From: Methanococcoides orientis
GTDB lineage: Archaea > Halobacteriota > Methanosarcinia > Methanosarcinales > Methanosarcinaceae
Length of the DNA: 64,000 nucleotides
Direction of reading: 5' to 3'
NCBI RefSeq assembly: GCF_021184045.1
Contig: NZ_CP073710.1
Coordinates: 434,001 to 498,000, forward strand
Part shown: piece by piece, positions 1 through 64,000 of the stretch
Position numbering within the stretch: position 1 is the stretch's first letter
Layout of the letters: each line of letters starts with the position of its first letter
Program-made: the position numbers and the translations under genes
The notes under the pieces: generated by a model
What the model saw: the letters and a program-made list of their open reading frames with translations, nothing else
Database searches by the model: none
Told to the model about the DNA's origin: nothing

Positions 1-1173
1 ATTGAGGACCTGATCCGTGGTAATTCCATTGACCTGCACGGTACTTCTCCTGGAACGGACTGCTATCCAAGAAAGGTTATTGATACGACCATCAACATAT
101 ATGACCTGAATCAGGCTATCATGCTAAATCCACGTAATTCTTATCAGAAGTACAATGCTGCGACCAACAGCACAAATCATACTCTGCACACTTATATGGG
201 TTCACTGCTGCCTCATCATGGAAATGTTACATACTCCGGTGCAGGAGTACTTTCACCTATGCACAATGATCCGAACTATGAGACCATTGGTACTGGTACG
301 CGTATTTTCCTGGGAGGTACTCAGGGTTATATTGTGGGCGAAGGTACGCAGCATTCCCCTGCAGCAGGTTTTGGCACACTGATGCTAAAAGGTGACCTTA
401 AAAATATGAGTTCTGAATACATCCGCGCTGCAACATTCGAAGGCTATGGTACGTCACTTTATGTTGGAATGGGCATCCCGATCCCGATCCTCAATGAAGA
501 CCTCGCAAAGGCCACTGCGATAACGGATGATGATATTGTCACTAATCTGCTTGACTATGGAATTCCCAGCAGGGACCGTCCGGTACTCAGGACCGTTACA
601 TATGGTGAACTTCGTTCAGGCTCTATAGATATTAATGGAAAAGAAGTTCCTACATCTCCAATGTCAAGTTTCAAGAAATCACGCCAGATAGCCAATGAAT
701 TAAAGGATTGGATCAAGGCCGGTGAATTCTTCGTTAGCATGCCTGTGGAACGTCTTCCTACGACCACACCCTGCAATGCAATGAAACAAAGCAATGTGGA
801 TCTACTTGTGGTTGACATTATGTCCTCAGATGTTACAACTATCCATGAGGATGCAGGTTTCCATGATGCTGCTAAGATCATCATGGAAAAACAATTCAAC
901 CATCTGCCTGTGGTCGATAGTGGAAATCACCTTGTGGGGATTGTCACTGCATGGGACATCTCAAAGGCTGTGGCAAAGGATGAACATGATCTTGTCAAGG
1001 ATATAATGACCCGAAAGGTTGTCACAACAAGTCCTGACGAAGCTGTCGATATTTCCGCTTTCAAACTGGATAGCAATAATGTTTCGGCACTTCCGGTGAT
1101 TGATTCTAATAAGCATGTTGTGGGCATAGTCACAAGTGATGATATCAGCAAATTGCTTGCAAGGAGGCACTAA
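1..1173 (+). CDS. L-aspartate semialdehyde sulfurtransferase large subunit-like (DUF39 + CBS), 5' partial
   Basis: The frame is open from the first base of the window, so the N-terminus is missing; the first internal ATG at 121 is not the start. The N-terminal part is the DUF39/HcyBio domain (COG1900), including a Cys in the stretch SPGTDCYPRK, which is likely one of the conserved cysteines of the family. The last ~120 residues form a pair of CBS domains (VDIMSSDVTT and VKDIMTRKVV mark the two repeats). The Methanosarcina acetivorans homologue MA1821 acts with a NIL-ferredoxin protein to convert aspartate semialdehyde to homocysteine, using sulfide-derived sulfur. The ferredoxin partner follows after 2 bp, which supports the same two-subunit enzyme here. 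The CBS pair suggests adenylate or S-adenosyl ligand control, but this is inferred. Confidence 0.9.
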   Translation: MEDLIRGNSIDLHGTSPGTDCYPRKVIDTTINIYDLNQAIMLNPRNSYQKYNAATNSTNHTLHTYMGSLLPHHGNVTYSGAGVLSPMHNDPNYETIGTGTRIFLGGTQGYIVGEGTQHSPAAGFGTLMLKGDLKNMSSEYIRAATFEGYGTSLYVGMGIPIPILNEDLAKATAITDDDIVTNLLDYGIPSRDRPVLRTVTYGELRSGSIDINGKEVPTSPMSSFKKSRQIANELKDWIKAGEFFVSMPVERLPTTTPCNAMKQSNVDLLVVDIMSSDVTTIHEDAGFHDAAKIIMEKQFNHLPVVDSGNHLVGIVTAWDISKAVAKDEHDLVKDIMTRKVVTTSPDEAVDISAFKLDSNNVSALPVIDSNKHVVGIVTSDDISKLLARRH

Positions 1174-1175
1174 CA

Positions 1176-1562
1176 ATGATGATCAAAATAAATATGGCTG
1201 CGGATATCGTTACAACACCTATCCTTGCAGAAGCTATTATCGAAACAGGTTCACTACTGAACATATCCCAGGCACACTTCGATCCGATCCATGGCGAAGT
1301 TGTGGCTGAGATACCCTCCGATCAGCTTGTGAAGATCCGTGATGCCCTTGTTAGCAGGGGTGCTGAGGTCGTGGTCCTTAACACTCCGATACACCGGGAC
1401 GAGGAAGAGTGCGTGGAATGTGGTGCCTGTATCTCTGTCTGTCCTGTGAAGGTATTCTCATTCGCAGATGATTGGAGCATTGAGGCTGATTCTGATAAAT
1501 GTATCCAGTGTGGTACCTGCCTTAAAATGTGTCCGCATAACGCCCTGGCCCTTGGCCAGTGA
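1176..1562 (+). CDS. NIL-domain ferredoxin, sulfurtransferase small subunit
   Basis: This 128-residue protein has an N-terminal NIL domain (about residues 1-70, the substrate-binding fold also found in methionine ABC ATPases) and a C-terminal bacterial-type ferredoxin with two [4Fe-4S] motifs, CVECGACISVCP and CIQCGTCLKMCP. This is the architecture of M. acetivorans MA1822, the electron-transfer partner of the DUF39 homocysteine-forming protein. The start at 1176 has the Shine-Dalgarno AAGGAGG at 1161-1167, and the gene begins 2 bp after the upstream stop, so the pair is clearly one transcript. It probably supplies electrons for reductive release of sulfide from a persulfide on the large subunit; that mechanism is family knowledge and not visible here. 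Confidence 0.92.
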   Translation: MMIKINMAADIVTTPILAEAIIETGSLLNISQAHFDPIHGEVVAEIPSDQLVKIRDALVSRGAEVVVLNTPIHRDEEECVECGACISVCPVKVFSFADDWSIEADSDKCIQCGTCLKMCPHNALALGQ

Positions 1563-1571
1563 TCCGGGATC

Positions 1572-2285
1572 ATGAAAGAGCATTTTCAGCTCAAGGAGAC
1601 CATTGTCACCATCGTTGGTGACGATCAGTCTCATATTGATGCAGCAAAGCGTGCGATCGCTCTGCATAGGGCAGAACTGGAAGGGTATATCCTCCGGGAT
1701 CCTTTTTTTAAGATAACTCTGGAGCCCTATGAATGTAGTGAGGATGCACCGGAAGTCGTCAGGAGACTTGTAAAGGCAGGCAACACTATGGGCATTGGTC
1801 CCATGAGCGCCGTCGCCGGTACAATATCAGCGCTTGCCGTTGAAGCAATGGTGGATGCAGGAGCCTCTTACGCTATCGTTGATAATGGTGGGGATATTGC
1901 GATCGTTAATGAGCGGCAGGTTATCATTGGCATATATGCAGGAACTTCTTCAATTAAGGATATTGGACTTGTAATTGAACCTTCGTCGAAAATTCGCGGG
2001 ATCTGCACCTCTTCTGGTACTGTGGGTCCATCCATAAGTTTTGGACAGGCAGATGCTGCTGTCATATTTTCGGATGATGTTTCTCTGGCGGACTCTGCAG
2101 CTACAGCTCTTTCAAATGCAACTGATACTGGCAGAGGTGCTGTTGAGCAAGCATTCGATGTTGTAAAAGGCATTCCCGGTATAGGTGGTGCTCTGGTAGT
2201 TCAGGGAGAATATATGGGAATGTGGGGCAATGTGCCAAAAATAAGTCGTGCTGATGTGCGATATGAGTGTATTACCAAAGGCTAA
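1572..2285 (+). CDS. UPF0280 family protein (COG2122, ApbE-like)
   Basis: A 237-residue protein of the UPF0280 family, distantly related to the FMN transferase ApbE. The diagnostic stretch [18 protein letters not shown] is present near residue 77, followed by DNGGDIAIV and a second Gly-rich segment (TSSGTVGPS) around residue 145. It starts 9 bp after the ferredoxin stop and completes a three-gene unit. COG2122 proteins co-occur with the DUF39 and NIL-ferredoxin genes in methanogens and have been linked genetically to homocysteine formation at low sulfide. The biochemical step is unsettled. A flavin-related or sulfur-carrier role is possible; I see no motif that decides. Confidence 0.85.
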
Positions 2286-2343
2286 TTAAGTATAAGGTTG
2301 AAGGCGCATTGCTGCACCTTCGCTTATTTTCTCCTCTTTATCT

Positions 2344-3042
2344 TTAAGAAGGTGGTGCTGCCTGGAATGGAATTTCCTCGTAAGGTTGTATTACGACAAA
2401 TCCTTCTCCTTTGAAAGCCATCTGTACACTTTCTCCGCTTGTACGTCCGACAAGTGTCTTGAGGGAGATATCGGTCTTAAGGTCCGGTTTCAGGTTGCCT
2501 GACCATGCAACTGTTGCATTTGGATCTGTAAAGACCGGCCTGTTCTTTGTTACTTTAAGTGTCAGTGGGTCATAGTGTGTGGTGATCGCTACCATTCCTG
2601 TCCCTTCAAGTTTGACATTGAAAAGTCCTCCTGCAAGCATTCCGGTGACCTTTTTCATGATCTTGATGTCCCAGTTTATCCCATCTTCAAAAGCAAGAAG
2701 GTCATTACCATTGACAAAAATAGAGTCGTTATCAAGTTTAAGTATGGATATCTTTTTGCCTTCATCTGCAAGGTAAACTTTACCCTGTCCTTCTGCTTTT
2801 GTAAGGCTGACACCTTCTCCGGTGACTGCCTTTTTAAGCATTTTTCCAACACCGTGTTCGAGTACCCCTTCTCTTGTGAACTTAACGTCGCCAAGATATG
2901 CTACCATTGAACCTCGTTTTGTCCATACCCGGCCGTTGAGGTTAAGTTCAAGCATCCTGTCCCTTTCAAGCTCGAACAAACCTTCTCCAAGGTCTTTTTG
3001 TCCGGTCATTTCAATGAATTCATCGACTGAATATCTTCCCAT
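2344..3042 (-). CDS. AIM24 family protein (COG2013)
   Basis: A 232-residue soluble protein with the repeated beta-strand pattern of the AIM24/DUF124 family: alternating hydrophobic stretches with motifs such as [25 protein letters not shown] and the C-terminal [12 protein letters not shown]. The family is widespread in bacteria and archaea and has no firmly assigned molecular role; the yeast member is mitochondrial. No signal peptide or membrane segment is evident. It is transcribed towards the UPF0280 gene, and its start faces the long ftsZ upstream region, so it has its own promoter within 3043-3360. Confidence 0.85.
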
Positions 3043-3361
3043 ATTATCATTCCTTATTATCTGAGATCTTCTTTTATCCAGGTTTGCTTTTCCTATCTAT
3101 TCAAGATTTCTTTTTGGTAGCAAGTACTTTTCTGGAACGTTACAAATGATTATTGATCAGGTTATATAATAAAGTTCAGTATAATATATTATTTTGAATT
3201 ATTTACAATTGGTATGTCTTTCCTATTCTTTCTTTTAAATATCAAAAAATCACAAAAGTTTACAAAAGTTCGACAATATTAGAATTATAAGTCGTATTGA
3301 ATATCAAATCGAATATAAAATCGATTGCAGTGATGTCCAAGTGCTTTGCGACAATTGTCGA

Positions 3362-3374
3362 TAACCTTATATAT
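3362..3374 (+). promoter_or_regulatory. Archaeal TATA box upstream of ftsZ leader
   Basis: The stretch ACCTTATATATCA is a near-consensus archaeal TATA element in a generally AT-rich region. Transcription would begin near 3395-3400, about 345 nt before the proposed ftsZ start. This implies a very long leader or a separate small RNA. Confidence 0.55.
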
Positions 3375-3394
3375 CAATATCTATAAATAGTATT

Positions 3395-3710
3395 TTTAGA
3401 CGACAGTCATATTGGAACAGGTCGACAAACATTCAGGTGTATGTCATTCAGGTCTGTTTCATATGTCAGATTTATTTCTGACAGCAAGAGAGGGTGATGT
3501 GAAGGATGTTATCGGGATTCCCGGTAGTAGTGACTCGGTCAGTGATTACTATAGACTACTTCATTTTTGCCGAAATATAACCGTTCGCTTACAACACGAG
3601 CGGCCGCAGGGATGCTTGCGGACAAGAGAGAGTATAAGCCTCCTGTCGTAATTGCAAGGGGCATAACATTGATCTAACTACAGTCAGCGTGTTTAATACG
3701 CGCAAATTGC
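3395..3710 (+). ncRNA. Candidate structured leader or small RNA upstream of ftsZ
   Basis: This ~315 nt segment has no convincing gene; a possible 79-codon frame starting at a TTG at 3412 resembles nothing I know and lacks a ribosome binding site. It contains several strong hairpins. TGTCAG/CTGACA closes an 8 nt loop at 3464-3483. CCGCA/TGCGG flanks a short loop near 3602-3620. GCGTG/CGCGC lies at about 3687-3703, just before ftsZ. GTAGTGACT/AGTGATTAC pairs imperfectly near 3528-3550. It is richer in G+C than the AT-rich DNA before it. It could be a regulatory leader of ftsZ or an independent RNA. It does not match RNase P or SRP RNA signatures that I can recognise. Confidence 0.35.
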
Positions 3711-3743
3711 AGCAGAATGCAATATCCAAGAGAGGGGATGAAC

Positions 3744-4934
3744 GTGCAGTCTATAGTACAAGAAGCATTAAGACACACAGAGAAAGAAAAAGAGTACAGG
3801 CAATCAGTATCAGCAGACGACCAGTTCGATGGTTTCGGAATGCCCCGGATCACCATAGTTGGTTGTGGCGGTGCTGGAAACAACACCATCAACCGTTTGT
3901 ACAACATCGGTATTGAAGGTGCAGAAACTATTGCTATTAACACCGATAAACAGCATTTGGATCATATCCGTGCTGACAAGAAGATACTTGTCGGTAAGAC
4001 ACTCACAAGAGGTCTTGGTGCTGGCGGTTATCCTGAAGTTGGCGCAAAAGCTGCAGAGCTTGCACGCGGTACCCTTGAAGAGATCTTCAGGGAAAGTGAC
4101 CTTGTTTTCGTAACAGCTGGTATGGGTGGAGGAACCGGTACTGGTGTAGCACCTGTTGTTGCAGAGATCGCAAAGGAACAGGGAGCTATCGTAGTAGGTA
4201 TGGTCTCCAGTCCGTTCAGAGTAGAGCGTGCACGTACCGTAAAAGCAGAGGAAGGTCTTGAGGAATTCCGCAGGGCAGCTGACACAGTTATCGTTCTTGA
4301 CAACAACAGGCTTCTTGATTACGTTCCAAACCTGCCTATCGAACAGGCATTCTCAGTTATGGACCAGCTTATCGCTGAGACCGTAAAAGGAATCACAGAG
4401 ACTATCACTCAGCCGTCTCTCATTAACCTTGACTACGCAGATATCCGTGCTATCATGGGTTGCGGTGGCGTTGCTGTCATGCTTGTCGGAGACAGCAAGA
4501 ACCAGGACAAGAGCAACGACGTTGTTCGCACAGCACTCAATCACCCACTCCTTGATGTTGATTACAGAGGTGCAACAGGCAGCCTTGTACACATCACAGG
4601 TGGTCCTGATCTTAGCCTGAAGGAAGCAGAAGAGATCGCAGCATCCCTTACCTATGAGCTTTCGCCAAATGCAAATGTCATCTGGGGAGCACGTATCAGG
4701 GACGATTACGAAGGAAAGGTACGTGTCATGGCTATCATGACCGGTGTGCAGTCTGCACAGGTACTTGGTCCTCAGTTCCAATCAGGTATTGTTGAGAACA
4801 CAAATACTAATACAAACACAAACGCATCGAGGTCCTCCTCTTTTTCTCGGGTCGAACGGGGACGTCGTACCGTAGTTGAACCAATAGGTGCACAGGCATC
4901 ACATGGTGGTTCAATTATCGACATAATCCAGTAA
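3744..4934 (+). CDS. ftsZ: Cell division protein FtsZ
   Basis: Tubulin-like GTPase that polymerises into the cytokinetic ring. The nucleotide-binding region begins with the glycine-rich segment [13 protein letters not shown], and the signature loop GGGTGTG lies about 40% of the way in, followed by the T7/synergy region [12 protein letters not shown] low-complexity linker of alternating Asn and Thr leads to a C-terminal tail ending GGSIIDIIQ, typical of archaeal FtsZ. I favour the GTG at 3744 (protein beginning MQSIVQEAL) because GAGAGGGG at 3730-3737 then lies 6 nt upstream; in-frame ATGs at 3717 and 3738 are alternatives. No secE/nusG genes follow, unlike in many euryarchaea. Confidence 0.95.
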
Positions 4935-5048
4935 GTTCATTTTTTATGGGTCGGTGTGAAATACCGCCGGTCCTATTCCACCACTTTTTTATTGATCTGC
5001 TTTTCTTCCAATAGATATTCTTTTTTACAATGCAGCTAATCTTAGGTC

Positions 5049-6515
5049 ATGGATATTCTGGTCACAACCGGTAAGCTTGCAGAGAAAACTGTACGTTACT
5101 CTGTAGTTGATAACGCCGATGTTCTTGTTCTGGATGTTGAAGTAGCCGCATTTCTCACTCCTCACAGGCTGCTCTCTGCCTTGAAAAATCAGCAGAAGAA
5201 GTATGATGTGATCTTTGTACCGGGTCTTTGTACCGGAGATTTTTCACTTGTTGCAAAAGAATTGGGATGTAAGGTATTCCTGGGTCCCAAACATGCTTAC
5301 GATCTTAGTAGTGTGCTCCGCTTTGTCGACGAGATGGAGTTCTCACTGGAGGTTCCTGCATGTGAACTTCTCTCTGATGTATGGAGGGATATTGCCCTGG
5401 AGACTCTTGATGAGGTCGAGGAAAAAGCTGAACCACTTATGGACCTTAAAACTGTTAAGCTTGGTGGCGGTTCTCGAATGAAAGTGATGGCCGAGATTGT
5501 GGATGCAACCGGTCTTGATGGGGATGTACTTTCAAAAAGGATAAGTTCGTTCATCAAAAAAGGCGCTGATATCATAGATCTTGGTGCATCACTTACCGCA
5601 TCTCCGGAGGATGTAAAAAGGGCTGTGGGTGTGGCTCGCAAAGTGTCCACTGTCCCTATAAGCATTGACACGCTGGAGTCGGAGCTGATCAAGGCTGCAC
5701 TGAATGAGGGTATTGATCTTGTGCTGAGTCTGAATTCCAGTAATATTGATGAAGTGGCAGAAGAAGTTGCTCTCGCAGGGGTTGCAGCAGTCATAATTCC
5801 AGATGCTGGGGCAGGTTTTGAGAGCCTTATAAAAAACATTGATGCTGCCAGATCAGCAGGAATTAGTAATATTATCGCTGATCCTGTGCTTGATCCAATA
5901 GGGCATGGTATCTCAAGATCGATCGTAAGGTATTCCCGATTCCATGAAGAGTATCCTGATGTTCCTGTATTTTTTGGGGTTGGGAATGTAACTGAGCTCA
6001 TTGATGCTGATTCTGTAGGAGTCAATGCAACCCTTTGTGGAATTGCTGCGGATGTGGGTTCATGCATTTTGTTTACGCCTGAGTTCAGTGAGAAAACACG
6101 TGGTTCTATCAGTGAACTGAACACAGCAGCAAAGATGATGGCTCTTGCAAAGGAAAGGGAAAGTTCTCCAAAGGACCTGGGTCTCGATCTCCTATGCCTT
6201 AAAGAAAAACGAAGGCGTCCGGATGTTGAAGTTCCGGAAAAATATGTCATGGCGCAGAAGTTTGCCGGATGGGAACTTGACCCGTTAGGTCCTTTCAGGA
6301 TTGGTATAGCTGCAGATGATAGTGGTGGCGTTATCGTCGCACAACATGAAAAAGCAACGATCGTGGGACAAAATGCAAGAGATATAATGGACACTATTAT
6401 GAAGATGAAGCTCATATCAAAGGTGGACCATGCATCTTATCTGGGATGTGAACTTGAAAAAGCTGAAATAGCTCTTCGTCTTGGAAGGAGTTATTCACAG
6501 GATGATGATCTTTGA
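5049..6515 (+). CDS. Dihydropteroate synthase-related protein (TIGR00284 type)
   Basis: A 488-residue protein with an N-terminal ~140-residue archaeal-specific domain and a central TIM-barrel like dihydropteroate synthase: KVMAEIVDATGL, then the phosphate and pterin-site-like stretch GADIIDLGASLT and PISIDTLES in strand order. A ~100-residue C-terminal extension ends in acidic residues. The family is present in methanogens, where condensing a pterin with a p-aminobenzoate ribose derivative is a step of tetrahydromethanopterin synthesis. Assignment to that step is inference. The next gene starts 12 bp downstream, so the two are probably co-transcribed. Confidence 0.85.
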   Translation: MDILVTTGKLAEKTVRYSVVDNADVLVLDVEVAAFLTPHRLLSALKNQQKKYDVIFVPGLCTGDFSLVAKELGCKVFLGPKHAYDLSSVLRFVDEMEFSLEVPACELLSDVWRDIALETLDEVEEKAEPLMDLKTVKLGGGSRMKVMAEIVDATGLDGDVLSKRISSFIKKGADIIDLGASLTASPEDVKRAVGVARKVSTVPISIDTLESELIKAALNEGIDLVLSLNSSNIDEVAEEVALAGVAAVIIPDAGAGFESLIKNIDAARSAGISNIIADPVLDPIGHGISRSIVRYSRFHEEYPDVPVFFGVGNVTELIDADSVGVNATLCGIAADVGSCILFTPEFSEKTRGSISELNTAAKMMALAKERESSPKDLGLDLLCLKEKRRRPDVEVPEKYVMAQKFAGWELDPLGPFRIGIAADDSGGVIVAQHEKATIVGQNARDIMDTIMKMKLISKVDHASYLGCELEKAEIALRLGRSYSQDDDL

Positions 6516-6527
6516 TCTTTAGGTGTT

Positions 6528-6989
6528 ATGATGAAACTGGAAATTAACGATAAAGAAGCAATTGTTGAAATACTGGCAGCAAGGTACTTTGCAGACCAGG
6601 GCTGGAAATGGATCAGTCTCAGGCGTGATGTGGATCGGATCTACAAGAGCTTTGAAGAGCTTGAAGACCAGTATAATGCATATCCTTATATGAGCAAGGA
6701 CTGGTATGTGGAGAACTCTGCATCAAAGAATATTCACTTATGTAGCAAATGGGATGAACTCAAAACGTTTGTGGATTTCCTGAAAGCTTATTCAGAAGAC
6801 TTTGATTTCCTTGTTAGCAACAATGACCGGAAGATGTTCTGCATCGCTACTTCTGATGGTCAGATCACGGACACCCAGAAACGCGCTATTACAGAGGCGA
6901 GGAACCTTAAGTGTAATGTCTTTGTTTTCAAGGCAAATGTTCCGGATGAATTGGATTTTGAACTTTTACAGGTAGGCGGCGGTTATTAA
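6528..6989 (+). CDS. Conserved hypothetical protein, nuclease-fold-like
   Basis: A 153-residue acidic soluble protein starting 12 bp after the DHPS-like gene, with AGGTG upstream of the ATG pair at 6528. I do not recognise the family with certainty. The middle-to-C-terminal pattern, FDFLVSNN followed by KMFCIATSDGQITDTQKRAI and NVFVFKANV, follows the strand-strand-helix-strand layout of VRR-NUC/PD-(D/E)XK nucleases, in which a hydrophobic strand carries the catalytic E-x-K and the next segment is a turn before 'Q' and a helix. Here the E-x-K position reads C-I-A, so a catalytic role is doubtful. The resemblance is pattern-based only. Confidence 0.65.
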   Translation: MMKLEINDKEAIVEILAARYFADQGWKWISLRRDVDRIYKSFEELEDQYNAYPYMSKDWYVENSASKNIHLCSKWDELKTFVDFLKAYSEDFDFLVSNNDRKMFCIATSDGQITDTQKRAITEARNLKCNVFVFKANVPDELDFELLQVGGGY

Positions 6990-7186
6990 AGATACTGTCT
7001 TCCTATTGCTTTTTTAGACCAGAACCCTTATATTCCATCCATGCAATTTAATTAATGCTTTAAAGTATAACTTTTTGCTTCAAACGTAAGGTATCAGGTG
7101 GTATTTACTCAAGTATCTGCTTCTTTTCCATTATGTTTTCCAGCTTAGTTAGTCCTTTCAAGCATCACAAAAAGGATGTGAAATAT

Positions 7187-7393
7187 TTGTTCAACAACAT
7201 GGAATCAACTGCTCCAGTAGAAGCTGGCGAAACATACGACGTAACAATTGAAGATATTGCAAAGGAAGGAGACGGCATCGCAAGAGTAAGCGGTTTTGTA
7301 ATCTTTGTACCTGCCACCTCCGTTGGCGACGAAGTGACCATCAAGGTCACCAAAGTAATGCGCAAGTTCGCTTTCGGTGAAGTAGCTGAGTAA
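7187..7393 (+). CDS. TRAM domain protein, probable RNA chaperone
   Basis: A small protein of about 65-69 residues that is almost entirely one TRAM domain: YDVTIEDIAKEGDGIARVSG then FVIFVPATSVGDEV and KVTKVMRKFAFGEVAE. TRAM proteins of this size are abundant in Methanosarcinales. In Methanococcoides burtonii and relatives they are cold-responsive RNA chaperones that take the place of bacterial CspA. I choose TTG 7187 because AAGGATGTGA (7171-7180, one mismatch to the SD consensus) sits 6 nt upstream. ATG 7199 is the alternative, and ATG 7133 lacks any ribosome binding site. A pyrimidine-rich tail follows the stop. Confidence 0.88.
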   Translation: MFNNMESTAPVEAGETYDVTIEDIAKEGDGIARVSGFVIFVPATSVGDEVTIKVTKVMRKFAFGEVAE

Positions 7394-7616
7394 TTTCTCA
7401 GCTTCTTTTTTGATGTGAAGAATAGATTCATTTATTCTTTACACAACTGTTTTTTTGTAATTTCTTACTTATTTCTCTGATTTTTCTAATTTTTTGAATT
7501 TCCTTATTTCCGTCATTGACCTTCCCACTTACATTCCACTCACTTGTTTACTCGCTTTTTCGTCAGTTCCACATTTACCTGCCTATATCTTCGTTGTATG
7601 AACCGCTGAAACAGAT

Positions 7617-7627
7617 TTATAATATAT
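7617..7627 (+). promoter_or_regulatory. TATA box of geranylgeranyl reductase gene
   Basis: TTTATAATATA lies 23 nt before the ATG at 7650. With the usual ~25 nt spacing, transcription would begin at or next to the start codon, giving a leaderless or nearly leaderless mRNA. Confidence 0.55.
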
Positions 7628-7649
7628 CACTCCTATAGAACACATTCCC

Positions 7650-8840
7650 ATGACGCCTGAAAACTCATATGATCTGATCATTGTCGGTGCAGGGCCTGCC
7701 GGTTCTACAGCTGCAACCTATGCAGCAAAGGCGGGTGCATCCGTACTTCTCATAGATAAAAAGAAGGATATTGGTATACCACTCCAATGTGGCGGTTTCC
7801 TTCCTCATCTTGAAACTCTGCAGGAGCTTGTTCCAAATGCTGAGCTTCCCTTTACTCTTGAGTCAATACCTTCGGAATGCATACATGCTTCAAGTAGTGT
7901 GCAGCGTTTTATCGCTCCCAATGGTAATTCCAAGGAATTTGAAGTAGATGCTGATGCGATCGACAGGCGCAGGTTTGATAAGTATCTTGCAAAAGTGGCA
8001 GGCAAATGCGGTGCACAGCTCATGGCAGGTACCAACGTCCTTGAGGTAAATGGCACTACTGTTAAGGTCGATGGTGTTTTCGGTGAACATATGATCCACG
8101 GTAAAGTTCTCATTGGTGCTGATGGTCCTAATTCGATCGTTGGAAAAGCAAAGGGACTTGTGCGTGATCCTGATCCAATGGGTACAGGGACGGCATTCGA
8201 GTATGAGATCAGCGGTGTGGATGTTGACCGGGATGCTGTGGAGATGTACTTTGGAAAAGATTATGTTCCCGGTGGCTATGCCTGGGTTATCTCTCAGGGA
8301 GGCGATACTGCCAATATTGGTGTAGGTATCAGGGAAGTCCTTTTCAGGAATGGTATGTCTGCAAGGGATTATCTTGAAAGGTTCATGTATGAGCATCCAA
8401 TTGCCAGTAAAAAGCTGACTGGCGGCTCTATAATTTCCATTGTTTCCGGGCTTGTGCCTGTTGGTGGTGCTCCAAAAGTGACTGCTACTAAGGATACACT
8501 TGTTGCCGGTGATGCTGCCGGCCATATCATAGCCACCAATGGTGGCGGTATCTCCACTGCAATGGTTGGCGGAAAGATCGCTGGCCAGACTGCCGTTGAT
8601 TCTCTTGAAGGCAAATGCAAGTTGACAGATTATGATGAGCGCTGGAGAAAAGAGATGGGACTTGAGATCAAGACCGCAGTCTATGTGAGAAAGCTAATGG
8701 ATAACCTCATGCGCTCCGATTCAATGATGTCTGCAGCGATAAAGATGATCGATCCTGAGCATATGAAGGCATTACAGTGCGGTCAGTTGCCGGATGCGGT
8801 CAGGAAAGGGCTCATCAAGATGAACTTTGGGATAAAATGA
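7650..8840 (+). CDS. Geranylgeranyl reductase family FAD protein
   Basis: A 396-residue flavoprotein of the digeranylgeranylglycerophospholipid reductase family, which saturates isoprenoid chains of archaeal ether lipids and polyprenols. The Rossmann FAD motif IIVGAGPAGSTAA is near residue 10. A second FAD-contact motif, GDAAGHIIATNGGGI, is near residue 290. The GGYAWVIS...ANIGVGI stretch around residue 210 matches the YxWxFP-GxG substrate-channel motif of the family. No membrane segment is needed; members are peripheral. Several paralogues are normal in methanogens, so which lipid it reduces cannot be told. The stop overlaps the next start (ATGA). Confidence 0.9.
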   Translation: MTPENSYDLIIVGAGPAGSTAATYAAKAGASVLLIDKKKDIGIPLQCGGFLPHLETLQELVPNAELPFTLESIPSECIHASSSVQRFIAPNGNSKEFEVDADAIDRRRFDKYLAKVAGKCGAQLMAGTNVLEVNGTTVKVDGVFGEHMIHGKVLIGADGPNSIVGKAKGLVRDPDPMGTGTAFEYEISGVDVDRDAVEMYFGKDYVPGGYAWVISQGGDTANIGVGIREVLFRNGMSARDYLERFMYEHPIASKKLTGGSIISIVSGLVPVGGAPKVTATKDTLVAGDAAGHIIATNGGGISTAMVGGKIAGQTAVDSLEGKCKLTDYDERWRKEMGLEIKTAVYVRKLMDNLMRSDSMMSAAIKMIDPEHMKALQCGQLPDAVRKGLIKMNFGIK

Positions 8841-9196
8841 GCCTTTTATTTGTTTACGGCACTTTAAAAAGTGGATATTGTAACCATCATCTACTTGGAG
8901 ATTCTGTTCTTGTATCTGAGGTCTGTACAAAAGCGAAATTTCGTATGTTGGACATGCAGGATTTTCCCGGTGTGGTGATGAGTGAACCTGCATCAAGGAT
9001 ATCTGGTGAGCTTTTTGATGTGGATGGTGAAACATTGGATGTTATCGATGATCTTGAAGGCAAATGGTTCTTCAGGGGGGAAGTATTGTTGGATAATGGT
9101 TCTAAAGCAGGAATGTATTTCCTTTCACCGGATGTTCAACATGAAAGATACTCTGTAATAGAGTCTGGTCTCTGGTCTAATGATGATGAAAATTGA
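8837..9196 (+). CDS. Gamma-glutamylcyclotransferase-like (AIG2/GGCT) protein
   Basis: A 119-residue protein starting at the ATG that overlaps the previous stop by 4 bp. The N-terminal signature LFVYGTLKSGYCNHHLL is the substrate loop of the GGCT/AIG2 fold. The segment SGELFDVDGETLDVIDDLEG holds the expected acidic patch with the catalytic Glu position of the superfamily. Members cleave gamma-glutamyl-amine or gamma-glutamyl peptide bonds by cyclotransfer; the substrate in archaea is unknown. Coupling to geranylgeranyl reductase and a radical SAM gene looks like operon convenience, not a pathway. Confidence 0.85.
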   Translation: MSLLFVYGTLKSGYCNHHLLGDSVLVSEVCTKAKFRMLDMQDFPGVVMSEPASRISGELFDVDGETLDVIDDLEGKWFFRGEVLLDNGSKAGMYFLSPDVQHERYSVIESGLWSNDDEN

Positions 9197-9207
9197 GGAG
9201 GGTGCAA

Positions 9208-9828
9208 ATGACAGAAGACGAATTTGATGGATATCTCGCTAATATTGGTACTATTTGTTATGAAGCACATGGTAACCTGTATCTTAACATAACCAATAGG
9301 TGCAGTGCAAGTTGTGTATTCTGCATACGCGATGGCACCGATGGTGTTTACGGTTACGACCTTCGCCTCAAAAAAGAGCCTTCTGTCGAAGATATACTGG
9401 GTAAGCTGGATTTGATCGATCTGAGTAAATACCGGGAGGTGGTATTTACGGGGTTCGGCGAGGCGACGCTACGATTTGATGTCCTGCTGGAGGTCACTCA
9501 CTGGCTCAAGGAACGTGGCGTAAAGGTAAGGCTTGATACCAATGGCCATGCCCAGTTGCTTTATCCTGAAAGGAATGTTGTGGCTGAGTTAAAAGAAGCA
9601 GGTCTTGATGAGGTGTCTGTGAGCCTTAATGCAGAATCCGAAAGCAAATATAATGAGTTGTGCAGACCTGCTTTTGAGGGTTCCTATAATGCTATGCTGG
9701 ATTTCACAAGGGATGCCATTGCAGCGGGAATTCAAACCCGTATGACAGTTGTGGGTTTTAATGACATCGATGTTGAAAAATGTGAGAAGATCGCACTTGA
9801 TATCGGTGCTGCGTTCCACGTAAGGTAA
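9208..9828 (+). CDS. Radical SAM protein, TatD-associated type
   Basis: A 206-residue radical SAM protein. The [4Fe-4S]/SAM motif is CSASCVFC, near residue 27, directly after LYLNITNR, and the following DGVYGYDLRLKKEPS is characteristic of the small family found next to TatD nucleases (TIGR04038). Later motifs include VVFTGFGEATLRFD (the GGE-like SAM-binding strand) and VRLDTNGHA. The start at ATG 9208 is set by GAGGAGGGTG 3-12 nt upstream; a TTG at 9193 inside that element is less likely. No TatD gene is adjacent here. The reaction is unknown. Confidence 0.85.
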   Translation: MTEDEFDGYLANIGTICYEAHGNLYLNITNRCSASCVFCIRDGTDGVYGYDLRLKKEPSVEDILGKLDLIDLSKYREVVFTGFGEATLRFDVLLEVTHWLKERGVKVRLDTNGHAQLLYPERNVVAELKEAGLDEVSVSLNAESESKYNELCRPAFEGSYNAMLDFTRDAIAAGIQTRMTVVGFNDIDVEKCEKIALDIGAAFHVR

Positions 9829-10028
9829 TAAATAAAATTTAATAAATAAAACGTAAATGGGTAAGTAAGTAGGTATAGACAAACTTAAGTTGTAGGCAAA
9901 CGAGGTTAAATTTCATTTACCTATGTTTATCTCATGTTTATTTAATACCCATGATATTTATTTGATAATTCTGCTATAGTTCTGCTATATTTATCTCGTA
10001 GCTATTTCCTGCTTATTTCATAGCTATC

Positions 10029-10652
10029 TCAGATGTATTTGAAAAGGTCATCTCTCTTAATATCGTGGAGACGCTTTCTGAGTAGCCCTTTAAGTGTTTT
10101 GATATCTCCTTTTTTTGCACTTGTTGGCGCAATTATGTAATTCCACTGGTCCCACGGAGGGGTAAGGCCAAGTTTTTCAACGATACCATCAAGTCTCTCT
10201 TGCTGTTCTACGTCTTTTATTCGATCCATCTTGTTTATGGCGACAATGGTATCAAATCCAAGTTCATTGAATAGATCGAACATTTCGATGTCTATAGGTA
10301 TCTGATTGCGGCTTTCCCAGCGTTCGACCACATCTATAAATGAAACTGCATCAGTGACAAGGACTGCTATCTTTATTCTGTCGGCATTATCTTCTATGTA
10401 ACGTACGATCTGGTCCTTCACGATGTCCTGCTTTCGGTCTTTCACACCGCTCATGAACCCGAATCCGGGAAGATCCGTAATTAACAGATCAGAACGCAGG
10501 CTATGGGCGGGTTTTAATGTAACTCCCGGACGTTTGCCGACCTTCACTTTTTTACCCGTAAGCTCTCGTATGATGGATGATTTTCCAACATTTGATCTTC
10601 CCGAGAGTATTATCTCGAATTTAGCTTTTTCAAATCCTTGTTCTTTTTTCAT
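10029..10652 (-). CDS. engB: GTP-binding protein EngB
   Basis: A 207-residue small P-loop GTPase of the EngB/YihA family, involved in large ribosomal subunit maturation in bacteria. G1 is GRSNVGKSS near residue 18, the Thr of G2 is in RPGVTLKPA, G3 is DLPGFG near residue 58, and G4 is NKMD around residue 140, with a SAKKG G5. Length is standard. It is monocistronic: 200 bp of AT-rich DNA with repeated TATTT stretches separates it from the convergent radical SAM gene, and the exported protein gene lies 67 bp upstream on the same strand. Confidence 0.93.
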   Translation of the reverse strand: MKKEQGFEKAKFEIILSGRSNVGKSSIIRELTGKKVKVGKRPGVTLKPAHSLRSDLLITDLPGFGFMSGVKDRKQDIVKDQIVRYIEDNADRIKIAVLVTDAVSFIDVVERWESRNQIPIDIEMFDLFNELGFDTIVAINKMDRIKDVEQQERLDGIVEKLGLTPPWDQWNYIIAPTSAKKGDIKTLKGLLRKRLHDIKRDDLFKYI

Positions 10653-10719
10653 GTCTCATTCCTGTAGCCTAAACTATTGGGAGGGCTAAAAAGATTTCGT
10701 TCTATATGAAGATGAGTTC

Positions 10720-11979
10720 TCACTTGTATTCAAGCGCTTCATTGATTATTCTAATCGTGTTATCGAGGATGTCCTTTACAGATCGGATCCTTCCGAATGA
10801 AGGGTATTCAATGTCCTCTCCACCATTTTCTTCAGTTGAAGTTCCAGAAACTTCTGTATTCTGATCATCTTCTGGGATTTCGATGGGTTCTGGTAAATCT
10901 TCCTCTTTTTCAAGTAAGTAGAATTTTTTTGTTTTGAAAGTGTCAGAAAATCCTTTTGAATCTGAGAAGTATACTTTAGCTGAAGGGACTATTAGGTTTC
11001 CCTCAATCTCTTCGATCCTTATAGAATATTCCAGGGTTTTTATTTTATCGGGGAAGATGACCATCTCAGTTGCGGTCTTTCCTTGCATGATAACTGAGTT
11101 TGGCAACATCTCATCATTGATCTCTACATATGCTGCACGATTGCCTTCATTTTTCACTTTTATGGTGATCTCATAAAGCTGTGGGTCATTTCCATCAACT
11201 TTGGCTGTCTTTGTAGCATTGATGTGTGGTCCGTATACAACTAGTTCCGTTGAGTTTGTGTATTGGTAGTACTTTATCCCATTGTCTATTATTTCGATCT
11301 CAGTAGGTGGGATGGTGTAGTTCCCGGGACGTAATGCTTTGACAGAATATTGGATCGTGTTCTTTGAATATGGCCTTATATTGACCTTTTGATCCGCATT
11401 GATATCAGGGTCCATCAATATATTCTCTGGTAATGTTTCGTTTATTAGGACGCTCTGGAATTCTATATTTCGAAGATTGTTGATCTGGATCGCAATAAAG
11501 ACCCTTTCATCAATGTAGGTCTCTTTATATCTGGTTTTGGTGACAAAGATGGTGTTGTTGATCCAGCTATCGATATCTTCCTCTGTAACATTAAGTGTGG
11601 AAACTCCTATCTTTGTGTAGGGTGCTGGGATATCAATTCCCGTAACGACTTCAAAAGCAGTTATGTTCAACCTTTCCCCAAATATCTTAGTGTTGGGTAT
11701 CTGGCTGTTGTTGACCGAGAGCAGTGCACTCCATTCTTCCGAGTCATCGGAGTTAATGGTAAGCATTACGTAATCGGTTTCAATATCAAAAGGTCTTGCC
11801 TTTGAGAAATCATTTGCCTTGATCAGAAAGCCATCTACCTCGATACTATCCCCCCAGTAAAGGGTATGGTTGACCGAATCGTTCCAGTTCGTATTCTCAT
11901 CGGAAGAGGCGATGGCTGTATTTGCACATAGGATTATGGCAAATAAAATGATAAGGCAGATTTTTATTCTCACACGCAT
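10720..11979 (-). CDS. Exported CARDB/BatD-like beta-sandwich protein
   Basis: A 419-residue protein with a clear signal peptide (IKICLIILFAIILCANTAIA, residues 5-24). It consists of beta-rich modules of the CARDB/DUF11 type: IEITIKVKNEG-like strands and the segment GPHINATKTAKVDGNDPQLY correspond to modules in its upstream neighbour. Many N-x-S/T sequons suggest N-glycosylation outside the cell. It starts 7 bp after the stop of the neighbouring gene, so both are one operon. Unlike that neighbour it has no PGF-CTERM tail and no C-terminal membrane helix, so it is probably released or held by its partner. A long acidic linker precedes the last 30 residues. Confidence 0.8.
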   Translation of the reverse strand: MRVRIKICLIILFAIILCANTAIASSDENTNWNDSVNHTLYWGDSIEVDGFLIKANDFSKARPFDIETDYVMLTINSDDSEEWSALLSVNNSQIPNTKIFGERLNITAFEVVTGIDIPAPYTKIGVSTLNVTEEDIDSWINNTIFVTKTRYKETYIDERVFIAIQINNLRNIEFQSVLINETLPENILMDPDINADQKVNIRPYSKNTIQYSVKALRPGNYTIPPTEIEIIDNGIKYYQYTNSTELVVYGPHINATKTAKVDGNDPQLYEITIKVKNEGNRAAYVEINDEMLPNSVIMQGKTATEMVIFPDKIKTLEYSIRIEEIEGNLIVPSAKVYFSDSKGFSDTFKTKKFYLLEKEEDLPEPIEIPEDDQNTEVSGTSTEENGGEDIEYPSFGRIRSVKDILDNTIRIINEALEYK

Positions 11980-11986
11980 GATCTAT

Positions 11987-13579
11987 TTATTTTCTCCTTC
12001 TTATTGCCAGATATACACCTGCAAGTGCAGTAATTGCGAAGATCGATTCGAAACCAGGTTCCACAACCTCTTCATTTGATTCAGTTCCTGGTTGTGAACT
12101 GTCACCATTTGATGGATTACTTGTACTTGATGAAGTTGTGGTCTCTTTCGGTTCAGGAATTTCTACCGTTATCTCAGGCATGTTAGATATTTTTTCACCT
12201 TTGTAGCTTTCCATATCGATAAAAGTTGCAGTTGCAGGTGAAAGTTTGAATGTTCCTTCATCATTCATTTTCAGAATGTATGAATAGCTTCCGGATTCAC
12301 CTTTTCCCAGTACTTTATCAAAGGATGTATCACCACTGACAAAAGTTGAACCTTCCGGGAAATCAGTGGAAGACACTCTTGTGCTTGCATCCCTGTTACC
12401 TTCGTTCTTAGCGGTCACAGTGACTTTAACCTCGGCCCCGGGTTCTACTTTTGTTTTATCCATTTTCTGGGATAGGGTTATGTAAGGTCCATTGATCTCG
12501 ATCTTTGGATCATTTGATTCATATGTATAGGTTTTATCGTTGGAAGCCGTATATGTTGCAACTGCTTCAGGTGATGTGTATTTGCCTGGTTTAATGGGTT
12601 TCAGTGCATAGGAGAAAACTTCAATGGTTTCTCCGGGCTTGAATGATACTGTCTTTTCAAGTGTTACACTGTCTTTAAGTTCCATACTGGAAAGTACGGT
12701 GTCTTTTATTGTAACTGAGTCCATGCTATAAATGCCATAATTGCGGACAGCTACTGAAACATACGCTGTCTCATCCATATAGAGTTCTTCAATAATTGAT
12801 TTTGTAAGTATTAGTTCAGCCTTTGGCATTACGGTTATTTCCTTTTTCTCACTGTCTTCATGGATGTCGCCATTGATGTCTTTAGCTCGTACGGTCACTT
12901 CAATATCAAGATCGGTCTCTTCCCAAAGGTGGGGTACTTCAAGGTCAACCTCTATGATCTCAGATGTTTCATCTTTAGCTAATGTGGTTATGTGGGTCTT
13001 GAGATCTCCATCGGCCAGTTCCATTCCTGCAGGATCTACGATGACCTCAACATCTTGTGCTTCTGCATATCCTTTATTTTTTACAGTGATGGTAGTTACC
13101 ACTTCTTTTGGATTGCTCGGAGATCTTGGATCATACTCGTTCTTTTCAGTCTTGATATCAATGTCGAAGTCAGGAACACCTCTTCTGTATACTTCTATAT
13201 TCACAGTAGGATCTTCCATTTTGCCGGTCCACTGATCGACATTGGTCTTTATTTCCTTGATAAAGAGTTTTACATCCTGTCCATTCTCTTCATCCCTGTA
13301 TTCCCAGCTGTCAGCCAAGCCGAGGGAGGCAATATCTTTGATCTGTCCATCCTTCGAAAGAGATAAGGACACAAACCCATCACTCGAGAAGTCCTCTGCT
13401 TTGATCACATATGTGTCATAGGAATCATCTTTTGCTTCTCCGTTTTCAAAACTATGCCCCCAATGAAGTGTGGTTGTTTCTGTAGATTTCCATTCGATAT
13501 CATCAATTGTGTACGCAGACGCTGTAACTGATAATACACAAAGCACCATTAGTAATATGATCAAAGCTTTCCTGAACAT
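11987..13579 (-). CDS. PGF-CTERM surface protein with CARDB-like repeats
   Basis: A 530-residue exported protein: signal peptide at residues 4-22, then several CARDB/DUF11-like modules (TITVKNKGYAEAQDVEVIVD, SVAVRNYGIYSMDSVTIKD, TVTAKNEGNRDASTRV mark successive repeats). A Ser/Thr/Pro-rich stalk (TTTSSSTSNPSNGD) follows, and then the C-terminal sorting signal EPGFESIF, a hydrophobic helix and RRRK. PGF-CTERM tails are processed by archaeosortase A and replaced by a lipid anchor, so it should sit on the outer face near the S-layer. Module layout WKSTETTTLHWG in the N-terminus parallels WNDSVNHTLYWG in the downstream protein, indicating an ancient duplication. Confidence 0.88.
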   Translation of the reverse strand: MFRKALIILLMVLCVLSVTASAYTIDDIEWKSTETTTLHWGHSFENGEAKDDSYDTYVIKAEDFSSDGFVSLSLSKDGQIKDIASLGLADSWEYRDEENGQDVKLFIKEIKTNVDQWTGKMEDPTVNIEVYRRGVPDFDIDIKTEKNEYDPRSPSNPKEVVTTITVKNKGYAEAQDVEVIVDPAGMELADGDLKTHITTLAKDETSEIIEVDLEVPHLWEETDLDIEVTVRAKDINGDIHEDSEKKEITVMPKAELILTKSIIEELYMDETAYVSVAVRNYGIYSMDSVTIKDTVLSSMELKDSVTLEKTVSFKPGETIEVFSYALKPIKPGKYTSPEAVATYTASNDKTYTYESNDPKIEINGPYITLSQKMDKTKVEPGAEVKVTVTAKNEGNRDASTRVSSTDFPEGSTFVSGDTSFDKVLGKGESGSYSYILKMNDEGTFKLSPATATFIDMESYKGEKISNMPEITVEIPEPKETTTSSSTSNPSNGDSSQPGTESNEEVVEPGFESIFAITALAGVYLAIRRRK

Positions 13580-13757
13580 GGGACCCCTCTTTTAACGATT
13601 GAGATTATGACCTATAATTCTTATTTATCAATTGACAATATATAATATCATATTTTATTTAACTCTTATACCTATAATATATCTACATGAATTAAATACT
13701 TCCAGATGAATCAACCTTTACAAACATCTTTGATTTATATTATTTATCCTATAGAAT

Positions 13758-13771
13758 TTCACAATAGTGAA
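13758..13771. promoter_or_regulatory. Palindromic operator candidate TTCACAATAGTGAA
   Basis: A perfect inverted repeat (TTCAC-AATA-GTGAA) located 80 bp before the HTH regulator gene. It lies between an upstream AT-rich stretch (TTTATATTATTTA, about 13734-13746) and a second possible TATA element (ACATATATATG, about 13774). The identical 16-mer ATTTCACAATAGTGAA plus T recurs at 16836-16852. Autoregulation by the downstream HTH protein is inferred. Confidence 0.5.
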
Positions 13772-13790
13772 TACATATATATGTTACGAA

Positions 13791-13836
13791 GCCATATGCT
13801 ATGAAAGCTGTATGGCATGTAATGTACTATAGCATA
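13791..13836 (+). other. Inverted repeats in leader of HTH regulator
   Basis: TATGCTAT (13795-13802) pairs perfectly with ATAGCATA (13829-13836), and inside or overlapping it GCCATA (13791-13796) pairs with TATGGC (13811-13816). The two pairings are mutually exclusive. The element ends 14 nt before the ATG and overlaps the region used by ribosomes. It could be a leader switch or a second protein-binding site. Confidence 0.35.
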
Positions 13837-13850
13837 GCGTAAGTGATATT

Positions 13851-14171
13851 ATGAATCTGGAAACTCCCTGTCAGGCAGTTGTATGGGATATCCTCCCGGC
13901 TATCCGTGCAGCGCTTGCAATGGAACTTGTAAAGAACGGGATCTCACAGAAAGAAGTTGCAAAGATGTTTGGAATGGCTCCTTCTGCTGTATCTCAGTAC
14001 CTGACAAAAAAACGAGGCTATCGTATAGAATTTGATGACGATGTGAAAGAGTCTATAGCTCGTCTTGCTCTTGAGATACAGGAGGGTAAGGTGGATAATG
14101 TCCCTGCAAAGATCTGTGAGATCTGCAGGTATTTAAGAAGAGGTGAGGGTGCCTGCCCTGTGGAAGATTGA
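13851..14171 (+). CDS. XRE-type HTH regulator with cysteine-rich tail (COG2522-like)
   Basis: A 106-residue predicted DNA-binding protein. Residues ~15-55 hold the helix-turn-helix (LVKNGISQKEVAKMFGMAPSAVSQYLTKKRG). A short helical linker leads to a C-terminal KICEICRYLRRGEGACP, with Cys spacing C-x2-C-x9-C plus an early Cys in ETPCQAV. That cysteine set could bind an iron-sulfur cluster or zinc, making this a plausible sensor; this is inference. The gene is monocistronic, convergent with the sensor kinase gene. It has a palindrome upstream that recurs before the tRNA-Cys-like/thi4 unit, so I propose it controls sulfur or Fe-S genes in this neighbourhood. Confidence 0.85.
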   Translation: MNLETPCQAVVWDILPAIRAALAMELVKNGISQKEVAKMFGMAPSAVSQYLTKKRGYRIEFDDDVKESIARLALEIQEGKVDNVPAKICEICRYLRRGEGACPVED

Positions 14172-14224
14172 CCTGTTCTTCCTCTCTGGAAATATTCGAA
14201 AACGATTCTGTTCTGTTTCCTCTT

Positions 14225-16519
14225 TTATTCTTCATTCTGTTCTTTTTCTGAAACTTCCATCTCATCAATTGGCATGATGAAGGTGAATGTACTTCCAGCT
14301 TCTTTTTTGCTTTTTACCTCTATATTGCCGCCATGTAGTTCCACAAAGGTTTTGACAAGGACAAGTCCAAGTCCGGTTCCCTGATAATTTCTGGAATTAT
14401 CTGATTCGATCTGCTCGAATGGCTGGAATATCTTTTCAATATTTTCCTGAGCAATTCCAATACCTGTGTCAGTAACACTGATTTTCAGTTGATTGTCAAT
14501 ACAGGTTACTGTCAGGTGAACTTCTCCTTTTTCATCTGTAAATTTTATCGCATTACTTAGAAGATTGTAGAGGATTTGCTTGAATTTTGTTTTGTCTGCA
14601 TTTATGGTGGATATGCCTTCTTCAATATTTATCACAAGCTTGATAGCTTTTTTTTGTGCAAGAGGTTTTATGATTGTTACAATATTTGTGACGACCTCTC
14701 TCACATAAAAGACCTCATAATGAATATCCATTTTTCCGGCTTCGACTTTTGAAAGATCAAGAATATCATTAATAAGGTTTAGAAGGTGTTTTCCACTATT
14801 CAATACATTATAAATGTATTTTTCCTGCCTTTTATTAATTGGGCCTGCAATATTTTCGAGAAGTATGTCTGAAAAACCAATTATTGAATTAAGTGGTGTC
14901 CTGAGTTCGTGACTCATGTTTGCAAGGAACATGCTCTTTGTTTGATTGGAGGCTTCTGCTGCCATTTTTGCATTAATTATTTGGTTTTCGGCATTCTTTC
15001 TTTCCGTTATATCAACGATAATTCCCTGCATGTAATTTAGATTATTATTTTTATCAATTTGTAAGAGTGTCTGTTCTTCAACCCAACGAATTTCTCCTGA
15101 TCTTGTTATTATCCGATACTGGCTAAAATGTGGGGTTCTTTTTATAATGCTCTCTGAAAGTATGTCTTCTACGCGTTCAAGATCATCGGGGTGGATGATG
15201 TCTGCATAATTTATTTTTTTTGATATGAAATCATCAGCAACATAACCAAATAGTGCTATGTTCCCGGATACAAGTTCTACTGGCCATCCTTTTTTATTCT
15301 TCCATTTAAAGACAGTTACGGGACTGTGGTCTATTATATCAGCCATTTCTTCATTAAGTTCGCTTGATCTTTGGAGATTATCAAGCAAATGGTTTAATCT
15401 GACTGTAAATTCTCTAAAATCAATGTCAATATCAGTATTTGCTCTGGCATCAAAGTTTCCGGTTAAAGCAGAATCTGAAATGTCTTTAAAGTCATTAACA
15501 ATATTTTCTATATTTTTACTCACAGTTTTTGCTGTAAGGGAGGCAACAAGTCCCATGAGCAATATTGCGATCATCAATATTGTGATTAATTCATTCTTTA
15601 GGTCTATAACTCCTTTGAACATATCATCTTTCGGAACTACAAGTATGAATGAATACTTTCCTTCTTTTGTAGGTTCATAGAATGCGATAACCTGCTTTCC
15701 TGTACTCGGATCTACTGTTTCGATGTGACCACTTTTTCCTTCTTTAATGTCATCTGCCATTATAGTGATATCATCATTGAATTCGTAAAGTGTTTTTTCA
15801 CCGATCCATTCTTTTTTGGTTGGATGTGAAAGGATAAGACCCTCGTTGCTGCTAAGTATGGCATATCCGCTCTGGAATGCTGTAATGTTACTTACAATGC
15901 TGTCCATGCCATTGAGAGTTACATCGACACCCCCAATTCCAATGAACTGTCCGTCACGGAATATCGGTGTTGAGTGACTGATGATTATCTTCTCTGAATA
16001 CCAATATGGCTCCGTTAGCACGTAATTTCCTGTAAGCTTTGGTAATCTGTAGTAATCAAGTTCTTCATAGTTCTGTAAAGGATCAAGGCTAATATTGCCA
16101 TCCAGCTTATTCCAGTATGGGATAAATCTGCCAGTTGAATCATGGCCTGATGTATTTGCATATTCCATGTCTCTCCCATCATATGCATTGGGTTCAAAAC
16201 AGACGTATGTCCCGACAAGCTCCGGATTTTTAATAAGTATCTCCTTTAGGACTTTATTTGCTTCCTCCCGATCGTAGATAAGGCTATCAGAGATCGTGTC
16301 TGCAATGATTTTTGAAAATGCATGATATTTCATTTGATCTGCATTGAATTCGTTTGCATGCTTGCGGGCAATTTCTATGGATTGCTGGTATGCAAGTTCT
16401 TCATGCTGGGATAATGTTGTTGAGATTATTAGCAAAGCTGATACTATAAAAATTAAAAAGGTTCCTGCAACAATATAAACTGTAAGTTTCTTTCTTAAAG
16501 AAATGTCTTTTAGATCCAT
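14225..16519 (-). CDS. Cache-PAS sensor histidine kinase
   Basis: A 764-residue membrane sensor. TM1 is at residues ~13-35, an extracellular double-Cache-like domain at ~40-300 (PYWYSEKIIISHSTPIF and GIGGVDVTLNGMD are typical), and TM2 at ~308-330. A linker then leads to a PAS domain at ~395-510 (DHSPVTVFKWKNKK...GIIVDITERK). The HisKA dimerisation domain carries the phospho-acceptor His537 in ANMSHELRTPLN, and the HATPase_c domain has N-box LYNLLSNAIKFTD, G1 DTGIGI and G2 GTGLGL. It should sense a small extracellular ligand. No response regulator is in the window, so its partner is elsewhere. The gene has its own upstream region and is convergent with the HTH gene. Confidence 0.92.
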   Translation of the reverse strand: MDLKDISLRKKLTVYIVAGTFLIFIVSALLIISTTLSQHEELAYQQSIEIARKHANEFNADQMKYHAFSKIIADTISDSLIYDREEANKVLKEILIKNPELVGTYVCFEPNAYDGRDMEYANTSGHDSTGRFIPYWNKLDGNISLDPLQNYEELDYYRLPKLTGNYVLTEPYWYSEKIIISHSTPIFRDGQFIGIGGVDVTLNGMDSIVSNITAFQSGYAILSSNEGLILSHPTKKEWIGEKTLYEFNDDITIMADDIKEGKSGHIETVDPSTGKQVIAFYEPTKEGKYSFILVVPKDDMFKGVIDLKNELITILMIAILLMGLVASLTAKTVSKNIENIVNDFKDISDSALTGNFDARANTDIDIDFREFTVRLNHLLDNLQRSSELNEEMADIIDHSPVTVFKWKNKKGWPVELVSGNIALFGYVADDFISKKINYADIIHPDDLERVEDILSESIIKRTPHFSQYRIITRSGEIRWVEEQTLLQIDKNNNLNYMQGIIVDITERKNAENQIINAKMAAEASNQTKSMFLANMSHELRTPLNSIIGFSDILLENIAGPINKRQEKYIYNVLNSGKHLLNLINDILDLSKVEAGKMDIHYEVFYVREVVTNIVTIIKPLAQKKAIKLVINIEEGISTINADKTKFKQILYNLLSNAIKFTDEKGEVHLTVTCIDNQLKISVTDTGIGIAQENIEKIFQPFEQIESDNSRNYQGTGLGLVLVKTFVELHGGNIEVKSKKEAGSTFTFIMPIDEMEVSEKEQNEE

Positions 16520-16800
16520 TCAAAAACTCCAATTTTTCTAAAAACAGGATTAAATATTTTGATTCATTGCTAATTATATTATAGTATCTGAAACGATGTT
16601 AACATATATTATATTACATAAATGTATGGCAGCGTCACGACTATCGATGTTAAATTTTGCTTAATTTGGCTATAATCTTATGCAAAAACGTTCTAACTAT
16701 TACTTACTGATTATATTTCAAAATATTTGCAATTAATCTCTCTTTATGAGATGCTGTAAATATTTTACGTTGTCTCCTTCTTTAATTTGCTTACAACATA
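16520..16800. other. AT-rich divergent intergenic region
   Basis: This stretch between the kinase start and the tRNA-Cys promoter has no gene-sized frame with a ribosome binding site. It is very AT-rich, with several possible TATA elements on the minus strand for the kinase. I see no strong repeat in it; the recognisable elements begin at 16801. Confidence 0.6.
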
Positions 16801-16851
16801 ATCTATATATATAATAAATACAATTCACGATTGTGATTTCACAATAGTGAA
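16801..16851 (+). promoter_or_regulatory. TATA box with two tandem operator palindromes before tRNA-Cys/thi4
   Basis: ATCTATATATATAAT (16801-16815) is a strong TATA element. Directly downstream lie TTCACGATTGTGAT (16824-16837, imperfect) and TTCACAATAGTGAA (16838-16851, perfect), which abut each other. They cover the expected transcription start near 16838, a classical repressor position, only 12 nt before the tRNA-like sequence. The perfect copy is identical to the one before the HTH regulator gene at 13851. Confidence 0.55.
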
Positions 16852-16863
16852 TCGGTAACAATT

Positions 16864-16934
16864 GGCTGGATGGCAGAGTGGTTATGTGTCCGACTGCAGA
16901 TCGGAGTACCTAAATTCGATTCTCACTCCGGCCT
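16864..16934 (+). tRNA. tRNA-Cys (GCA)-like gene with a poorly paired T stem
   Basis: The acceptor strands GGCTGGA and TCCGGCC pair over 7 bp (one G-U), with discriminator U73, a Cys identity base. The anticodon stem TCCGA/TCGGA is perfect around loop CTGCAGA (anticodon GCA). The D arm has GCA/TGT pairing and a GTGGTTA loop. The T loop TTCGATT is canonical, but the flanking 5 nt arms CTAAA and CTCAC form at most two scattered pairs where five are expected. CCA is not encoded; a TTTT run follows. Methanosarcina carries atypical tRNA-Cys isoacceptors, so it may be functional, but a pseudogene or tRNA-like leader element is also possible. Confidence 0.7.
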
Positions 16935-17038
16935 TTTAAATAAGATGTAAGGCAAAATGTCTGGCTCTTTTTATGAACCGGCTCAAAATTGCACTTTCTG
17001 GCAACTTACAGATCATCTCTATTAAAATGGGTGAAGAT

Positions 17039-17830
17039 ATGAATCAATTCGCACAAGCAACTGAAAAAGATATTACGCGTTCGATAGTTGAAGAATTCCT
17101 TGGAGATTTCCTTAATCACATAGAAAGTGATGTTATCATTGTTGGCGGAGGGCCAAGTGGACTTGTAGCAGCAAGGGATCTTGCTTCCAAAGGCCTAAAG
17201 ACCGTTGTGCTTGAGAGCAACAATTACTTTGGTGGCGGCTTCTGGTTAGGTGGTTACCTGATGAACAAGGTTACAGTAAGAGCGCCTGCACAGAGGATCT
17301 TTGACCAGCTTGGTGTTCCTTACAAGGAAGTACCTGATATAAAGGAAGGTCTCTATGTTGCAGATGCACCATCTGCCTGTTCCAAGTTGATCTCAGCTGC
17401 CTGTGATGCAGGTGCTTTCATGCTGAACATGAACAAGTTCGATGATGTTGTTCTCAGGGACGGACGTGTTTGCGGTGCTGTTACCAACTGGACACCTGTC
17501 TCAGCATTACCACGCGCTATAACCTGTGTGGATCCTGTGGCTATCGAGACGAAATGCGTTATTGATGCAACAGGACACGATGCGGTCGTGGCCAACTCAC
17601 TTGCAAACCGTGGTCTGGTAGACCTTAAAGGCTTCCTGGGAATGGATGTTGATAATTCCGAAGATGCTGTGGTGAACAACACTTCTGAGCTTTACCCGGG
17701 ACTCGTAGTTACAGGAATGGCCGCAGCTACATGTTTTGGTCTTTCCAGAATGGGTCCTACCTTTGGTGGCATGTTGGAATCCGGTGTAAAAGCTGCAAAG
17801 ATCGCTGAAGAGATCGTAAGGTCCAGATAA
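17039..17830 (+). CDS. thi4: Thiamine thiazole synthase Thi4, Cys type
   Basis: A ~263-residue protein of the Thi4 family, which makes the ADP-thiazole moiety of thiamine from NAD and glycine; paralogous use as ribulose-1,5-bisphosphate-forming enzyme is known in some methanogens. The dinucleotide-binding motif is VIIVGGGPSGLVAARDLA near residue 35, followed by ESNNYFGGGFWLGGYLMN. At the sulfur-donor position the motif reads TCVDP (Cys163), as in yeast and Haloferax suicide-type Thi4; the sulfide-using methanogen enzymes have His there. Start ATG 17039 follows GGTGA by 4 nt; ATG 17027 is an alternative. It lies ~100 bp behind the tRNA-Cys-like gene and probably shares its promoter. Confidence 0.9.
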   Translation: MNQFAQATEKDITRSIVEEFLGDFLNHIESDVIIVGGGPSGLVAARDLASKGLKTVVLESNNYFGGGFWLGGYLMNKVTVRAPAQRIFDQLGVPYKEVPDIKEGLYVADAPSACSKLISAACDAGAFMLNMNKFDDVVLRDGRVCGAVTNWTPVSALPRAITCVDPVAIETKCVIDATGHDAVVANSLANRGLVDLKGFLGMDVDNSEDAVVNNTSELYPGLVVTGMAAATCFGLSRMGPTFGGMLESGVKAAKIAEEIVRSR

Positions 17831-18004
17831 TATCTTATGGATAGGCAGTTTATGCTGTTCTATCCTTCCCTCTATTATTTTATGCTGTAATTTTACAGTA
17901 AATGGTTAACGCTTTATACAGTTGCCAATATAATCTCTGTATATCATTTAATCTCTGCTAAGGCTGTTTGTGGCAGTCATCGATGGTGTCTTGAGCAGAG
18001 CAAT

Positions 18005-18018
18005 TTCACATTAGTATA
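18005..18018. promoter_or_regulatory. Degenerate copy of the TTCAC palindrome before iscS-like gene
   Basis: TTCACATTAGTATA matches 11 of 14 positions of the TTCACAATAGTGAA palindrome; the left half-site is intact and the right is degraded. It lies ~30 bp before the IscS-like start. On its own it could be chance. Its weight comes from the two perfect copies within 5 kb. Confidence 0.25.
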
Positions 18019-18046
18019 TTTATTTGATCAAAGGAGTGTTTGCCAG

Positions 18047-19216
18047 ATGTTCGACAAAACCGTATATCTTGATAATGCTGCCAGTACTCGATTGGATGAG
18101 AGGGTACTTGAAGCAATGAATCCGTATTTTTTTGATACTTATGCAGTTGCTACTTCCGAATTTGGATATTCAATGGGAATTGATTCCAAGGAAGGACTTG
18201 AAAGATCCCGAAAGGTAATTGCATCAGCTCTTGGTGCAGATGCCAGTGAGGTCGTGTTTACTTCGGGAAGCACTGAATCGAGCAACATGGCAATAAAAGG
18301 GGTTCTTTCTGCGTTGAAAGGCAAGAAGGACGATCACCTGATCGTCTCCCGTCTGGAAGACTTCGATGTTCTGAACACTGCTAAGATGCTCGAAAAACAG
18401 GGCTATAAGGTTGATTTCATAAGTGTTGACAGTGAAGGGATCCTCGATCTTGAAATGCTTAAGGCTGCTATCACTCCTCAGACTGCACTGGTCTCTATCC
18501 AGCATGCAAACCAGGAGATCGGTACGTTGCAGGATATTAAGTCCATAGCAGACATCTGTAAAGAAAAGGAGGTTTTGCTGCATACTGATGCAACTCACAG
18601 TTTCACAAGGATTCCTCTTGACGTAAGCGAGATACCTGTTGATCTTGTCACGGTCTCAGCTCATACTATTCACGGTCCTCGTGGGGTTGGAGCCCTGTAC
18701 ATAAGAGAGGGTACTCCTATCAACAAATGGATGGACGGAGGTTTCCAGGAGTCCGACCGGCGTGCAGGTATTGAGAATATCCCTGGTGCTGTAGGTTTTG
18801 CAAAGGCTGTTGAGCTGGTTACTCCTGAGGAGACCGAGCAGCTTAAGGCAATGAGGGATCGCGTTATTGAGAGGATAAGTGCTGAGATACCCAGTGTTAC
18901 TCTCAATGGTAGTGCTACGAGCAGGCTGCCACAGAATGCTAACATGACATTCCATTATGTTGAAGGTGAATCTATTACGTTACACCTGGATATGATGGGT
19001 TTTGCAGTGAGCACGGGGTCTGCATGTTTCAGTCGCTCCCTTGAGGCAAGCCATGTTATACTTGGTATAGGTGGCGACCATGAGCGAGCTCACGGTTCAT
19101 TGCGTTTCAGCTTCGGAAGATTTAACACTATGGAAGATGCAGATTCTATTATTGATGCGTTGAAGGAAGTTGTTGTTAATCTAAGGGCTATCAGCCCGCT
19201 GTCAGCAGATGAGTAA
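18047..19216 (+). CDS. IscS/NifS-like protein lacking the PLP lysine
   Basis: A 389-residue class V aminotransferase-fold protein that aligns over its whole length with cysteine desulfurase IscS. Kept residues: Asn in HANQEIG, Asp181 (PLP ring N), the mobile-loop Cys327 in STGSACFS, and Arg in LRFSFGRFNT. Replaced residues (E. coli numbering): His104, which stacks on PLP, is Asp105; Gln183 is His184; and the Schiff-base Lys206 is Thr207 in SAHTIHGPRG. A normal PLP-dependent desulfurase reaction is therefore unlikely. An Archaeoglobus fulgidus IscS without the lysine has been described, so this may be a scaffold-binding or persulfide-relay variant. The IscU-like gene follows after 31 bp. Confidence 0.9.
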   Translation: MFDKTVYLDNAASTRLDERVLEAMNPYFFDTYAVATSEFGYSMGIDSKEGLERSRKVIASALGADASEVVFTSGSTESSNMAIKGVLSALKGKKDDHLIVSRLEDFDVLNTAKMLEKQGYKVDFISVDSEGILDLEMLKAAITPQTALVSIQHANQEIGTLQDIKSIADICKEKEVLLHTDATHSFTRIPLDVSEIPVDLVTVSAHTIHGPRGVGALYIREGTPINKWMDGGFQESDRRAGIENIPGAVGFAKAVELVTPEETEQLKAMRDRVIERISAEIPSVTLNGSATSRLPQNANMTFHYVEGESITLHLDMMGFAVSTGSACFSRSLEASHVILGIGGDHERAHGSLRFSFGRFNTMEDADSIIDALKEVVVNLRAISPLSADE

Positions 19217-19247
19217 ATCAATATCAAGGAATACAAGAGGTGGTTCT

Positions 19248-19883
19248 ATGAATTTCCCTTATAGTAAAGAGGTACTTGAGCATTTCAAAAATCCACATAA
19301 CGTGGGCAAGATGGATGATCCGGACGGAAAGGGTCTCGAAGGCAGTGCAGCATGTGGGGATATGGTTGCTGTTTACCTGAAAGTGAATCCTGAGACTCTC
19401 ATCATTGAAGATATTTCCTTCGAATCTTACGGCTGTGCATCCAACATTGCTACAGCTTCTATTATTACTGACCTTGCAAAGGGAAAGACCCTTGATGAGG
19501 CCAAGAAGATCACATGGAAGGAGGCTGCAGAGGCACTTGGCGGACTTCCTGCGGTAAAAGCACACTGTTCTGTACTGGCAGTGGAAGGCCTCAGATCTGC
19601 TATACGTGACTATGAGGAAAAGCATGGGATGGTCGTAGAGAAAGAGACGACTGACGAGGAAGTTGTCAAAAGGCGCCTGAAACATGTGATGAACCCGATA
19701 AAAGGACTGGATATTATAAGGACCGAGCTTGTGATGAAGATAACAGTCGATGAAGGCAATGTACGTGTAGTGCTTGACCTACCTTCCCATCACCAGTTCG
19801 CAGCTGCAATAAAAGAGGACGTCATCGAGAAGCTGGAAGCTCTCTGGGATGTTGAAAGTGTCACGGTTGATTTCATCTCCTGA
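19248..19883 (+). CDS. IscU-type Fe-S scaffold fused to MIP18/DUF59-like domain
   Basis: A 211-residue protein. Residues 1-125 are an IscU/NifU-N scaffold with all cluster ligands: Cys36 and Asp38 (AACGD), Cys63 (GCASN), His106 and Cys107 (AHCSVLA). Residues ~140-211 form a second domain (LKHVMNPIKGLDII...VRVVLDLPSHHQF...LWDVESVTVDF) with the size and strand pattern of MIP18/DUF59 Fe-S assembly proteins, although it lacks their conserved Cys. Start ATG 19248 is set by AGAGGTGG at 19236-19243. It shares a transcript with the lysine-less IscS. The complete ligand set argues that cluster assembly is active even though its IscS partner looks catalytically altered. Confidence 0.88.
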   Translation: MNFPYSKEVLEHFKNPHNVGKMDDPDGKGLEGSAACGDMVAVYLKVNPETLIIEDISFESYGCASNIATASIITDLAKGKTLDEAKKITWKEAAEALGGLPAVKAHCSVLAVEGLRSAIRDYEEKHGMVVEKETTDEEVVKRRLKHVMNPIKGLDIIRTELVMKITVDEGNVRVVLDLPSHHQFAAAIKEDVIEKLEALWDVESVTVDFIS

Positions 19884-19942
19884 TACTTTTCTTTTGACTT
19901 TTTTATTTTCAATTTAAACTTTTAAAAAGGGTTTTGATAAGT

Positions 19943-20230
19943 ATGGAAATTAGGTCTATTACTCCCTGTAAGAGCGGTCCGGATATTCAGCATGTGATAG
20001 CACAGCTTGATAATGAGATTGATATCTCAAAGGCATGTGAAGCTCTAAAAACAGAAGAAGGGAATTTGATCAAATTCTTGCGTTGTTCTGAGGAGCTTGG
20101 AGCCATCCGTTTCACTTCCGGTGCTATGATGATCCTCGTTTATAAGAGTGGCAAGATCACGGTAAGGCATGCTGCGAGTGAGGAAATTGCAAAGGGGTTG
20201 CTGGAGAAGATCGCTGAACTTGTGGAATGA
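19943..20230 (+). CDS. Small conserved-looking protein of unknown function
   Basis: A 95-residue soluble protein beginning MEIRSITPCKSGPD, with two cysteines (residues ~9 and ~48) and a compact alpha/beta pattern: helix, FLRCSEELGAIRF strand, hairpin MMILVYKSGKITVRH, terminal helix. I do not recognise the family. It lies 59 bp after the IscU-like gene on the same strand and may belong to the iscSU transcript; the GAIRF...VYKSGKITV hairpin resembles small domains fused to Fe-S proteins in methanogens, a weak impression only. In-frame TTG at 19934 is an alternative start. Confidence 0.65.
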   Translation: MEIRSITPCKSGPDIQHVIAQLDNEIDISKACEALKTEEGNLIKFLRCSEELGAIRFTSGAMMILVYKSGKITVRHAASEEIAKGLLEKIAELVE

Positions 20231-20374
20231 GCTGTCTTTGTTGCTGTTGTTGGAAGAACCGTATTGATTATTCTTTTCAAAACTCGTCTTTTCTATTTTT
20301 GTTTACTTTTTCAGATCTATCTATATAAGCTACTTATTTGCTTCAGGCCTGAGTATTTAACCACCCCTGCCACG

Positions 20375-20474
20375 TTTTTACCGGCAACGATAAACTATAT
20401 ATAATTTTCACCGGTATGTTCCTTAGCATTACAAGCGGTTATGTTAAACACCGTTTAAAGGATCCGGCCGATCC
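20375..20474 (+). promoter_or_regulatory. fmd operon promoter and repeat-rich leader
   Basis: TATATATAAT at 20396-20405 is the TATA box, giving a leader of ~80 nt before fmdE. It is flanked by direct repeats TTTTACCGG (~20376-20384) and TTTTCACCGG (20405-20414). The leader holds GTTAAAC/GTTTAA (20443-20458) and the perfect inverted repeat GGATC-CGGCC-GATCC (20460-20474). In Methanosarcina barkeri the fmd operon is induced by molybdate, so one of these may bind a molybdate or general regulator; I cannot match them to a known ModE site. Confidence 0.45.
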
Positions 20475-20507
20475 GATGCTATACTTTCACATTCAAGAGG
20501 TCTTCAT

Positions 20508-21101
20508 ATGGATGACGAAATGGATAATATTCTCAAACAGATTAAAGAACAAGATCCAGAGCTATTTTTACAGGTGGAGAAGATCATTCCTTTCCACGGC
20601 TACTTGAGCACAGGGGCACTTATTGGCCTGCAGATGCTCAATATGTCAAAGAGACTCCTTGATGTTAAGGAAGGTGAGCGTATCTATGCTACAGCAGAGA
20701 CATACAACTGTGTTCCTGATCCTTTCCAGATCCTTGAGGGTGCTACCACCGGAAACAAGGGATTAAAGGTAAAGGATTACGGGAAGATGGCTGTTACTGT
20801 CAACAAGCGTGGTGCACCGGGTGAGAAAACGATGCCAGCTGTCAGGATCTACCTTGATCCTGAAAAGACAAAGGCATACCCGAAACTTCATGCATGGTAC
20901 ATGAACATTGAGAAAGTACGTCATGAGGTCGTTCTTCCAATAGTCCTTGAGGCTGGAGAGAAGATTTATTCTTATTCTTTTACAGAGATCGAAGTACCGA
21001 TCAAGAAACGCAAGCAAGTAAAGCTTTGTGACAAGTGTGGAGATAGTTTTGTCTGGTACGAAGGCGAAGCAATTTGTGAAGCATGCAGACATGAGCAATA
21101 A
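20508..21101 (+). CDS. fmdE: Formylmethanofuran dehydrogenase subunit E
   Basis: A 197-residue FmdE. The N-terminal domain (residues ~15-150) carries the family signature FHGYLSTGALIGLQML near residue 30 and a conserved Cys in TYNCVPDPFQ. The C-terminal zinc ribbon has paired cysteines CDKCGDSFV...GEAICEAC. It is the first gene of the Mo-type formylmethanofuran dehydrogenase operon, which reduces CO2 to formylmethanofuran or runs in reverse when methyl groups are oxidised. FmdE is not part of the catalytic core in structures and may act in assembly. The Zn ribbon is complete here. Confidence 0.93.
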   Translation: MDDEMDNILKQIKEQDPELFLQVEKIIPFHGYLSTGALIGLQMLNMSKRLLDVKEGERIYATAETYNCVPDPFQILEGATTGNKGLKVKDYGKMAVTVNKRGAPGEKTMPAVRIYLDPEKTKAYPKLHAWYMNIEKVRHEVVLPIVLEAGEKIYSYSFTEIEVPIKKRKQVKLCDKCGDSFVWYEGEAICEACRHEQ

Positions 21102-21117
21102 TTACGGAGTAGATTAG

Positions 21118-22140
21118 ATGAACGAAATAGTGGTTTCGACAAAAGATAACAAGCAAGTGGTCTACATGCCACACAAGTGCATTGGTTGTGGAACCTGTAC
21201 AATGGTCTGTCCAAAGGACACCCTGATCATAGGTTCTGTTGGACCAGTTGCCAGGGGACTTATCAACAAGGATTTCCTGGACATAAGAGACAACTGCATT
21301 ACATGCGGAATGTGTACTAAGATATGTCCAACCGGTGCTCTTGAGATGAGGGAAGATGGAAAGCCTGTGTGCGGCGAGAATTATTTGTGCAGCACTATTG
21401 CACCAACAACCGTGAACGATGACTGTGTACACTGTGGTCTTTGTGAACAGATCTGTCCACAGGGCGCTATAGAGGTCCAGCAGTGGCTTTCAAATGACAA
21501 CGATGCACGCATAGATGGTAAGACGATCATCGACAACGAAGAATGTGTACACTGTGGGTGGTGTGGTGAAGTTTGTCCAACAGATGCTATCGCTGTCCAG
21601 AAGCCTTTTGCAGGTACCTGGGTACGCGATGAGGATGTCTGTCAGGCATGCCGCACATGTGTGGATGTATGTCCATGCAATGCACTGTTCAACCCAGAAT
21701 GGGATATTGGTGAGAGGGTCGATAAGGTCGCACAGCGTCCGGATGCATGTCTCTACTGTGGTGCATGTGCAGTCGCATGTCCTGTAGATGCTATCGATGT
21801 ACAGAAGACCGCGATCCTTACAGATATGGAAAAGAAGACTGTCTTCGAGAAGAAGCTTCTCAACAAACCATCAGCAACAGCTGTCCTGACATCTGTGCTT
21901 AAGACCGACGAAGATGCCTGCCTTGGCTGTGGTAACTGTGTTATCGTATGTCCTGTCAATGCAAACTCCTCAAAGTTCATCGCAGCTGGTGCGCTCAACG
22001 ATGTTGACGAGAAACCATTACTTGAGGTAAGGAACGGTAGCATCAAGGTCATCGATCAGGAAGCATGTGGTTCATGTGGTGCCTGTGCAATGATCTGCCC
22101 GACATCCGCAATATGGCTTGAGAAGAGAGAGGTGGAATAA
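21118..22140 (+). CDS. fmdF: Formylmethanofuran dehydrogenase polyferredoxin subunit F
   Basis: A 340-residue polyferredoxin with eight complete CxxCxxCxxxCP motifs, from CIGCGTCTMVCP near residue 19 to CGSCGACAMICP near residue 320, enough for eight [4Fe-4S] clusters. In the tungsten enzyme the F subunit forms the electron wire from outside donors to the A/B/C/D/G core. Here it delivers or receives low-potential electrons at the cytoplasmic complex. The stop codon overlaps the fmdA start (TAATG). The eight-cluster count matches the known F subunit, so nothing is missing. Confidence 0.95.
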   Translation: MNEIVVSTKDNKQVVYMPHKCIGCGTCTMVCPKDTLIIGSVGPVARGLINKDFLDIRDNCITCGMCTKICPTGALEMREDGKPVCGENYLCSTIAPTTVNDDCVHCGLCEQICPQGAIEVQQWLSNDNDARIDGKTIIDNEECVHCGWCGEVCPTDAIAVQKPFAGTWVRDEDVCQACRTCVDVCPCNALFNPEWDIGERVDKVAQRPDACLYCGACAVACPVDAIDVQKTAILTDMEKKTVFEKKLLNKPSATAVLTSVLKTDEDACLGCGNCVIVCPVNANSSKFIAAGALNDVDEKPLLEVRNGSIKVIDQEACGSCGACAMICPTSAIWLEKREVE

Positions 22141-23894
22141 TGGCTGGAACTATTGTAATTAAAAATGGATCTGTTTATGACCCGCTCAATGAAGTGAATG
22201 GTGACAAGCAGGACATTTTCATCAAAAACGGTAAGGTAGTATCTGAGCTTTCAGATGCTGACATGAAAGATGCTAAAGTAATTGATGCAACAGGCAAGAC
22301 CGTAATGCCTGGTGGTGTTGACTCCCACTCCCACATTGCCGGTGCAAAGGTCAATGTCGGTAGGATGATGCGTCCGGAGGATGGTTACAAGGCAACCATG
22401 ACAAAGACAGATATTACACACTCCGGATCAGGAGAGACTGTACCATCTGTTTACATGGAAGGATACGAATACTCACAGATGGGTTACACAACCGTCTTCG
22501 AGGCAGCTGTTCCTCCAATGGAAGCTCGCCACACACACGAAGAGATGCGCTCTATCCCAATGCTCGATATGGGTGGATACCTTGTTCTTGGTAACAACTG
22601 GTTCATGATGCGCTACCTCAAGGAAGGCGACATCGACAAGGCAGCAGCATACGTTTCATGGATGATGAAGACCCACAAGACCTATGGTATCAAATGTGTA
22701 AATCCAGCTGGTGTTGAGAACTGGGGATGGGGTAAGAACGTATCTTCCCTTGATGAAGCAAACATCCACTTCGAGGTCACTCCAAGAGAGATGATCGACG
22801 GACTTACTGAGGTCAATGAGATGCTCGGTATGCCAATGTCAATGCACCTTCACGCAAACAATCTTGGTCATCCAGGAAACTTTGAGACAACAAAGGAATC
22901 CTTGAAAATGTCCAAAAATGTGAAAGCAAAGCAGGACATGGGTGTCGAATGGGCAGAGACAAAAATCGACCCAAGCAGGGACCAGTCCGTGTACCTCACA
23001 CATATGATGTTCAACGCATTTGGCGGTACATCCTGGCGTGACTTTGAGTCCGGTGTCAAACCTCTTACTGATTACATCAACAGCACAGACCACATTGTAA
23101 TTGACAGTGGTTGTGTACCATTCGGTGAAGCAACATGTATGACCGGTGATGGTCCTTCCATCCACGATCTCTCAGTGCTTACCGGTGGTAAATGGTCAAA
23201 CACAGATGTTGAACTCGAATGTGGTTCAGGTGTCTGTCCATTCACATACCTTAAGAGCAACCCTGTTCACAGTACCCAGTGGGCAATGGGTCTTGAATGC
23301 CTCCTCCTGATCGATGATCCATGGAAGGCTATCATGACAACAGACAGTCCAAACGGTGGACCGTTCACCAAATACCCACTTGTTATGAGCTGGTTGATGT
23401 CCGAGAAGTTCAGGGACCAGACATTCAGTGAATGCCACCCATGGGCAAACGACAGAAGCACACTCGGTGGGGTCGACAGGGAAATGTCCCTTTACGATAT
23501 TGCTATCATGACCCGTGCCAACACATCAAAGACGATCGGTATGGCACACAGGAAGGGTAGCTTCGGTATCGGCGCAGATGGTGATGTTACTATCTACGAT
23601 ATTGACCCAAGCAAGATCGACACCAGGGAATACTCTGACCTGATCAACAAGTTCAGCACCGCTGAATACACCGTTAAGGACGGACAGATCGTCTGCCACA
23701 ACGGTGAGATCACCATGATCCCTGAGAAGAGGACCTACTACACCGATGCGAGTGTTCCGGACGCAAACGAGAAGGAAATGCTCAAGGATGTGCAGGAATG
23801 GTTCAGGTATTATTCACACGGTTTCAACCACTATCCAACACCTGAGAAGTACCTCATGAACCCAACAGCGATCAAGGTAAATGCGGAGCAGTGA
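22140..23894 (+). CDS. fmdA: Formylmethanofuran dehydrogenase subunit A (formyl transfer)
   Basis: A 584-residue amidohydrolase-fold protein that condenses formate, produced by subunit B, with methanofuran. The metal-binding HxH is in GGVDSHSHIAG near residue 60, with further ligand-type His in MSMHLHANNLGH (~residue 235) and VYLTHMMFN (~residue 283), and an Asp in TTDSPNGGPFTKYP (~residue 400). N-terminal TIVIKNGSVYDPLNE is the typical small beta-domain of amidohydrolases. Codon use is highly biased and regular compared with the accessory genes downstream, as expected for an abundant enzyme. It overlaps fmdF by 1 bp. Confidence 0.95.
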   Translation: MAGTIVIKNGSVYDPLNEVNGDKQDIFIKNGKVVSELSDADMKDAKVIDATGKTVMPGGVDSHSHIAGAKVNVGRMMRPEDGYKATMTKTDITHSGSGETVPSVYMEGYEYSQMGYTTVFEAAVPPMEARHTHEEMRSIPMLDMGGYLVLGNNWFMMRYLKEGDIDKAAAYVSWMMKTHKTYGIKCVNPAGVENWGWGKNVSSLDEANIHFEVTPREMIDGLTEVNEMLGMPMSMHLHANNLGHPGNFETTKESLKMSKNVKAKQDMGVEWAETKIDPSRDQSVYLTHMMFNAFGGTSWRDFESGVKPLTDYINSTDHIVIDSGCVPFGEATCMTGDGPSIHDLSVLTGGKWSNTDVELECGSGVCPFTYLKSNPVHSTQWAMGLECLLLIDDPWKAIMTTDSPNGGPFTKYPLVMSWLMSEKFRDQTFSECHPWANDRSTLGGVDREMSLYDIAIMTRANTSKTIGMAHRKGSFGIGADGDVTIYDIDPSKIDTREYSDLINKFSTAEYTVKDGQIVCHNGEITMIPEKRTYYTDASVPDANEKEMLKDVQEWFRYYSHGFNHYPTPEKYLMNPTAIKVNAEQ

Positions 23895-23898
23895 TATC

Positions 23899-24708
23899 AT
23901 GGCAGAAGTTATTCTTACAGTAAATACTGAGATCGGTATCAAAGTAGAGGCAGATGTTATTACTCCTGATACTTTCGCCGGTAAAAACAAAAGTGAGATC
24001 GAGTCTCTGCTCGTATGGCAGGGACCAAAAGAGTTCCCACTCTCTTCCTTCTTTGATGTAGAGGGTGATGCAGGAAGTTCCGCAGAGGAAACTTCCATTG
24101 TTGTCAAAGGTGACACTTCCAGAGTGAAGCGCATCGGTGAAAAGATGACAGCAGGCAAGATCACCGTTGAGGGATCTGTAAGCATGCACGTAGGTTCCCA
24201 GATGGAAGGCGGCGAACTCCTTGTCAAAGGTGATGCTGACTCATGGGCAGGAATGGAGATGAAGGGCGGACTCCTCCACATCGAAGGTAATGCAAGGGAC
24301 CATGTTGGTTGTGCATACCGTGGAAAGTGGGTAGGAATGTCCGGTGGACGCATCGTCGTCGATGGCAATGCAAACAACAACCTTGGTGGCGGTATCAGCG
24401 GTGGAGAGATCATCGTTGGTGGAAATGTCGGTCACTACTGTGGTATTCGCCAGAACGGCGGTCTGATCGCTGTAAAAGGAAATGCGATCCGCGCAGTTGC
24501 TGCTGAGATGACAGCCGGTACAATGGTTGTTAACGGAACCATCGAAAGGTTCTCACCTGGATTCGAATATGTAACAAACGAAAGCGACCTTAAGTTCGAT
24601 GATATAGAATGTCCTGGTAACTTCAAGAAGTTCCTCGGTGACAATGCGATCACAAAGAGGCCAAAAGGCACACTCTATGTCAATCAGGCAGCAAACATGG
24701 ATCTGTGA
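23899..24708 (+). CDS. fmdC: Formylmethanofuran dehydrogenase subunit C
   Basis: A 269-residue protein made mostly of a right-handed beta-helix of GxxGxG repeats (for example GGELLVKGDADSWAGMEMKG, then GGRIVVDGNANNNLGGGISG), the GXGXG fold also found at the C-terminus of glutamate synthase. In the complex it packs against subunit A and D as a structural element. Start ATG 23899 is chosen because the family begins near AEVILTV; an ATG at 23881 would overlap fmdA by 14 bp. Repeats have near-identical spacing with no break. Confidence 0.93.
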   Translation: MAEVILTVNTEIGIKVEADVITPDTFAGKNKSEIESLLVWQGPKEFPLSSFFDVEGDAGSSAEETSIVVKGDTSRVKRIGEKMTAGKITVEGSVSMHVGSQMEGGELLVKGDADSWAGMEMKGGLLHIEGNARDHVGCAYRGKWVGMSGGRIVVDGNANNNLGGGISGGEIIVGGNVGHYCGIRQNGGLIAVKGNAIRAVAAEMTAGTMVVNGTIERFSPGFEYVTNESDLKFDDIECPGNFKKFLGDNAITKRPKGTLYVNQAANMDL

Positions 24709-24717
24709 GGTGTGATT

Positions 24718-25107
24718 ATGAGAGTATTACTTAACACAGGAAGTACCATTGACGAGGGCAGGCTTGCAAAAGGCGGTGACAAATATACAGAAGATTACAG
24801 ACAGGAATGTGCTGTATGCTGGATCTCACCTTGTGATTTTGCAACTCTTGGAAGCCCGGAAAAAGTAAAAGTAACAAGTAAGGACGAAAAACATTCCATC
24901 ATAGTTTTCACAAAGTGCACAGATGCTGTAATGGATGGAAATGTATTCATGCCAAGGGCTATCTGGTCCAACGTGGTCATTGACCCTGATACATTCTCTA
25001 CAGGTTCCCCTCTCTACAAGGGTAACCCTGTAACTGTTGAGGCAGGAGAGGGCGAGGTGCTAAGCGCAGAGGATGTTGTCCTTAAACTGTACATGGGAGG
25101 TAACTGA
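24718..25107 (+). CDS. fmdD: Formylmethanofuran dehydrogenase subunit D
   Basis: A ~129-residue protein equivalent to the C-terminal molybdopterin dinucleotide-binding domain of DMSO-reductase-type enzymes, here encoded separately from the B subunit. The motif ECAVCWISPCDFATLG contacts the pterin guanine dinucleotide, and NVFMPRAIWSNVVIDP follows in the second half. SD GAGGTG lies 5 nt before ATG 24718; GTG 24712 is possible. B and D together make one complete catalytic subunit, which is the arrangement found in methanogens. Confidence 0.92.
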   Translation: MRVLLNTGSTIDEGRLAKGGDKYTEDYRQECAVCWISPCDFATLGSPEKVKVTSKDEKHSIIVFTKCTDAVMDGNVFMPRAIWSNVVIDPDTFSTGSPLYKGNPVTVEAGEGEVLSAEDVVLKLYMGGN

Positions 25108-25108
25108 T

Positions 25109-26416
25109 ATGGTTTTTAAGAACATTATGTGTCCGGTTTGCGGAGCATCATGTGATGATATTCAGGTAGAGCTCGGGGACGGCGAGATCACTGTCAAGAA
25201 CGCATGTAAGATGGGTAACGGAAAGTTCCAGGAGATCGTAAGCTCACACCGTCTTAAAGACCCACAGGTCAGGAAAGACGGAAAGCTTCAGAAAGCTGCA
25301 TGGGATGAGGCGATTACAAAGGCAGCAGAAATGCTTGTAAACGCTGAGAGACCTCTTTTCTTCCTCGGAAGTGAGACCTCATGTGAAGCACAGGAAGTCG
25401 GTCTTCACATCGCAGAATACCTTGGTGGTGTAGCAGATTCCAACGCTACCATTTGCCACGGTCCTACTGTAATGGGTATCCAGGAAAGTGGATGTCCTGC
25501 AGCAACGGCAGGTCAGACCAAGAACAGAAGTGATGTTAACATCTACTGGGGAAGTAACCCTCTGGCATCCATGCCAAGACACATGTCAAAATATGCTGTC
25601 TTCCCAAGAGGCTACTGGTCCAAGAGAGGAAGGTTTGACCGTAAGGTCATCACAGTTGACCCAAGGGTAACTGACACTGCAATAGCATCAGACCTTCACG
25701 TCCAGCTCAACCCTAACACCGATTATGAGCTTTTCAGTGCATTGCTGACACTCATTAACGGTAAGAGACCACACCCATCTGTTGAGCAGATCACTGGTGT
25801 GTCTATCTCTGTAATGGAAGAGATGGTCGAGACAATGATGAATGCAAACTTCGGTAGCATTTCCGTTGGTCTTGGTCTTGGTTCATCTATCGGTAAGCAC
25901 AGGAACGTTGAACTTGGACTTAACCTTGTCAAGGAACTCAACAACAACCACGGAACAAAGTTCGTACTCGGTGCATTGAGAGGTCACTGTAACGTAGCAG
26001 GTTTCAACCAGATCGCATCATACCTGTACGGATACCCATTCGGTATCGACTTCTCAAGAGGATATCCAAGGTACAACCCTGGAGAGACCACTTGTGTAGA
26101 TGTTCTGAGAGAGAAGGACGTAGACGCTGCATTCGTAATGTGTGCTGACCTTGTCAACCACATCCCTGCAGATGCTGCATCATACCTGGCAGAGATCCCA
26201 ATGACCTGCCTGGATATTGCACCATGTCCAACAGTCACTGCTTCAGATGTTGTTCTTCCTGGTGTTATTGACGCAATGGAGAATGATGGTACATTCTACA
26301 GGCTCGACAACGTGCCAATGTACTTCAAGCCATTCACAAAACCTCCATTCGAGTTCACCCAGAGCAACGAAGACACACTCAAGCAGCTCTTCGCAAAGAT
26401 AAAGGAAATTGCATAA
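25109..26416 (+). CDS. fmdB: Formylmethanofuran dehydrogenase catalytic subunit B
   Basis: A 435-residue Mo/W-bisPGD oxidoreductase that reduces CO2 to formate inside the complex. The N-terminal [4Fe-4S] ligands are CPVCGASC plus a later Cys in NACKMGNG. The metal-ligand position is Cys116 in ATICHGPTVMG, so this is the cysteine and not the selenocysteine form. The start at ATG 25109 follows GGGAGG by 8 nt. The gene order E-F-A-C-D-B equals the M. barkeri molybdenum operon, which is why I use fmd and not fwd; metal use cannot be proved from sequence. Confidence 0.95.
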   Translation: MVFKNIMCPVCGASCDDIQVELGDGEITVKNACKMGNGKFQEIVSSHRLKDPQVRKDGKLQKAAWDEAITKAAEMLVNAERPLFFLGSETSCEAQEVGLHIAEYLGGVADSNATICHGPTVMGIQESGCPAATAGQTKNRSDVNIYWGSNPLASMPRHMSKYAVFPRGYWSKRGRFDRKVITVDPRVTDTAIASDLHVQLNPNTDYELFSALLTLINGKRPHPSVEQITGVSISVMEEMVETMMNANFGSISVGLGLGSSIGKHRNVELGLNLVKELNNNHGTKFVLGALRGHCNVAGFNQIASYLYGYPFGIDFSRGYPRYNPGETTCVDVLREKDVDAAFVMCADLVNHIPADAASYLAEIPMTCLDIAPCPTVTASDVVLPGVIDAMENDGTFYRLDNVPMYFKPFTKPPFEFTQSNEDTLKQLFAKIKEIA

Positions 26417-26418
26417 TC

Positions 26419-27267
26419 ATGCCGTTGGATTGGCACGTCGACAGGAAAACAGGTCAGAACAACTTCTGGCGTGATGAGGAGAGGGATGTATCCGCTCCTT
26501 ATCTTCCTTACAGATGTGTCGAGCTTACGGAAGATGGCAATAACGAAATAGACGTGGACGTCATCGTTGAGAAAGAATTCCATCTTTCTCTCAATGATGT
26601 CCCACTTGCTTCTTTTTTTGCTACCCCCAGGGAGTTTAAGGAACTCGCAACGGGATTCTTATTATGTGAAGGTTTTATTGATCACGCTATTGATATCATC
26701 TCAGTTGAAGTCGAAGATGACAAACTGGTATGTCATGCGGATATCTGCCCGGACCGCATAAAAAAGACCAGGCGCGATATCGATCCGGATGCAAGATTCG
26801 ATTTTTGCAGTTGTGCAATTGGTTCAAGACCATGCAGGAAAAAGATCGGAAGTGAAACGGATATTAAATTTGACCGCAAGGTCTTCTTCAAGGCAGTCGA
26901 ACACCTCAAAAAGGATGCTAAGACATGGAGACGTACCGGTGGTACACACTCGGTCATCGTCTGTGACAGTGAAGGCGAGATCCTTGCATTCTGTGAAGAC
27001 GTGAGCAGGGCTTCAGCCGTTGATAAAGCAGTTGGCAAAGCAGCCCTTGCAGGCGTTGATATGTCAAACTGTGCACTGGTAGCTACCGGAAGGCTGTCAG
27101 TCACAATGGTCTCCAAGGCCATCAATGCAGGAGTTTCTGTACTTGCCAGCAAAGCAGGTCCGATAAATGAGGGTATCGATCTTGCAAGGGCAACAGGCCT
27201 GGCACTGGTGGGTTTTGTCCGACCTCCGAATATGTATGTCTATAACGGCATTGAGAGGATTATCTGA
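26419..27267 (+). CDS. fdhD: FdhD-type sulfurtransferase
   Basis: A 282-residue protein of the FdhD family. In E. coli, FdhD passes sulfur from IscS to the bis-MGD cofactor of formate dehydrogenase and is needed for activity. Motifs: LNDVPLASFFATPREFKELATGFLLCEGFI near residue 60, the cysteine region FDFCSCAIGS (C-x-C, where E. coli has CxxC), and RTGGTHSVIVC around residue 175. It starts 2 bp after fmdB, so it very likely matures the formylmethanofuran dehydrogenase cofactor, an inference from position. Since the nearby IscS-like protein lacks its lysine, the sulfur donor in this organism is an open question. Confidence 0.92.
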   Translation: MPLDWHVDRKTGQNNFWRDEERDVSAPYLPYRCVELTEDGNNEIDVDVIVEKEFHLSLNDVPLASFFATPREFKELATGFLLCEGFIDHAIDIISVEVEDDKLVCHADICPDRIKKTRRDIDPDARFDFCSCAIGSRPCRKKIGSETDIKFDRKVFFKAVEHLKKDAKTWRRTGGTHSVIVCDSEGEILAFCEDVSRASAVDKAVGKAALAGVDMSNCALVATGRLSVTMVSKAINAGVSVLASKAGPINEGIDLARATGLALVGFVRPPNMYVYNGIERII

Positions 27268-27421
27268 GTAAATTTTGATTTTTTTCTATTTCTTACGTTT
27301 CTCCTTTCTATATTGATTCATTACTTCTTTAATTTCAGACTAATTAAGAATATTTTTATACAATAGATGATAATTTCCTATGTATTGTTAGATAACAATT
27401 TCTTGTTTTGGGGAAGCAGGT

Positions 27422-29083
27422 ATGAAATGCATCAAACGTCTCAGAATTATTAAAACATCTAAAACGATACTAGTCTTGCTTTTAATAATTTCCATACTCT
27501 TCACAGTGGGATGTGTCGATTCAAAAGAGCCTGAACAGCAAACAGTTGAATTGAATTTTACTCTTGTACCTGAAAAGGCACAGGTACAGGAAGAAGAAAT
27601 ATTCAAGATTCATCTGATGCTAACAAATACCGGTAACAAAACAATCAATTTATGGAAACTGGAAGAACAGATTAGTTATGACATCAATTTTTATGATCAA
27701 GACGGTACTGCAGTCCCTTATGAGTGCGGGGTAATTTCACGACCATCGTTAACTAATGAGTTCCTTGTTGAACTTGGTCCCGGCCAATCTCTTAACGCAA
27801 CTTTTGATTCAAGATGCTGGACTTTGAGCGATGGAAAGTACACTCTCAATGCCATATACCACACCTCAAGAGGTGAATCAATTGCAAAACCTTACTGGCT
27901 AGGCAATGTTGAATCTAATAATGTCACCATAGAGGTTGTAAAGGCGAAGCAACCGGAATTGATCGAATTATCGATGTTTGATGATTCACTGATCAGCCTG
28001 AGTACCGGGGTGGAACCTTTAGGGTCGGACTACGAAGGCCCTTTAAACATGGAGCTGATGGGTTTACTTGCATCAATGGGCCAGGATGATCTGACCATCA
28101 GGTCTGATACAATCCTCACAGGTACCGTAAAGGAGATCCTTCCGAGCAAATGGAATATTCCTGGTGGATGGCATAACGATTCGGTCAGGGGTTCAGAAAA
28201 GGCAATGTATACTGATGTTGTCATAAACGTTGACCAATATCTCAAGAATCCATTATCATCCGATGAAGTTATCGTAAGAATACGGGGTGGAACAGTTGAA
28301 GGCACCACGATGTCTGCTGATTTTGAACCTGATTTCACTAACAATGAAAAGGTACTGCTTTTCCTGAGGGAAGATCCATTCCGTTTGACCAGGGACATCG
28401 CTCCCGAACATTTCACCGTCACCGGGTATGTACAGGGTAAGTTCACATTGACTGAAGATGGGAATGCTGTCAGGTGGAGGGAAACTGTGCCTATTGGGGA
28501 GTTGTTGGACACAATTGAAACTCATGCCGACACTACTCTGAAGTTACCGGAAGACTTTGTTGGACATATGATCATAAGTCTTAATGTAAACCTTGAAAAG
28601 TTGAGCTATGAAGATCTCAGCAGGGAATCCGATAGCATTCTCATTGGTGAAGTCCAGAAGATTCATCCTGCCAGGTGGAATACTCCTGATGGAAAAATAC
28701 CAACCGGTTCGATAGATGATCTACAAAGGGACGATACCATCTACACTGATATTACTATAGATGTTGATCAGTATCTCAAGAATCCTCTGCCTTCCGATGA
28801 AGTTACTGTGAGAATAGAAGGGGGAGCTGTTGACAATGTCATTGTTTTAACGGACCATGAACCGTATTTTACAGAGGGGGAAGTTGTTTTGCTTTACCTG
28901 AGCAAAAACACATATCCGCTTGCTAAGGACATTGCTCCCGAACATTTCATCGTCACCGGCTATAAGCAGGGCAAGTTTACAGTGCTTGATAACGGAAAAG
29001 CTGTTGGACAGGATGAAACAACAAATTTGGAAAACTTGTTGGATATAATTGATGACAGTGTTGTTGAAGGGGTAACAATTTGA
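27422..29083 (+). CDS. Lipoprotein with two tandem homologous domains
   Basis: A 553-residue protein with a lipoprotein-type signal: basic start, hydrophobic core, then FTVGCVD with the lipobox-like Cys at residue 31. Residues ~40-170 form a beta-sandwich resembling intracellular-proteinase-inhibitor/BsuPI domains (FKIHLMLTNTGNKTINL). Two copies of a ~150-residue domain follow (~218-365 and ~395-540), each with VDQYLKNPL, SDEV, an acidic EPxFT stretch, and DIAPEHF-VTGY-QGKFT in the same order. The catalytic role, if any, is unknown. Its signal peptide resembles those of the lipoproteins at 32128 and 38153. The next gene overlaps its stop by 4 bp. Confidence 0.85.
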   Translation: MKCIKRLRIIKTSKTILVLLLIISILFTVGCVDSKEPEQQTVELNFTLVPEKAQVQEEEIFKIHLMLTNTGNKTINLWKLEEQISYDINFYDQDGTAVPYECGVISRPSLTNEFLVELGPGQSLNATFDSRCWTLSDGKYTLNAIYHTSRGESIAKPYWLGNVESNNVTIEVVKAKQPELIELSMFDDSLISLSTGVEPLGSDYEGPLNMELMGLLASMGQDDLTIRSDTILTGTVKEILPSKWNIPGGWHNDSVRGSEKAMYTDVVINVDQYLKNPLSSDEVIVRIRGGTVEGTTMSADFEPDFTNNEKVLLFLREDPFRLTRDIAPEHFTVTGYVQGKFTLTEDGNAVRWRETVPIGELLDTIETHADTTLKLPEDFVGHMIISLNVNLEKLSYEDLSRESDSILIGEVQKIHPARWNTPDGKIPTGSIDDLQRDDTIYTDITIDVDQYLKNPLPSDEVTVRIEGGAVDNVIVLTDHEPYFTEGEVVLLYLSKNTYPLAKDIAPEHFIVTGYKQGKFTVLDNGKAVGQDETTNLENLLDIIDDSVVEGVTI

Positions 29084-29967
29084 GGTTCAAAATTTCCTTT
29101 GTAGTATTCCTGTTGGTTCTGCTTATGATCAGTGGTAGTGTTGCAGCTAAAGAGATCACTGTGGATGATGATGTAGCTGCAGATTTTATTTCAATACAGG
29201 ATGCTGTTAACTCTTCAAAAAGTGGAGATGCCATTGTGGTCTATTCCGGTTCGTATGTCGGGAACTTGTATATTGATAAAGAAATTAAATTAATATCGAA
29301 GGCAAGCGAATATGATGCTGCCTTTGTGTATGCAACCAATCCCGATGACCCTGTTATCCATATAAACGCAAATAATGTTACTGTCTGCGGTTTTGCATTA
29401 TTGGGAATTGAAGAATTTGAACAGGCAGGAATATTTCTCGATGAGGTTTCCGGAAATATAATTGAAAACAACAATGTTGTGACCTTGAAGTATGGAATTT
29501 GCATGTTGAATTCCAGTAACAATACAATTGCTGGCAACACTATTAATCCGGACAACTATAAGTTTTATAGCTCCTACGGCCACAATCCGGCTGATATCGG
29601 CATCAAGTTTTATCTCTCGGATAACAATATTCTGTCCAACAATGTTGTAAATTCAAATAATGATATGGGCATTTCTTTCCAGATATCCAGCAATAATACA
29701 TTGGATAATAACCATATATCGAAGAATGGGGTCGGTATTGATCTGGTTTCGTTTAGTCAGGGCAACATAATAACGAACAACTCTCTTTCTGATAATTTGA
29801 AAGGCATTGATTCAGATGATACTGCTGTGAATAACATCTACAATAATGAGATCACATTTCGAGAGCAAAAGGAAGAAAGATCTTTTAATATCTCAATTAG
29901 TCTGATCATGCTTTCAGCAGTGTTTGTTCTCTTCATAATACGAAAAATGCGGGGCATGGTATTTTGA
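29080..29967 (+). CDS. Exported NosD-like beta-helix protein with C-terminal anchor
   Basis: A 295-residue protein starting at a TTG that overlaps the previous stop. Signal peptide at residues 3-23, then the typical opening ITVDDDVAADFISIQDAVNS and a right-handed parallel beta-helix of NosD/CASH type with Asn ladders (NNTIAGNTI, NNILSNNVV, NNTLDNNHI, GNIITNNSL). A hydrophobic helix near the end (ISLIMLSAVFVLFIIRK) anchors it; there is no PGF motif. Such proteins are common surface components in Methanosarcinales and may bind polysaccharide. The substrate is unknown. Confidence 0.85.
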   Translation: MRFKISFVVFLLVLLMISGSVAAKEITVDDDVAADFISIQDAVNSSKSGDAIVVYSGSYVGNLYIDKEIKLISKASEYDAAFVYATNPDDPVIHINANNVTVCGFALLGIEEFEQAGIFLDEVSGNIIENNNVVTLKYGICMLNSSNNTIAGNTINPDNYKFYSSYGHNPADIGIKFYLSDNNILSNNVVNSNNDMGISFQISSNNTLDNNHISKNGVGIDLVSFSQGNIITNNSLSDNLKGIDSDDTAVNNIYNNEITFREQKEERSFNISISLIMLSAVFVLFIIRKMRGMVF

Positions 29968-30019
29968 TGCTGATCTGTATTGAAGAATTTGATGTAATGT
30001 GTCAATAGGAGCTGATCTC

Positions 30020-30712
30020 GTGAAATTGAATATTAAAATTATGATTTTTCTTCTAATTCTATCCGCACTGACATCAAATGCCTGTGCAGATGTATTATTT
30101 CCCGGTACACGCGGGATGGAAAGATGCGTTAAAATAGTGAATCTGGATGAATTCCCGGAAATAGTTATGGTAGGACATATTACCGGTCCGGTCATACAGT
30201 GTGAGAATCCTTACATCATAAGTTCGGATGAATGCCTGACTAAATTTTATAAGGCCAATGACCTGACGATCTATGCGATAGATAAAGATTATCTGGAGGC
30301 CAAAGGGCTTGAGAATATAGATCTGGAGACTGATCCGAAGCTGTGTTATTATGAAGTTGAAATAAATCCTGAATGGGATGTTGTGAATGAAGATGATCCG
30401 CTCATCAGGGAAGATCTCGAATATTCGATAGCCGGTTTTTTGGAGGACAGTCTGGTCATCTATACTTCGAGAAAAGTTTCAAGATACAATGATGTCACTC
30501 CGGATCGGATCGAAACATTTGAGGAACCTGATATTCCGGGTATCAGATTTGAGATAAAAGAAAATACCTCTTCTGCAGAAGAAAATATGTCTTCTCTTGA
30601 TGATGATCTACCTACAGATGAAGGGACGGTTCAGGATGGGGGTAAAGTAAAAAATGAAAGTATTCTGGATTCCATAATTCGTTTTCTTAAGGGTCTGTTT
30701 AACACCAAGTGA
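30020..30712 (+). CDS. Exported protein of unknown function
   Basis: A ~230-residue protein with a clear signal peptide (IKIMIFLLILSALTSNACA). The mature part begins VLFPGTRGMERCVKIVNLDEFPE, a stretch with an early Cys, followed by two more Cys regions (IQCENPYIISSDEC and LCYYEVE). A low-complexity acidic/Ser linker precedes the last 20 residues (SIIRFLKGLFN), which could be amphipathic. I choose GTG 30020 because AGGAG (30007-30011) lies 8 nt upstream and the signal then starts correctly. I do not recognise the family. It overlaps the next gene by 1 bp. Confidence 0.75.
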   Translation: MKLNIKIMIFLLILSALTSNACADVLFPGTRGMERCVKIVNLDEFPEIVMVGHITGPVIQCENPYIISSDECLTKFYKANDLTIYAIDKDYLEAKGLENIDLETDPKLCYYEVEINPEWDVVNEDDPLIREDLEYSIAGFLEDSLVIYTSRKVSRYNDVTPDRIETFEEPDIPGIRFEIKENTSSAEENMSSLDDDLPTDEGTVQDGGKVKNESILDSIIRFLKGLFNTK

Positions 30713-31080
30713 TGAAAATGATCTATGAATACCACTTTTTAATTGCATTGCTTGTTACGGTGATGATAGAGATAATGGTACTTTTCACTACTGTCCGTTA
30801 TCTCTTCAAAATAAACCGGACATCGATCCCTGATTCATTGTTGCTATTCACAGGGACTTTTTGTTCATTTTCAACACTTCCGTACCTCTGGTTCGTACTG
30901 CCAATGTTTATCAAAACATATTCTCATCTGGTTGCCATCGGAGAGGTTTCAGTGATCCTGGTGGAAGCTGTGATCTACTTCTTCGTATTGAAGGTCCGTA
31001 TTGAAAAAGCACTCTTCATGTCCTTCATCTGTAATCTTGCTTCCTTTTTGGCAGGAATTTATTTGTTTTCTCTTTTTTGA
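30712..31080 (+). CDS. Small four-helix membrane protein
   Basis: A ~122-residue integral membrane protein starting at the ATG overlapping the previous stop (TGATG). Four hydrophobic segments are visible: LIALLVTVMIEIMVLFTTV, SLLLFTGTFCSFSTLPYLWFV, VAIGEVSVILVEAVIYFFVL and FMSFICNLASFLAGIYLFSL. No family is recognised. Its coupling to the exported protein at 30020 suggests they work together at the membrane. Confidence 0.72.
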   Translation: MKMIYEYHFLIALLVTVMIEIMVLFTTVRYLFKINRTSIPDSLLLFTGTFCSFSTLPYLWFVLPMFIKTYSHLVAIGEVSVILVEAVIYFFVLKVRIEKALFMSFICNLASFLAGIYLFSLF

Positions 31081-31189
31081 GTTATTGCTGACCTCCCCTT
31101 TTCTTGAGATATAGAATTGCTTCCATAGAAAAAAGCAACGAAAATTCTGATATTTGAGATCGTTATTCTCTTAATTCAATGGTGTTTTC

Positions 31190-31939
31190 TTATATTTCAG
31201 CATGAATTACCGTGTTCAGCTCTGGTTCCACCCGGGGGTCCAGAGAATACCTTCTATATCTTCCGTCCTTTTCAGCTAGCAATAGTTCGTTTGTGGTCAT
31301 CTTTTTCAGGTGGTATGAGACCGTGCTGTTGGTGATGCCAAGGACTTCTGATATCTCATTGTTTGTCATACCCGGCTTATCCCTTATCATCAGGAGGATT
31401 CGTTTTTGATTTTCATCCTGCAAAAAGGGAGCTATGATCCGGGCTTGATCGCTGTAGGTCGAATTGTTCTGAAAGAACCTTGGAGAGCTTCCATGATCGG
31501 ATACAATGATCTTATGTTCGCTGTGCAGCTTTTTCAGATGGTATTTTACAGTACCGCGGTTTAGCTCAAGACCATGGGATATGTCAGCTACACTGCATCC
31601 CGGATTACTTACGATATGATCAAAAACATCGTTCCTGTTCTTATTTGCAAATATCAGATTGAACTGTGCCAGTATAAGGGGAGACAGTTTGGCAAGGCCA
31701 ATCGCTGCCAGAAATACGGTAAAGATATGTATCATCTGCAATTTTAAAGGAAGTTCCCAGAAACTTAAGGTTCTATCTGCTCCTTCATAATGGTAACCTG
31801 GTTCATACATCTCCTCGCTGGCTGGCACTACGACGTATTCACCTGTGTCTGTATTGTATTCGGATTCAACATATACGATCCCGCATGCCAGAAGTGGTAC
31901 TAGAAATAAGAGCAGGATTGCTAGTATCCATTTGTTCAT
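31190..31939 (-). CDS. Membrane-anchored double winged-helix regulator
   Basis: A 249-residue protein. It has an N-terminal membrane segment (WILAILLLFLVPLLACGIVYV), an outside loop of ~40 residues, a second membrane segment near residue 75 (IHIFTVFLAAIGLAKL), and then two winged-helix domains. The first contains CSVADISHGLELNRGTVKYHLKKL and the second MTNNEISEVLGITNSTVSYHLKKM. This two-wHTH layout is typical of archaeal COG3398-type regulators. It could transmit an envelope signal directly to DNA. It faces the lipoprotein gene at 32128 divergently, with a repeated promoter element in between. Confidence 0.85.
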   Translation of the reverse strand: MNKWILAILLLFLVPLLACGIVYVESEYNTDTGEYVVVPASEEMYEPGYHYEGADRTLSFWELPLKLQMIHIFTVFLAAIGLAKLSPLILAQFNLIFANKNRNDVFDHIVSNPGCSVADISHGLELNRGTVKYHLKKLHSEHKIIVSDHGSSPRFFQNNSTYSDQARIIAPFLQDENQKRILLMIRDKPGMTNNEISEVLGITNSTVSYHLKKMTTNELLLAEKDGRYRRYSLDPRVEPELNTVIHAEI

Positions 31940-32029
31940 TTAATGCGAATAAGATTTTATAATGTATAAACATTTCTTAAATTTCAAACAATTGCCTAAA
32001 AATAATCTCTCTGATTTTCATGTACATTT

Positions 32030-32064
32030 TTCAGTTCGATGAAATGGACACAAACAATTTATAA
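32030..32064 (+). promoter_or_regulatory. Promoter-proximal repeat motif, copy A, with TATA
   Basis: TTCAGTTCGATGAAATGG followed by ACACAAACAATTTATAAAA: a conserved ~27 bp element directly adjoining a TATA box (TTTATAAAA). Copies B (33279-33305), C (35332-35358) and D (38818-38844) share it. It lies before the LolA/DUF4367 lipoprotein gene. The position just upstream of TATA fits an activator or BRE-linked element. Confidence 0.55.
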
Positions 32065-32127
32065 AAGAATGTTACATTGGTGACATTATAAAAATTTAGT
32101 AGACTGTTATATGTTGATAATTGGAGA

Positions 32128-33231
32128 ATGAGGTATTTGAAAAGGACTAAGATTTTACTTGTATTGCTCTTGATGTGTTCTGCATTTTTCTCAGTGGGCT
32201 GTGTGGATGAGCAGCTCACGGCAGAAGAGATAGTAGAGCAAATGCAACAGAAAGAAGATAGTATTGAGGACTACTCGTGTACTATGTACATCACATCTTC
32301 GTTAGGCGAAGAGGACAATGTGGTGGTATATGAAATGCTCTTTAAAAAGCCACGTAAGATGAGGTCAGTTGTAATACAACCTGCCGAGAAGGCAGGAAGT
32401 CTTGTAGTTTCAGACGGAGAGACCATCTGGACATATCTTTCACATGAGAACAAGGTCGTGCAAAAGGGAATGCCTGATATTTCGGAGGTTGGTCATATGG
32501 ATTATATCGGAATGATCGGAGATGTCCTGAATGAGAGTGATGTTTCATTTTTGGTTTTTGAAGAGTTTGATAACAGGGATGTTTATGTGATCGGTCTGAT
32601 TCCAAAAGAAGAGGATGAAACCCCTCTCTTTGGAAGTAACGGAAAAGCCTGGATCGATAAAGAAACCTGGGTGCCGCTAAAATATGAAAGGTACGATGAG
32701 GATGAAAATCCGATGCTCTCATATGAGATTCGGAACCTGAAGGTGAACACCGGCATTTCAGATGATGAATTCGAGTTTAAAATACCAGGAGGTGCAGAGG
32801 TAGAGATCATTGATCCTATTGACATAAATGAAATTGCTGCTCCGGAAGAGGTCACATTGGAGGAAGCTAAGGACACTGCAGGGTTTGACTTACTTTTACC
32901 TTCATATATTCCGGAAGGCTATGAGTTTGACCGAGCACTGATCTTCAACAATAGTGCTACCTTTGAAGAAGATGTTTTTGAAAAGGTCATATTGGTATAT
33001 AATAAGGGAGATGACTGGATCCGTATATCAGAAGTAGTTTATGAAACCGGTTCTTCGGATATATCTGAGTTAGATGATGCGGAAACAGTTGATATCAATG
33101 GTTCCGAGGGAAAATTTGTAGCTTTTGTTCAAACCAATCTCTTAAGATGGACGACAGGAGATATTGAACTGAGCATACTGGGGATGGAGGATAAAGATGA
33201 GATCGTGAAAGTGGCGGAATCCATGGATTGA
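32128..33231 (+). CDS. Lipoprotein with LolA-like and DUF4367-like domains
   Basis: A 367-residue lipoprotein: LVLLLMCSAFFSVGCVDEQ carries the lipobox-like Cys at ~residue 25. Residues ~35-235 form a LolA/LppX-like unclosed barrel (SLVVSDGETIWTYLSHENKV, then NGKAWIDKETWVPLKYE), a fold that carries hydrophobic ligands. Residues ~245-365 are a DUF4367-like domain (LLLPSYIPEGYEFDRAL...LRWTTGDIELSI). A shorter paralogue lacking the LolA-like part lies at 38153. The lipid ligand idea is inferred from the fold. An element at 32030 with TATA drives it. Confidence 0.85.
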   Translation: MRYLKRTKILLVLLLMCSAFFSVGCVDEQLTAEEIVEQMQQKEDSIEDYSCTMYITSSLGEEDNVVVYEMLFKKPRKMRSVVIQPAEKAGSLVVSDGETIWTYLSHENKVVQKGMPDISEVGHMDYIGMIGDVLNESDVSFLVFEEFDNRDVYVIGLIPKEEDETPLFGSNGKAWIDKETWVPLKYERYDEDENPMLSYEIRNLKVNTGISDDEFEFKIPGGAEVEIIDPIDINEIAAPEEVTLEEAKDTAGFDLLLPSYIPEGYEFDRALIFNNSATFEEDVFEKVILVYNKGDDWIRISEVVYETGSSDISELDDAETVDINGSEGKFVAFVQTNLLRWTTGDIELSILGMEDKDEIVKVAESMD

Positions 33232-33250
33232 TCTGATAAAGTTGCTTTCT

Positions 33251-33315
33251 TATGTCTATTTCATCGGATTTTTTACTTTTCATTTCGGTGAAATGGACAT
33301 AAAAGTTTTATAATG
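33251..33315 (+). promoter_or_regulatory. Repeat motif copy B inside an inverted repeat, with TATA
   Basis: TATGTCTATTTCATCGGA (33251-33268) is matched at 15 of 18 positions by the reverse complement of TTCGGTGAAATGGACATA (33284-33301). TTTTATAATG follows at ~33306. It begins 20 bp after the lipoprotein stop, so it may end that transcript as a hairpin and also start the next. Confidence 0.45.
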
Positions 33316-33332
33316 TGATATTACATTTGATA

Positions 33333-33494
33333 ATGGGACTGTTGAAGAGAGTATGTTTAATATTTAAACTTAGTTTTGCAAGTACTCCTATTTTTATAAT
33401 AGTTCCTGCAGGCATTGTGATAACAGACATGACTGCCATTGAGGCCAACAGAGGGACGAGGGAGGAATTATTTAGCAATGGCAAAAGAAAATAG
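33333..33494 (+). CDS. Possible 53-residue membrane peptide
   Basis: A short frame from ATG 33333 to TAG 33492-33494, encoding a basic N-terminus (MGLLKRVCLIFKLSFASTP), a hydrophobic stretch (IFIIVPAGIVI) and a polar tail. It begins ~25 bp after the TATA element of copy B, so it would be leaderless, and it overlaps the next gene's start by 17 bp. There is no homology argument. It may equally be untranslated leader. Confidence 0.3.
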   Translation: MGLLKRVCLIFKLSFASTPIFIIVPAGIVITDMTAIEANRGTREELFSNGKRK

Positions 33495-35271
33495 GGTTGA
33501 TAAGAAAACCCCCGATATTGATCGGGAAAATTTTAAAAAATCCATTTCGCCTCCTAAAAATACAACGCATGATGACTATCTCTACTTGAACAAAAGGATT
33601 GAGAAGTTAGAGAAACGAGTTGCTTTTCTCGAAGGTAAGGGGTATACACAGGAGCCTGAAGTAAGAGTAGCACCAGCAGCTGAAAAAGTGATGGCTGAAA
33701 AAGTGGCAGCGGAAGCTTCCAGAGAAACGTACAAACCAACCGAGAATCTTGGATTCAAGATCTTCGGAGCAGTAGGTTTCGTGCTACTTATGCTTGGTAT
33801 GTTCTACCTTTACAGTTACGCTGTTGACCAGGGATGGATAGGGATCCTTGAGCGTGTTGCTTTGGGGATTGCCTTCTCACTTGCGGTCTTAGTAATTGGG
33901 GAGATATTCAGAAGGAAAGAGTATGAGCGTTTTTCACAGCTCATTAACGGTGGTGGGATTGCACTGCTCTACTTCACAATGCATGCCACGTACCATTTTC
34001 AGGCATATAGAGAAGCGCTCAGCATGAGCCTTGGTATGAACACCGCATTACTTTTTCTTGTAATGCTCTTCGCTGTCTTCCTGGCACTTAGACAAAATTC
34101 AGTTATTCTTACAAGCTTTGCGTTTTTCCTTGGATATCTGGCAGCGTTTCTCACAGGGGGATCGCATCAGATGATGATATCAACCATCATCCTATCAGCT
34201 GGTCTGGTGATGATCCTCTGGAAGAAGAATTGGGGAATTGGTCTCTATCCTGTGATTGCCTCGTATTTACTGTACAGCATATTTTTCTTCGACTCGAATA
34301 TCCTTCGCGGAACAGTGGTATCTCCTATTGTCTATTATGCTATTGGGTATCTCATCTGTTTCTTCGCACTCTTCAATATGCTGAGTATCATTCTCGAAGA
34401 CAAGGAGAACTATTCTCAGAACATTATCAGTATGGTTATTAATGCATTTGTAACATTCGGTTTCGGGCTTGCTGTAGTCTGGCATTATTGGTATTCTTTC
34501 AGAGGTATATTTGTAGTTCTGCTGGCAGCAGTGTACCTGGGGTTAGCATATTTCACAAAACAGAAGGAACTCAAGAACCTGTCCCGGACGTTCTTCATTC
34601 TGTGTGTCACATTCCTCTCGATCGCGGTATATGTCCAGCTTGAGGATTTCTGGATAGCACTCACATGGGCAATTGAAGGATTCCTCCTCGTTTACATAGG
34701 TGTCAAGCTTCATAATCTTGATCTTCGATACATGGGATACATCGTTCTCGCTGCAGCTGCGATCCGATCATTGTTATGGGATAGCACAGGCTTAATGTTC
34801 GCTGAAAGAACGATCAGTATGTTGTCAATAACCCTTGCTCTGTACGGGGCAGCATACCTTGTTTCACATTTAAAACTTGAAGATGAGGAACAACTGGTCC
34901 GGGAACTATTAGGGATTGCGGCTACGGTTATTCTAACTATCACTCTCGCGATAGAGATCACTGACAGCACAGGTTTATTTGCTGTATTTTCCGAGAATGC
35001 CAGACAGGTTCTCCTCTCTGTGGTCTGGGCTACGGAATCCGTAATCCTTATTGTTGTTGGATTCCTGGGGAAATCAAGTTCTCTCAGGACTACTGGTGTG
35101 GTACTCTTTGGTATTACTGTGGTGAAGATCCTAGTTATTGATCTTAGTAATCTTGAAATGATCTACAGGATCGTCGTCACGATCATCGTAGGTCTCATAG
35201 CGTTGAGTGCTTCGTTTGCGTATGTGAAGAACAAAGAACGTATTCAGGAGTTCTTACAGGAAAATGACTGA
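33478..35271 (+). CDS. DUF2339 polytopic membrane protein
   Basis: A ~597-residue protein. The N-terminal ~90 residues are soluble with a predicted coiled coil (YLNKRIEKLEKRVAFLEGKG), then about 14-16 hydrophobic helices start at LGFKIFGAVGFVLLMLGMFYLY. The GGGIALLYFTMHATYHF and ISSYLLYS-like helix pairs match DUF2339, a family of large membrane proteins of unknown role. ATG 33478 is chosen because GGGAGGAATT (33460-33469) is 8 nt upstream. It could act in envelope biogenesis; no catalytic motif is visible. Confidence 0.88.
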   Translation: MAKENRVDKKTPDIDRENFKKSISPPKNTTHDDYLYLNKRIEKLEKRVAFLEGKGYTQEPEVRVAPAAEKVMAEKVAAEASRETYKPTENLGFKIFGAVGFVLLMLGMFYLYSYAVDQGWIGILERVALGIAFSLAVLVIGEIFRRKEYERFSQLINGGGIALLYFTMHATYHFQAYREALSMSLGMNTALLFLVMLFAVFLALRQNSVILTSFAFFLGYLAAFLTGGSHQMMISTIILSAGLVMILWKKNWGIGLYPVIASYLLYSIFFFDSNILRGTVVSPIVYYAIGYLICFFALFNMLSIILEDKENYSQNIISMVINAFVTFGFGLAVVWHYWYSFRGIFVVLLAAVYLGLAYFTKQKELKNLSRTFFILCVTFLSIAVYVQLEDFWIALTWAIEGFLLVYIGVKLHNLDLRYMGYIVLAAAAIRSLLWDSTGLMFAERTISMLSITLALYGAAYLVSHLKLEDEEQLVRELLGIAATVILTITLAIEITDSTGLFAVFSENARQVLLSVVWATESVILIVVGFLGKSSSLRTTGVVLFGITVVKILVIDLSNLEMIYRIVVTIIVGLIALSASFAYVKNKERIQEFLQEND

Positions 35272-35331
35272 TCGATTAGGGGATGGTATGGAAATCAATG
35301 AGTGGTTATCTCCTCAGGGATATACATCCTC

Positions 35332-35365
35332 TTCAGTTCGATGAAATGGTCACAAACAATTAATA
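35332..35365 (+). promoter_or_regulatory. Promoter-proximal repeat motif, copy C
   Basis: TTCAGTTCGATGAAATGGTC plus ACAAACAATTAATA, 26 of 27 positions equal to copy A over the core. It is followed by AT-rich TATA-like DNA, and the small membrane protein gene at 35413 begins ~55 bp downstream. Confidence 0.55.
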
Positions 35366-35412
35366 CTAAATTTATCGTTATAATTATTAAAAAAAAGTAG
35401 AATGACGAGCTT

Positions 35413-35640
35413 ATGAATAATCCTGGTAAAATACATCTGAACTACATACTATATGCATTTATATGTGCAGTCATTGGTGCAAACCTATTTCTGGTTTCCA
35501 TTGGGCAAATGCTGACATCAAACATCTTTTACCAGGAATATCTTTTTGGACCGCTTCTTAGCTGGACAGCTTTTGGTACCGGCTTTGTACTTCTGGTGGC
35601 ATCAATATTTTTTGTAAGGGAATCTTTTGGAGAATTGTAA
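35413..35640 (+). CDS. Small two-helix membrane protein
   Basis: A 75-residue protein with two membrane helices (YILYAFICAVIGANLFLVSI and FGTGFVLLVASIFFVRES) separated by a loop of ~20 residues. No family recognised. The next gene starts 2 bp after its stop, so the two form an operon behind motif copy C. Traces of a degenerate relative of its 3' end may be present near 39470-39510. Confidence 0.7.
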   Translation: MNNPGKIHLNYILYAFICAVIGANLFLVSIGQMLTSNIFYQEYLFGPLLSWTAFGTGFVLLVASIFFVRESFGEL

Positions 35641-35641
35641 G

Positions 35642-36151
35642 ATGATGGACAATTTAACTGAGATACAAAAGAAATACATATTTTTCTTCTGCATTGGAAT
35701 TTTTACGTTCTATCTTAGTGGTTATGTTCTCAGAGGCTTCCATCCACCTCAGAACATCTATTTGATGCTTCTTATCTATGGGATACTATTTGGAATCGGA
35801 ATACTGTTCAGCAAGGAACGATCCAGTGTTTTTGTCGTAAATGCATTCGTAATATCGTTTGTAGCTTTACTTCTGATCTCTGCAGGTTTCTTTGCATGGG
35901 GTGCATATGGGCATATGAATTCTAAATCGATAAGTGCTCATCGATTAGATTATGTTCCTGAGGATTTTGTCGTTGTAACGCAAGAGGAGTTGAATGATTA
36001 TCCTGCCCTGAAGGAAACTATCGAAACCCAGAGCTATGTGAAAGCGAGTCCCGGTGAATGGAGAAGAACAATTGAGTTCCTTGAAGAAAAGGGATCCTCT
36101 GTGATCAAGGTTGGGGATGAATATTATGGGATTGGATTCGATACTGCGTGA
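35642..36151 (+). CDS. Membrane protein with cytoplasmic or external alpha/beta tail
   Basis: A ~169-residue protein. Three hydrophobic segments lie in the first ~95 residues (FFFCIGIFTFYLSGYVL, IYLMLLIYGILFGIGILF, NAFVISFVALLLISAGFFAW). A ~75-residue soluble domain follows (VPEDFVVVTQEELNDYPALKETI...SPGEWRRTIEFLEEKG...EYYGIGFDTA). The family is not recognised. The same domain is seen in a decayed copy at 38852-39339, which proves local duplication. ATG 35642 follows the upstream gene directly; a TTG at 35627 would overlap it. Confidence 0.75.
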   Translation: MMDNLTEIQKKYIFFFCIGIFTFYLSGYVLRGFHPPQNIYLMLLIYGILFGIGILFSKERSSVFVVNAFVISFVALLLISAGFFAWGAYGHMNSKSISAHRLDYVPEDFVVVTQEELNDYPALKETIETQSYVKASPGEWRRTIEFLEEKGSSVIKVGDEYYGIGFDTA

Positions 36152-36222
36152 TAAGTTGGAAATATCATAAAAATCTTTAATTACACAATGTCTGAGAACT
36201 TAATTTCGTTGAAGGTAAGTCA

Positions 36223-37779
36223 ATGCAGGGAAACAAAAAGTCCGTAGTTGCAATTTTGATCACGTTGTTGTTGGTAGTGCTTGTTATCGGTGTGTTCATC
36301 TATCCCGGAGTCCGCATGGACGCGGAAGTTCCTGAAGTACCGGTAAATAATCTGTCTGTCTTTCAGGCAAAAGTACCTTCGAGTATCCTGCACGTCGATT
36401 TCGTGAACTCAACTGAAGACTTCAATAGTTCTGCAACCGATGTTTGTTTCTTTATTATCAATGATTCTATTGGGAATACGAAATTCAATGCAGATAGCTT
36501 TCATCCCATAGGGGAAGCAAAGATTGAAAATTCAAAGGAATACCTGATCCGGCAAGTAAAGGCCGGCAACTTTGTCACAGACAGGGGTGATTATCCCATG
36601 TCATCTCTTGGACGTGTCAGGATCACTGAAGTCGAATTTGTTTATTTCGATCGTTTTGCTGATTATCCGTATGACTATCGGGGTGAAACCACATACTATC
36701 CAACCTGGAAACTTACAACAGAAACCTCTAATTATGGGCATGAGATCCTGATGGTCAAGGCAATATCTCCTGATACATCCATATCATATACTGATGTTTA
36801 TGACAGCATTACCGTGGCAGGATCATTAATATCTGATATGGCAGATGAGAATATTTCTGTCAGGGTCAATGCTGTCAAAGAACTCGTTGAAATGGATAAA
36901 TCAGCAGTAGAACCTTTGATCCGGGCATTGGAAAGCTATAATCCGAAGATCCGGGAGAATTCAGCCCGGGCTCTTGGTAAGATTGGGAATGAAACTGCTG
37001 TGGAGCCACTTATTCATGCTTTGGGTGACAGGGACAGCGAGGTTCGAAACGCTGCAAAATTTGGTCTTATGGATATTGGTGATTCGGCATTCGAACCCCT
37101 TGTAAGGGTTGCGAACGATCTAAATGAAAGTCACGCCTCCCGGGTATGGGCGGTCCAGACTCTTGGTGAGATGGGGGAACCGGCAGTGGAACCTCTGATT
37201 TTTTTACTGGCTGATGAAACCGGACTTGATTCGACAGCAGCACATTCTTTGAGCATAATAGGTGAGCCTGCGGTAGAACCTCTTATCCTTGCATTAGATG
37301 ACAATGACCTCAAAGTACGTAACCATGCTGCTGTGGCTCTTGGCAGGATTGGGGATGAAATAGCTGTTGAACCTCTTACCAAAGCATTGAACGATGAATC
37401 GGAACTTGTACGCACTTCTGCAAAAATAAGCATTGAAGGAATTGTAAACAAACACAAGTATGGTGCCATCGCTACTTATGGAAATGTGCCGGAATTCTAT
37501 ATTGGGGATGAGAGGGATCTGTGGATCGATGAACTTGCAATTATTGAAAAAGAAGTAAGTGATGATATGCTGGCATATACCTATCCGAATGGATCAGTGG
37601 TCACATATGGGCCTGATATAAATGGATTTATTGTTGTCGATATTCTGGACGATTCACAGGTCAGCACTTCTCTGATGGATGAGATCTATGGGATATTTGA
37701 TCAGCAAAGCAGGCAGTTTGGTATCAACGAAGTGCCGGTAGTCTTCCAATTCCAGACCAACGAACCGGAAAATGGCTGA
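36223..37779 (+). CDS. Membrane-anchored HEAT-repeat (PBS-lyase type) protein
   Basis: A 518-residue protein with one N-terminal membrane anchor (VVAILITLLLVVLVIGVFIY). An extracellular domain of ~170 residues follows. Then come about six PBS-lyase HEAT repeats at residues ~205-410, each carrying a phrase like AVEPLIRAL or AVEPLIHALGD and a VRxxAxxALGxIGD helix. A ~110-residue C-terminal domain (YIGDERDLWIDELAIIEKE...VPVVFQFQTNEP) ends the protein. HEAT repeats mediate protein contacts; a scaffold role outside the membrane is inferred. It has its own upstream spacer of ~70 bp. Confidence 0.85.
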   Translation: MQGNKKSVVAILITLLLVVLVIGVFIYPGVRMDAEVPEVPVNNLSVFQAKVPSSILHVDFVNSTEDFNSSATDVCFFIINDSIGNTKFNADSFHPIGEAKIENSKEYLIRQVKAGNFVTDRGDYPMSSLGRVRITEVEFVYFDRFADYPYDYRGETTYYPTWKLTTETSNYGHEILMVKAISPDTSISYTDVYDSITVAGSLISDMADENISVRVNAVKELVEMDKSAVEPLIRALESYNPKIRENSARALGKIGNETAVEPLIHALGDRDSEVRNAAKFGLMDIGDSAFEPLVRVANDLNESHASRVWAVQTLGEMGEPAVEPLIFLLADETGLDSTAAHSLSIIGEPAVEPLILALDDNDLKVRNHAAVALGRIGDEIAVEPLTKALNDESELVRTSAKISIEGIVNKHKYGAIATYGNVPEFYIGDERDLWIDELAIIEKEVSDDMLAYTYPNGSVVTYGPDINGFIVVDILDDSQVSTSLMDEIYGIFDQQSRQFGINEVPVVFQFQTNEPENG

Positions 37780-37910
37780 TTTCCACAATGAAGTGCTGAG
37801 TTAAAAAATCATTTCGATTTTGGATCTTATCAGATATAAAACGTGGTGAGTATTGTAACAACGACCACTTACTGGTTCTATCTCTATTTTTTATGATTGT
37901 AACACTTCTC

Positions 37911-38100
37911 TTAAATACTGTGTCGTTCATCAATTACCTCTTTTCAGATTACTGCAACATGTTTCAGGCTAATTCAAAATACCGTTTCATCCTATTGTGG
38001 CTTGATCATAAATGTCAAGGATGGCATAAAATTGATCAAAATCACAAGTTATTGGAAAAATGATCATACTTGTTCTTCCTGGCAATTTTCCGGGGGTTCA
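37911..38100 (+). repeat. 190 bp direct repeat, copy 1, in the 37780-38152 spacer
   Basis: This intergenic stretch is repeated at 39741-39930 with the same length. The core GCAACATGTTTCAGGCTAAT continues unbroken for about 47 identical bases (37954-38000 and 39784-39830). Both copies begin with TTAAATACTG and end near CCGGG-GGTTCAG. In copy 2 the last part is the ribosome binding site of the next gene; in copy 1 it leads to the lipoprotein at 38153. The rest of the 373 bp spacer shows no gene. Confidence 0.75.
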
Positions 38101-38152
38101 GTTTAGAAATTCCATAGGCTTGATTATATCGATAAATTGGAGGATGAAATAA

Positions 38153-38773
38153 TTGACAAGGATTAAAAATATACTTGTGTTGCTCTTGCTGTGTTCTGCA
38201 TTTTTCTCAATGGGATGTGTTGATGAGCAGTTCCCAGAAGAAGAGATTGCAGAGCAAGTGCAACAGAAACTTGATGATTTCGAGAAGCAGAAGGATGATA
38301 AATTCGAGAAGCAGAAGGATGATGAATTTGAAAGTTCGGATGGCTTGATACAATTCACTGGTCAAGATGATGACATTCCAATTCAGGAAGAGCTAACATT
38401 AGATGAAGCAAAAGATACTGTCGGTTTTGAAATACTTTTGCCTTCATATATTCCGGAAGGGTATGAGTTCGATCATGCACTGGTTTATAGTAATGGTGCT
38501 ACGTCTGAAGACAACATTATTGAAACTGTTATTTTAGTCTATAAAAATGGTGACGACTGGCTTCATCTATCACAAATATTTTCTGGAAACGAATTTTCAG
38601 GAATGCTTCCGGAGGGTGATGTAGAAACAGTTAGTATTAATGGTTCTGAAGGACAATTTTCAGCTCTTCTTGAAACCAATATTCTACGATGGACAACAAA
38701 TGATCTGAAACTGAGCATAACGGCGAATATCGATAAAGATGAGCTTGTGAATATGGCTGAATCAATGGCCTGA
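38153..38773 (+). CDS. Short DUF4367-like lipoprotein, paralogue of 32128
   Basis: A 206-residue lipoprotein starting at TTG: LVLLLLCSAFFSMGCVDEQ gives the lipobox-like Cys. A charged coiled-coil stretch with an exact internal repeat (EKQKDD twice within KFEKQKDDEFE) replaces the ~200-residue LolA-like domain of the 32128 paralogue. The DUF4367-like domain follows (ILLPSYIPEGYEFDHALVY...LRWTTNDLKLSI). The signal and C-terminal domains match the paralogue closely, so it arose by duplication with internal deletion. Confidence 0.82.
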   Translation: MTRIKNILVLLLLCSAFFSMGCVDEQFPEEEIAEQVQQKLDDFEKQKDDKFEKQKDDEFESSDGLIQFTGQDDDIPIQEELTLDEAKDTVGFEILLPSYIPEGYEFDHALVYSNGATSEDNIIETVILVYKNGDDWLHLSQIFSGNEFSGMLPEGDVETVSINGSEGQFSALLETNILRWTTNDLKLSITANIDKDELVNMAESMA

Positions 38774-38790
38774 ACTGGCAAAGTTTTCCA

Positions 38791-38844
38791 TGTCCTTTTC
38801 ATCGAATTGTATCACTTTTCAGTTCGATGAAATGGACACAAACA
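38791..38844 (+). promoter_or_regulatory. Repeat motif copy D within a near-perfect inverted repeat
   Basis: TGTCCTTTTCATCGAA (38791-38806) and TTCGATGAAATGGACA (38823-38838) are inverted repeats matching at 15 of 16 positions around a 16 nt loop, 18 bp after the lipoprotein stop. The right arm is the core of the shared motif TTCAGTTCGATGAAATGG. It could fold as a terminator hairpin; it also precedes the decayed gene. Confidence 0.55.
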
Positions 38845-38851
38845 GTAATCA

Positions 38852-39339
38852 AAAATTATTTGCCATTTACTATAAATATGTTCATTACCATTATGAATTC
38901 ATCATGAACGGTGATGTTCTAAAAGGCTTCCATCCACCAGAGGCCATCTATTTGATGTGGCTTATTTTCTGGTAATTTTTACTACTGGTGTGATATTCAG
39001 CAGAGAAAGATCCCGTATTTTTACCTTAAATGCATTTGTAATATCGTTTCTGGATTTACTTCTGATATAGATATCTTTTTTTGCATGGAGTGCATACGAC
39101 ATATGAATTCTAAATCGATAGATTCTGATCGATGAAATTATGTTCCTGAGGATTTTGTCTTTGTAACAGAAGAGGAGTTTAACGATTACCCTGCCCCGAA
39201 GAAAATCATCGAGACTCGGGTCTATATGAAAGCTAGTCCCGGTGAATGGAGGCGAACAATTGAGTTCCTTGGAGAAAAGGGGTCCTATGAGATCAAGGTG
39301 GGGGATGTATTTTATTGGATTGGCTTTGATACTGCGTGA
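38852..39339 (+). pseudogene. Decayed copy of the membrane protein gene at 35642
   Basis: The DNA aligns with 35642-36151: GGCTTCCATCCACC and ATCTATTTGATG recur, then TATGTTCCTGAGGATTTTGT and AGTCCCGGTGAATGGAG-CG-ACAATTGAGTTCCTT, to the shared end GATACTGCGTGAT. The first ~80 bp are diverged, in-frame stops occur (for example TAA near 38973 and a frame change near 38975-39060), and the small upstream membrane gene present at 35413 is absent. No single frame spans the region, so it is a pseudogene. Confidence 0.8.
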
Positions 39340-39740
39340 TTAGGCGTAATCTGCGGGACTGTTTTTCTGGACCTTATTTATGATGGTGATCTATGAGACC
39401 TATTTTAATTTCGGCGGCTTATCCGTAATGAAATCGGTTTCAGTTTTGTGAAACATTCTTTATTTATTGGTCGCAGCATAATGTTTTTCGTGAGGGATAA
39501 ATTTTGCCCTATCTGGTTGCTTGCCAACTTGTCGTGGAGTTTTATTAACTGTATTTAATTCTATTTTCCGTATCTTTTTGTTTTGTTCTTCTAGATATTA
39601 AAAAACCTTTACCATTCCGGTCCCTATTTTTGAACATACACTTATTTAATCAGTTGTTTATGAAAAATAAAATGCGGTCTATATTGGAACAACAGGTAAA
39701 TGCTTTAGTTCTTCTATTTTTTCGGTCATAAACATGCCTT
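39340..39740. other. Non-coding AT-rich stretch between pseudogene and repeat copy 2
   Basis: No frame with a plausible start was found. Around 39470-39510, ATTGGTCGCAGCATAATGTT and TTTCGTGAGGGA resemble the 3' end of the small membrane gene at 35413 (LLVASIFFVRE), suggesting more decayed duplicate material; this match is weak. The rest shows only AT-rich sequence. Confidence 0.45.
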
Positions 39741-39930
39741 TTAAATACTGTATCGATTACCAATTACAATTTTTAGCGTTAAAGCAACATGTTTCAGGCT
39801 AATTCAAAATACCGTTTCATCCTATTGTGGTTTGATCATAACTGACAAGGATGAATTAAATGAATCAAAATTACACATTATTGGATAAACAATCTTACTC
39901 GTTCTTCCTGGCAATTCCCCGGGAGGTTCA
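39741..39930 (+). repeat. 190 bp direct repeat, copy 2
   Basis: Second copy of 37911-38100, ending in GGGAGGTTCAGGC, which serves as the Shine-Dalgarno of the gene at 39934. The identical core lies at 39784-39830. Identity falls off towards the 3' third, where short insertions and substitutions differ between copies. Confidence 0.75.
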
Positions 39931-39933
39931 GGC

Positions 39934-41115
39934 TTGATAGGCAGAAAAAAAGTAGTGATGTCATTTATTATGGCAATATTTGTACTTGCAGTTCCTTCAC
40001 TGGCTACAACTAATTCTGTAGAAGTGTCTGATCTGAATGATATCAACTACAAAGGCTGGCTCAAAGAAGAGATTGAGCTATCAGCTAATGAGGAAATAGA
40101 ACTGGGTAACTACACTTTGAATTATATCTATCCTCAGAGCGGTGGTACCTTTGTTGTAGGTCTGACCATTCAGGAAAAAAGGACAGATGGTGCTGGTAAT
40201 GAGAGGTTCTATCAGATAGCAGATTTCAGCGGTCATGAAGATATTTTTGGTCTCAAAGGAAAAGTCATCTTTATTGAACGATCATCTCTGGCATTCAGGA
40301 TCAATGAGGTCGAGAATGGTGACCTTAATCTGACAGTCTGGTCAAAAGATGATATCTTTTCAGATGTTGAGATCTCAATAGATGTTCCTGAATTTGTTCA
40401 GTTCTATAAGGATGAATCTGTGGACATACCTTTAAAAATAAACAATTCAGGTTCTCTTGATGAAATATTCGATCTTTGTATAAACGGTGACGGTTTTTAT
40501 TCTTATGAATTTCTTTCTAATGGATATAAAGTATCCAAAATAAACGTGGATTCCGGAGATATGGATAACCTGAATCTCCGGCTTCACATAGATAAGAACT
40601 GTCCGGCTGGGGATTACAATTTAAGTGTAAGTGCTTCAGGAAGAAGTTCGGATACTTTATATTTGCCTTTCAGTGTTACAGAAGACCTGAACACTACAAG
40701 TGATCCGGAACTTAAGATGCAGCTCTCAAACCTTTATGTATCCGGAGAGGCAGGTTCAGAGATAATTGTACCTGTAAGGGTGCTTAATTCTGGTAACGTT
40801 GAACTTGAAAACATCGAGCTTGATGCGAGTTCTCCTGGAGGTAACTGGGACTTTGAGTTTTCAGAAGATGAGATTGAAAGGATTAATTTCGAAGAATACA
40901 TGAATGTCGATCTCAGGATCAGGATTCCTTCTGAAACCGAAAATGGTGATTATTTTGTGGATATCAATGCTGTATCCGGTGATGTTGAGGCTGACGAGAT
41001 GAAGTTGCGCGTCAATGTTAAAAGCAGCTCGAATTCAGTCTGGATCGGATTGTTAATGATAGTTCTTATGATTGCAGGTCTGGTCTTTGCAGCTAAGAAA
41101 TATGGGAGGAGATGA
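39934..41115 (+). CDS. Membrane-anchored NEW3-like accessory protein of ABC exporter
   Basis: A 393-residue protein starting at TTG with GGGAGGT 8 nt upstream. Signal peptide or anchor at residues 6-24 (VVMSFIMAIFVLAVPSLA). Beta-sandwich modules resemble alpha-galactosidase NEW3/COG1470 domains (VDIPLKINNSGSLDEIFDL and IIVPVRVLNSGNVELENIEL are the repeat openings), and a C-terminal membrane helix (WIGLLMIVLMIAGLVFAAKK) ends in KKYGRR. It overlaps the ABC ATPase start region and forms an operon with the ATPase and permease. It probably binds the substrate or the exported complex outside. Confidence 0.85.
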   Translation: MIGRKKVVMSFIMAIFVLAVPSLATTNSVEVSDLNDINYKGWLKEEIELSANEEIELGNYTLNYIYPQSGGTFVVGLTIQEKRTDGAGNERFYQIADFSGHEDIFGLKGKVIFIERSSLAFRINEVENGDLNLTVWSKDDIFSDVEISIDVPEFVQFYKDESVDIPLKINNSGSLDEIFDLCINGDGFYSYEFLSNGYKVSKINVDSGDMDNLNLRLHIDKNCPAGDYNLSVSASGRSSDTLYLPFSVTEDLNTTSDPELKMQLSNLYVSGEAGSEIIVPVRVLNSGNVELENIELDASSPGGNWDFEFSEDEIERINFEEYMNVDLRIRIPSETENGDYFVDINAVSGDVEADEMKLRVNVKSSSNSVWIGLLMIVLMIAGLVFAAKKYGRR

Positions 41116-41117
41116 AA

Positions 41118-42020
41118 ATGCAAAAAGTACTTGAAATACAGAATCTGACGAAAAAATATGATGAATTTACAGCGGTTGATAATGTGTCTCTTGATATCAA
41201 TGAAGGGGACCTTATTGGTCTTCTGGGTCACAACGGTGCAGGAAAGACAACCCTCTTTGTAATGCTTACAGGGCTTACAATACAATCATCTGGGAGCATA
41301 AAAGTACTCGGTGAGGATATCGGGAAAAATATGATGATGTTAAAGGAGAACATCAGTTTTCTTCCGGATAATACACTTTATTATGAGAACCTGACCGCAA
41401 AAGAGAACCTTGAATATTTCTGTGACCTGGCAGATGCAGATCGTTCAAAGGTCCCGGAACTTCTTGAGATCGTAGGTATGAGCAAGTGGGCAGACAAGAA
41501 AGTAGGCGAGTTCTCCAGGGGAATGGTGCAGAGAGTAGGATTCGCACAGGCGCTTGTAAAGGAACCGAAGGTTATCTTCCTTGATGAGCCTACATCAGGT
41601 CTTGATCCCGAAGCAAGGGTGGAGATGAACCAGCTTTTAAAGAAGCTTAATGACAGGGGAATCGCGATTGTAATCTCTTCCCATGTACTATCGGAGATCA
41701 AGGATATCTGCTCAAAGATCGCCATAATGAAACAGGGAAAGCTTGTTGCTTTTGATACTCTTGAGAATCTACGCAGGAAGGAAAATAGCAATGTCATCCT
41801 CCTGGAGACAAAAGATCCTGAGCTCACAGTGGAAGTCCTCAGTTCGATCGATTCTATCAAATTTGTTCGTGAAGGCAATATTTTCAGGATAACTTCTGAA
41901 GGGGATGTCAGGGAACGGATCAGCTCAGAACTGAGCAGCATAGGCATCATAATTTTGAACCTCCGGTATGAAACAGAGGATCTTTTCGAGATATTTGAAA
42001 AATATTATCAGGTGGATTAA
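41118..42020 (+). CDS. ABC transporter ATP-binding protein
   Basis: A ~300-residue ABC ATPase of the CcmA/NosF type. Walker A is GHNGAGKTT near residue 37, the Q-loop region is FLPDNTLYYENLT, the signature FSRGMVQRVG stands where LSGGQ is usual, Walker B is VIFLDEPTSGLDP, and the H-loop is ISSHV. A ~80-residue C-terminal regulatory domain follows. ATG 41118 is preferred, with GGAGGAG 6 nt upstream; ATG 41112 overlaps the previous stop. With the membrane-anchored NEW3-like protein and the ABC-2 permease it forms an export or membrane-modification system. Confidence 0.93.
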   Translation: MQKVLEIQNLTKKYDEFTAVDNVSLDINEGDLIGLLGHNGAGKTTLFVMLTGLTIQSSGSIKVLGEDIGKNMMMLKENISFLPDNTLYYENLTAKENLEYFCDLADADRSKVPELLEIVGMSKWADKKVGEFSRGMVQRVGFAQALVKEPKVIFLDEPTSGLDPEARVEMNQLLKKLNDRGIAIVISSHVLSEIKDICSKIAIMKQGKLVAFDTLENLRRKENSNVILLETKDPELTVEVLSSIDSIKFVREGNIFRITSEGDVRERISSELSSIGIIILNLRYETEDLFEIFEKYYQVD

Positions 42021-43073
42021 ATGAATCTTAACAGAATAAAAACCATAGCAAAAAAAGAGTTCTTTGATAGTGTGAAGAGCAGGTCCTTTGCGATCGTATT
42101 TGGAATTTTTCTAGTGCTGATGTTAACATCTTCAATTTCCGGTGTAAATCAATATAATGAGGATCTTCAGAGTTATCAGGAAACCATGGCAAGTTTTGAG
42201 AGTATGAAAGACAGTGTTCTATTCTTGTCATTTCCTGAACCGGATCTGATATCTGTACTGTTTGGAAACATCGTATCGAACATTGCAGTAATGGGTGCAA
42301 TACTGGCAATAATGCTTGGATATAATGCGATTTCCGGTGAAAAAGAAAGAGGAAATCTGAAATTACTGTTGTCCTATCCTCTTTACAGGGATGATGTTAT
42401 CAATGGGAAGTTCCTTGGAAAGATCGCAGTACTTGTCATGACCCTGATAATAACCGCCCTTATATCGGTATCTGTTGCATTGATAATGGGTTTGGTCCCA
42501 ACTGGTGATGACATCATTAAACTGATGCTTTTCATGGCTGTTTCCATAGTATATCTTGTAACATTCTTAGGAATAAGCATATTTTTCTCAACGGTTTCCA
42601 AAAACGAGACCAGCTCGATGCTGAATTCGTTTATGTTCTGGATTGTCAGTGCGATACTAATAACTTCGGTTTCAGGTTTGGTTGCAGATGCCATGGTTTC
42701 GGATGGTCAGGGTTCCAATAGCGTATCTTTTGTCGTGTCCGGAGATGCTGGTTCAGGGGTTGATATGTCAGATTTTGAAGATGCATCCCAAGAAGTCGGT
42801 ATGGATTTTTTTGATAGTTATGAAAAGAAGTGGAAAGTCCAGAATATGATTGAAGCTTTTATCTCACCCAGCCTGAATTATGAGCAGGTGGCAAATGCTG
42901 TTCTGGGAAATTCGAAAGAGAAATTTTCACTTATGTCCGATGATCCGACACAAGACCTTTCGGTCTTTGATATCCTCATGGGTAAAATGACAAATCTGGT
43001 CAGCATGTTCCTCTGGGCAATCATTTCTCTCATAGCGACTTATTATGTCTTTATGAGACAGGACATCAGGTGA
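42021..43073 (+). CDS. ABC-2 type permease (NosY-like)
   Basis: A 350-residue permease immediately following the ATPase stop. Membrane helices: FAIVFGIFLVLMLTSSI near residue 25, IVSNIAVMGAILAIMLGY near residue 87 with the ABC-2 motif ISGEKERGNLKLLLSYPLYR, then VLVMTLIITALISVSVALIM, MLFMAVSIVYLVTFLGISIFF, a further helix near residue 210, and a C-terminal helix (LVSMFLWAIISLIATYYVF). A long soluble loop at residues ~225-315 is unusual and probably extracellular. The substrate is unknown; related systems export copper-site factors, polysaccharides or toxic compounds. Confidence 0.9.
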   Translation: MNLNRIKTIAKKEFFDSVKSRSFAIVFGIFLVLMLTSSISGVNQYNEDLQSYQETMASFESMKDSVLFLSFPEPDLISVLFGNIVSNIAVMGAILAIMLGYNAISGEKERGNLKLLLSYPLYRDDVINGKFLGKIAVLVMTLIITALISVSVALIMGLVPTGDDIIKLMLFMAVSIVYLVTFLGISIFFSTVSKNETSSMLNSFMFWIVSAILITSVSGLVADAMVSDGQGSNSVSFVVSGDAGSGVDMSDFEDASQEVGMDFFDSYEKKWKVQNMIEAFISPSLNYEQVANAVLGNSKEKFSLMSDDPTQDLSVFDILMGKMTNLVSMFLWAIISLIATYYVFMRQDIR

Positions 43074-43299
43074 TTCTATATAGGATGGATATTCACGGCT
43101 AATAAAGAGAGATCTTCTCCCTTTTATTGGTTTTCGGACTCTGCGATAGCTATAAATTTTTTGTTTTATTCCGGTGCAAAAAAGTAATGTTGGGGTGTTT
43201 CAAATGTTTCTCTTTCATCTGTTCCAGATGTAGCTTTTTGAAATTATGATTCAATTGCTCAAACACATTGCCTTATATATTATGAAATAAAAGGAGTTA

Positions 43300-44190
43300 A
43301 TGCTTATGATGGACCTCAATAATGGGAAAATGGCTGTTCTATTGATAACCATGTGCATACTAGCTGCAATCGCAGGGGCCGCGGTCAGTCCGTTCCTTCT
43401 GACTGATGATAATTCCGATAATCCTGTTAAAGAAGAATTACGTATTCCAGGTTCTCTTGTAAACGATGATGTCGTGGTCATTATTAAGGATCTGGAGAGT
43501 TCAAATCCGGGCAATGTTGTGATGGTAGATGATGGCTTTATTCTTAAGGGTTCAGCTGTAAACGAGTTTGATGAATTCTATTTCACCGATAGGGTCAGGT
43601 TTAATGAAATTCAGGTTTCAGCAGCACCTGTAGAAATTGAATATATTGTAAGTGATGGTAATATCAAATATTCTCAGGACCTAACCAAATATTACCTCTC
43701 TGAGGATAAGATCACTGAAAAGTTGTTTATTCCGGAAAGTTTACTGAATGAGAACATCAGTTCCATACTAGTTGAGCTAAATTCAACTTATGATCATGCT
43801 ATCGATACATCCGATGATCAGGTCATCATCTCCGGAAGGTTGCCAATAAATGACTTCAACAAGGTCTATTTCTCTACCGGATCCAGTTTCGAGTGGGGTA
43901 AGCCTGATGGTGCTGAAGAGACTATTACATTGAATGTCTATGAAGATGATACTCTGTTGTATTCGGAAGATTATGCTAATTTCTATAACAGGGATTCATT
44001 GATCAACCTTGCTGCGGTTGAAGGGGGAAGTTTTGTGGTAGTTTCCTACGATGAACTTGAAAAACTTATCGAAGGCGATGAAGAAACGATCGAACACTTC
44101 AGCGCGGTGCTTGAGAACATGAACAATATTTCAGTGGTCAAAGGCAATATTATAGAAATTGGCACAACTGCTGAGGTAGGATGGGTCTGA
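43300..44190 (+). CDS. Membrane-anchored exported protein of unknown function
   Basis: A ~296-residue protein with one N-terminal anchor (MAVLLITMCILAAIAGAAV) and an acidic extracellular part. Two related beta-rich halves are visible: RIPGSLVNDDVVVIIKDLES...VDDGFILKGSAVNEFDEFYF and FIPESLLNENISSILVELNS...SDDQVIISGRLPINDFNKVYF. This is an internal duplication of ~115 residues. TATA TTATATAT at ~43272-43279 puts transcription close to the start, so a leaderless mRNA from ATG 43300-43309 is possible. I do not recognise the family. It precedes a membrane regulator by 22 bp. Confidence 0.75.
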   Translation: MLMMDLNNGKMAVLLITMCILAAIAGAAVSPFLLTDDNSDNPVKEELRIPGSLVNDDVVVIIKDLESSNPGNVVMVDDGFILKGSAVNEFDEFYFTDRVRFNEIQVSAAPVEIEYIVSDGNIKYSQDLTKYYLSEDKITEKLFIPESLLNENISSILVELNSTYDHAIDTSDDQVIISGRLPINDFNKVYFSTGSSFEWGKPDGAEETITLNVYEDDTLLYSEDYANFYNRDSLINLAAVEGGSFVVVSYDELEKLIEGDEETIEHFSAVLENMNNISVVKGNIIEIGTTAEVGWV

Positions 44191-44212
44191 ACTTACATTG
44201 AGGGGATCTGGC

Positions 44213-44827
44213 ATGGAAAAGAAAGATACATTTTTTGCGATTATCCTTGCAGTATCTCTGTTCTCATTATCATTGCTTCTTTTTTCACAGGGCATGTCAG
44301 ATCTTTCTGTTTCTCTGAAAGACGGAAGCACTGTCGGGGTCGAGGTGCCTCTTATGTTCCCAATAAATTCGGTTTTCCTGATGCTTATAATGGCATCGGT
44401 TGCAACCTATTGTGCTACGATGTTTACCTCAGACATATTCAGTTCAGATAAACAGAATCTTCCTGAAGCGGATGAGTACCTTTCTGATCCCATTGTTAGT
44501 TCTAATTCGTCCAATGATGCTGATCCACGCCCGGAATTCCATAATTCAGCTACCGCCATATCACCATCATTCAATCCTGTCAGTAATGTTGAAAAGCCAG
44601 ATGACACTGCACACAAAAAGGACCTTGTTGCAAGAGTTCTTGATGGTGATTCACGAAAGTTATACCGGATCATAGCTGAAAAGGAAGAGATCCTTCAGAG
44701 TGAACTTGTTCTGGAATCCGGATTTTCCAAAGTAAAGGTAAGCCGTATTCTTAAAAAGCTTGAAGATAAAGCACTGATAGAAAGAAAGCCTTATGGGAAT
44801 ACGAATAAGATTGCTATTTCACTATGA
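44213..44827 (+). CDS. Membrane-anchored winged-helix regulator (COG2512-like)
   Basis: A ~204-residue protein: helix at residues 6-25 (TFFAIILAVSLFSLSLLLFS), an external loop, a second helix near residue 45 (INSVFLMLIMASVATYCATMF), a polar linker of ~70 residues, and a C-terminal winged helix (LYRIIAEKEEILQSELVLESGFSKVKVSRILKKLEDKALIERKP). COG2512 proteins have this layout. ATG 44213 is chosen because it places MEKKD before the helix. Together with the duplicated exported protein 22 bp upstream it looks like a membrane sensor and regulator pair. Confidence 0.83.
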   Translation: MEKKDTFFAIILAVSLFSLSLLLFSQGMSDLSVSLKDGSTVGVEVPLMFPINSVFLMLIMASVATYCATMFTSDIFSSDKQNLPEADEYLSDPIVSSNSSNDADPRPEFHNSATAISPSFNPVSNVEKPDDTAHKKDLVARVLDGDSRKLYRIIAEKEEILQSELVLESGFSKVKVSRILKKLEDKALIERKPYGNTNKIAISL

Positions 44828-44913
44828 AACGAATGCTTCTATAACAGTATTTCTATAACTGATATTGCTATTGTTAGGTTTTATCAGGTGAACCATTTTA
44901 CAATTTATTCGCA

Positions 44914-45735
44914 TCATTCCATCTTCTTCAAACAAAGACAGTAAACCTCTATCCCAGCACCACGGCATGCTGTCATCCTGCTGTTGTCAATATTCGTACA
45001 AACGATCCCCAGCCTTATATCCTCAGGATCGACCCCATACTTTTCAGCATAAGGGAGCTTGAACCTCTGCACCTGACCGATGGCATTGTCCTTTGCGTTG
45101 ATCTCTATCTCTATCAAAAAGTGCTTTCCCTGCTCGTCGATAAAGACCGCATCTATTCTTCCACCATCAACTTCCACTTCGATCTCGTGGAAGGTAAGTC
45201 CGGTTTCGATCAGTTCCGGCAGGCTGGTGATCATCCTTGAGATGTCATCTTCGGAAATGTGGCTAGAGTCAAGTGCATCTTCCACACTGGAAGAATTCAG
45301 TATAAGGTTCAGGTACTGGACAACGGTTGTTAATTTGTTGTTCTTCACGTTAGGGTGGACTGAAATATTTTTTTCATCACGTGAATGGATGAGAATACCT
45401 ACATTGCTGAGATTCTTCTTGCGTGAGATCGGAAGGGAACCTCTGCCTTTACTTACAACACCGACCGTGTTCCTCCGGCTTAATATTCGGATATTTTCCA
45501 GAACATCTTCCTGTTCATCCTCTGAAAGTTCCTCTATAGCAATTATTGTATAATCGCAATCATGTTCTTCCTTGATGGCCTGAAGGGTCCTTAATGTCGA
45601 TTCCGCTACTTCTACCGGAGTGTCATCTCTTACATAGTACCTGAAATTATCCATACTATCACACTTACAACCTCCCGATATAAAATCAAGTACTACTTGC
45701 ATAGGGAGTTTTTGTAATTCCAAATTGAGCTTCAA
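44914..45735 (-). CDS. NucS/DUF91-like protein with altered catalytic lysine
   Basis: A 273-residue protein whose C-terminal half matches the NucS (EndoMS) nuclease fold: GRIDAVFIDEQGKHFLIEIE followed by INAKDNAIGQVQRF and later RLGIVCTN. NucS nucleases need a D...E-x-K triad; here Asp and Glu are present but the lysine position holds Glu (IEIE). The N-terminal half (residues 1-150) is not the usual NucS N-domain; it starts LELQKLPMQVVLDFISGGCK. A DNA-binding but catalytically altered protein is one reading; lysine could also be replaced in space. The gene is divergent from the trx operon. Confidence 0.75.
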   Translation of the reverse strand: MKLNLELQKLPMQVVLDFISGGCKCDSMDNFRYYVRDDTPVEVAESTLRTLQAIKEEHDCDYTIIAIEELSEDEQEDVLENIRILSRRNTVGVVSKGRGSLPISRKKNLSNVGILIHSRDEKNISVHPNVKNNKLTTVVQYLNLILNSSSVEDALDSSHISEDDISRMITSLPELIETGLTFHEIEVEVDGGRIDAVFIDEQGKHFLIEIEINAKDNAIGQVQRFKLPYAEKYGVDPEDIRLGIVCTNIDNSRMTACRGAGIEVYCLCLKKME

Positions 45736-45912
45736 AGATCGAATTGAAAATTATTTATTAGTACATTTAAAGGTGCTGACTGGGGGAACTAAAGAAAACC
45801 TTATTCTGATCGATCACAAACATTTCTCCTCTTTTGGAATTTTGTCGGAATTCTCTTGAAGATTTACAGTATAATGCTTATTATCTATTTCTAATTAATT
45901 TGAAACCAATAT

Positions 45913-45970
45913 CTATTTATATCTATTTCAACATTATTCGAAATACGAAGTTTCAATATTATTTGAAATA
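45913..45970 (+). promoter_or_regulatory. TATA box with two tandem ArsR-like palindromes
   Basis: ATTTATATCT (45915-45924) is the TATA element. TTTCAACATTATTCGAAATA (45926-45945) and TTTCAATATTATTTGAAATA (45951-45970) are two 20 bp imperfect palindromes with 18 of 20 bases in common, spaced 25 bp apart centre to centre. They cover the expected start site. This layout and spacing fit a dimeric ArsR/SmtB-type repressor; no such regulator gene is adjacent. Confidence 0.6.
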
Positions 45971-46027
45971 GCTTGAAGTTACTCGAATTACCAGGATTGC
46001 TCTATGGTAAAGATTGGATGTGATCGT

Positions 46028-46261
46028 ATGAAAATAGAAATACTCGGTACCGGATGTGCAAAGTGCGTTAAGACAAAAGAAGTAGTTGAAAAAGTTCTTC
46101 AGGAAAGCGGACTACAGGCGGATGTTGTCAAGGTTGAAGATTTTGAGACTATTCTTTCCTATGGTATAATGATCACTCCGGGACTTGTCATTGACGGTGA
46201 GGTAATGGTTGCCGGCAGAGTTCCCAGTGAAGACAATGTAAGAAAATGGATCAATGGATAA
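46028..46261 (+). CDS. Thioredoxin-fold redox protein (small, CxxC)
   Basis: A 77-residue protein of the 'redox-active disulfide protein 2' family: IEILGTGCAKCVKTKE puts the CxxC (Cys10 and Cys13) at the N-terminus, and ITPGLVIDGEVMVAGRVP is the cis-Pro region. ATG 46028 is selected because GGATGTGAT lies just upstream; ATG 46004 would add eight residues that are not part of the fold. These proteins often accompany COG0701 permeases and DGC-domain proteins, as here. It likely reduces a metalloid, a thiol or the DGC partner. Confidence 0.9.
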   Translation: MKIEILGTGCAKCVKTKEVVEKVLQESGLQADVVKVEDFETILSYGIMITPGLVIDGEVMVAGRVPSEDNVRKWING

Positions 46262-46330
46262 ACGGGCAATAATACAGTTTCATGTCCATGATACAGAATT
46301 AAAATTACAAAATTAGAAAAGGTGCTAAAA

Positions 46331-46717
46331 ATGACTGAAAGTATGAAATGTGGTTGTGAATGTGAATGCGAGTCGGAGATCGTTGGTATCTATCCATGTT
46401 CAGGCTCAGCGAATGTAGGTATTATCTCTAATCAGCTGGCAATAGAACTGACTAAAGCTGGAAAGGGCAAGATGCTGTGTACCTCCGGAATAGGTGCTAA
46501 GGTCCCTGGTCAGTTGAAGTCTGCAGAGGGGTGTGACAGGGTTGTTGTGATAGATGGCTGTCCAATGAACTGTGCCTCTAAGATTTTCGAGAACGCCGGG
46601 ATTGCAGTGGATGGACATATTGTTGTCACTGAACTTGGCGTGAAGAAGACAAGGGATATGGATATCGAGGATTCAGTTATCTCAGATATTCTGGAAAAGT
46701 GTGTCAAGCTTTTCTGA
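46331..46717 (+). CDS. DGC-domain zinc-binding-like protein
   Basis: A 128-residue protein with the diagnostic VVVIDGCPMNCASKIFENAG near residue 80 and YPCSGSANVG near residue 22, the pair of motifs of the DGC domain family (PF08859). It starts with an unusual cluster of six cysteines (MKCGCECECES). Further Cys are found in LCTSGIG and EGCDR. The metal bound is not known; the family is annotated as zinc-binding. The poly-Cys head might bind thiophilic metal or metalloid. ATG 46331 follows AAGGTG, ~70 bp behind the thioredoxin gene on the same strand. Confidence 0.88.
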   Translation: MTESMKCGCECECESEIVGIYPCSGSANVGIISNQLAIELTKAGKGKMLCTSGIGAKVPGQLKSAEGCDRVVVIDGCPMNCASKIFENAGIAVDGHIVVTELGVKKTRDMDIEDSVISDILEKCVKLF

Positions 46718-46870
46718 TCGATCCCTGTGATCTTTGTGAATACGAAAAGGATACTAAAATTACTGTGTCCACTAAAAAAGTGATGTTATAAGATACATGA
46801 CAGGTGCGAGTCAGCCGGATAATCCAAAGATTCTGCTCCCCTGTCAATTTACTCTGGAGGAAATGATACT

Positions 46871-47836
46871 ATGGTTGACGTGTTCTATCCCATGCAGTGG
46901 ATAGCAGATAAGGTCACCTACGATCTACTTGGGATCGAAGCCACCACAGGTCTTGCAAAAAGCCTGAATTTTATTATCTACGATGTACTGAAGATATTTA
47001 CACTTCTTTCTGTAATGATCTTCCTGATAGCTTACATGAGGTCCTATATTACTCCTGAGAAATCCCGAAGGATACTTGGGGGCAAAAAAGGACCGGTATA
47101 CAATGTAGCAGCATCAATTGTGGGTACTGTCACTCCGTTCTGTTCATGTTCATCCGTTCCGATCTTCATCGGTTTCATTGAAGCGGGAGTGCCTCTTGGT
47201 GTGACATTTTCGTTCCTCATCACTTCTCCTCTTGTGAATGAAGCGGCCATTGCTGTACTTTGGGCCACACTGGGATTCAAGGCTACTGCACTCTATGTTG
47301 TTTCAGGTGTTGTTATCGGTGTTGTCGGTGGCTATATCATAGGCCTGCTCAAGCTGGAACGATACGTTGCAGATTTCGTCTACAATGTCCACTCTCTGCC
47401 TTTCAAAGAAGCTGAGATGGCTTCAAGACAGAGGCTCGATTACGCTGTTGATGAGGTCAAAAGCATCGTTGGTAAGGTCTGGTTATATGTTATTATAGGT
47501 GTAACTCTTGGAGGTATATTCCATGGTTTTGCTCCAGAAGGGATACTTGCACAGTATGCAGGAAAAGATAATCTCCTCGCTGTCCCTGCTGCAGTACTAA
47601 TAGGCGTACCACTCTATTCCAATGTCATGGGTCTGATCCCTGTAGTTGAAAGTCTCATTGGAAAAGGGCTTCCTATTGGTACTTCTCTGGCATTCCTCAT
47701 GTCTGTTACTGCAGTATCACTGCCTGAGATGATCATACTGAAAAAGGTCCTGAGCAATGAACTGATCGCCCTGTTCGTGTCTATCGTGGCAGTAGCTGTG
47801 ATATTCACAGGATATATGTTTAATGCGGTTCTGTAA
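46871..47836 (+). CDS. COG0701 permease (ArsP/UPF0718-like)
   Basis: A 321-residue membrane protein with about eight helices in two halves separated by a cytoplasmic loop at residues ~165-205. The first half carries the signature TVTPFCSCSSVPIFIGFIEAG, which contains the Cys pair used by ArsP-type trivalent organoarsenical efflux permeases, and ITSPLVNEAAI; the second half carries the sister stretch GVPLYSNVMGLIPVVESLIGKG. With the thioredoxin-like and DGC genes it looks like a thiol-metalloid or sulfur compound exporter. A short inverted repeat (TGACAGG/CCTGTCA, 46799-46847) lies upstream. Confidence 0.9.
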   Translation: MVDVFYPMQWIADKVTYDLLGIEATTGLAKSLNFIIYDVLKIFTLLSVMIFLIAYMRSYITPEKSRRILGGKKGPVYNVAASIVGTVTPFCSCSSVPIFIGFIEAGVPLGVTFSFLITSPLVNEAAIAVLWATLGFKATALYVVSGVVIGVVGGYIIGLLKLERYVADFVYNVHSLPFKEAEMASRQRLDYAVDEVKSIVGKVWLYVIIGVTLGGIFHGFAPEGILAQYAGKDNLLAVPAAVLIGVPLYSNVMGLIPVVESLIGKGLPIGTSLAFLMSVTAVSLPEMIILKKVLSNELIALFVSIVAVAVIFTGYMFNAVL

Positions 47837-47961
47837 AAAAGGATACCTGATGAGCAAGATATTGATCTTGCTCTTCTTGTTCTTTCAAAATGTATTTCTT
47901 CCTTGTAGGGAAATCAGTATATTCTGTCAATACAACATTTTAATAAGTTAATGGGGGTCAC

Positions 47962-48492
47962 ATGAAACTAATTATCTTATCAGATACTCATATTAAGTCC
48001 GGGCAGTCACTTCTTGAGTTGTTGCCGGGTGATCTGGTCACAATTATCAAAAATAGTGATATATTGATCCATGCAGGGGATTTTGAGACGCTGGAATGTT
48101 ACAATGAATTGTCCGGTTTGGGAGACCTTGTGGCAGTCCACGGAGATACTGATGTTCCTGAATTGATGGAACTACTGCCTGAAAGGCAGGTCATTGAGGT
48201 TGAGGGTGTAAGAGTAGGGGTCATTCACAAGGGCCAACTGACATCAGATAACCCGGACGGCCTGCGCTATCTGGCAAAAGAGATGGGTGTGGATGTCCTG
48301 ATCTTCGGTCATTTCCACCATCCGATCATCGAGGATTATGAAGTACTTCTGCTCTCCCCGGGCAGTGCGATAGTGCCTGGAATTGCTGAACCCAGCGCCA
48401 TAGAGCTTGAGATATTTGAGGGTAAGGTAAAAGGAAGGGTGATAAGGTGTGATGGGGATGTGTGTAGTTATTTTGAGTATGAGAGGAAGTGA
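47962..48492 (+). CDS. MJ0936-type metallophosphodiesterase with altered motif
   Basis: A 176-residue calcineurin-like phosphoesterase of the YfcE/MJ0936 family. Motif I is LIILSDTHI near residue 5, motif II is LIHAGDFE near residue 36, motif III reads VHGDTD where the family has GN-D, motif IV is VIHKGQLT where GHG or similar is usual, and motif V is FGHFHHP near residue 115. Motif III Asn acts as ligand and transition-state contact, so Asp there may change metal preference. It hydrolyses phosphodiesters in homologues; the substrate is unknown. Confidence 0.85.
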   Translation: MKLIILSDTHIKSGQSLLELLPGDLVTIIKNSDILIHAGDFETLECYNELSGLGDLVAVHGDTDVPELMELLPERQVIEVEGVRVGVIHKGQLTSDNPDGLRYLAKEMGVDVLIFGHFHHPIIEDYEVLLLSPGSAIVPGIAEPSAIELEIFEGKVKGRVIRCDGDVCSYFEYERK

Positions 48493-48600
48493 GTTCAAAG
48501 CTCCTTATCTTTGATCTTTCAATTCCTCCATCTCAGTTTCTCTGGAACTTGATCTTTATTTTTTGGCAATCAGTTCATCATGGCAGGCCGGACTGCAATG

Positions 48601-49392
48601 TTACTGTCTTTCGATGTTAGTTGTAAGGTCAAAAGGGCTTGCATAAAATGGTGCTGTGGTAACTACAAAATCTACTGATGCTGCATATTTTGGGATATCC
48701 TCAAATGTAATACCGCCGACAGCAAGCTCGAGTTTTGGATTTATTTCCCTTAGCTTTGGTGCCACTTCTTTTAGCTCCTCGGGGGTGTAATGGTCAAGTA
48801 GCAGTATGTCTGCAATAGGTGCATACTGGAAAACCTCTTCCTTTGTGCGTGGTTCTATCTCTATCTTCCTCATAGCCCTGAGCTTTTCAAAAGAACCGAC
48901 CACGTTGAAGTGGTTCTGTGTTATCAGGATGGAATCACTGAGAGAATTTCGATGATGGTCTCCGCCACCTACATGTACGGACTTCAACTCGTATTTGCGA
49001 AAGCCGGGATGTGTCTTTCTACTTGTGGCTATCATTATGTCAGGATTCACTTCTCTTGCACTGTCCACCATTCTCTTTGTCTTTGTTGCAATGGCGCAGG
49101 TCATTGAAAGAAATGTCTGTGAGATCCTCCATAGCTTGAAAAGTTTACGTAGATCACCTTCTGCTTCGAAAAGAACAGCATTCTCTGCAAACTCCTTCCC
49201 GTTTTCGAGATGCATCTTCACTTTCAAGCCTTTCTTTTCATAGAATTCTGCCAGGTCATCCGCACAGGAGGCAATACCCGGGTCTCTTGACCTTATAGTC
49301 AGGCTTCCTTCTCCTTCGATACCAAGGAGTTCTGTGGTCTCATCTCCGTAGGGGCAATCCTCAAGCAGATAATGTTCGAATTCTTCAATCAT
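48601..49392 (-). CDS. modD: ModD/NadC-like phosphoribosyltransferase
   Basis: A 263-residue protein of the quinolinate phosphoribosyltransferase superfamily. N-terminal LLEDCPYGDETTELLGIEGEG, the PRPP-site HPGFRKYELKSVHVGGGDHHR near residue 127, and the barrel end ADILLLDHYTP and ELAVGGITFEDIPKYA are present. The overall form and the MTCAIATKTKRMV helix match ModD, a paralogue of NadC often coupled to molybdate transport genes. It is alone here, 22 kb from fmd. Whether it makes nicotinate mononucleotide or another ribotide is unknown. A minus-strand TATA lies at 49473-49482. Confidence 0.85.
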   Translation of the reverse strand: MIEEFEHYLLEDCPYGDETTELLGIEGEGSLTIRSRDPGIASCADDLAEFYEKKGLKVKMHLENGKEFAENAVLFEAEGDLRKLFKLWRISQTFLSMTCAIATKTKRMVDSAREVNPDIMIATSRKTHPGFRKYELKSVHVGGGDHHRNSLSDSILITQNHFNVVGSFEKLRAMRKIEIEPRTKEEVFQYAPIADILLLDHYTPEELKEVAPKLREINPKLELAVGGITFEDIPKYAASVDFVVTTAPFYASPFDLTTNIERQ

Positions 49393-49472
49393 CCTGTCAC
49401 CTTTTACGATCTATCAATACAGTCACTGTCTTATTGCATTGATCTCTTCTTATGGGTTGCAAATATCGATAG

Positions 49473-49482
49473 GGTATATAAA
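49473..49482 (-). promoter_or_regulatory. TATA box of modD-like gene
   Basis: On the minus strand this reads TTTATATACC, a consensus archaeal TATA element ~85 bp upstream of the modD-like ATG. It would give a leader of roughly 55 nt. Confidence 0.5.
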
Positions 49483-49499
49483 TAGCTTGTTAACTTCTT

Positions 49500-49873
49500 C
49501 TCAAATTAACGCTGTTAAGTTATTAATTCATACAGTTGTTTACATTTTTACTGCATGCACAGCTCCTTTAATTACCTCTTTTGCGTATTAGAAAGAGTTT
49601 TGCAGAGGCGGTATGGAAAAGATCATGATTCTGGCAGCAAGCACGCCAAATATCTCTGTGATTTCCATACCTGACCTCTACATTAAGCACTGTTTTGGTG
49701 CCTGCACATATGTGATGACCCTGTTTCCCTGTTCAAGACTTTCCTTATTCCACTGCCGGAGTAGATGAACTTATACAGGGAATACGGGTGAGATGCAGGG
49801 GGGGTCGATCATATAAGTGTGATTTCGAGCCTATGGTGCATTCTTGATCATTTGCTCTCATGACTGGTCGAAG
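49500..49873. other. Intergenic stretch with no supported gene
   Basis: Only a 51-codon frame (49613-49768, MEKIMILAASTPNISV..., four Cys, a GAGGCGG element 2 nt before it) could be coding. I see no homology or promoter that supports it. The remainder is low in recognisable elements apart from a G-run near 49799. Confidence 0.5.
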
Positions 49874-49917
49874 CGTTATGTTATCGTTATGTATGAATGA
49901 ACATAACGGTTATATAT
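49874..49917 (+). promoter_or_regulatory. CGTTATGT triple element and TATA of Nif3-like gene
   Basis: CGTTATGTT (49874-49882) and AACATAACG (49900-49908) are perfect inverted repeats; a third direct copy CGTTATGT lies at 49885-49892. GGTTATATATC (49908-49918) is the TATA box immediately after the inverted half. A dimeric activator or repressor adjacent to TATA is likely. Confidence 0.5.
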
Positions 49918-49981
49918 CTATCGATTGGTTCTCTGACCTTTTTCCGATAAATTGATATCTCCAAAAAATTATTGCTATAGC

Positions 49982-50722
49982 ATGGAACTATCAGTTATCG
50001 TAGAAACACTTGAGGAGATCGCACCTCCTGAACTGGCAGAGGATTTCGATGTTGGAAGGATCGGCCTTACTCTTGATCTGGATAATGATGTCAACAGGAT
50101 AGCTGTTGCACTTGATCCTACGGAGTATGTTCTAAAACGTGCAGCTCAGATAGGTGCGGACCTGCTTATTACCCATCACACGCTGATATTCCATTCTGTG
50201 AACCTGATCTCAAAAGAGCTTGCAGGTCTTTTAAAGATCGCTCTTGACAATGGTATTTCCCTTTATTCCATGCATACGAACTATGACAGGGCTGAGGGTG
50301 GTGTTAATGATGTGCTTGCCCGGCGTCTTGGTCTTGGTGATGTGAAGGATGTAGGCATGGGTCGGATCGGCAGGATCGATGATTGCTCTGTTGATGTTTT
50401 CGTGAATCATGTTTCAAAGAGCCTCAACACTCATCTGCAATATGTGGGTGAGAAGGATTCCATAAGAAATGTAATGGTGTTTGGTGGGAGTGGCTTTAAG
50501 GACGATTTCCTTGACATAGCAAGAGAGCACAATGTTGATGCATATGTTTCTGCTGAGCTTAAGCATGATGTACTGCGTAATTATGATGATATCTTGCTTG
50601 TGGATGCCACTCATTATGCTACAGAGAACCCTGCAATGGAATCGCTTTGTGAGCGTCTGAAGAACATGCTCAACATTGATGTGGAATTTATTGACAACGA
50701 TCCATTTATCGGAGTGTTATGA
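49982..50722 (+). CDS. NIF3/YbgI family metal protein (GTP cyclohydrolase 2-like fold)
   Basis: A 246-residue Nif3-like protein with a dimetal site. The motif DLLITHHTLIFHS near residue 62 carries the HHxxxF metal ligands, and the C-terminal VDATHYATENPAMESL has the H...E pair that completes the site. SMHTNYDRAEGGVNDVLARRLGL is the middle family signature. Length is the typical short form without insertion domain. The role of Nif3 proteins is unsettled; some act in tRNA-related or nucleotide metabolism. The next gene starts 1 bp after its stop. Confidence 0.9.
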   Translation: MELSVIVETLEEIAPPELAEDFDVGRIGLTLDLDNDVNRIAVALDPTEYVLKRAAQIGADLLITHHTLIFHSVNLISKELAGLLKIALDNGISLYSMHTNYDRAEGGVNDVLARRLGLGDVKDVGMGRIGRIDDCSVDVFVNHVSKSLNTHLQYVGEKDSIRNVMVFGGSGFKDDFLDIAREHNVDAYVSAELKHDVLRNYDDILLVDATHYATENPAMESLCERLKNMLNIDVEFIDNDPFIGVL

Positions 50723-50959
50723 ATGAACTCTAAAGAAGAAGCATCGGCAGTAGCAGCAGGAAAAGAAAATGAAGAAAATGGAGCTTCAGAAGAACTGACG
50801 GATGAAGAACTGGATGAACTGATGATGGAACAGTCTAAAGCTCCCGGGTGCAAAAAACACAGGGGCTATGGTAAATTTGACAAACCTCCTGTTAATCGGG
50901 GAGTAGCAGTAAGTTCTGATGATAGCAAAGAACAGGGCAAAAAAGAAGGCCAGAAATGA
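50723..50959 (+). CDS. Small charged hypothetical protein
   Basis: A 78-residue hydrophilic protein beginning directly at the end of the Nif3-like gene, so it is translationally coupled. The first half is acidic (ELTDEELDELMMEQS), the middle has APGCKKHRGYGKFDKPP with one Cys, and the end is Lys/Gln-rich. It is probably unstructured. I cannot place it in a family; the KHRGYGKF stretch could bind nucleic acid. Confidence 0.6.
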   Translation: MNSKEEASAVAAGKENEENGASEELTDEELDELMMEQSKAPGCKKHRGYGKFDKPPVNRGVAVSSDDSKEQGKKEGQK

Positions 50960-51112
50960 GTCCAGAAATGGAGATCTTTAATATCAGAAAAAGAAATCAA
51001 ATAACAAACAGGAAACATATTAGGAATAACTTGCACATTGTAGCTGTTCCTGCTATGCTTAATATTGCATATCTCAGAGTTTATTCCTGTTTGTTTTTAA
51101 CTTTTTTAGGTC

Positions 51113-51658
51113 TTATTCTTTTATTTTATTATCAATTACTCTTTTACCGTATTCTGTGGGTATGATAGTTAGTTCTGCATCTGGGAATTCCTGCCTTAAA
51201 GGTTCATCCTGTGCGATCCTGTCCATTGTTAGGGCAACTGCAGCAACTTCTGAGTGTGGCTGGTTGCCTACTGCAACATTCCAGTCTGCCATGTCATATA
51301 TTTCAGTAGGTACTTTTTCGGCACCGACAACGATCATGAGCTTCTCACAGATTTTGATATCCTCGGTTGCATCAGGCAGGTTTATGCCGTACATGGAAAG
51401 ATGGCAGACCTTTCCGCCTTCTTCTTTCCATTTTTCTATCTCAGCTTTCCAGTTCACATCGTTCTCGACGTAAAAGTTTCCTCCCCATCGATCTGCAACG
51501 TCTTCAATGGCATTCTTAATGCCTTTGTCATTGGATGCAAGAAGCATTCCTTCTGCACCAAGTGCCCGGGCTGTCAGTCCAACATGGGTGGTAATTCTCT
51601 TATCTCTCTCTGGACGATGACCCAGACGGAGTATTACTACTCTTGGCATCGAACTCAT
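51113..51658 (-). CDS. tRNA (cytidine(56)-2'-O)-methyltransferase Trm56
   Basis: A 181-residue archaeal aTrm56 of the SPOUT superfamily, which methylates the ribose of C56 in the T loop of tRNA. The family begins PRVVILRLGHRPERDKRI, near residue 5 here, and ITTHVGLTARALGAEG follows; the knot region is KLMIVVGAEKVPTEIYDMADWNVAVG, with the SAM-site Gly and the trefoil strand order typical of the group. Start at 51658 overlaps the stop of the AMP phosphorylase by 4 bp; an ATG three codons further in is an alternative. Confidence 0.92.
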   Translation of the reverse strand: MSSMPRVVILRLGHRPERDKRITTHVGLTARALGAEGMLLASNDKGIKNAIEDVADRWGGNFYVENDVNWKAEIEKWKEEGGKVCHLSMYGINLPDATEDIKICEKLMIVVGAEKVPTEIYDMADWNVAVGNQPHSEVAAVALTMDRIAQDEPLRQEFPDAELTIIPTEYGKRVIDNKIKE

Positions 51659-53175
51659 ATCTCCTTGAAGCTCTGGATACGTTCCAGTAGCATTCCTTCT
51701 GCGATGAATGGTGGTTTTGCATTAGCATTCTGGAATGCAGTGTTCAGTTTTGCTTCTTTCTCAGCATAAATGGTGAACAACTTATCTCCTTCTTTGATCG
51801 GTTCGCCCAGCTTTTTGTGGAGAACTAAACCTGCTCCTTTATCATTTGGAGCACCTGCGATCCTTGCGATCTGAACGAGCCTTTTGTTGTCAAGTTCCAG
51901 GATATATCCATTGGTAGGGGCAAGAATGTCTTTAGTGAATTCGCCCACCGGAATATCCTTGTGGGTTACATTCGGGTTTCCGCCCTGTATCTCGATGATC
52001 TGCTTGAACTTCTCAAGGGCTTTTCCGTTCTTCAGGGTCTCGATAGCAAGATCGTATCCCTGGTCCCTGGCAGCCACTCCTCCCATCTCGAGAAGCATTC
52101 CAGCCAGTGATGCACTCTTCTCTATCAGGCTGTTAGGGCCATCGAAGTTCTCAAGGACCTTTAATGCTTCAATGACCTCAAGTGCAGGACCAACTGTACG
52201 TCCGACAGGTGATGCGCCGTAGGTTAAAGCACAGTCAACATCCATTCCAAGCCTGTCTCCCAGATTAATGAGATCTCTTGCAAGTTTTCTTCCTTCCTGG
52301 ACATTTGGTATCTTTGTACCTGGTCCGGTTGGTATGTCCATTACAACGTGAGTTGCACCAATTGCACCTTTCTTTGCCATAATAGATGCCAGCATCTGGC
52401 AGTGTGGATCAATGGATAGCGGATACTCGACCTTAATGAGCTTGTCATCAGCAGGTGCGATGTTTGTGGCACCTCCCCATACAAGAACGCCACCAACTTT
52501 TTCGGTCATCTTCTTTATCTCATCAGCATCGAACTCTACCGGTGCAAGGATCTCCATCAGGTCAGCAGTCCCCCCTGCTCCGGTTATTGCTCTTGAACTG
52601 GTTTTTGGTATGACGAGTCCATTAGCTGCAACTATGGGTACTATAAGAAGTGATATTTTGTTACCAGGCACTCCTCCTATGGAATGTTTATCCATGATCA
52701 GGTGTGTATCGAACTCAAGCTTATCACCTGTTTCGATCATGGCTCTTGTTAACCATTCTGTTTCATCATCTGTCATGTCGTTAATGTATGTTGAAGTAAG
52801 GAAGGCTGCAAGTTCGATCTCACTAAGATTTTCTTCCACAATGTCCTTTACAAGTGTATCGACCTCTTCTTTAGTGAGCTTTTTTCCATCCATGACCTTT
52901 TTGATGATGTATGTCGACATCGGTCTTTCTGCAGGGAATACCTCTATTGTTTCGGTCCATTCCTTTTGCATAGCTTCCTTGACCTCATGGTAAAGGCCGA
53001 TCATTCCCGGTGATATCATGTCCTCGGTAAAATCCACAATGGCTGTAAGCGTTTCATGATTCTTTATTCGAACGCGATCTCCTTCATTGACACCAAGCTC
53101 TTTTGCATCGATGGTGTTCAGGATTACTTTGTATTTGCCAACTTTGATATCAATAGGTTGTACTTTTAGTTGCAT
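51655..53175 (-). CDS. deoA: AMP phosphorylase
   Basis: A ~506-residue archaeal thymidine-phosphorylase-like enzyme that converts AMP and phosphate to adenine and ribose 1,5-bisphosphate, which feeds archaeal RuBisCO or other nucleotide salvage. N-terminal ~80 residues are the archaeal-specific domain (LKVQPIDIKVGKYKVILN). The nucleotide and phosphate site is MDKHSIGGVPGNKISLLIVP near residue 165, followed by PKTSSRAITGAGGTADLMEI. Start ATG 53175 follows AAGGTGA by 5 nt; a GTG at 53184 is possible. Coupled with the trm56 gene by a 4 bp overlap. No RuBisCO gene is in the window. Confidence 0.92.
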   Translation of the reverse strand: MQLKVQPIDIKVGKYKVILNTIDAKELGVNEGDRVRIKNHETLTAIVDFTEDMISPGMIGLYHEVKEAMQKEWTETIEVFPAERPMSTYIIKKVMDGKKLTKEEVDTLVKDIVEENLSEIELAAFLTSTYINDMTDDETEWLTRAMIETGDKLEFDTHLIMDKHSIGGVPGNKISLLIVPIVAANGLVIPKTSSRAITGAGGTADLMEILAPVEFDADEIKKMTEKVGGVLVWGGATNIAPADDKLIKVEYPLSIDPHCQMLASIMAKKGAIGATHVVMDIPTGPGTKIPNVQEGRKLARDLINLGDRLGMDVDCALTYGASPVGRTVGPALEVIEALKVLENFDGPNSLIEKSASLAGMLLEMGGVAARDQGYDLAIETLKNGKALEKFKQIIEIQGGNPNVTHKDIPVGEFTKDILAPTNGYILELDNKRLVQIARIAGAPNDKGAGLVLHKKLGEPIKEGDKLFTIYAEKEAKLNTAFQNANAKPPFIAEGMLLERIQSFKEI

Positions 53176-53461
53176 ATTTTTCACCTTAAACTCTGTACTA
53201 CTTTTGTTTTTGTGGATAAATAGATTTACATTGCTTATTCATTGTGGGTATGTTCGGTTTTTTGATCTTTTGAATTAACCAATAATGATTTATAGCGTTC
53301 AACATAATTATCATTATGATGAGTAATGGGTATAATCTGCGGTAACTATATAAGCCGTAGATGCGTACTCTTTTTAACAATAATAGAGGACAGGCATGGG
53401 GGCCTGAATGTTTCTTATTGTTGTTATGATCAGGAATGGCAATTACCAAAGGCGTGGTATA

Positions 53462-55360
53462 ATGGTTGAAAATTTGAATCCTCAAAATGCCGAGAAGGAA
53501 GACGAGATCGAGTCTGTGGAAGATGGCATCGTTGATATAGTAGACATAGTTGAAGATGATTCTCTTTCAGATGAACTTTACACAGAAGAACTTGATGAGA
53601 ATATCGAGGACATGGAAAGCATTTCCACTGATGATGAAGATGAAAGTGATGATCAAAACAAACTACCAGAGGAAATTGAATCCTTATGGGAAAAGACGAT
53701 AAAAGAGATTGCAGAAGAGGAGGAAGAAGTTGAGGAGTTTGAAGAGACTCCGATGTTCATTTTCAAGAAAGAACCTTTCCATAAGCGAGTTATCAATGCT
53801 TTCAAGACAAAGGACTTCGAGGTAGAGGAATATGATGTTGCCATCCATGGTCCTCTTGTAGATATTTCTCTGGATGAAGAGTCCGGGTTTGAAGAGATCG
53901 AGTTCTTTGAAATAAATCCTCCTTATTCTTATGTAAGAGTTTCTTATAATTCTGACCTTCATGAGTATCAATATCAGGTGCTTGAACCAGAGTTTACTGA
54001 TGAAGAAGAACAATTGTTCAGGATGATCAAGGAGCGTATAGCTGAGGTTCTTCATGCACACTTGAAAAGCATGTCAAGAGAAGTTGCAGAAGAATACCTG
54101 CGTAAGAACGTCAATATCTTCCTTGTTGATTATAGGATCCGGCTCACCACTCTTACACGTGAGAAGATCATGTATTACATTATCCGTGACTATCTAGGAT
54201 ATGGTGAGATCGATGCCATGATGCGCGATCTGTTAATAGAAGATATATCCTGTGATGGTCCTAATACGCCGATCTACATATACCACAAGAAGTATGAGTC
54301 CATTCCTTCAAATGTGCTGTTCGATTCGGACGATCATCTGGACCCACTCGCTATCAGGCTTGCACAAATATGTGGTAAGCATATCTCCATAGCAAATCCG
54401 TTGCTTGATGCAACGTTGCCTGATGGTTCACGTATACAATTAACACTTGGAAGAGAGATCACTACCCGGGGTAGTACTTTTACCATACGTCGATTCAATG
54501 AGGATCCAATTACACCTTCCGATCTTATTGGTTATCATACGTTCTCGACAGCAATGCTGGCATACATGTGGCTTGCTGTGGATTCAAGCAAGAGTGTCAT
54601 CTTCTCCGGAGGTACTGCTTCAGGAAAGACCTCTGCAATGAACGCTATTTCAATATTTATCCAGCCGGAAATGAAGATCGTTTCCATTGAGGATACAAGG
54701 GAATTGAACCTTGCTCACCCCAACTGGATCCCCGGTGTTACACGTGAAGCATTTGGTGGCGAATCCAAAGGTTCCATTGAAATGTATGAACTGTTGAGGG
54801 CATCACTGAGGCAGCGTCCGGAATATATCCTGGTGGGTGAAGTAAGAGGTGCTGAAGCATATGTTCTGTTCCAGGCAATGTCAACAGGACACACAACGTT
54901 CTCTACAATGCATGCTGACTCTGTGCAGTCGATCGTACACAGGCTTGAGAACCCTCCGATCAATATCCCGAGGATCATGATACAGGCTCTTGATATTGTA
55001 TCTTTGCAGGTTCAGGTAAAAGTGGATGGTGAAAGGGTCAGGCGGTGTAAAACTCTTACAGAGATCGTTGGTGTTGATCCAAGGACTGGTGAGTTGCTGA
55101 CAAATGAAGTATTCTCCTGGAATGCTGCAAAGGATCTTTTCCAGTACTCAGGCCGCTCCTATGTTCTCGAGAGTGTTATGGATGCAAGAGGTTGGACCGA
55201 GGCCAGGGTAAGGGAGGAGTTACAACAGCGTCAGGATGTCATGGAGTGGGCACGTTTGAAGAAGATCACCCATTTCAGGGACTTCTCTAAGATCGTGGTT
55301 GCGTATAAACGTGAACCTGAAACACTACTGAAAGTTATAAGGCAGGATTTGAATGGATAA
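53462..55360 (+). CDS. GspE-type secretion/pilus ATPase
   Basis: A ~632-residue ATPase. The first ~75 residues are strongly acidic and low in complexity (EDEIESVEDGIVDIVDIVED). The core has the N-terminal domain and C-terminal AAA-like domain of archaeal GspE/FlaI-like ATPases: Walker A FSGGTASGKTSAMNA near residue 378, Asp box IEDTRELNLAHPNW, Walker B ILVGEVRGAEAYVLFQAMSTGHTTFSTMHAD with the His box. TATA ACTATATAAG lies at ~53345-53354, giving a leader of ~85 nt. Start ATG 53462 is preferred over ATG 53408. The two membrane subunits follow in an overlapping operon. Confidence 0.93.
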   Translation: MVENLNPQNAEKEDEIESVEDGIVDIVDIVEDDSLSDELYTEELDENIEDMESISTDDEDESDDQNKLPEEIESLWEKTIKEIAEEEEEVEEFEETPMFIFKKEPFHKRVINAFKTKDFEVEEYDVAIHGPLVDISLDEESGFEEIEFFEINPPYSYVRVSYNSDLHEYQYQVLEPEFTDEEEQLFRMIKERIAEVLHAHLKSMSREVAEEYLRKNVNIFLVDYRIRLTTLTREKIMYYIIRDYLGYGEIDAMMRDLLIEDISCDGPNTPIYIYHKKYESIPSNVLFDSDDHLDPLAIRLAQICGKHISIANPLLDATLPDGSRIQLTLGREITTRGSTFTIRRFNEDPITPSDLIGYHTFSTAMLAYMWLAVDSSKSVIFSGGTASGKTSAMNAISIFIQPEMKIVSIEDTRELNLAHPNWIPGVTREAFGGESKGSIEMYELLRASLRQRPEYILVGEVRGAEAYVLFQAMSTGHTTFSTMHADSVQSIVHRLENPPINIPRIMIQALDIVSLQVQVKVDGERVRRCKTLTEIVGVDPRTGELLTNEVFSWNAAKDLFQYSGRSYVLESVMDARGWTEARVREELQQRQDVMEWARLKKITHFRDFSKIVVAYKREPETLLKVIRQDLNG

Positions 55361-56276
55361 TTCATATTTTAGTATTGCATTTGCAATATTTGGGAAACAC
55401 TATGTGAACAAACGTTCAAAGTATTTCTCACTTAGAAAAAACCTTATGAAAAGCAGGATCAACATAGGTTATGACAGGTACCTTTCAGGTGTCCTTCTAA
55501 TGGCAATCATGAGTACTGTGTTAATGTCTATCCTGTTCAATGCGCTTCTGGCCATAATTCCAATTCCTGATATCTCTGGAATTGCACTTGGTTTCCCTGT
55601 ATGGACCGCAAAATATGCTGCTTATAAGCTTCTTGCACTGCGCGTGTTCGGAGGCATTGGATTTGCAGTTCTCTGTTTCAGCAGTATCTATTATTTTGCC
55701 ATATTATATCCGGCTATTGTAGCATCTGATCGAAAGCGAAAGATAGAACAGATGCTTCCCTATGGTATCAATTATATGTCTGCCATGTCCGGAGCAGGGG
55801 TTCTTCCGGTAGATCTGTTCCGTTCCCTTGCATCCAATGAGATCTATGGCGAAGTTGCTGTGGAAGCAAGATATCTTGTGCGTGACCTTGAAGTATTGGG
55901 GTATAACCTTGTAAGTGCAATGAAGAACCTCGCAGCTTCTACTCCTTCTCCAATGATGCAGGAATTCCTGCAGGGTTCAATTACCGTTGTAACATCAGGT
56001 GGTGATCTGGAGCCTTACTTTAAGATCAAGGCCGATCAATATCTTATCGACAACAGGCAAAGGCAAAAGGAATTCCTTGAGACGCTGGGTCTTATGGGTG
56101 AAACATATGTTACTGCATTTGTAGCAGGTCCTCTTTTCCTGATAGTAGTAATATCGATCGTAGCATTGATGGGTGGAGCAGACTTTATGTTCCTTTATCT
56201 GATGGTATATGGTATGATCCCAATTGGAACTCTTATGTTCATAGTTCTTGTCAGTGCAATGACGCCGGAGGAGTGA
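55353..56276 (+). CDS. TadB/GspF-like secretion platform protein 1
   Basis: A 307-residue membrane protein overlapping the ATPase stop by 8 bp. Helices near residues 48-72 (LSGVLLMAIMSTVLMSILFN), 100-130 (VFGGIGFAVLCFSSIYYFAILYP) and two at the C-terminus (FVAGPLFLIVVISIVALMGG, FMFLYLMVYGMIPIGTLMFIVL) flank a cytoplasmic T2SSF domain (IEQMLPYGINYMSAMSGAGVLP...SNEIYGEVAVEARYLVRDLE). This matches the archaeal FlaJ/TadB half-platform. It likely anchors the ATPase in the membrane. Confidence 0.9.
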   Translation: MDNSYFSIAFAIFGKHYVNKRSKYFSLRKNLMKSRINIGYDRYLSGVLLMAIMSTVLMSILFNALLAIIPIPDISGIALGFPVWTAKYAAYKLLALRVFGGIGFAVLCFSSIYYFAILYPAIVASDRKRKIEQMLPYGINYMSAMSGAGVLPVDLFRSLASNEIYGEVAVEARYLVRDLEVLGYNLVSAMKNLAASTPSPMMQEFLQGSITVVTSGGDLEPYFKIKADQYLIDNRQRQKEFLETLGLMGETYVTAFVAGPLFLIVVISIVALMGGADFMFLYLMVYGMIPIGTLMFIVLVSAMTPEE

Positions 56277-56280
56277 GAAA

Positions 56281-57555
56281 ATGAAGGATGTAGAGAACAC
56301 TGGATCTGATGATATTGCTGAAACTGGTGAGATTATCGAAGCCGATGAGCTTACTGAAGCCGATGGGATTGTCGAAGCTGATGAGATTGTTGAAGCCGAT
56401 GAGATTGCCGAAGATGATGAGCTTGCTGAAGTTGATGAGCTTGCTGAAGTTGATGAGCTTGCTGAAGTTGATGAGCTTGCTGAAGTTGATGAGCTTGCTG
56501 AATCCGTTGATCTTGCCGAAGCCGATAATCTTGCTGAATCCGTTGATCTTGCCGAAGCCACTGAGTTTGGTCCAAACGGTGAACCTATTGTAATTCATGA
56601 AGCTGAGATCCCGGAAATGGATGAGTTGGAACTCAAAAGGATTGAACAATATGTCATTGATTTAAGGCTTGGAGATTCAAGAAAGAACATTCGCTTGAAA
56701 GAATTCCTTAAGGACCCGAAAGATGCATTTTATAGGTATCCTTATTATGCTATGTTATTCAGTGGCCCTGCCGCTCTTTTGTTCATGCTGGTGGGATTCT
56801 CGTTCACCTGGGGAACGCCAACTATCGACCATGTGATCTTATTTTCGGTGTGGATATTTATCATCCCGCCAGCAATAACCTATTACAGGAAGCATAAATT
56901 TGTCAACAAGGTCGAGGAGTACATGCCAAATTTCCTGCGTGATATTGCGGAAATGAGTAGGGCGGGCCTCACTCTCCCTGCAGCATTAGGTACTGTTGCA
57001 AAGGGTGAATATGGTGAAATGACGGATGAGATCAAGAAAATGGATGCATCTGTCTCCTGGGGTATTTCCTTTGAGGAAACCATCGAATACTTCGCAAAAA
57101 GAATGAACACTCCCCTTATATCACGTGCTGTAGCTCTGATCACTCAGGCAAGCCGTGCAGGAGGTCGTGTGTCATTTGTACTTGAAGCTGCTGCCAGGGA
57201 TGCAAGCGAAATAAAGACACTTGAGAGGGAACGTCGTGGTAACATGGCTGTTTACGTAGTGATAAGCTACATTGCTTTCTTTGTGTTCATCTTTGTTATA
57301 TTGATGCTGACAACTCGCTTTGTTCCGACAATGTACGAAGCAAGTCAGGCTGTGGCAGGTGCATCTGCTGGAGGTTCCTTTATTGGAGGTTTCGATCCCG
57401 ATGCTTTCATACGTACCCTTTTCCACGCATGTCTGCTACAGGGATTCATGAGTGGTCTGGTTGCAGGACAATTGGGAGAGAATCGCCTTTCAGGAGGTCT
57501 GAAGCACTCATTCATAATGACCTTTATTGGCTGGATATGCTTCCTGATCCTATGA
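56281..57555 (+). CDS. TadC/GspF-like platform protein 2 with acidic repeat head
   Basis: A 424-residue protein. Residues ~20-100 are an acidic tandem repeat (VDELAE units; see separate repeat). A linker leads to helices near residues 155-195, the cytoplasmic T2SSF domain (EYMPNFLRDIAEMSRAGLTLPAALGTVAKGEYGEMTDEIKKMDASVSW and SRAGGRVSFVLEAAARDASEI mark it), and C-terminal helices. It sits 4 bp after the first platform gene. No pilin or prepilin peptidase gene is in the window, so the secreted substrate is encoded elsewhere. The acidic heads of this protein and of the ATPase may form a flexible electrostatic collar, a guess. Confidence 0.88.
   Translation: MKDVENTGSDDIAETGEIIEADELTEADGIVEADEIVEADEIAEDDELAEVDELAEVDELAEVDELAEVDELAESVDLAEADNLAESVDLAEATEFGPNGEPIVIHEAEIPEMDELELKRIEQYVIDLRLGDSRKNIRLKEFLKDPKDAFYRYPYYAMLFSGPAALLFMLVGFSFTWGTPTIDHVILFSVWIFIIPPAITYYRKHKFVNKVEEYMPNFLRDIAEMSRAGLTLPAALGTVAKGEYGEMTDEIKKMDASVSWGISFEETIEYFAKRMNTPLISRAVALITQASRAGGRVSFVLEAAARDASEIKTLERERRGNMAVYVVISYIAFFVFIFVILMLTTRFVPTMYEASQAVAGASAGGSFIGGFDPDAFIRTLFHACLLQGFMSGLVAGQLGENRLSGGLKHSFIMTFIGWICFLIL
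56413..56502 (+). repeat. 18 bp tandem repeat encoding VDELAE
   Basis: GTTGATGAGCTTGCTGAA is repeated four times exactly (56431-56502), preceded by one unit with a single change (GATGATGAG...). More diverged units of the same theme flank it from ~56338 to ~56560, encoding alternating ADE/VDELAE/VDLAE peptides. The exact DNA identity indicates recent slippage expansion. Confidence 0.9.
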
Positions 57556-57648
57556 TGAAAAGATGCTTGTAGTTCAACCAATAAACAAAGAAGTAAGAAT
57601 ATAATCTAAAAATAAATAATATATAGTAAAAAAATAACTTGGGAGAGT

Positions 57649-58221
57649 TCACTTCTTTAAAAAGGACTCTCGTGCTTTTTCTTTTATAGATGTGAACAGG
57701 TCATTTCCCTTTGTGTCAATACCGACAATGAGGGGGCCGAACTCAACGACTTCAAGTTCCCATACTGCTTCAGGCATTCCAAGGTCCAGCCAGTGAACTT
57801 GCGGTACATTCTTTATGGAACCTGCTGCAAGTGCTGCACATCCACCGGTGTAAGCAAGGTATATACATTTCCCTTTCAGGCTTTCAGCCACGTTGTTCAT
57901 GCCACCTTTTCCTACAAGGGCACGGACTTTGAAATGCTCAAGAAGGTCCGGTGTCATCTTTGACATCCTGTCGCTTGTTGTAGGTCCGGCTGCAACGACA
58001 ATCCATTTTCCTTCTATCTGCTGCATCAGGGGTCCACAGTGGTAAATAGCTGCGCCTTCCAGTTCAAAAGGCAGCTCAAGGCCTTCCTCATGCATTTCAA
58101 GGATGCGTGCATGTGCTTCATCGCGGGCTGTCAGGACAGTTCCTGTGAGGTAGACAATATCACCGGCATCGAGTTGTTCGACGTCTTCCTTCTTAAGAGG
58201 TGTATTTAGATGATATTCCAT
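57649..58221 (-). CDS. Fumarate hydratase class I, beta subunit
   Basis: A 190-residue protein equal to the C-terminal domain of class I fumarases: [32 protein letters not shown] near residue 9, [11 protein letters not shown] and [19 protein letters not shown] in the middle, and [31 protein letters not shown] near residue 110. It forms the enzyme with the alpha subunit, which it overlaps (TAATG). The enzyme interconverts fumarate and malate in the incomplete reductive or oxidative TCA path of methanogens. The SD GGAGGTGAT lies 10 nt before its ATG. Confidence 0.94.
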
Positions 58222-59060
58222 TATTCATCACCTCCGAGTGTGACGGAAGCATGCCGGTTTGCCCAGCACTGGATATTAATAGCTACAGGCAGGGATGCTG
58301 TGTGGCAGTGAGATGTGTTAAGATGTACTGCAAGAGCAGTGGTATCGCCTCCAAGGCCCATTGGTCCTATCCCCAGTGAATTTATCCTGGAAAGGACTGC
58401 CTTCTCTTCATCATTCATGTCATCTACGGTTCGTAAAAGTGAGGATTTAGCAAGCCTTGCAGCTTTGTCGAAAGAACCTCCGATACCGACACCTACGATA
58501 ACAGGCGGGCATGGTCTCCCTCCGGCATTGAGCACGGTTTCAACAATGAAGTCATCAATGCTTTTAAGCTCGGTGGGGTTCATCATCTTCAGAACGCTCA
58601 TGTTCTCGGAACCTGCACCTTTTGGGGCTACTGTTATCTTCAGATGCTCTCCTTCCACAAAGTCATATTTGATATCGGGAAGGCCTTCGCCTGTATTGTC
58701 ACTGCTGTTGTTTCGAGTAAGTGGATCTACAGCATTTGGACGCAATGGGACCTGTTGGGTTGCTATCCTGGTAGCTTCAAGTATCGCTCCCTTAAGGTCA
58801 AAATCAATATGCAGGTCCCTGCCTATGTCGACATAAAAAATAAGTATGCCTGTATCCTGGCAGAGGGGAATGCTGTTGTTCCCTGCAATCTCTATGTTCT
58901 TAAGGATCGCTTCTATCTGCGATCTTGCAACGTTGCTTGATTCATTTTTTTTTGCTGTTTCAAGAGCTTTTATAACATCATCAGGGAGAAGTGTCTCAGC
59001 TTCTTTGATTGTGTCAATAGTGGCCTTAACTACAGCATCATAAGTTATCTTGCCAGTCAA
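58221..59060 (-). CDS. Fumarate hydratase class I, alpha subunit
   Basis: A 279-residue iron-sulfur subunit. The [4Fe-4S] ligands are Cys in [17 protein letters not shown] near residue 65, in [19 protein letters not shown] near residue 185, and in [12 protein letters not shown] near residue 255; the last two correspond to the ligand motifs of class I fumarase. Length and order fit the archaeal two-subunit form. The start is 17 bp from the tRNA-Leu gene, so the mRNA begins close to or after the tRNA on the minus strand. Confidence 0.94.
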
Positions 59061-59076
59061 AAAAGATCACCTTAAA

Positions 59077-59162
59077 TGGTGCGGGAGAAGGGATTCGAAC
59101 CCCCGAACGTCTACACGAGCAGATCTTGAGTCTGCCACCGTTGGCCACTTGGTTACTCCCGC
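59077..59162 (-). tRNA. tRNA-Leu (CAA), CCA encoded
   Basis: On the minus strand the acceptor GCGGGAG pairs perfectly with CTCCCGC, with A73 and an encoded CCA at 59077-59079. The anticodon stem GCAGA/TCTGC closes loop CTCAAGA (anticodon CAA, reading UUG). A long variable arm (TCGTGTAGACG) marks the class II tRNA. The T loop TTCGAAT lies in a GGGGG/CCC-type stem. All parts are canonical. Confidence 0.95.
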
Positions 59163-59321
59163 ATTTGAGAAATACGTTACCAGAAATAGCAGTATTTGTT
59201 ATAAACTTATCTATTGTTCATTCGTATGTGCCTTTTTAATTTGAATGAAAGTGCTATTTTGCAGAAAATATGCTTTTCTTTGAAATATACTTATTAAAGA
59301 GTAAGTAATTGTAATCTAACG

Positions 59322-59777
59322 ATGACGACAGATATACCTGAAAATAGTGCATCCTTTGACCCGCGCAGGATCGAAGAAAAGAACAAAGAAATGGTTCTGG
59401 GCATTTCAGATCGTGGTTGGCATCCAAAACAATTGACGGATAAGTGCAGCCCTGACTATAAGATTCATTTTGGCGGTGAAACACTAGATCTTGAGTCTCT
59501 TATGGATTTCATGGAATCCATCCACAAGGCTCTTCCTGATCTTCATTTTGTTGTTAATGATGTTATTGCTGAAGGTGACAAAGTTGTGACCAGGTGGACT
59601 GCCAGTGGTACGCATCTGGCTGATTTCCAGGGAGTTCCGCCCACACACAAGCCGGTTACATTTACCGGTATCACGATCACACGTATAGAGGATAGCCTGA
59701 TCGCTGAGGACTGGGAAGAGGTGGATCAATTAAACTTTGCCCAGCAGTTCGGTGCTTTTTCATCTGATATGCTTTGA
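59322..59777 (+). CDS. SnoaL-like ester cyclase-fold protein
   Basis: A 151-residue protein of the NTF2-like SnoaL polyketide-cyclase family: NKEMVLGISDRGWHPKQLTDKCSPDYKIHFGG opens the cone fold, HKALPDLHFVVNDVIAEGDKVVTRWTASGTHL gives the helix and strand with the acidic catalytic-type residues, and GVPPTHKPVTFTGITITRIEDSLIAEDWEEVDQ closes it. Substrate is not predictable; SnoaL-like proteins in methanogens may have been gained from bacteria. The gene stands alone behind the tRNA. Confidence 0.85.
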   Translation: MTTDIPENSASFDPRRIEEKNKEMVLGISDRGWHPKQLTDKCSPDYKIHFGGETLDLESLMDFMESIHKALPDLHFVVNDVIAEGDKVVTRWTASGTHLADFQGVPPTHKPVTFTGITITRIEDSLIAEDWEEVDQLNFAQQFGAFSSDML

Positions 59778-59888
59778 GAGGATCTGAATAATACTCAGGT
59801 CTTAATGGCATATCTTTTATACAAACAGATACCAGATTAGTTGAAAATGCATGGTCTTATTCCAGACATATAATCCCGGAGAATTCAT

Positions 59889-61628
59889 TTGATAGAAACC
59901 AGAATTTTGATTGCCTTTTTCCTTTTGTACTGGGTCATTGTATCGATCCTTGACAAAAAAGGCATACTTGAGCGATATAACATCTCTACCTATGGTCCTG
60001 TACTTATGATAAGGACTCTCAGGGGCCAGAAACTGTTGGACTTCCTTGCAAAGCCTAAAAGTGCGTGGAAGTTATTTGCGAATATTGGCATAATCCTTAT
60101 GTTCATTGGCATGTTCGCCATGTTCCTCATTATAGTTATATCAGATGTTGCCATGCTGTCTTCCATTGGGGATAATACACTTCCTGAACCGGGTAAGTTC
60201 AATGAGGCAAGGAACATTTTCCTAATACCGGGTGTAAATGAGTTCATACCTCTTTCCTGGGGTATTATTGCTCTTCTGGTAACACTTGTAGTACATGAGT
60301 TCTCACATGCGATCCTGTGTAGGGTAGAAGGCATCAGGGTCAAGTCCATGGGTATCCTGCTTGCTATAGTTCCTATCGGAGGTTTTGCCGAACCGGATGA
60401 GGAGGAGCTTTTCGGGGTAAGGGCGGAAGCTGATACTGATCAGGTCACAAGTTCCACTGATGGGCCTATCGAGAGGAAGGTCCTGGGTATAGATAAAAAG
60501 CCAGATAATAGCAAAGTGGCCACAAGGGAACAAAGGGCACGGATACTGGCCGCCGGTGTTATGTCCAATTTTATGGTTGCAGCAATCGCATTAATACTTT
60601 TGTTCGGTCCTGTCCTTGGAGCGATATCACCTCTTGGTGATGCTATGATAGTTAATGTTACACCTGATTCTTCAGCAGATATTGCAGGACTTCAGGATAA
60701 CATGGTCATCACCCAGATCGATGATACTCCGGTTGCGAACGTGAACGATATTCTGCTTTATATTGATAATATTGAACCTGGTACTGTGGTGGAGGTGCAT
60801 GCTGCCAAAGACCGTGTGGTCTCGACCTATGATGTTCAGGTGGCAGAACCCGGCCTACAGGAAGCTAATGGAGTCTTTATAAACAATATTGTTCCGGACT
60901 CGCCCGCTGAAGCAGCGGGTATCGAGAAAGGAATGCTTATCATTAACATTGATGGAACTCCAATAAATTCCTCCGATGACTTCGTAGTTTTCATGAGCTC
61001 AACAAAGGCCGGTCAGACGATCATGGTAGAGGCTCTGGTGGGCGATGGTCCTGTGGAAGAAGCATCCTCTGCTTTCTTTGAAGTAGAGCTGGCTCCGGGT
61101 CAGGATGCCACTTCTGAGAAAGGTTTCCTTGGTGTTTATTATAATGGACTGGAGATAACCTCTCTTGGCCTTACTGTGGGTGAGTTCCCTGCAAAGGCCT
61201 ACCTTGAAGCCCTGCAGTCAATACCTTCACTGATGACCGGTTTTGTCGGCTGGGTCATTCTTCTGGGACTTCCTATCGTGGGCTTTGCTGGTGAAGGTTT
61301 CCCTGGATTTAGTGGCACACTTGCCCAGTTCTATCATCCTGTAGGGTGGGGTGAACCTCTGGGTATCGGTGTGTTCTGGATCGCCAATACTTTGCTATGG
61401 GTCGGTTGGCTTAATTTCTATGTTGGCCTTTTCAACTGTCTTCCGGCAGTTCCATTAGATGGTGGTCATGTGTTCAAGGACTATCTCAGGTCCTTTGTTG
61501 GCAGGCTCGTATCGGATGAGGGAAGGGCAACAGAGATATCAGCAGCCATAGCCGCAACTTTCACATTTGTGATCCTCATATCCTTCCTGTTCATGATATT
61601 CGGACCATATATCGTACATGGGTTCTGA
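59889..61628 (+). CDS. Site-2 intramembrane metalloprotease with two PDZ domains
   Basis: A 579-residue M50 family protease. The zinc-binding HEFSH (His136-His140) lies in LVVHEFSHAILCR, and the third ligand is in the C-terminal NCLPAVPLDGGHVFKD near residue 517. Two PDZ domains lie at residues ~255-320 (VNVTPDSSADIAGLQDNMVI) and ~325-390 (NNIVPDSPAEAAGIEKGMLI) between catalytic halves. Six or more membrane helices are visible. TTG 59889 is the start, with GGAG 7 nt upstream. It cleaves membrane proteins after a first cut, typically in regulated proteolysis of envelope stress regulators; the substrate here is unknown. Confidence 0.93.
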   Translation: MIETRILIAFFLLYWVIVSILDKKGILERYNISTYGPVLMIRTLRGQKLLDFLAKPKSAWKLFANIGIILMFIGMFAMFLIIVISDVAMLSSIGDNTLPEPGKFNEARNIFLIPGVNEFIPLSWGIIALLVTLVVHEFSHAILCRVEGIRVKSMGILLAIVPIGGFAEPDEEELFGVRAEADTDQVTSSTDGPIERKVLGIDKKPDNSKVATREQRARILAAGVMSNFMVAAIALILLFGPVLGAISPLGDAMIVNVTPDSSADIAGLQDNMVITQIDDTPVANVNDILLYIDNIEPGTVVEVHAAKDRVVSTYDVQVAEPGLQEANGVFINNIVPDSPAEAAGIEKGMLIINIDGTPINSSDDFVVFMSSTKAGQTIMVEALVGDGPVEEASSAFFEVELAPGQDATSEKGFLGVYYNGLEITSLGLTVGEFPAKAYLEALQSIPSLMTGFVGWVILLGLPIVGFAGEGFPGFSGTLAQFYHPVGWGEPLGIGVFWIANTLLWVGWLNFYVGLFNCLPAVPLDGGHVFKDYLRSFVGRLVSDEGRATEISAAIAATFTFVILISFLFMIFGPYIVHGF

Positions 61629-61735
61629 TGGCTGCAACAGTTTGGAATACATCAATGGATCAACTATGAATTGATATGAAAACATTATGAAAGTACTATG
61701 ACACAACAAAACGTGGGAATCTAAGAGGTCGCGAG

Positions 61736-62740
61736 ATGAGATATCCAAAATTCTTGAGTTCGTCGATTGCAGCTTATCTTGCAATGTCGATCTTTGTCGT
61801 TCTGTTTTATATGGTGCTTTTCATAAATCTGATGGAATATGAGGGGCAGCATGAATATGCCAATCTGGCAAATTCTATCTATTGGGTTATGGCTTCCGTA
61901 ACTACAGTTGGTTATGGTGATATTGTCTTCCAGTCGATGATCGGTAAGATATTTTCCATTATAGTTATGCTCTCAGGTATTCCTTTGTTCTTTGGAATTT
62001 TGATCACACTTGTCATCACTCCCTGGTTCGAGAAAACGATGAAACTTCCTCTTGCTGTCAAGGTTCCAAAAAAGTATTCGGATCACATCATTGTCTGTGG
62101 GTATAATGCACTTGTGGAGACCCTGGTGGAGGAGTTTCAGGGGCAAAATACAAGTTTTGTTATTGTATCAGAAGATGAGGATGCTCTGCGAATGTTATCC
62201 AGGAATAACATTCCTTGCATGTATGGCGATCCAAGCGATGAGGTCACACTTGAGAATGCTAACATAAATTCTGCCCGCTTTCTCATTGCTAACCAGTCAG
62301 ATAATGAAAATGCGAACATTGTTCTAACTGCTCGAAAAGTTAGTGATGTCAAGGTTATTGCTGTGGCAGAAGATGCTTCAAAGATAAAATACCTGAAATA
62401 TGCTGGTGCTGATCGTGTCATATCACCAAAACTTGTACTGGGCAGGTTCTTTGCAAAAAAAGCAGTTGATCCCTTCCTTGGCGTACTTTTTGGTACTACC
62501 GAATTCTTTGATGGGTGTAGCATCGTAGAGTTTCCTGTATACTCAAAAAGTGAATTGATCGGAAAAACTCTGGCACAGTCTACTATTAATGAAAAGACCG
62601 GAGCTACTGTCATTGGCTTAAGAAAAGGGGGGCAGTTAACTTTTAATATTCATCCGGGTGATGTGATAAAAGATAATACTGTCATTCTTGCAGTAGGCAG
62701 CAAGGAACAGCTTCAGAAATTGGGCAAATTGACCGATTAA
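61736..62740 (+). CDS. Potassium channel with RCK/TrkA domain
   Basis: A 334-residue channel subunit: outer helix (IAAYLAMSIFVVLFYMVLFI), pore loop with selectivity filter TVGYGD at residues 57-62, inner helix (IFSIIVMLSGIPLFFGILI), then a TrkA-N domain (HIIVCGYNALVETLVEEF, residues ~118-230) and a TrkA-C domain (residues ~255-330). Gly in GY-N replaces part of the usual GxGxxG, so the Rossmann loop is altered and NAD binding may be weak. It resembles MthK-like Ca- or nucleotide-gated channels. The second RCK gene follows 10 bp later. Confidence 0.92.
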   Translation: MRYPKFLSSSIAAYLAMSIFVVLFYMVLFINLMEYEGQHEYANLANSIYWVMASVTTVGYGDIVFQSMIGKIFSIIVMLSGIPLFFGILITLVITPWFEKTMKLPLAVKVPKKYSDHIIVCGYNALVETLVEEFQGQNTSFVIVSEDEDALRMLSRNNIPCMYGDPSDEVTLENANINSARFLIANQSDNENANIVLTARKVSDVKVIAVAEDASKIKYLKYAGADRVISPKLVLGRFFAKKAVDPFLGVLFGTTEFFDGCSIVEFPVYSKSELIGKTLAQSTINEKTGATVIGLRKGGQLTFNIHPGDVIKDNTVILAVGSKEQLQKLGKLTD

Positions 62741-62750
62741 AGGGCGCAAT

Positions 62751-63440
62751 ATGATGATAACAAATGAACATTTGATCTTACTTGGCTATGGCGATGTTGG
62801 CAAAAGTATAGTTGAGGTATTTGTTGAGAATGATGTTAATTTCATCGTGGTCGATAAAAATGAGGCTGCATTATCAAATGTCAATTTTGACCACATCATT
62901 GGTGATGGGAATGATGAAGCTATCCTCAAGCAGGCAGGTATTGAGAAAGCATCTACGGTGATCATTACGTTGAATACTGATACCGAAGTTATCTTTGCAA
63001 CTCTTATGGCACGTGGTCTAAAGCCTGATTGTATCATTTTCTCCCGTGCAAATTCTGTTAATTCCATTGATAAGTTATACAAGGCCGGAGCGGATTACGT
63101 AGCTTCACTTTCCATCGTGTCTGGTCAGCTGCTTGCCAAGATCACATCAAAATGCTCCCGTCCTGAATGCTATCAGCTTTATGAGGAGATCGTACTCTAT
63201 GAGGGTATCGAGATCGAAAAGTTCCAGCTCAAGGAAGGTTCCGGTATGGTTGGCAATAGTATAGGAGAACTTGATCTTGTAAATAAATTTGACTGCAAGA
63301 TCATAGGTGTGGAAAGAAAAGGCTCAGTGACTGTCTCTCTTCCTTCTTCCTTCATACTGGAGGTAGGCGATACGATTGCCGTAGTTGGAAACAGGGAGCA
63401 TGTCGAGAAATTCAGGAATATCTTCCTTAAACAGGATTGA
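62751..63440 (+). CDS. Soluble TrkA-like RCK protein
   Basis: A 229-residue protein with TrkA-N (LILLGYGDVGKSIVEVFVEN, intact GxGxxG, residues ~8-125) and TrkA-C (residues ~145-225, ending in the strand VGDTIAVVGNREHVEKF). It has no membrane segment. The arrangement channel subunit plus free RCK subunit is consistent with assembly of a gating ring from two gene products. ATG 62751 is the first of two adjacent; it starts 10 bp after the channel gene. Confidence 0.9.
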   Translation: MMITNEHLILLGYGDVGKSIVEVFVENDVNFIVVDKNEAALSNVNFDHIIGDGNDEAILKQAGIEKASTVIITLNTDTEVIFATLMARGLKPDCIIFSRANSVNSIDKLYKAGADYVASLSIVSGQLLAKITSKCSRPECYQLYEEIVLYEGIEIEKFQLKEGSGMVGNSIGELDLVNKFDCKIIGVERKGSVTVSLPSSFILEVGDTIAVVGNREHVEKFRNIFLKQD

Positions 63441-63462
63441 GAATTTCGGTGGATATACATTT

Positions 63463-64000
63463 ATGGAGCTATTTTTCTATATTGCAATTGTTTTCTGCCT
63501 TTCCATCCTTTTCTCGTTCCTTGGAATGGGTGGTGCGATCATATATGTCCCTCTGTTATACTGGCTTGGGATGGACCTTTTGACAGCGATCGCAATTGCA
63601 CTGTTGTTAAACGTGGTGACCACTTTTTCAGCATCGATAACTTATATTAAAAAGAGGATGGTGGATTTTCATACGGCTGCACCATTTATACTATCCTCTG
63701 CAATAGCTGCACCATTTGGGGCTTTTATTTCACGATCTGTTCCTGATACTACAACATTAAGCATATTCAGTCTGGTAGTTGCATTGGCAGGGTTCATTGT
63801 TATATTTTCAAAGAGGATCGGGAAGGCGGAAATTGGAATGAAGGCCAGCTGGAAAGCACGCTTTATTGTCGGTATCATTCTGGGCTTGTTTATCGGAACA
63901 GTTGCAGGAATGCTGGGCATTGGTGGCGGTACATTCCTGGTTCCTGTCTTGTTGCTTCTGGGATTTGGAATAAAGAGTGCACCTGCAACATCCGCATTAG
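63463..64000 (+). CDS. TSUP family (TauE/SafE) transporter, 3' partial
   Basis: An open frame from ATG 63463 to the window end, so the C-terminus is missing. About 179 residues are present, with helices LFFYIAIVFCLSILFSFLGMGG and LLTAIAIALLLNVVTTFSA. A second repeat begins at FIVGIILGLFIGTVAGMLGIGGG, then FLVPVLLLLGFGIKSAPATSA. The paired GMGG and GIGGG motifs and internal duplication are typical of TSUP permeases, which move sulfite, sulfonates or similar anions. The start is 22 bp after the RCK gene, perhaps the same operon. Confidence 0.85.
   Translation, partial: MELFFYIAIVFCLSILFSFLGMGGAIIYVPLLYWLGMDLLTAIAIALLLNVVTTFSASITYIKKRMVDFHTAAPFILSSAIAAPFGAFISRSVPDTTTLSIFSLVVALAGFIVIFSKRIGKAEIGMKASWKARFIVGIILGLFIGTVAGMLGIGGGTFLVPVLLLLGFGIKSAPATSAL

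Follow-up and report, generated by a model that had tools for sequence, protein, structure and literature searches.

The window that we analysed is the whole 64,000-nt stretch of the Methanococcoides orientis chromosome presented above. It carries a tRNA-Cys gene that is preceded by a double palindrome and followed, on the same strand, by thi4, nifS-like and nifU-like genes. The features needed for the argument are the following, in window coordinates.

13758..13771, no strand: operator TTCACAATAGTGAA, the third exact operator site of the genome, with an equivalent site before the same gene in G007, G010 and G017
13851..14171, plus strand: HTH_3 (XRE-like) regulator gene coding for several Cys residues (Pfam HTH_3, 26.5 bits), with the operator 13758-13771 upstream
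16804..16813, plus strand: TATA box TATATATATA, recognised by sequence, with a predicted transcription start near 16833
16824..16851, no strand: double operator over the expected start site, TTCACGATTGTGA at 16824-16836 and TTCACAATAGTGAA at 16838-16851, kept before tRNA-Cys in other genera
16864..16934, plus strand: tRNA-Cys(GCA), probably decaying, with 2/5 T-stem pairs (ARAGORN, Rfam, pair count, relatives)
17039..17830, plus strand: thi4, Cys-type by the aligned donor residue (TIGR00292, 231 bits; alignment to 1rp0 and 4y4n)
18047..19216, plus strand: NifS-like cysteine desulfurase gene (TIGR03402, 438 bits, under the curated cut-off of 531)
19209..19883, plus strand: NifU/IscU-like Fe-S scaffold gene (TIGR03419, 151 bits, under the cut-off of 188)

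ARAGORN places a tRNA-Cys(GCA) at exactly 16864-16934. The gene has the GCA anticodon, the U73 and the full acceptor (7/7 pairs) and anticodon (5/5) stems of a functional elongator, together with a D stem of 3/4 pairs, but it does not have the complete T stem that goes with them: the pairs are C.C, U-A, A.C, A-U and A.C, and the normally invariant 53-61 pair is an A.C. The pair count thus bears out the preliminary description, which had noticed an almost unpaired T stem next to an intact acceptor, anticodon stem and U73. That description had also proposed an Infernal-type score and a comparison with the other tRNA-Cys genes of the genome. With the Rfam tRNA model, the gene reaches 38.5 bits, where 29 is the gathering score, and it ranks 51st of the 52 tRNAs in the 2.49 Mb genome, the remainder scoring 37.4 and 44-73 bits. 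Five further 72-nt tRNA genes share a score of 54.7 bits; the one that was inspected is a tRNA-Cys downstream of the 23S and 5S rRNA, and the remaining ones are taken to be rRNA-operon copies of tRNA-Cys. As the genome has these other tRNA-Cys genes, the window copy is probably dispensable.

The comparison with relatives points in the same direction. In four other Methanococcoides genomes (G003, G004, G007 and G010), the tRNA-Cys of the same locus has a GUGAG/CUCAC T stem with 5/5 pairs and scores 52.9-61.7 bits, against 38.5 in the window and 32.2 in the sister species G006. The window gene differs from that of G004 only at positions 46, 47, 49 and 51; three of these changes fall within the 5' T strand and the fourth adjoins it. 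The changes at positions 46, 49 and 51, two of which affect the T stem, are common to the window and G006, and the latter carries further changes at positions 1, 18 and 28 that leave its first acceptor pair broken. The operator and tRNA-Cys are tandemly duplicated in G003 and G004 (L033, L034/L046), where the second G004 copy is also damaged. A conserved alternative T-stem pairing was sought among the orthologues and none was found. The atypical T stem is therefore best read as a lineage-specific pseudogene decay, which is one of the three possibilities that had been put forward for this odd tRNA. The two others, an atypical tRNA-Cys and a tRNA-like leader sensing cysteine, find no support in orthologues that have ordinary T stems and share no alternative pairing, and we rejected the sensing leader for these reasons. 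One may still consider that the gene encodes a functional tRNA and that its T stem is either tolerated or repaired, for instance by a C-to-U editing that mends the A.C mismatches, since the acceptor, the anticodon stem and U73 show no damage and A.C accounts for two of the three mismatches. We regard this as quite improbable: the C.C mismatch would persist after editing, and the ordinary T stems of the orthologues, the broken acceptor pair of the sister species and the damaged tandem copy of G004 all speak for decay.

The tRNA starts 12 nt past the double palindrome, which ends at 16851, as the preliminary description had it, and the palindrome itself is no isolated occurrence. The motif TTCACN4GTGA occurs 6 times in the window, where 0.7 occurrences would be expected, and none of the shuffles reached 6. 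In most of the regulon promoters measured, the operator centre is found 21-27 nt downstream of the TATA box, the automatic choice of the TATA box being unreliable in some of them. With an operator upstream in several genomes, the HTH_3 gene at 13851..14171 is presumed to belong to the same regulon as the tRNA-Cys. A further TTCACATTTGTGA site at 61560-61572 may be a chance match, given the 0.7 expected in the window.

On the other side of the tRNA, the best thi4 start is at 17039, 105 nt after the tRNA and on the same strand, in agreement with the distance of about 100 bp given earlier. The tRNA-Cys-thi4 order is the same in G003, G004, G007 and G010, and a co-transcription of both genes is possible. 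The TCVDP of the window Thi4 aligns with the SCMDP of Arabidopsis THI1, which puts a Cys at the sulfur-donor position, where methanogen-type Thi4 structures (4y4n) have a His. The earlier guess of a suicide-type Thi4 is thus supported at the residue level; the NCBIfam name of the matched family is sulfide-dependent.

A search with the promoter DNA found the same double palindrome before another gene in the genus and the family. In this genome, it is located at C1:261407-261436, ahead of a regulator gene starting ATGAGGGATCGCTTTTGTTGAC (G000:C1:260950-261343, minus strand, outside the window), and the operator lies over the start site of the regulator's own promoter. The product matches Pfam HTH_24, its AlphaFold model has a pLDDT of about 90 over residues 31-90, and the nearest solved structures are mostly of the MarR family (TM about 0.45-0.5). 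It is hence predicted to share the winged-helix fold of MarR-type regulators, but it is short and, unlike them, has no evident ligand-binding dimer domain. Because its gene carries the same operator, this regulator is the most likely binder of the tRNA-Cys operator. Its DNA-binding helices are nearly identical in the lineages with TTCAC-type and GTTAAC-type operators, with no covariation between recognition helix and operator, so binding specificity is neither supported nor refuted by covariation. In Methanosarcina, no clear operator was seen ahead of the regulator, and its leader, described below, is retained.

The surroundings of the regulator have features of their own. Beside it here (G000:C1:257500-267000, L367) are a divergent TusA-like gene, a DUF169 gene and a second SepCysS-type gene, and the same set adjoins it in G017. 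A radical SAM gene is repeatedly found beside the regulator or its tRNA-Cys (L354 13500-14492, L365 985-1971, L372 7053-8045).

The most singular property of the regulator gene is the way in which it opens. The leader reads ATG AGG GAT CGC TTT TGT TGA here, and its frame 0 encodes only MRDRFC*. The winged-helix protein is in the +1 frame, where no start codon is present and the upstream limit of the open frame is the TGA inside ATGA. These frame relations can be read directly in the DNA, as can the slip site and its conservation. Homologues were gathered over the order and the phylum, giving 154 distinct loci, with the leader consensus ATG AGG RAT CGN YTT TGY. All 55 loci without an in-frame ATG, GTG or TTG carry the leader (55/55); as they were picked by the absent start codon alone, this figure is independent of the motif-based classification of leaders. 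Conversely, the loci without a leader, mostly haloarchaeal, all have an in-frame ATG (67/67), and an in-frame start occurs incidentally in 30 of the leader loci. L120 is a disrupted locus and the leader hit of L290 is a chance match. SepCysS above the cut-off was absent from the five haloarchaeal-type genomes checked. Over the phylum, the leader pattern occurs in 43 of 393 genomes, with 0 for the reversed control.

The entropy of the leader is 0.25 bits per site, and it is 1.6 on either flank. Where a change would be silent in the +1 frame, the bases are frozen: Phe is TTT in 86/86, though TTC makes up 63% in the same genes, and Ile is ATC in 85/86, though ATC is only 36% there. Variation is seen at the last base of CGN and of TGY, where it is silent in frame 0. 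The A-site codon is Cys in all leader loci, preceded by UUU or CUU, which permits a +1 re-pairing on the following U; the P-/A-site pairs are UUU-UGU (65), CUU-UGC (16), CUU-UGT (3) and UUU-UGC (1), and the next codon is not conserved. A frame-0 stop follows within 7 codons in 83/85 leader loci. The junction thus has a start only in frame 0, a body only in +1 and a conserved shift-prone site between them, and synthesis of the regulator apparently depends on a programmed +1 ribosomal frameshift. In addition, the 16S end contains GGATCACCTCC, and by analogy with E. coli prfB the AGGGATC of the leader may act as an internal Shine-Dalgarno element.

Other origins of the frame break were considered and rejected. 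Dozens of independent genomes exclude a sequencing error. A slip at the start codon is contradicted by L099 and L201, in which the ATG is displaced upstream by three codons and one codon, respectively, with CGT-YTT-TGY kept in place. A slip after the Cys codon does not fit either, as the codons that follow differ greatly between loci and tRNA-Cys would be unable to re-pair; termination-reinitiation in the body frame would need a start codon, which 55 loci do not have. It could also be argued that there is no frameshift at all, a non-standard codon of the +1 frame serving as the start of the regulator and MRDRFC being a separate leader peptide; the amino acids GI.F(V/A) are indeed conserved in the +1 frame too, and the 30 incidental in-frame starts would fit. 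We hold this to be very improbable, as in the 55 loci the body frame offers no ATG, GTG or TTG ahead of the domain, this frame is closed up to the TGA that overlaps the ATG, the ribosome-binding sites fit the frame-0 ATG and the +1-synonymous sites are frozen.

The conserved Cys codon placed after a re-pairing P-site codon is what one expects of a hungry-codon sensor, and suggests the following functioning. Ribosomes would start at the frame-0 ATG of the leader. With plentiful Cys-tRNA, the Cys codon would be read and translation would stop within a few codons (MRDRFC* here). With scarce Cys-tRNA, the ribosome would pause at the empty UGU with tRNA-Phe on UUU (tRNA-Leu on CUU elsewhere), and the peptidyl-tRNA would slip by +1, from UUU onto the overlapping UUU, or from CUU to UUU in other lineages. 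The shifted ribosome would continue as MRDRF-VDN... to yield the regulator, which would then control tRNA-Cys genes and cysteine/sulfur genes as well as its own gene.

The content of the regulon, like the operators that its members share, is directly visible. A tRNA-Cys lies within 1.25 kb of 12/69 leader loci, against 5 for the other tRNA types combined. In Methanoregula-like genomes and related ones it is close to the regulator, often divergent, several times with an operator about 20 nt upstream, and in G193 the regulator and the tRNA-Cys both have an operator variant ending ATTGTTAAG. In G017 and several f16 genomes, the operator is followed by tRNA-Cys, SepCysS, then O-acetylhomoserine sulfhydrylase and MetX; in related methanogens, operators also precede CysK (then CysE), NifS, ThiM and the HTH_3 gene. 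In G344, CysRS comes after tRNA-Cys with no obvious adjacent operator. In eight genomes scanned for GTTAACNNNGTTAAC, it stands ahead of the regulator or a paralogue, never ahead of a tRNA-Cys. The genome studied here encodes SepRS (760 bits), CysRS (495 bits) and three SepCysS over the cut-off. One SepCysS gene, which is N-terminally extended, has an upstream TTAACAGCGTTAA palindrome (L368 3499-3511, G000:C1 about 587999), the operator type found ahead of the regulator in other genera. Separately, the SepCysS match of G003, G007, G010 and G040 contains one in-frame TAG, which could be a pyrrolysine or a near-end stop. A ThiR/thiamine operator was rejected: the operator marks cysteine genes and not thiamine genes, ThiM in G017 excepted, and a literature search gave nothing usable. 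By these occurrences, we assign the window tRNA-Cys operator to a cysteine regulon. The preliminary description was therefore right to tie the locus to cysteine status, but the tie passes through the operator and its frameshift-bearing regulator. Taken as a whole, a decaying tRNA-Cys in the regulon of a MarR-like regulator made by a Cys-tRNA-gated +1 frameshift is the reading that these sequence data make reasonably probable.

The sign of the regulation deserves a separate discussion. Known archaeal regulators repress from operators over the start site. With such a position here, repression and autorepression are the simplest reading, and on operator geometry alone we lean towards a repressor. 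A repressor would switch off the window tRNA-Cys, and possibly thi4-nifS-nifU, when Cys-tRNA falls. Combined with the sensor logic, this geometry would however have SepCysS and CysK repressed during shortage, which is hard to understand, and such biosynthetic targets would suit an activator. In that case, a Cys-tRNA shortage would raise the regulator and turn on tRNA-Cys, SepCysS and CysK/CysE, in keeping with the starvation direction of the sensor. With operator centres 21-27 nt downstream of TATA, over the start site, in most promoters, we consider an activator somewhat doubtful. The gating may be questioned too. The frameshift could be real and have a set ratio that simply keeps the regulator low, the Cys codon being kept as an always slow codon and the regulator sensing something else or nothing. 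A short slippery leader before an autoregulated gene suffices for low expression, and a constitutive low-level shift would leave the same sequence traces as the gating that we infer. Such an ungated shift seems unlikely to us, given that no leader has lost its Cys codon, even where UGU and UGC are exchanged, and that the regulon includes tRNA-Cys and SepCysS.

The gated frameshift has several counterparts among known systems. It resembles the +1 frameshift of E. coli prfB (RF2) by its early YUU-U slip site, slow A-site codon, short frame-0 peptide and autoregulatory logic, and possibly by its internal Shine-Dalgarno-like element. It differs in its A-site codon (Cys here, UGA in prfB), in its product, an archaeal transcription regulator, and in its presumed signal, which would be Cys-tRNA supply and not the release factor. 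As in amino-acid attenuation leader peptides, a cognate codon in a short leader would report charged-tRNA supply, but the output would be a frame change into the same gene instead of a transcription terminator or mRNA structure. Starvation-induced frameshifting has been under study for decades. Hungry-codon frameshifting (Gallant and others) likewise shifts at a codon with scarce aminoacyl-tRNA but is known from constructs, and a 2016 review knew of no natural hungry-codon shift making a starvation-specific protein (PMC5009743). Archaeal recoding is represented by fucA1 (-1) and magnesium chelatase, which differ in having -1 or A-rich sites and, in the available parts of the sources, no sensor role shown (PMC8211752, PMC5009743); the available part of the archaeal recoding review names only -1 frameshifting and magnesium chelatase (PMC8211752). 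The survey of clade VII SepCysS also found tRNA-Cys, SepCysS and sulfur genes adjacent, and its main text mentions neither regulation nor a frameshift (Mukai 2017, PMC5424206). We found no earlier report in the open-access literature, and a prior description may exist elsewhere.

We think the odds favour, if only modestly, a natural hungry-codon sensor, in which a Cys-tRNA shortage at one Cys codon would yield a regulator of tRNA-Cys and cysteine metabolism across the methanogens of the phylum. Such a sensor would be a first case of a programmed frameshift gated by starvation, and it would give archaea a +1 frameshift with a regulatory role. The leader is short and conserved in many genera, and genes carrying it are likely missed or called broken by annotation pipelines. 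If this is true, archaea with tRNA-dependent cysteine synthesis would have a cysteine regulator, which would explain the operators over their tRNA-Cys genes.
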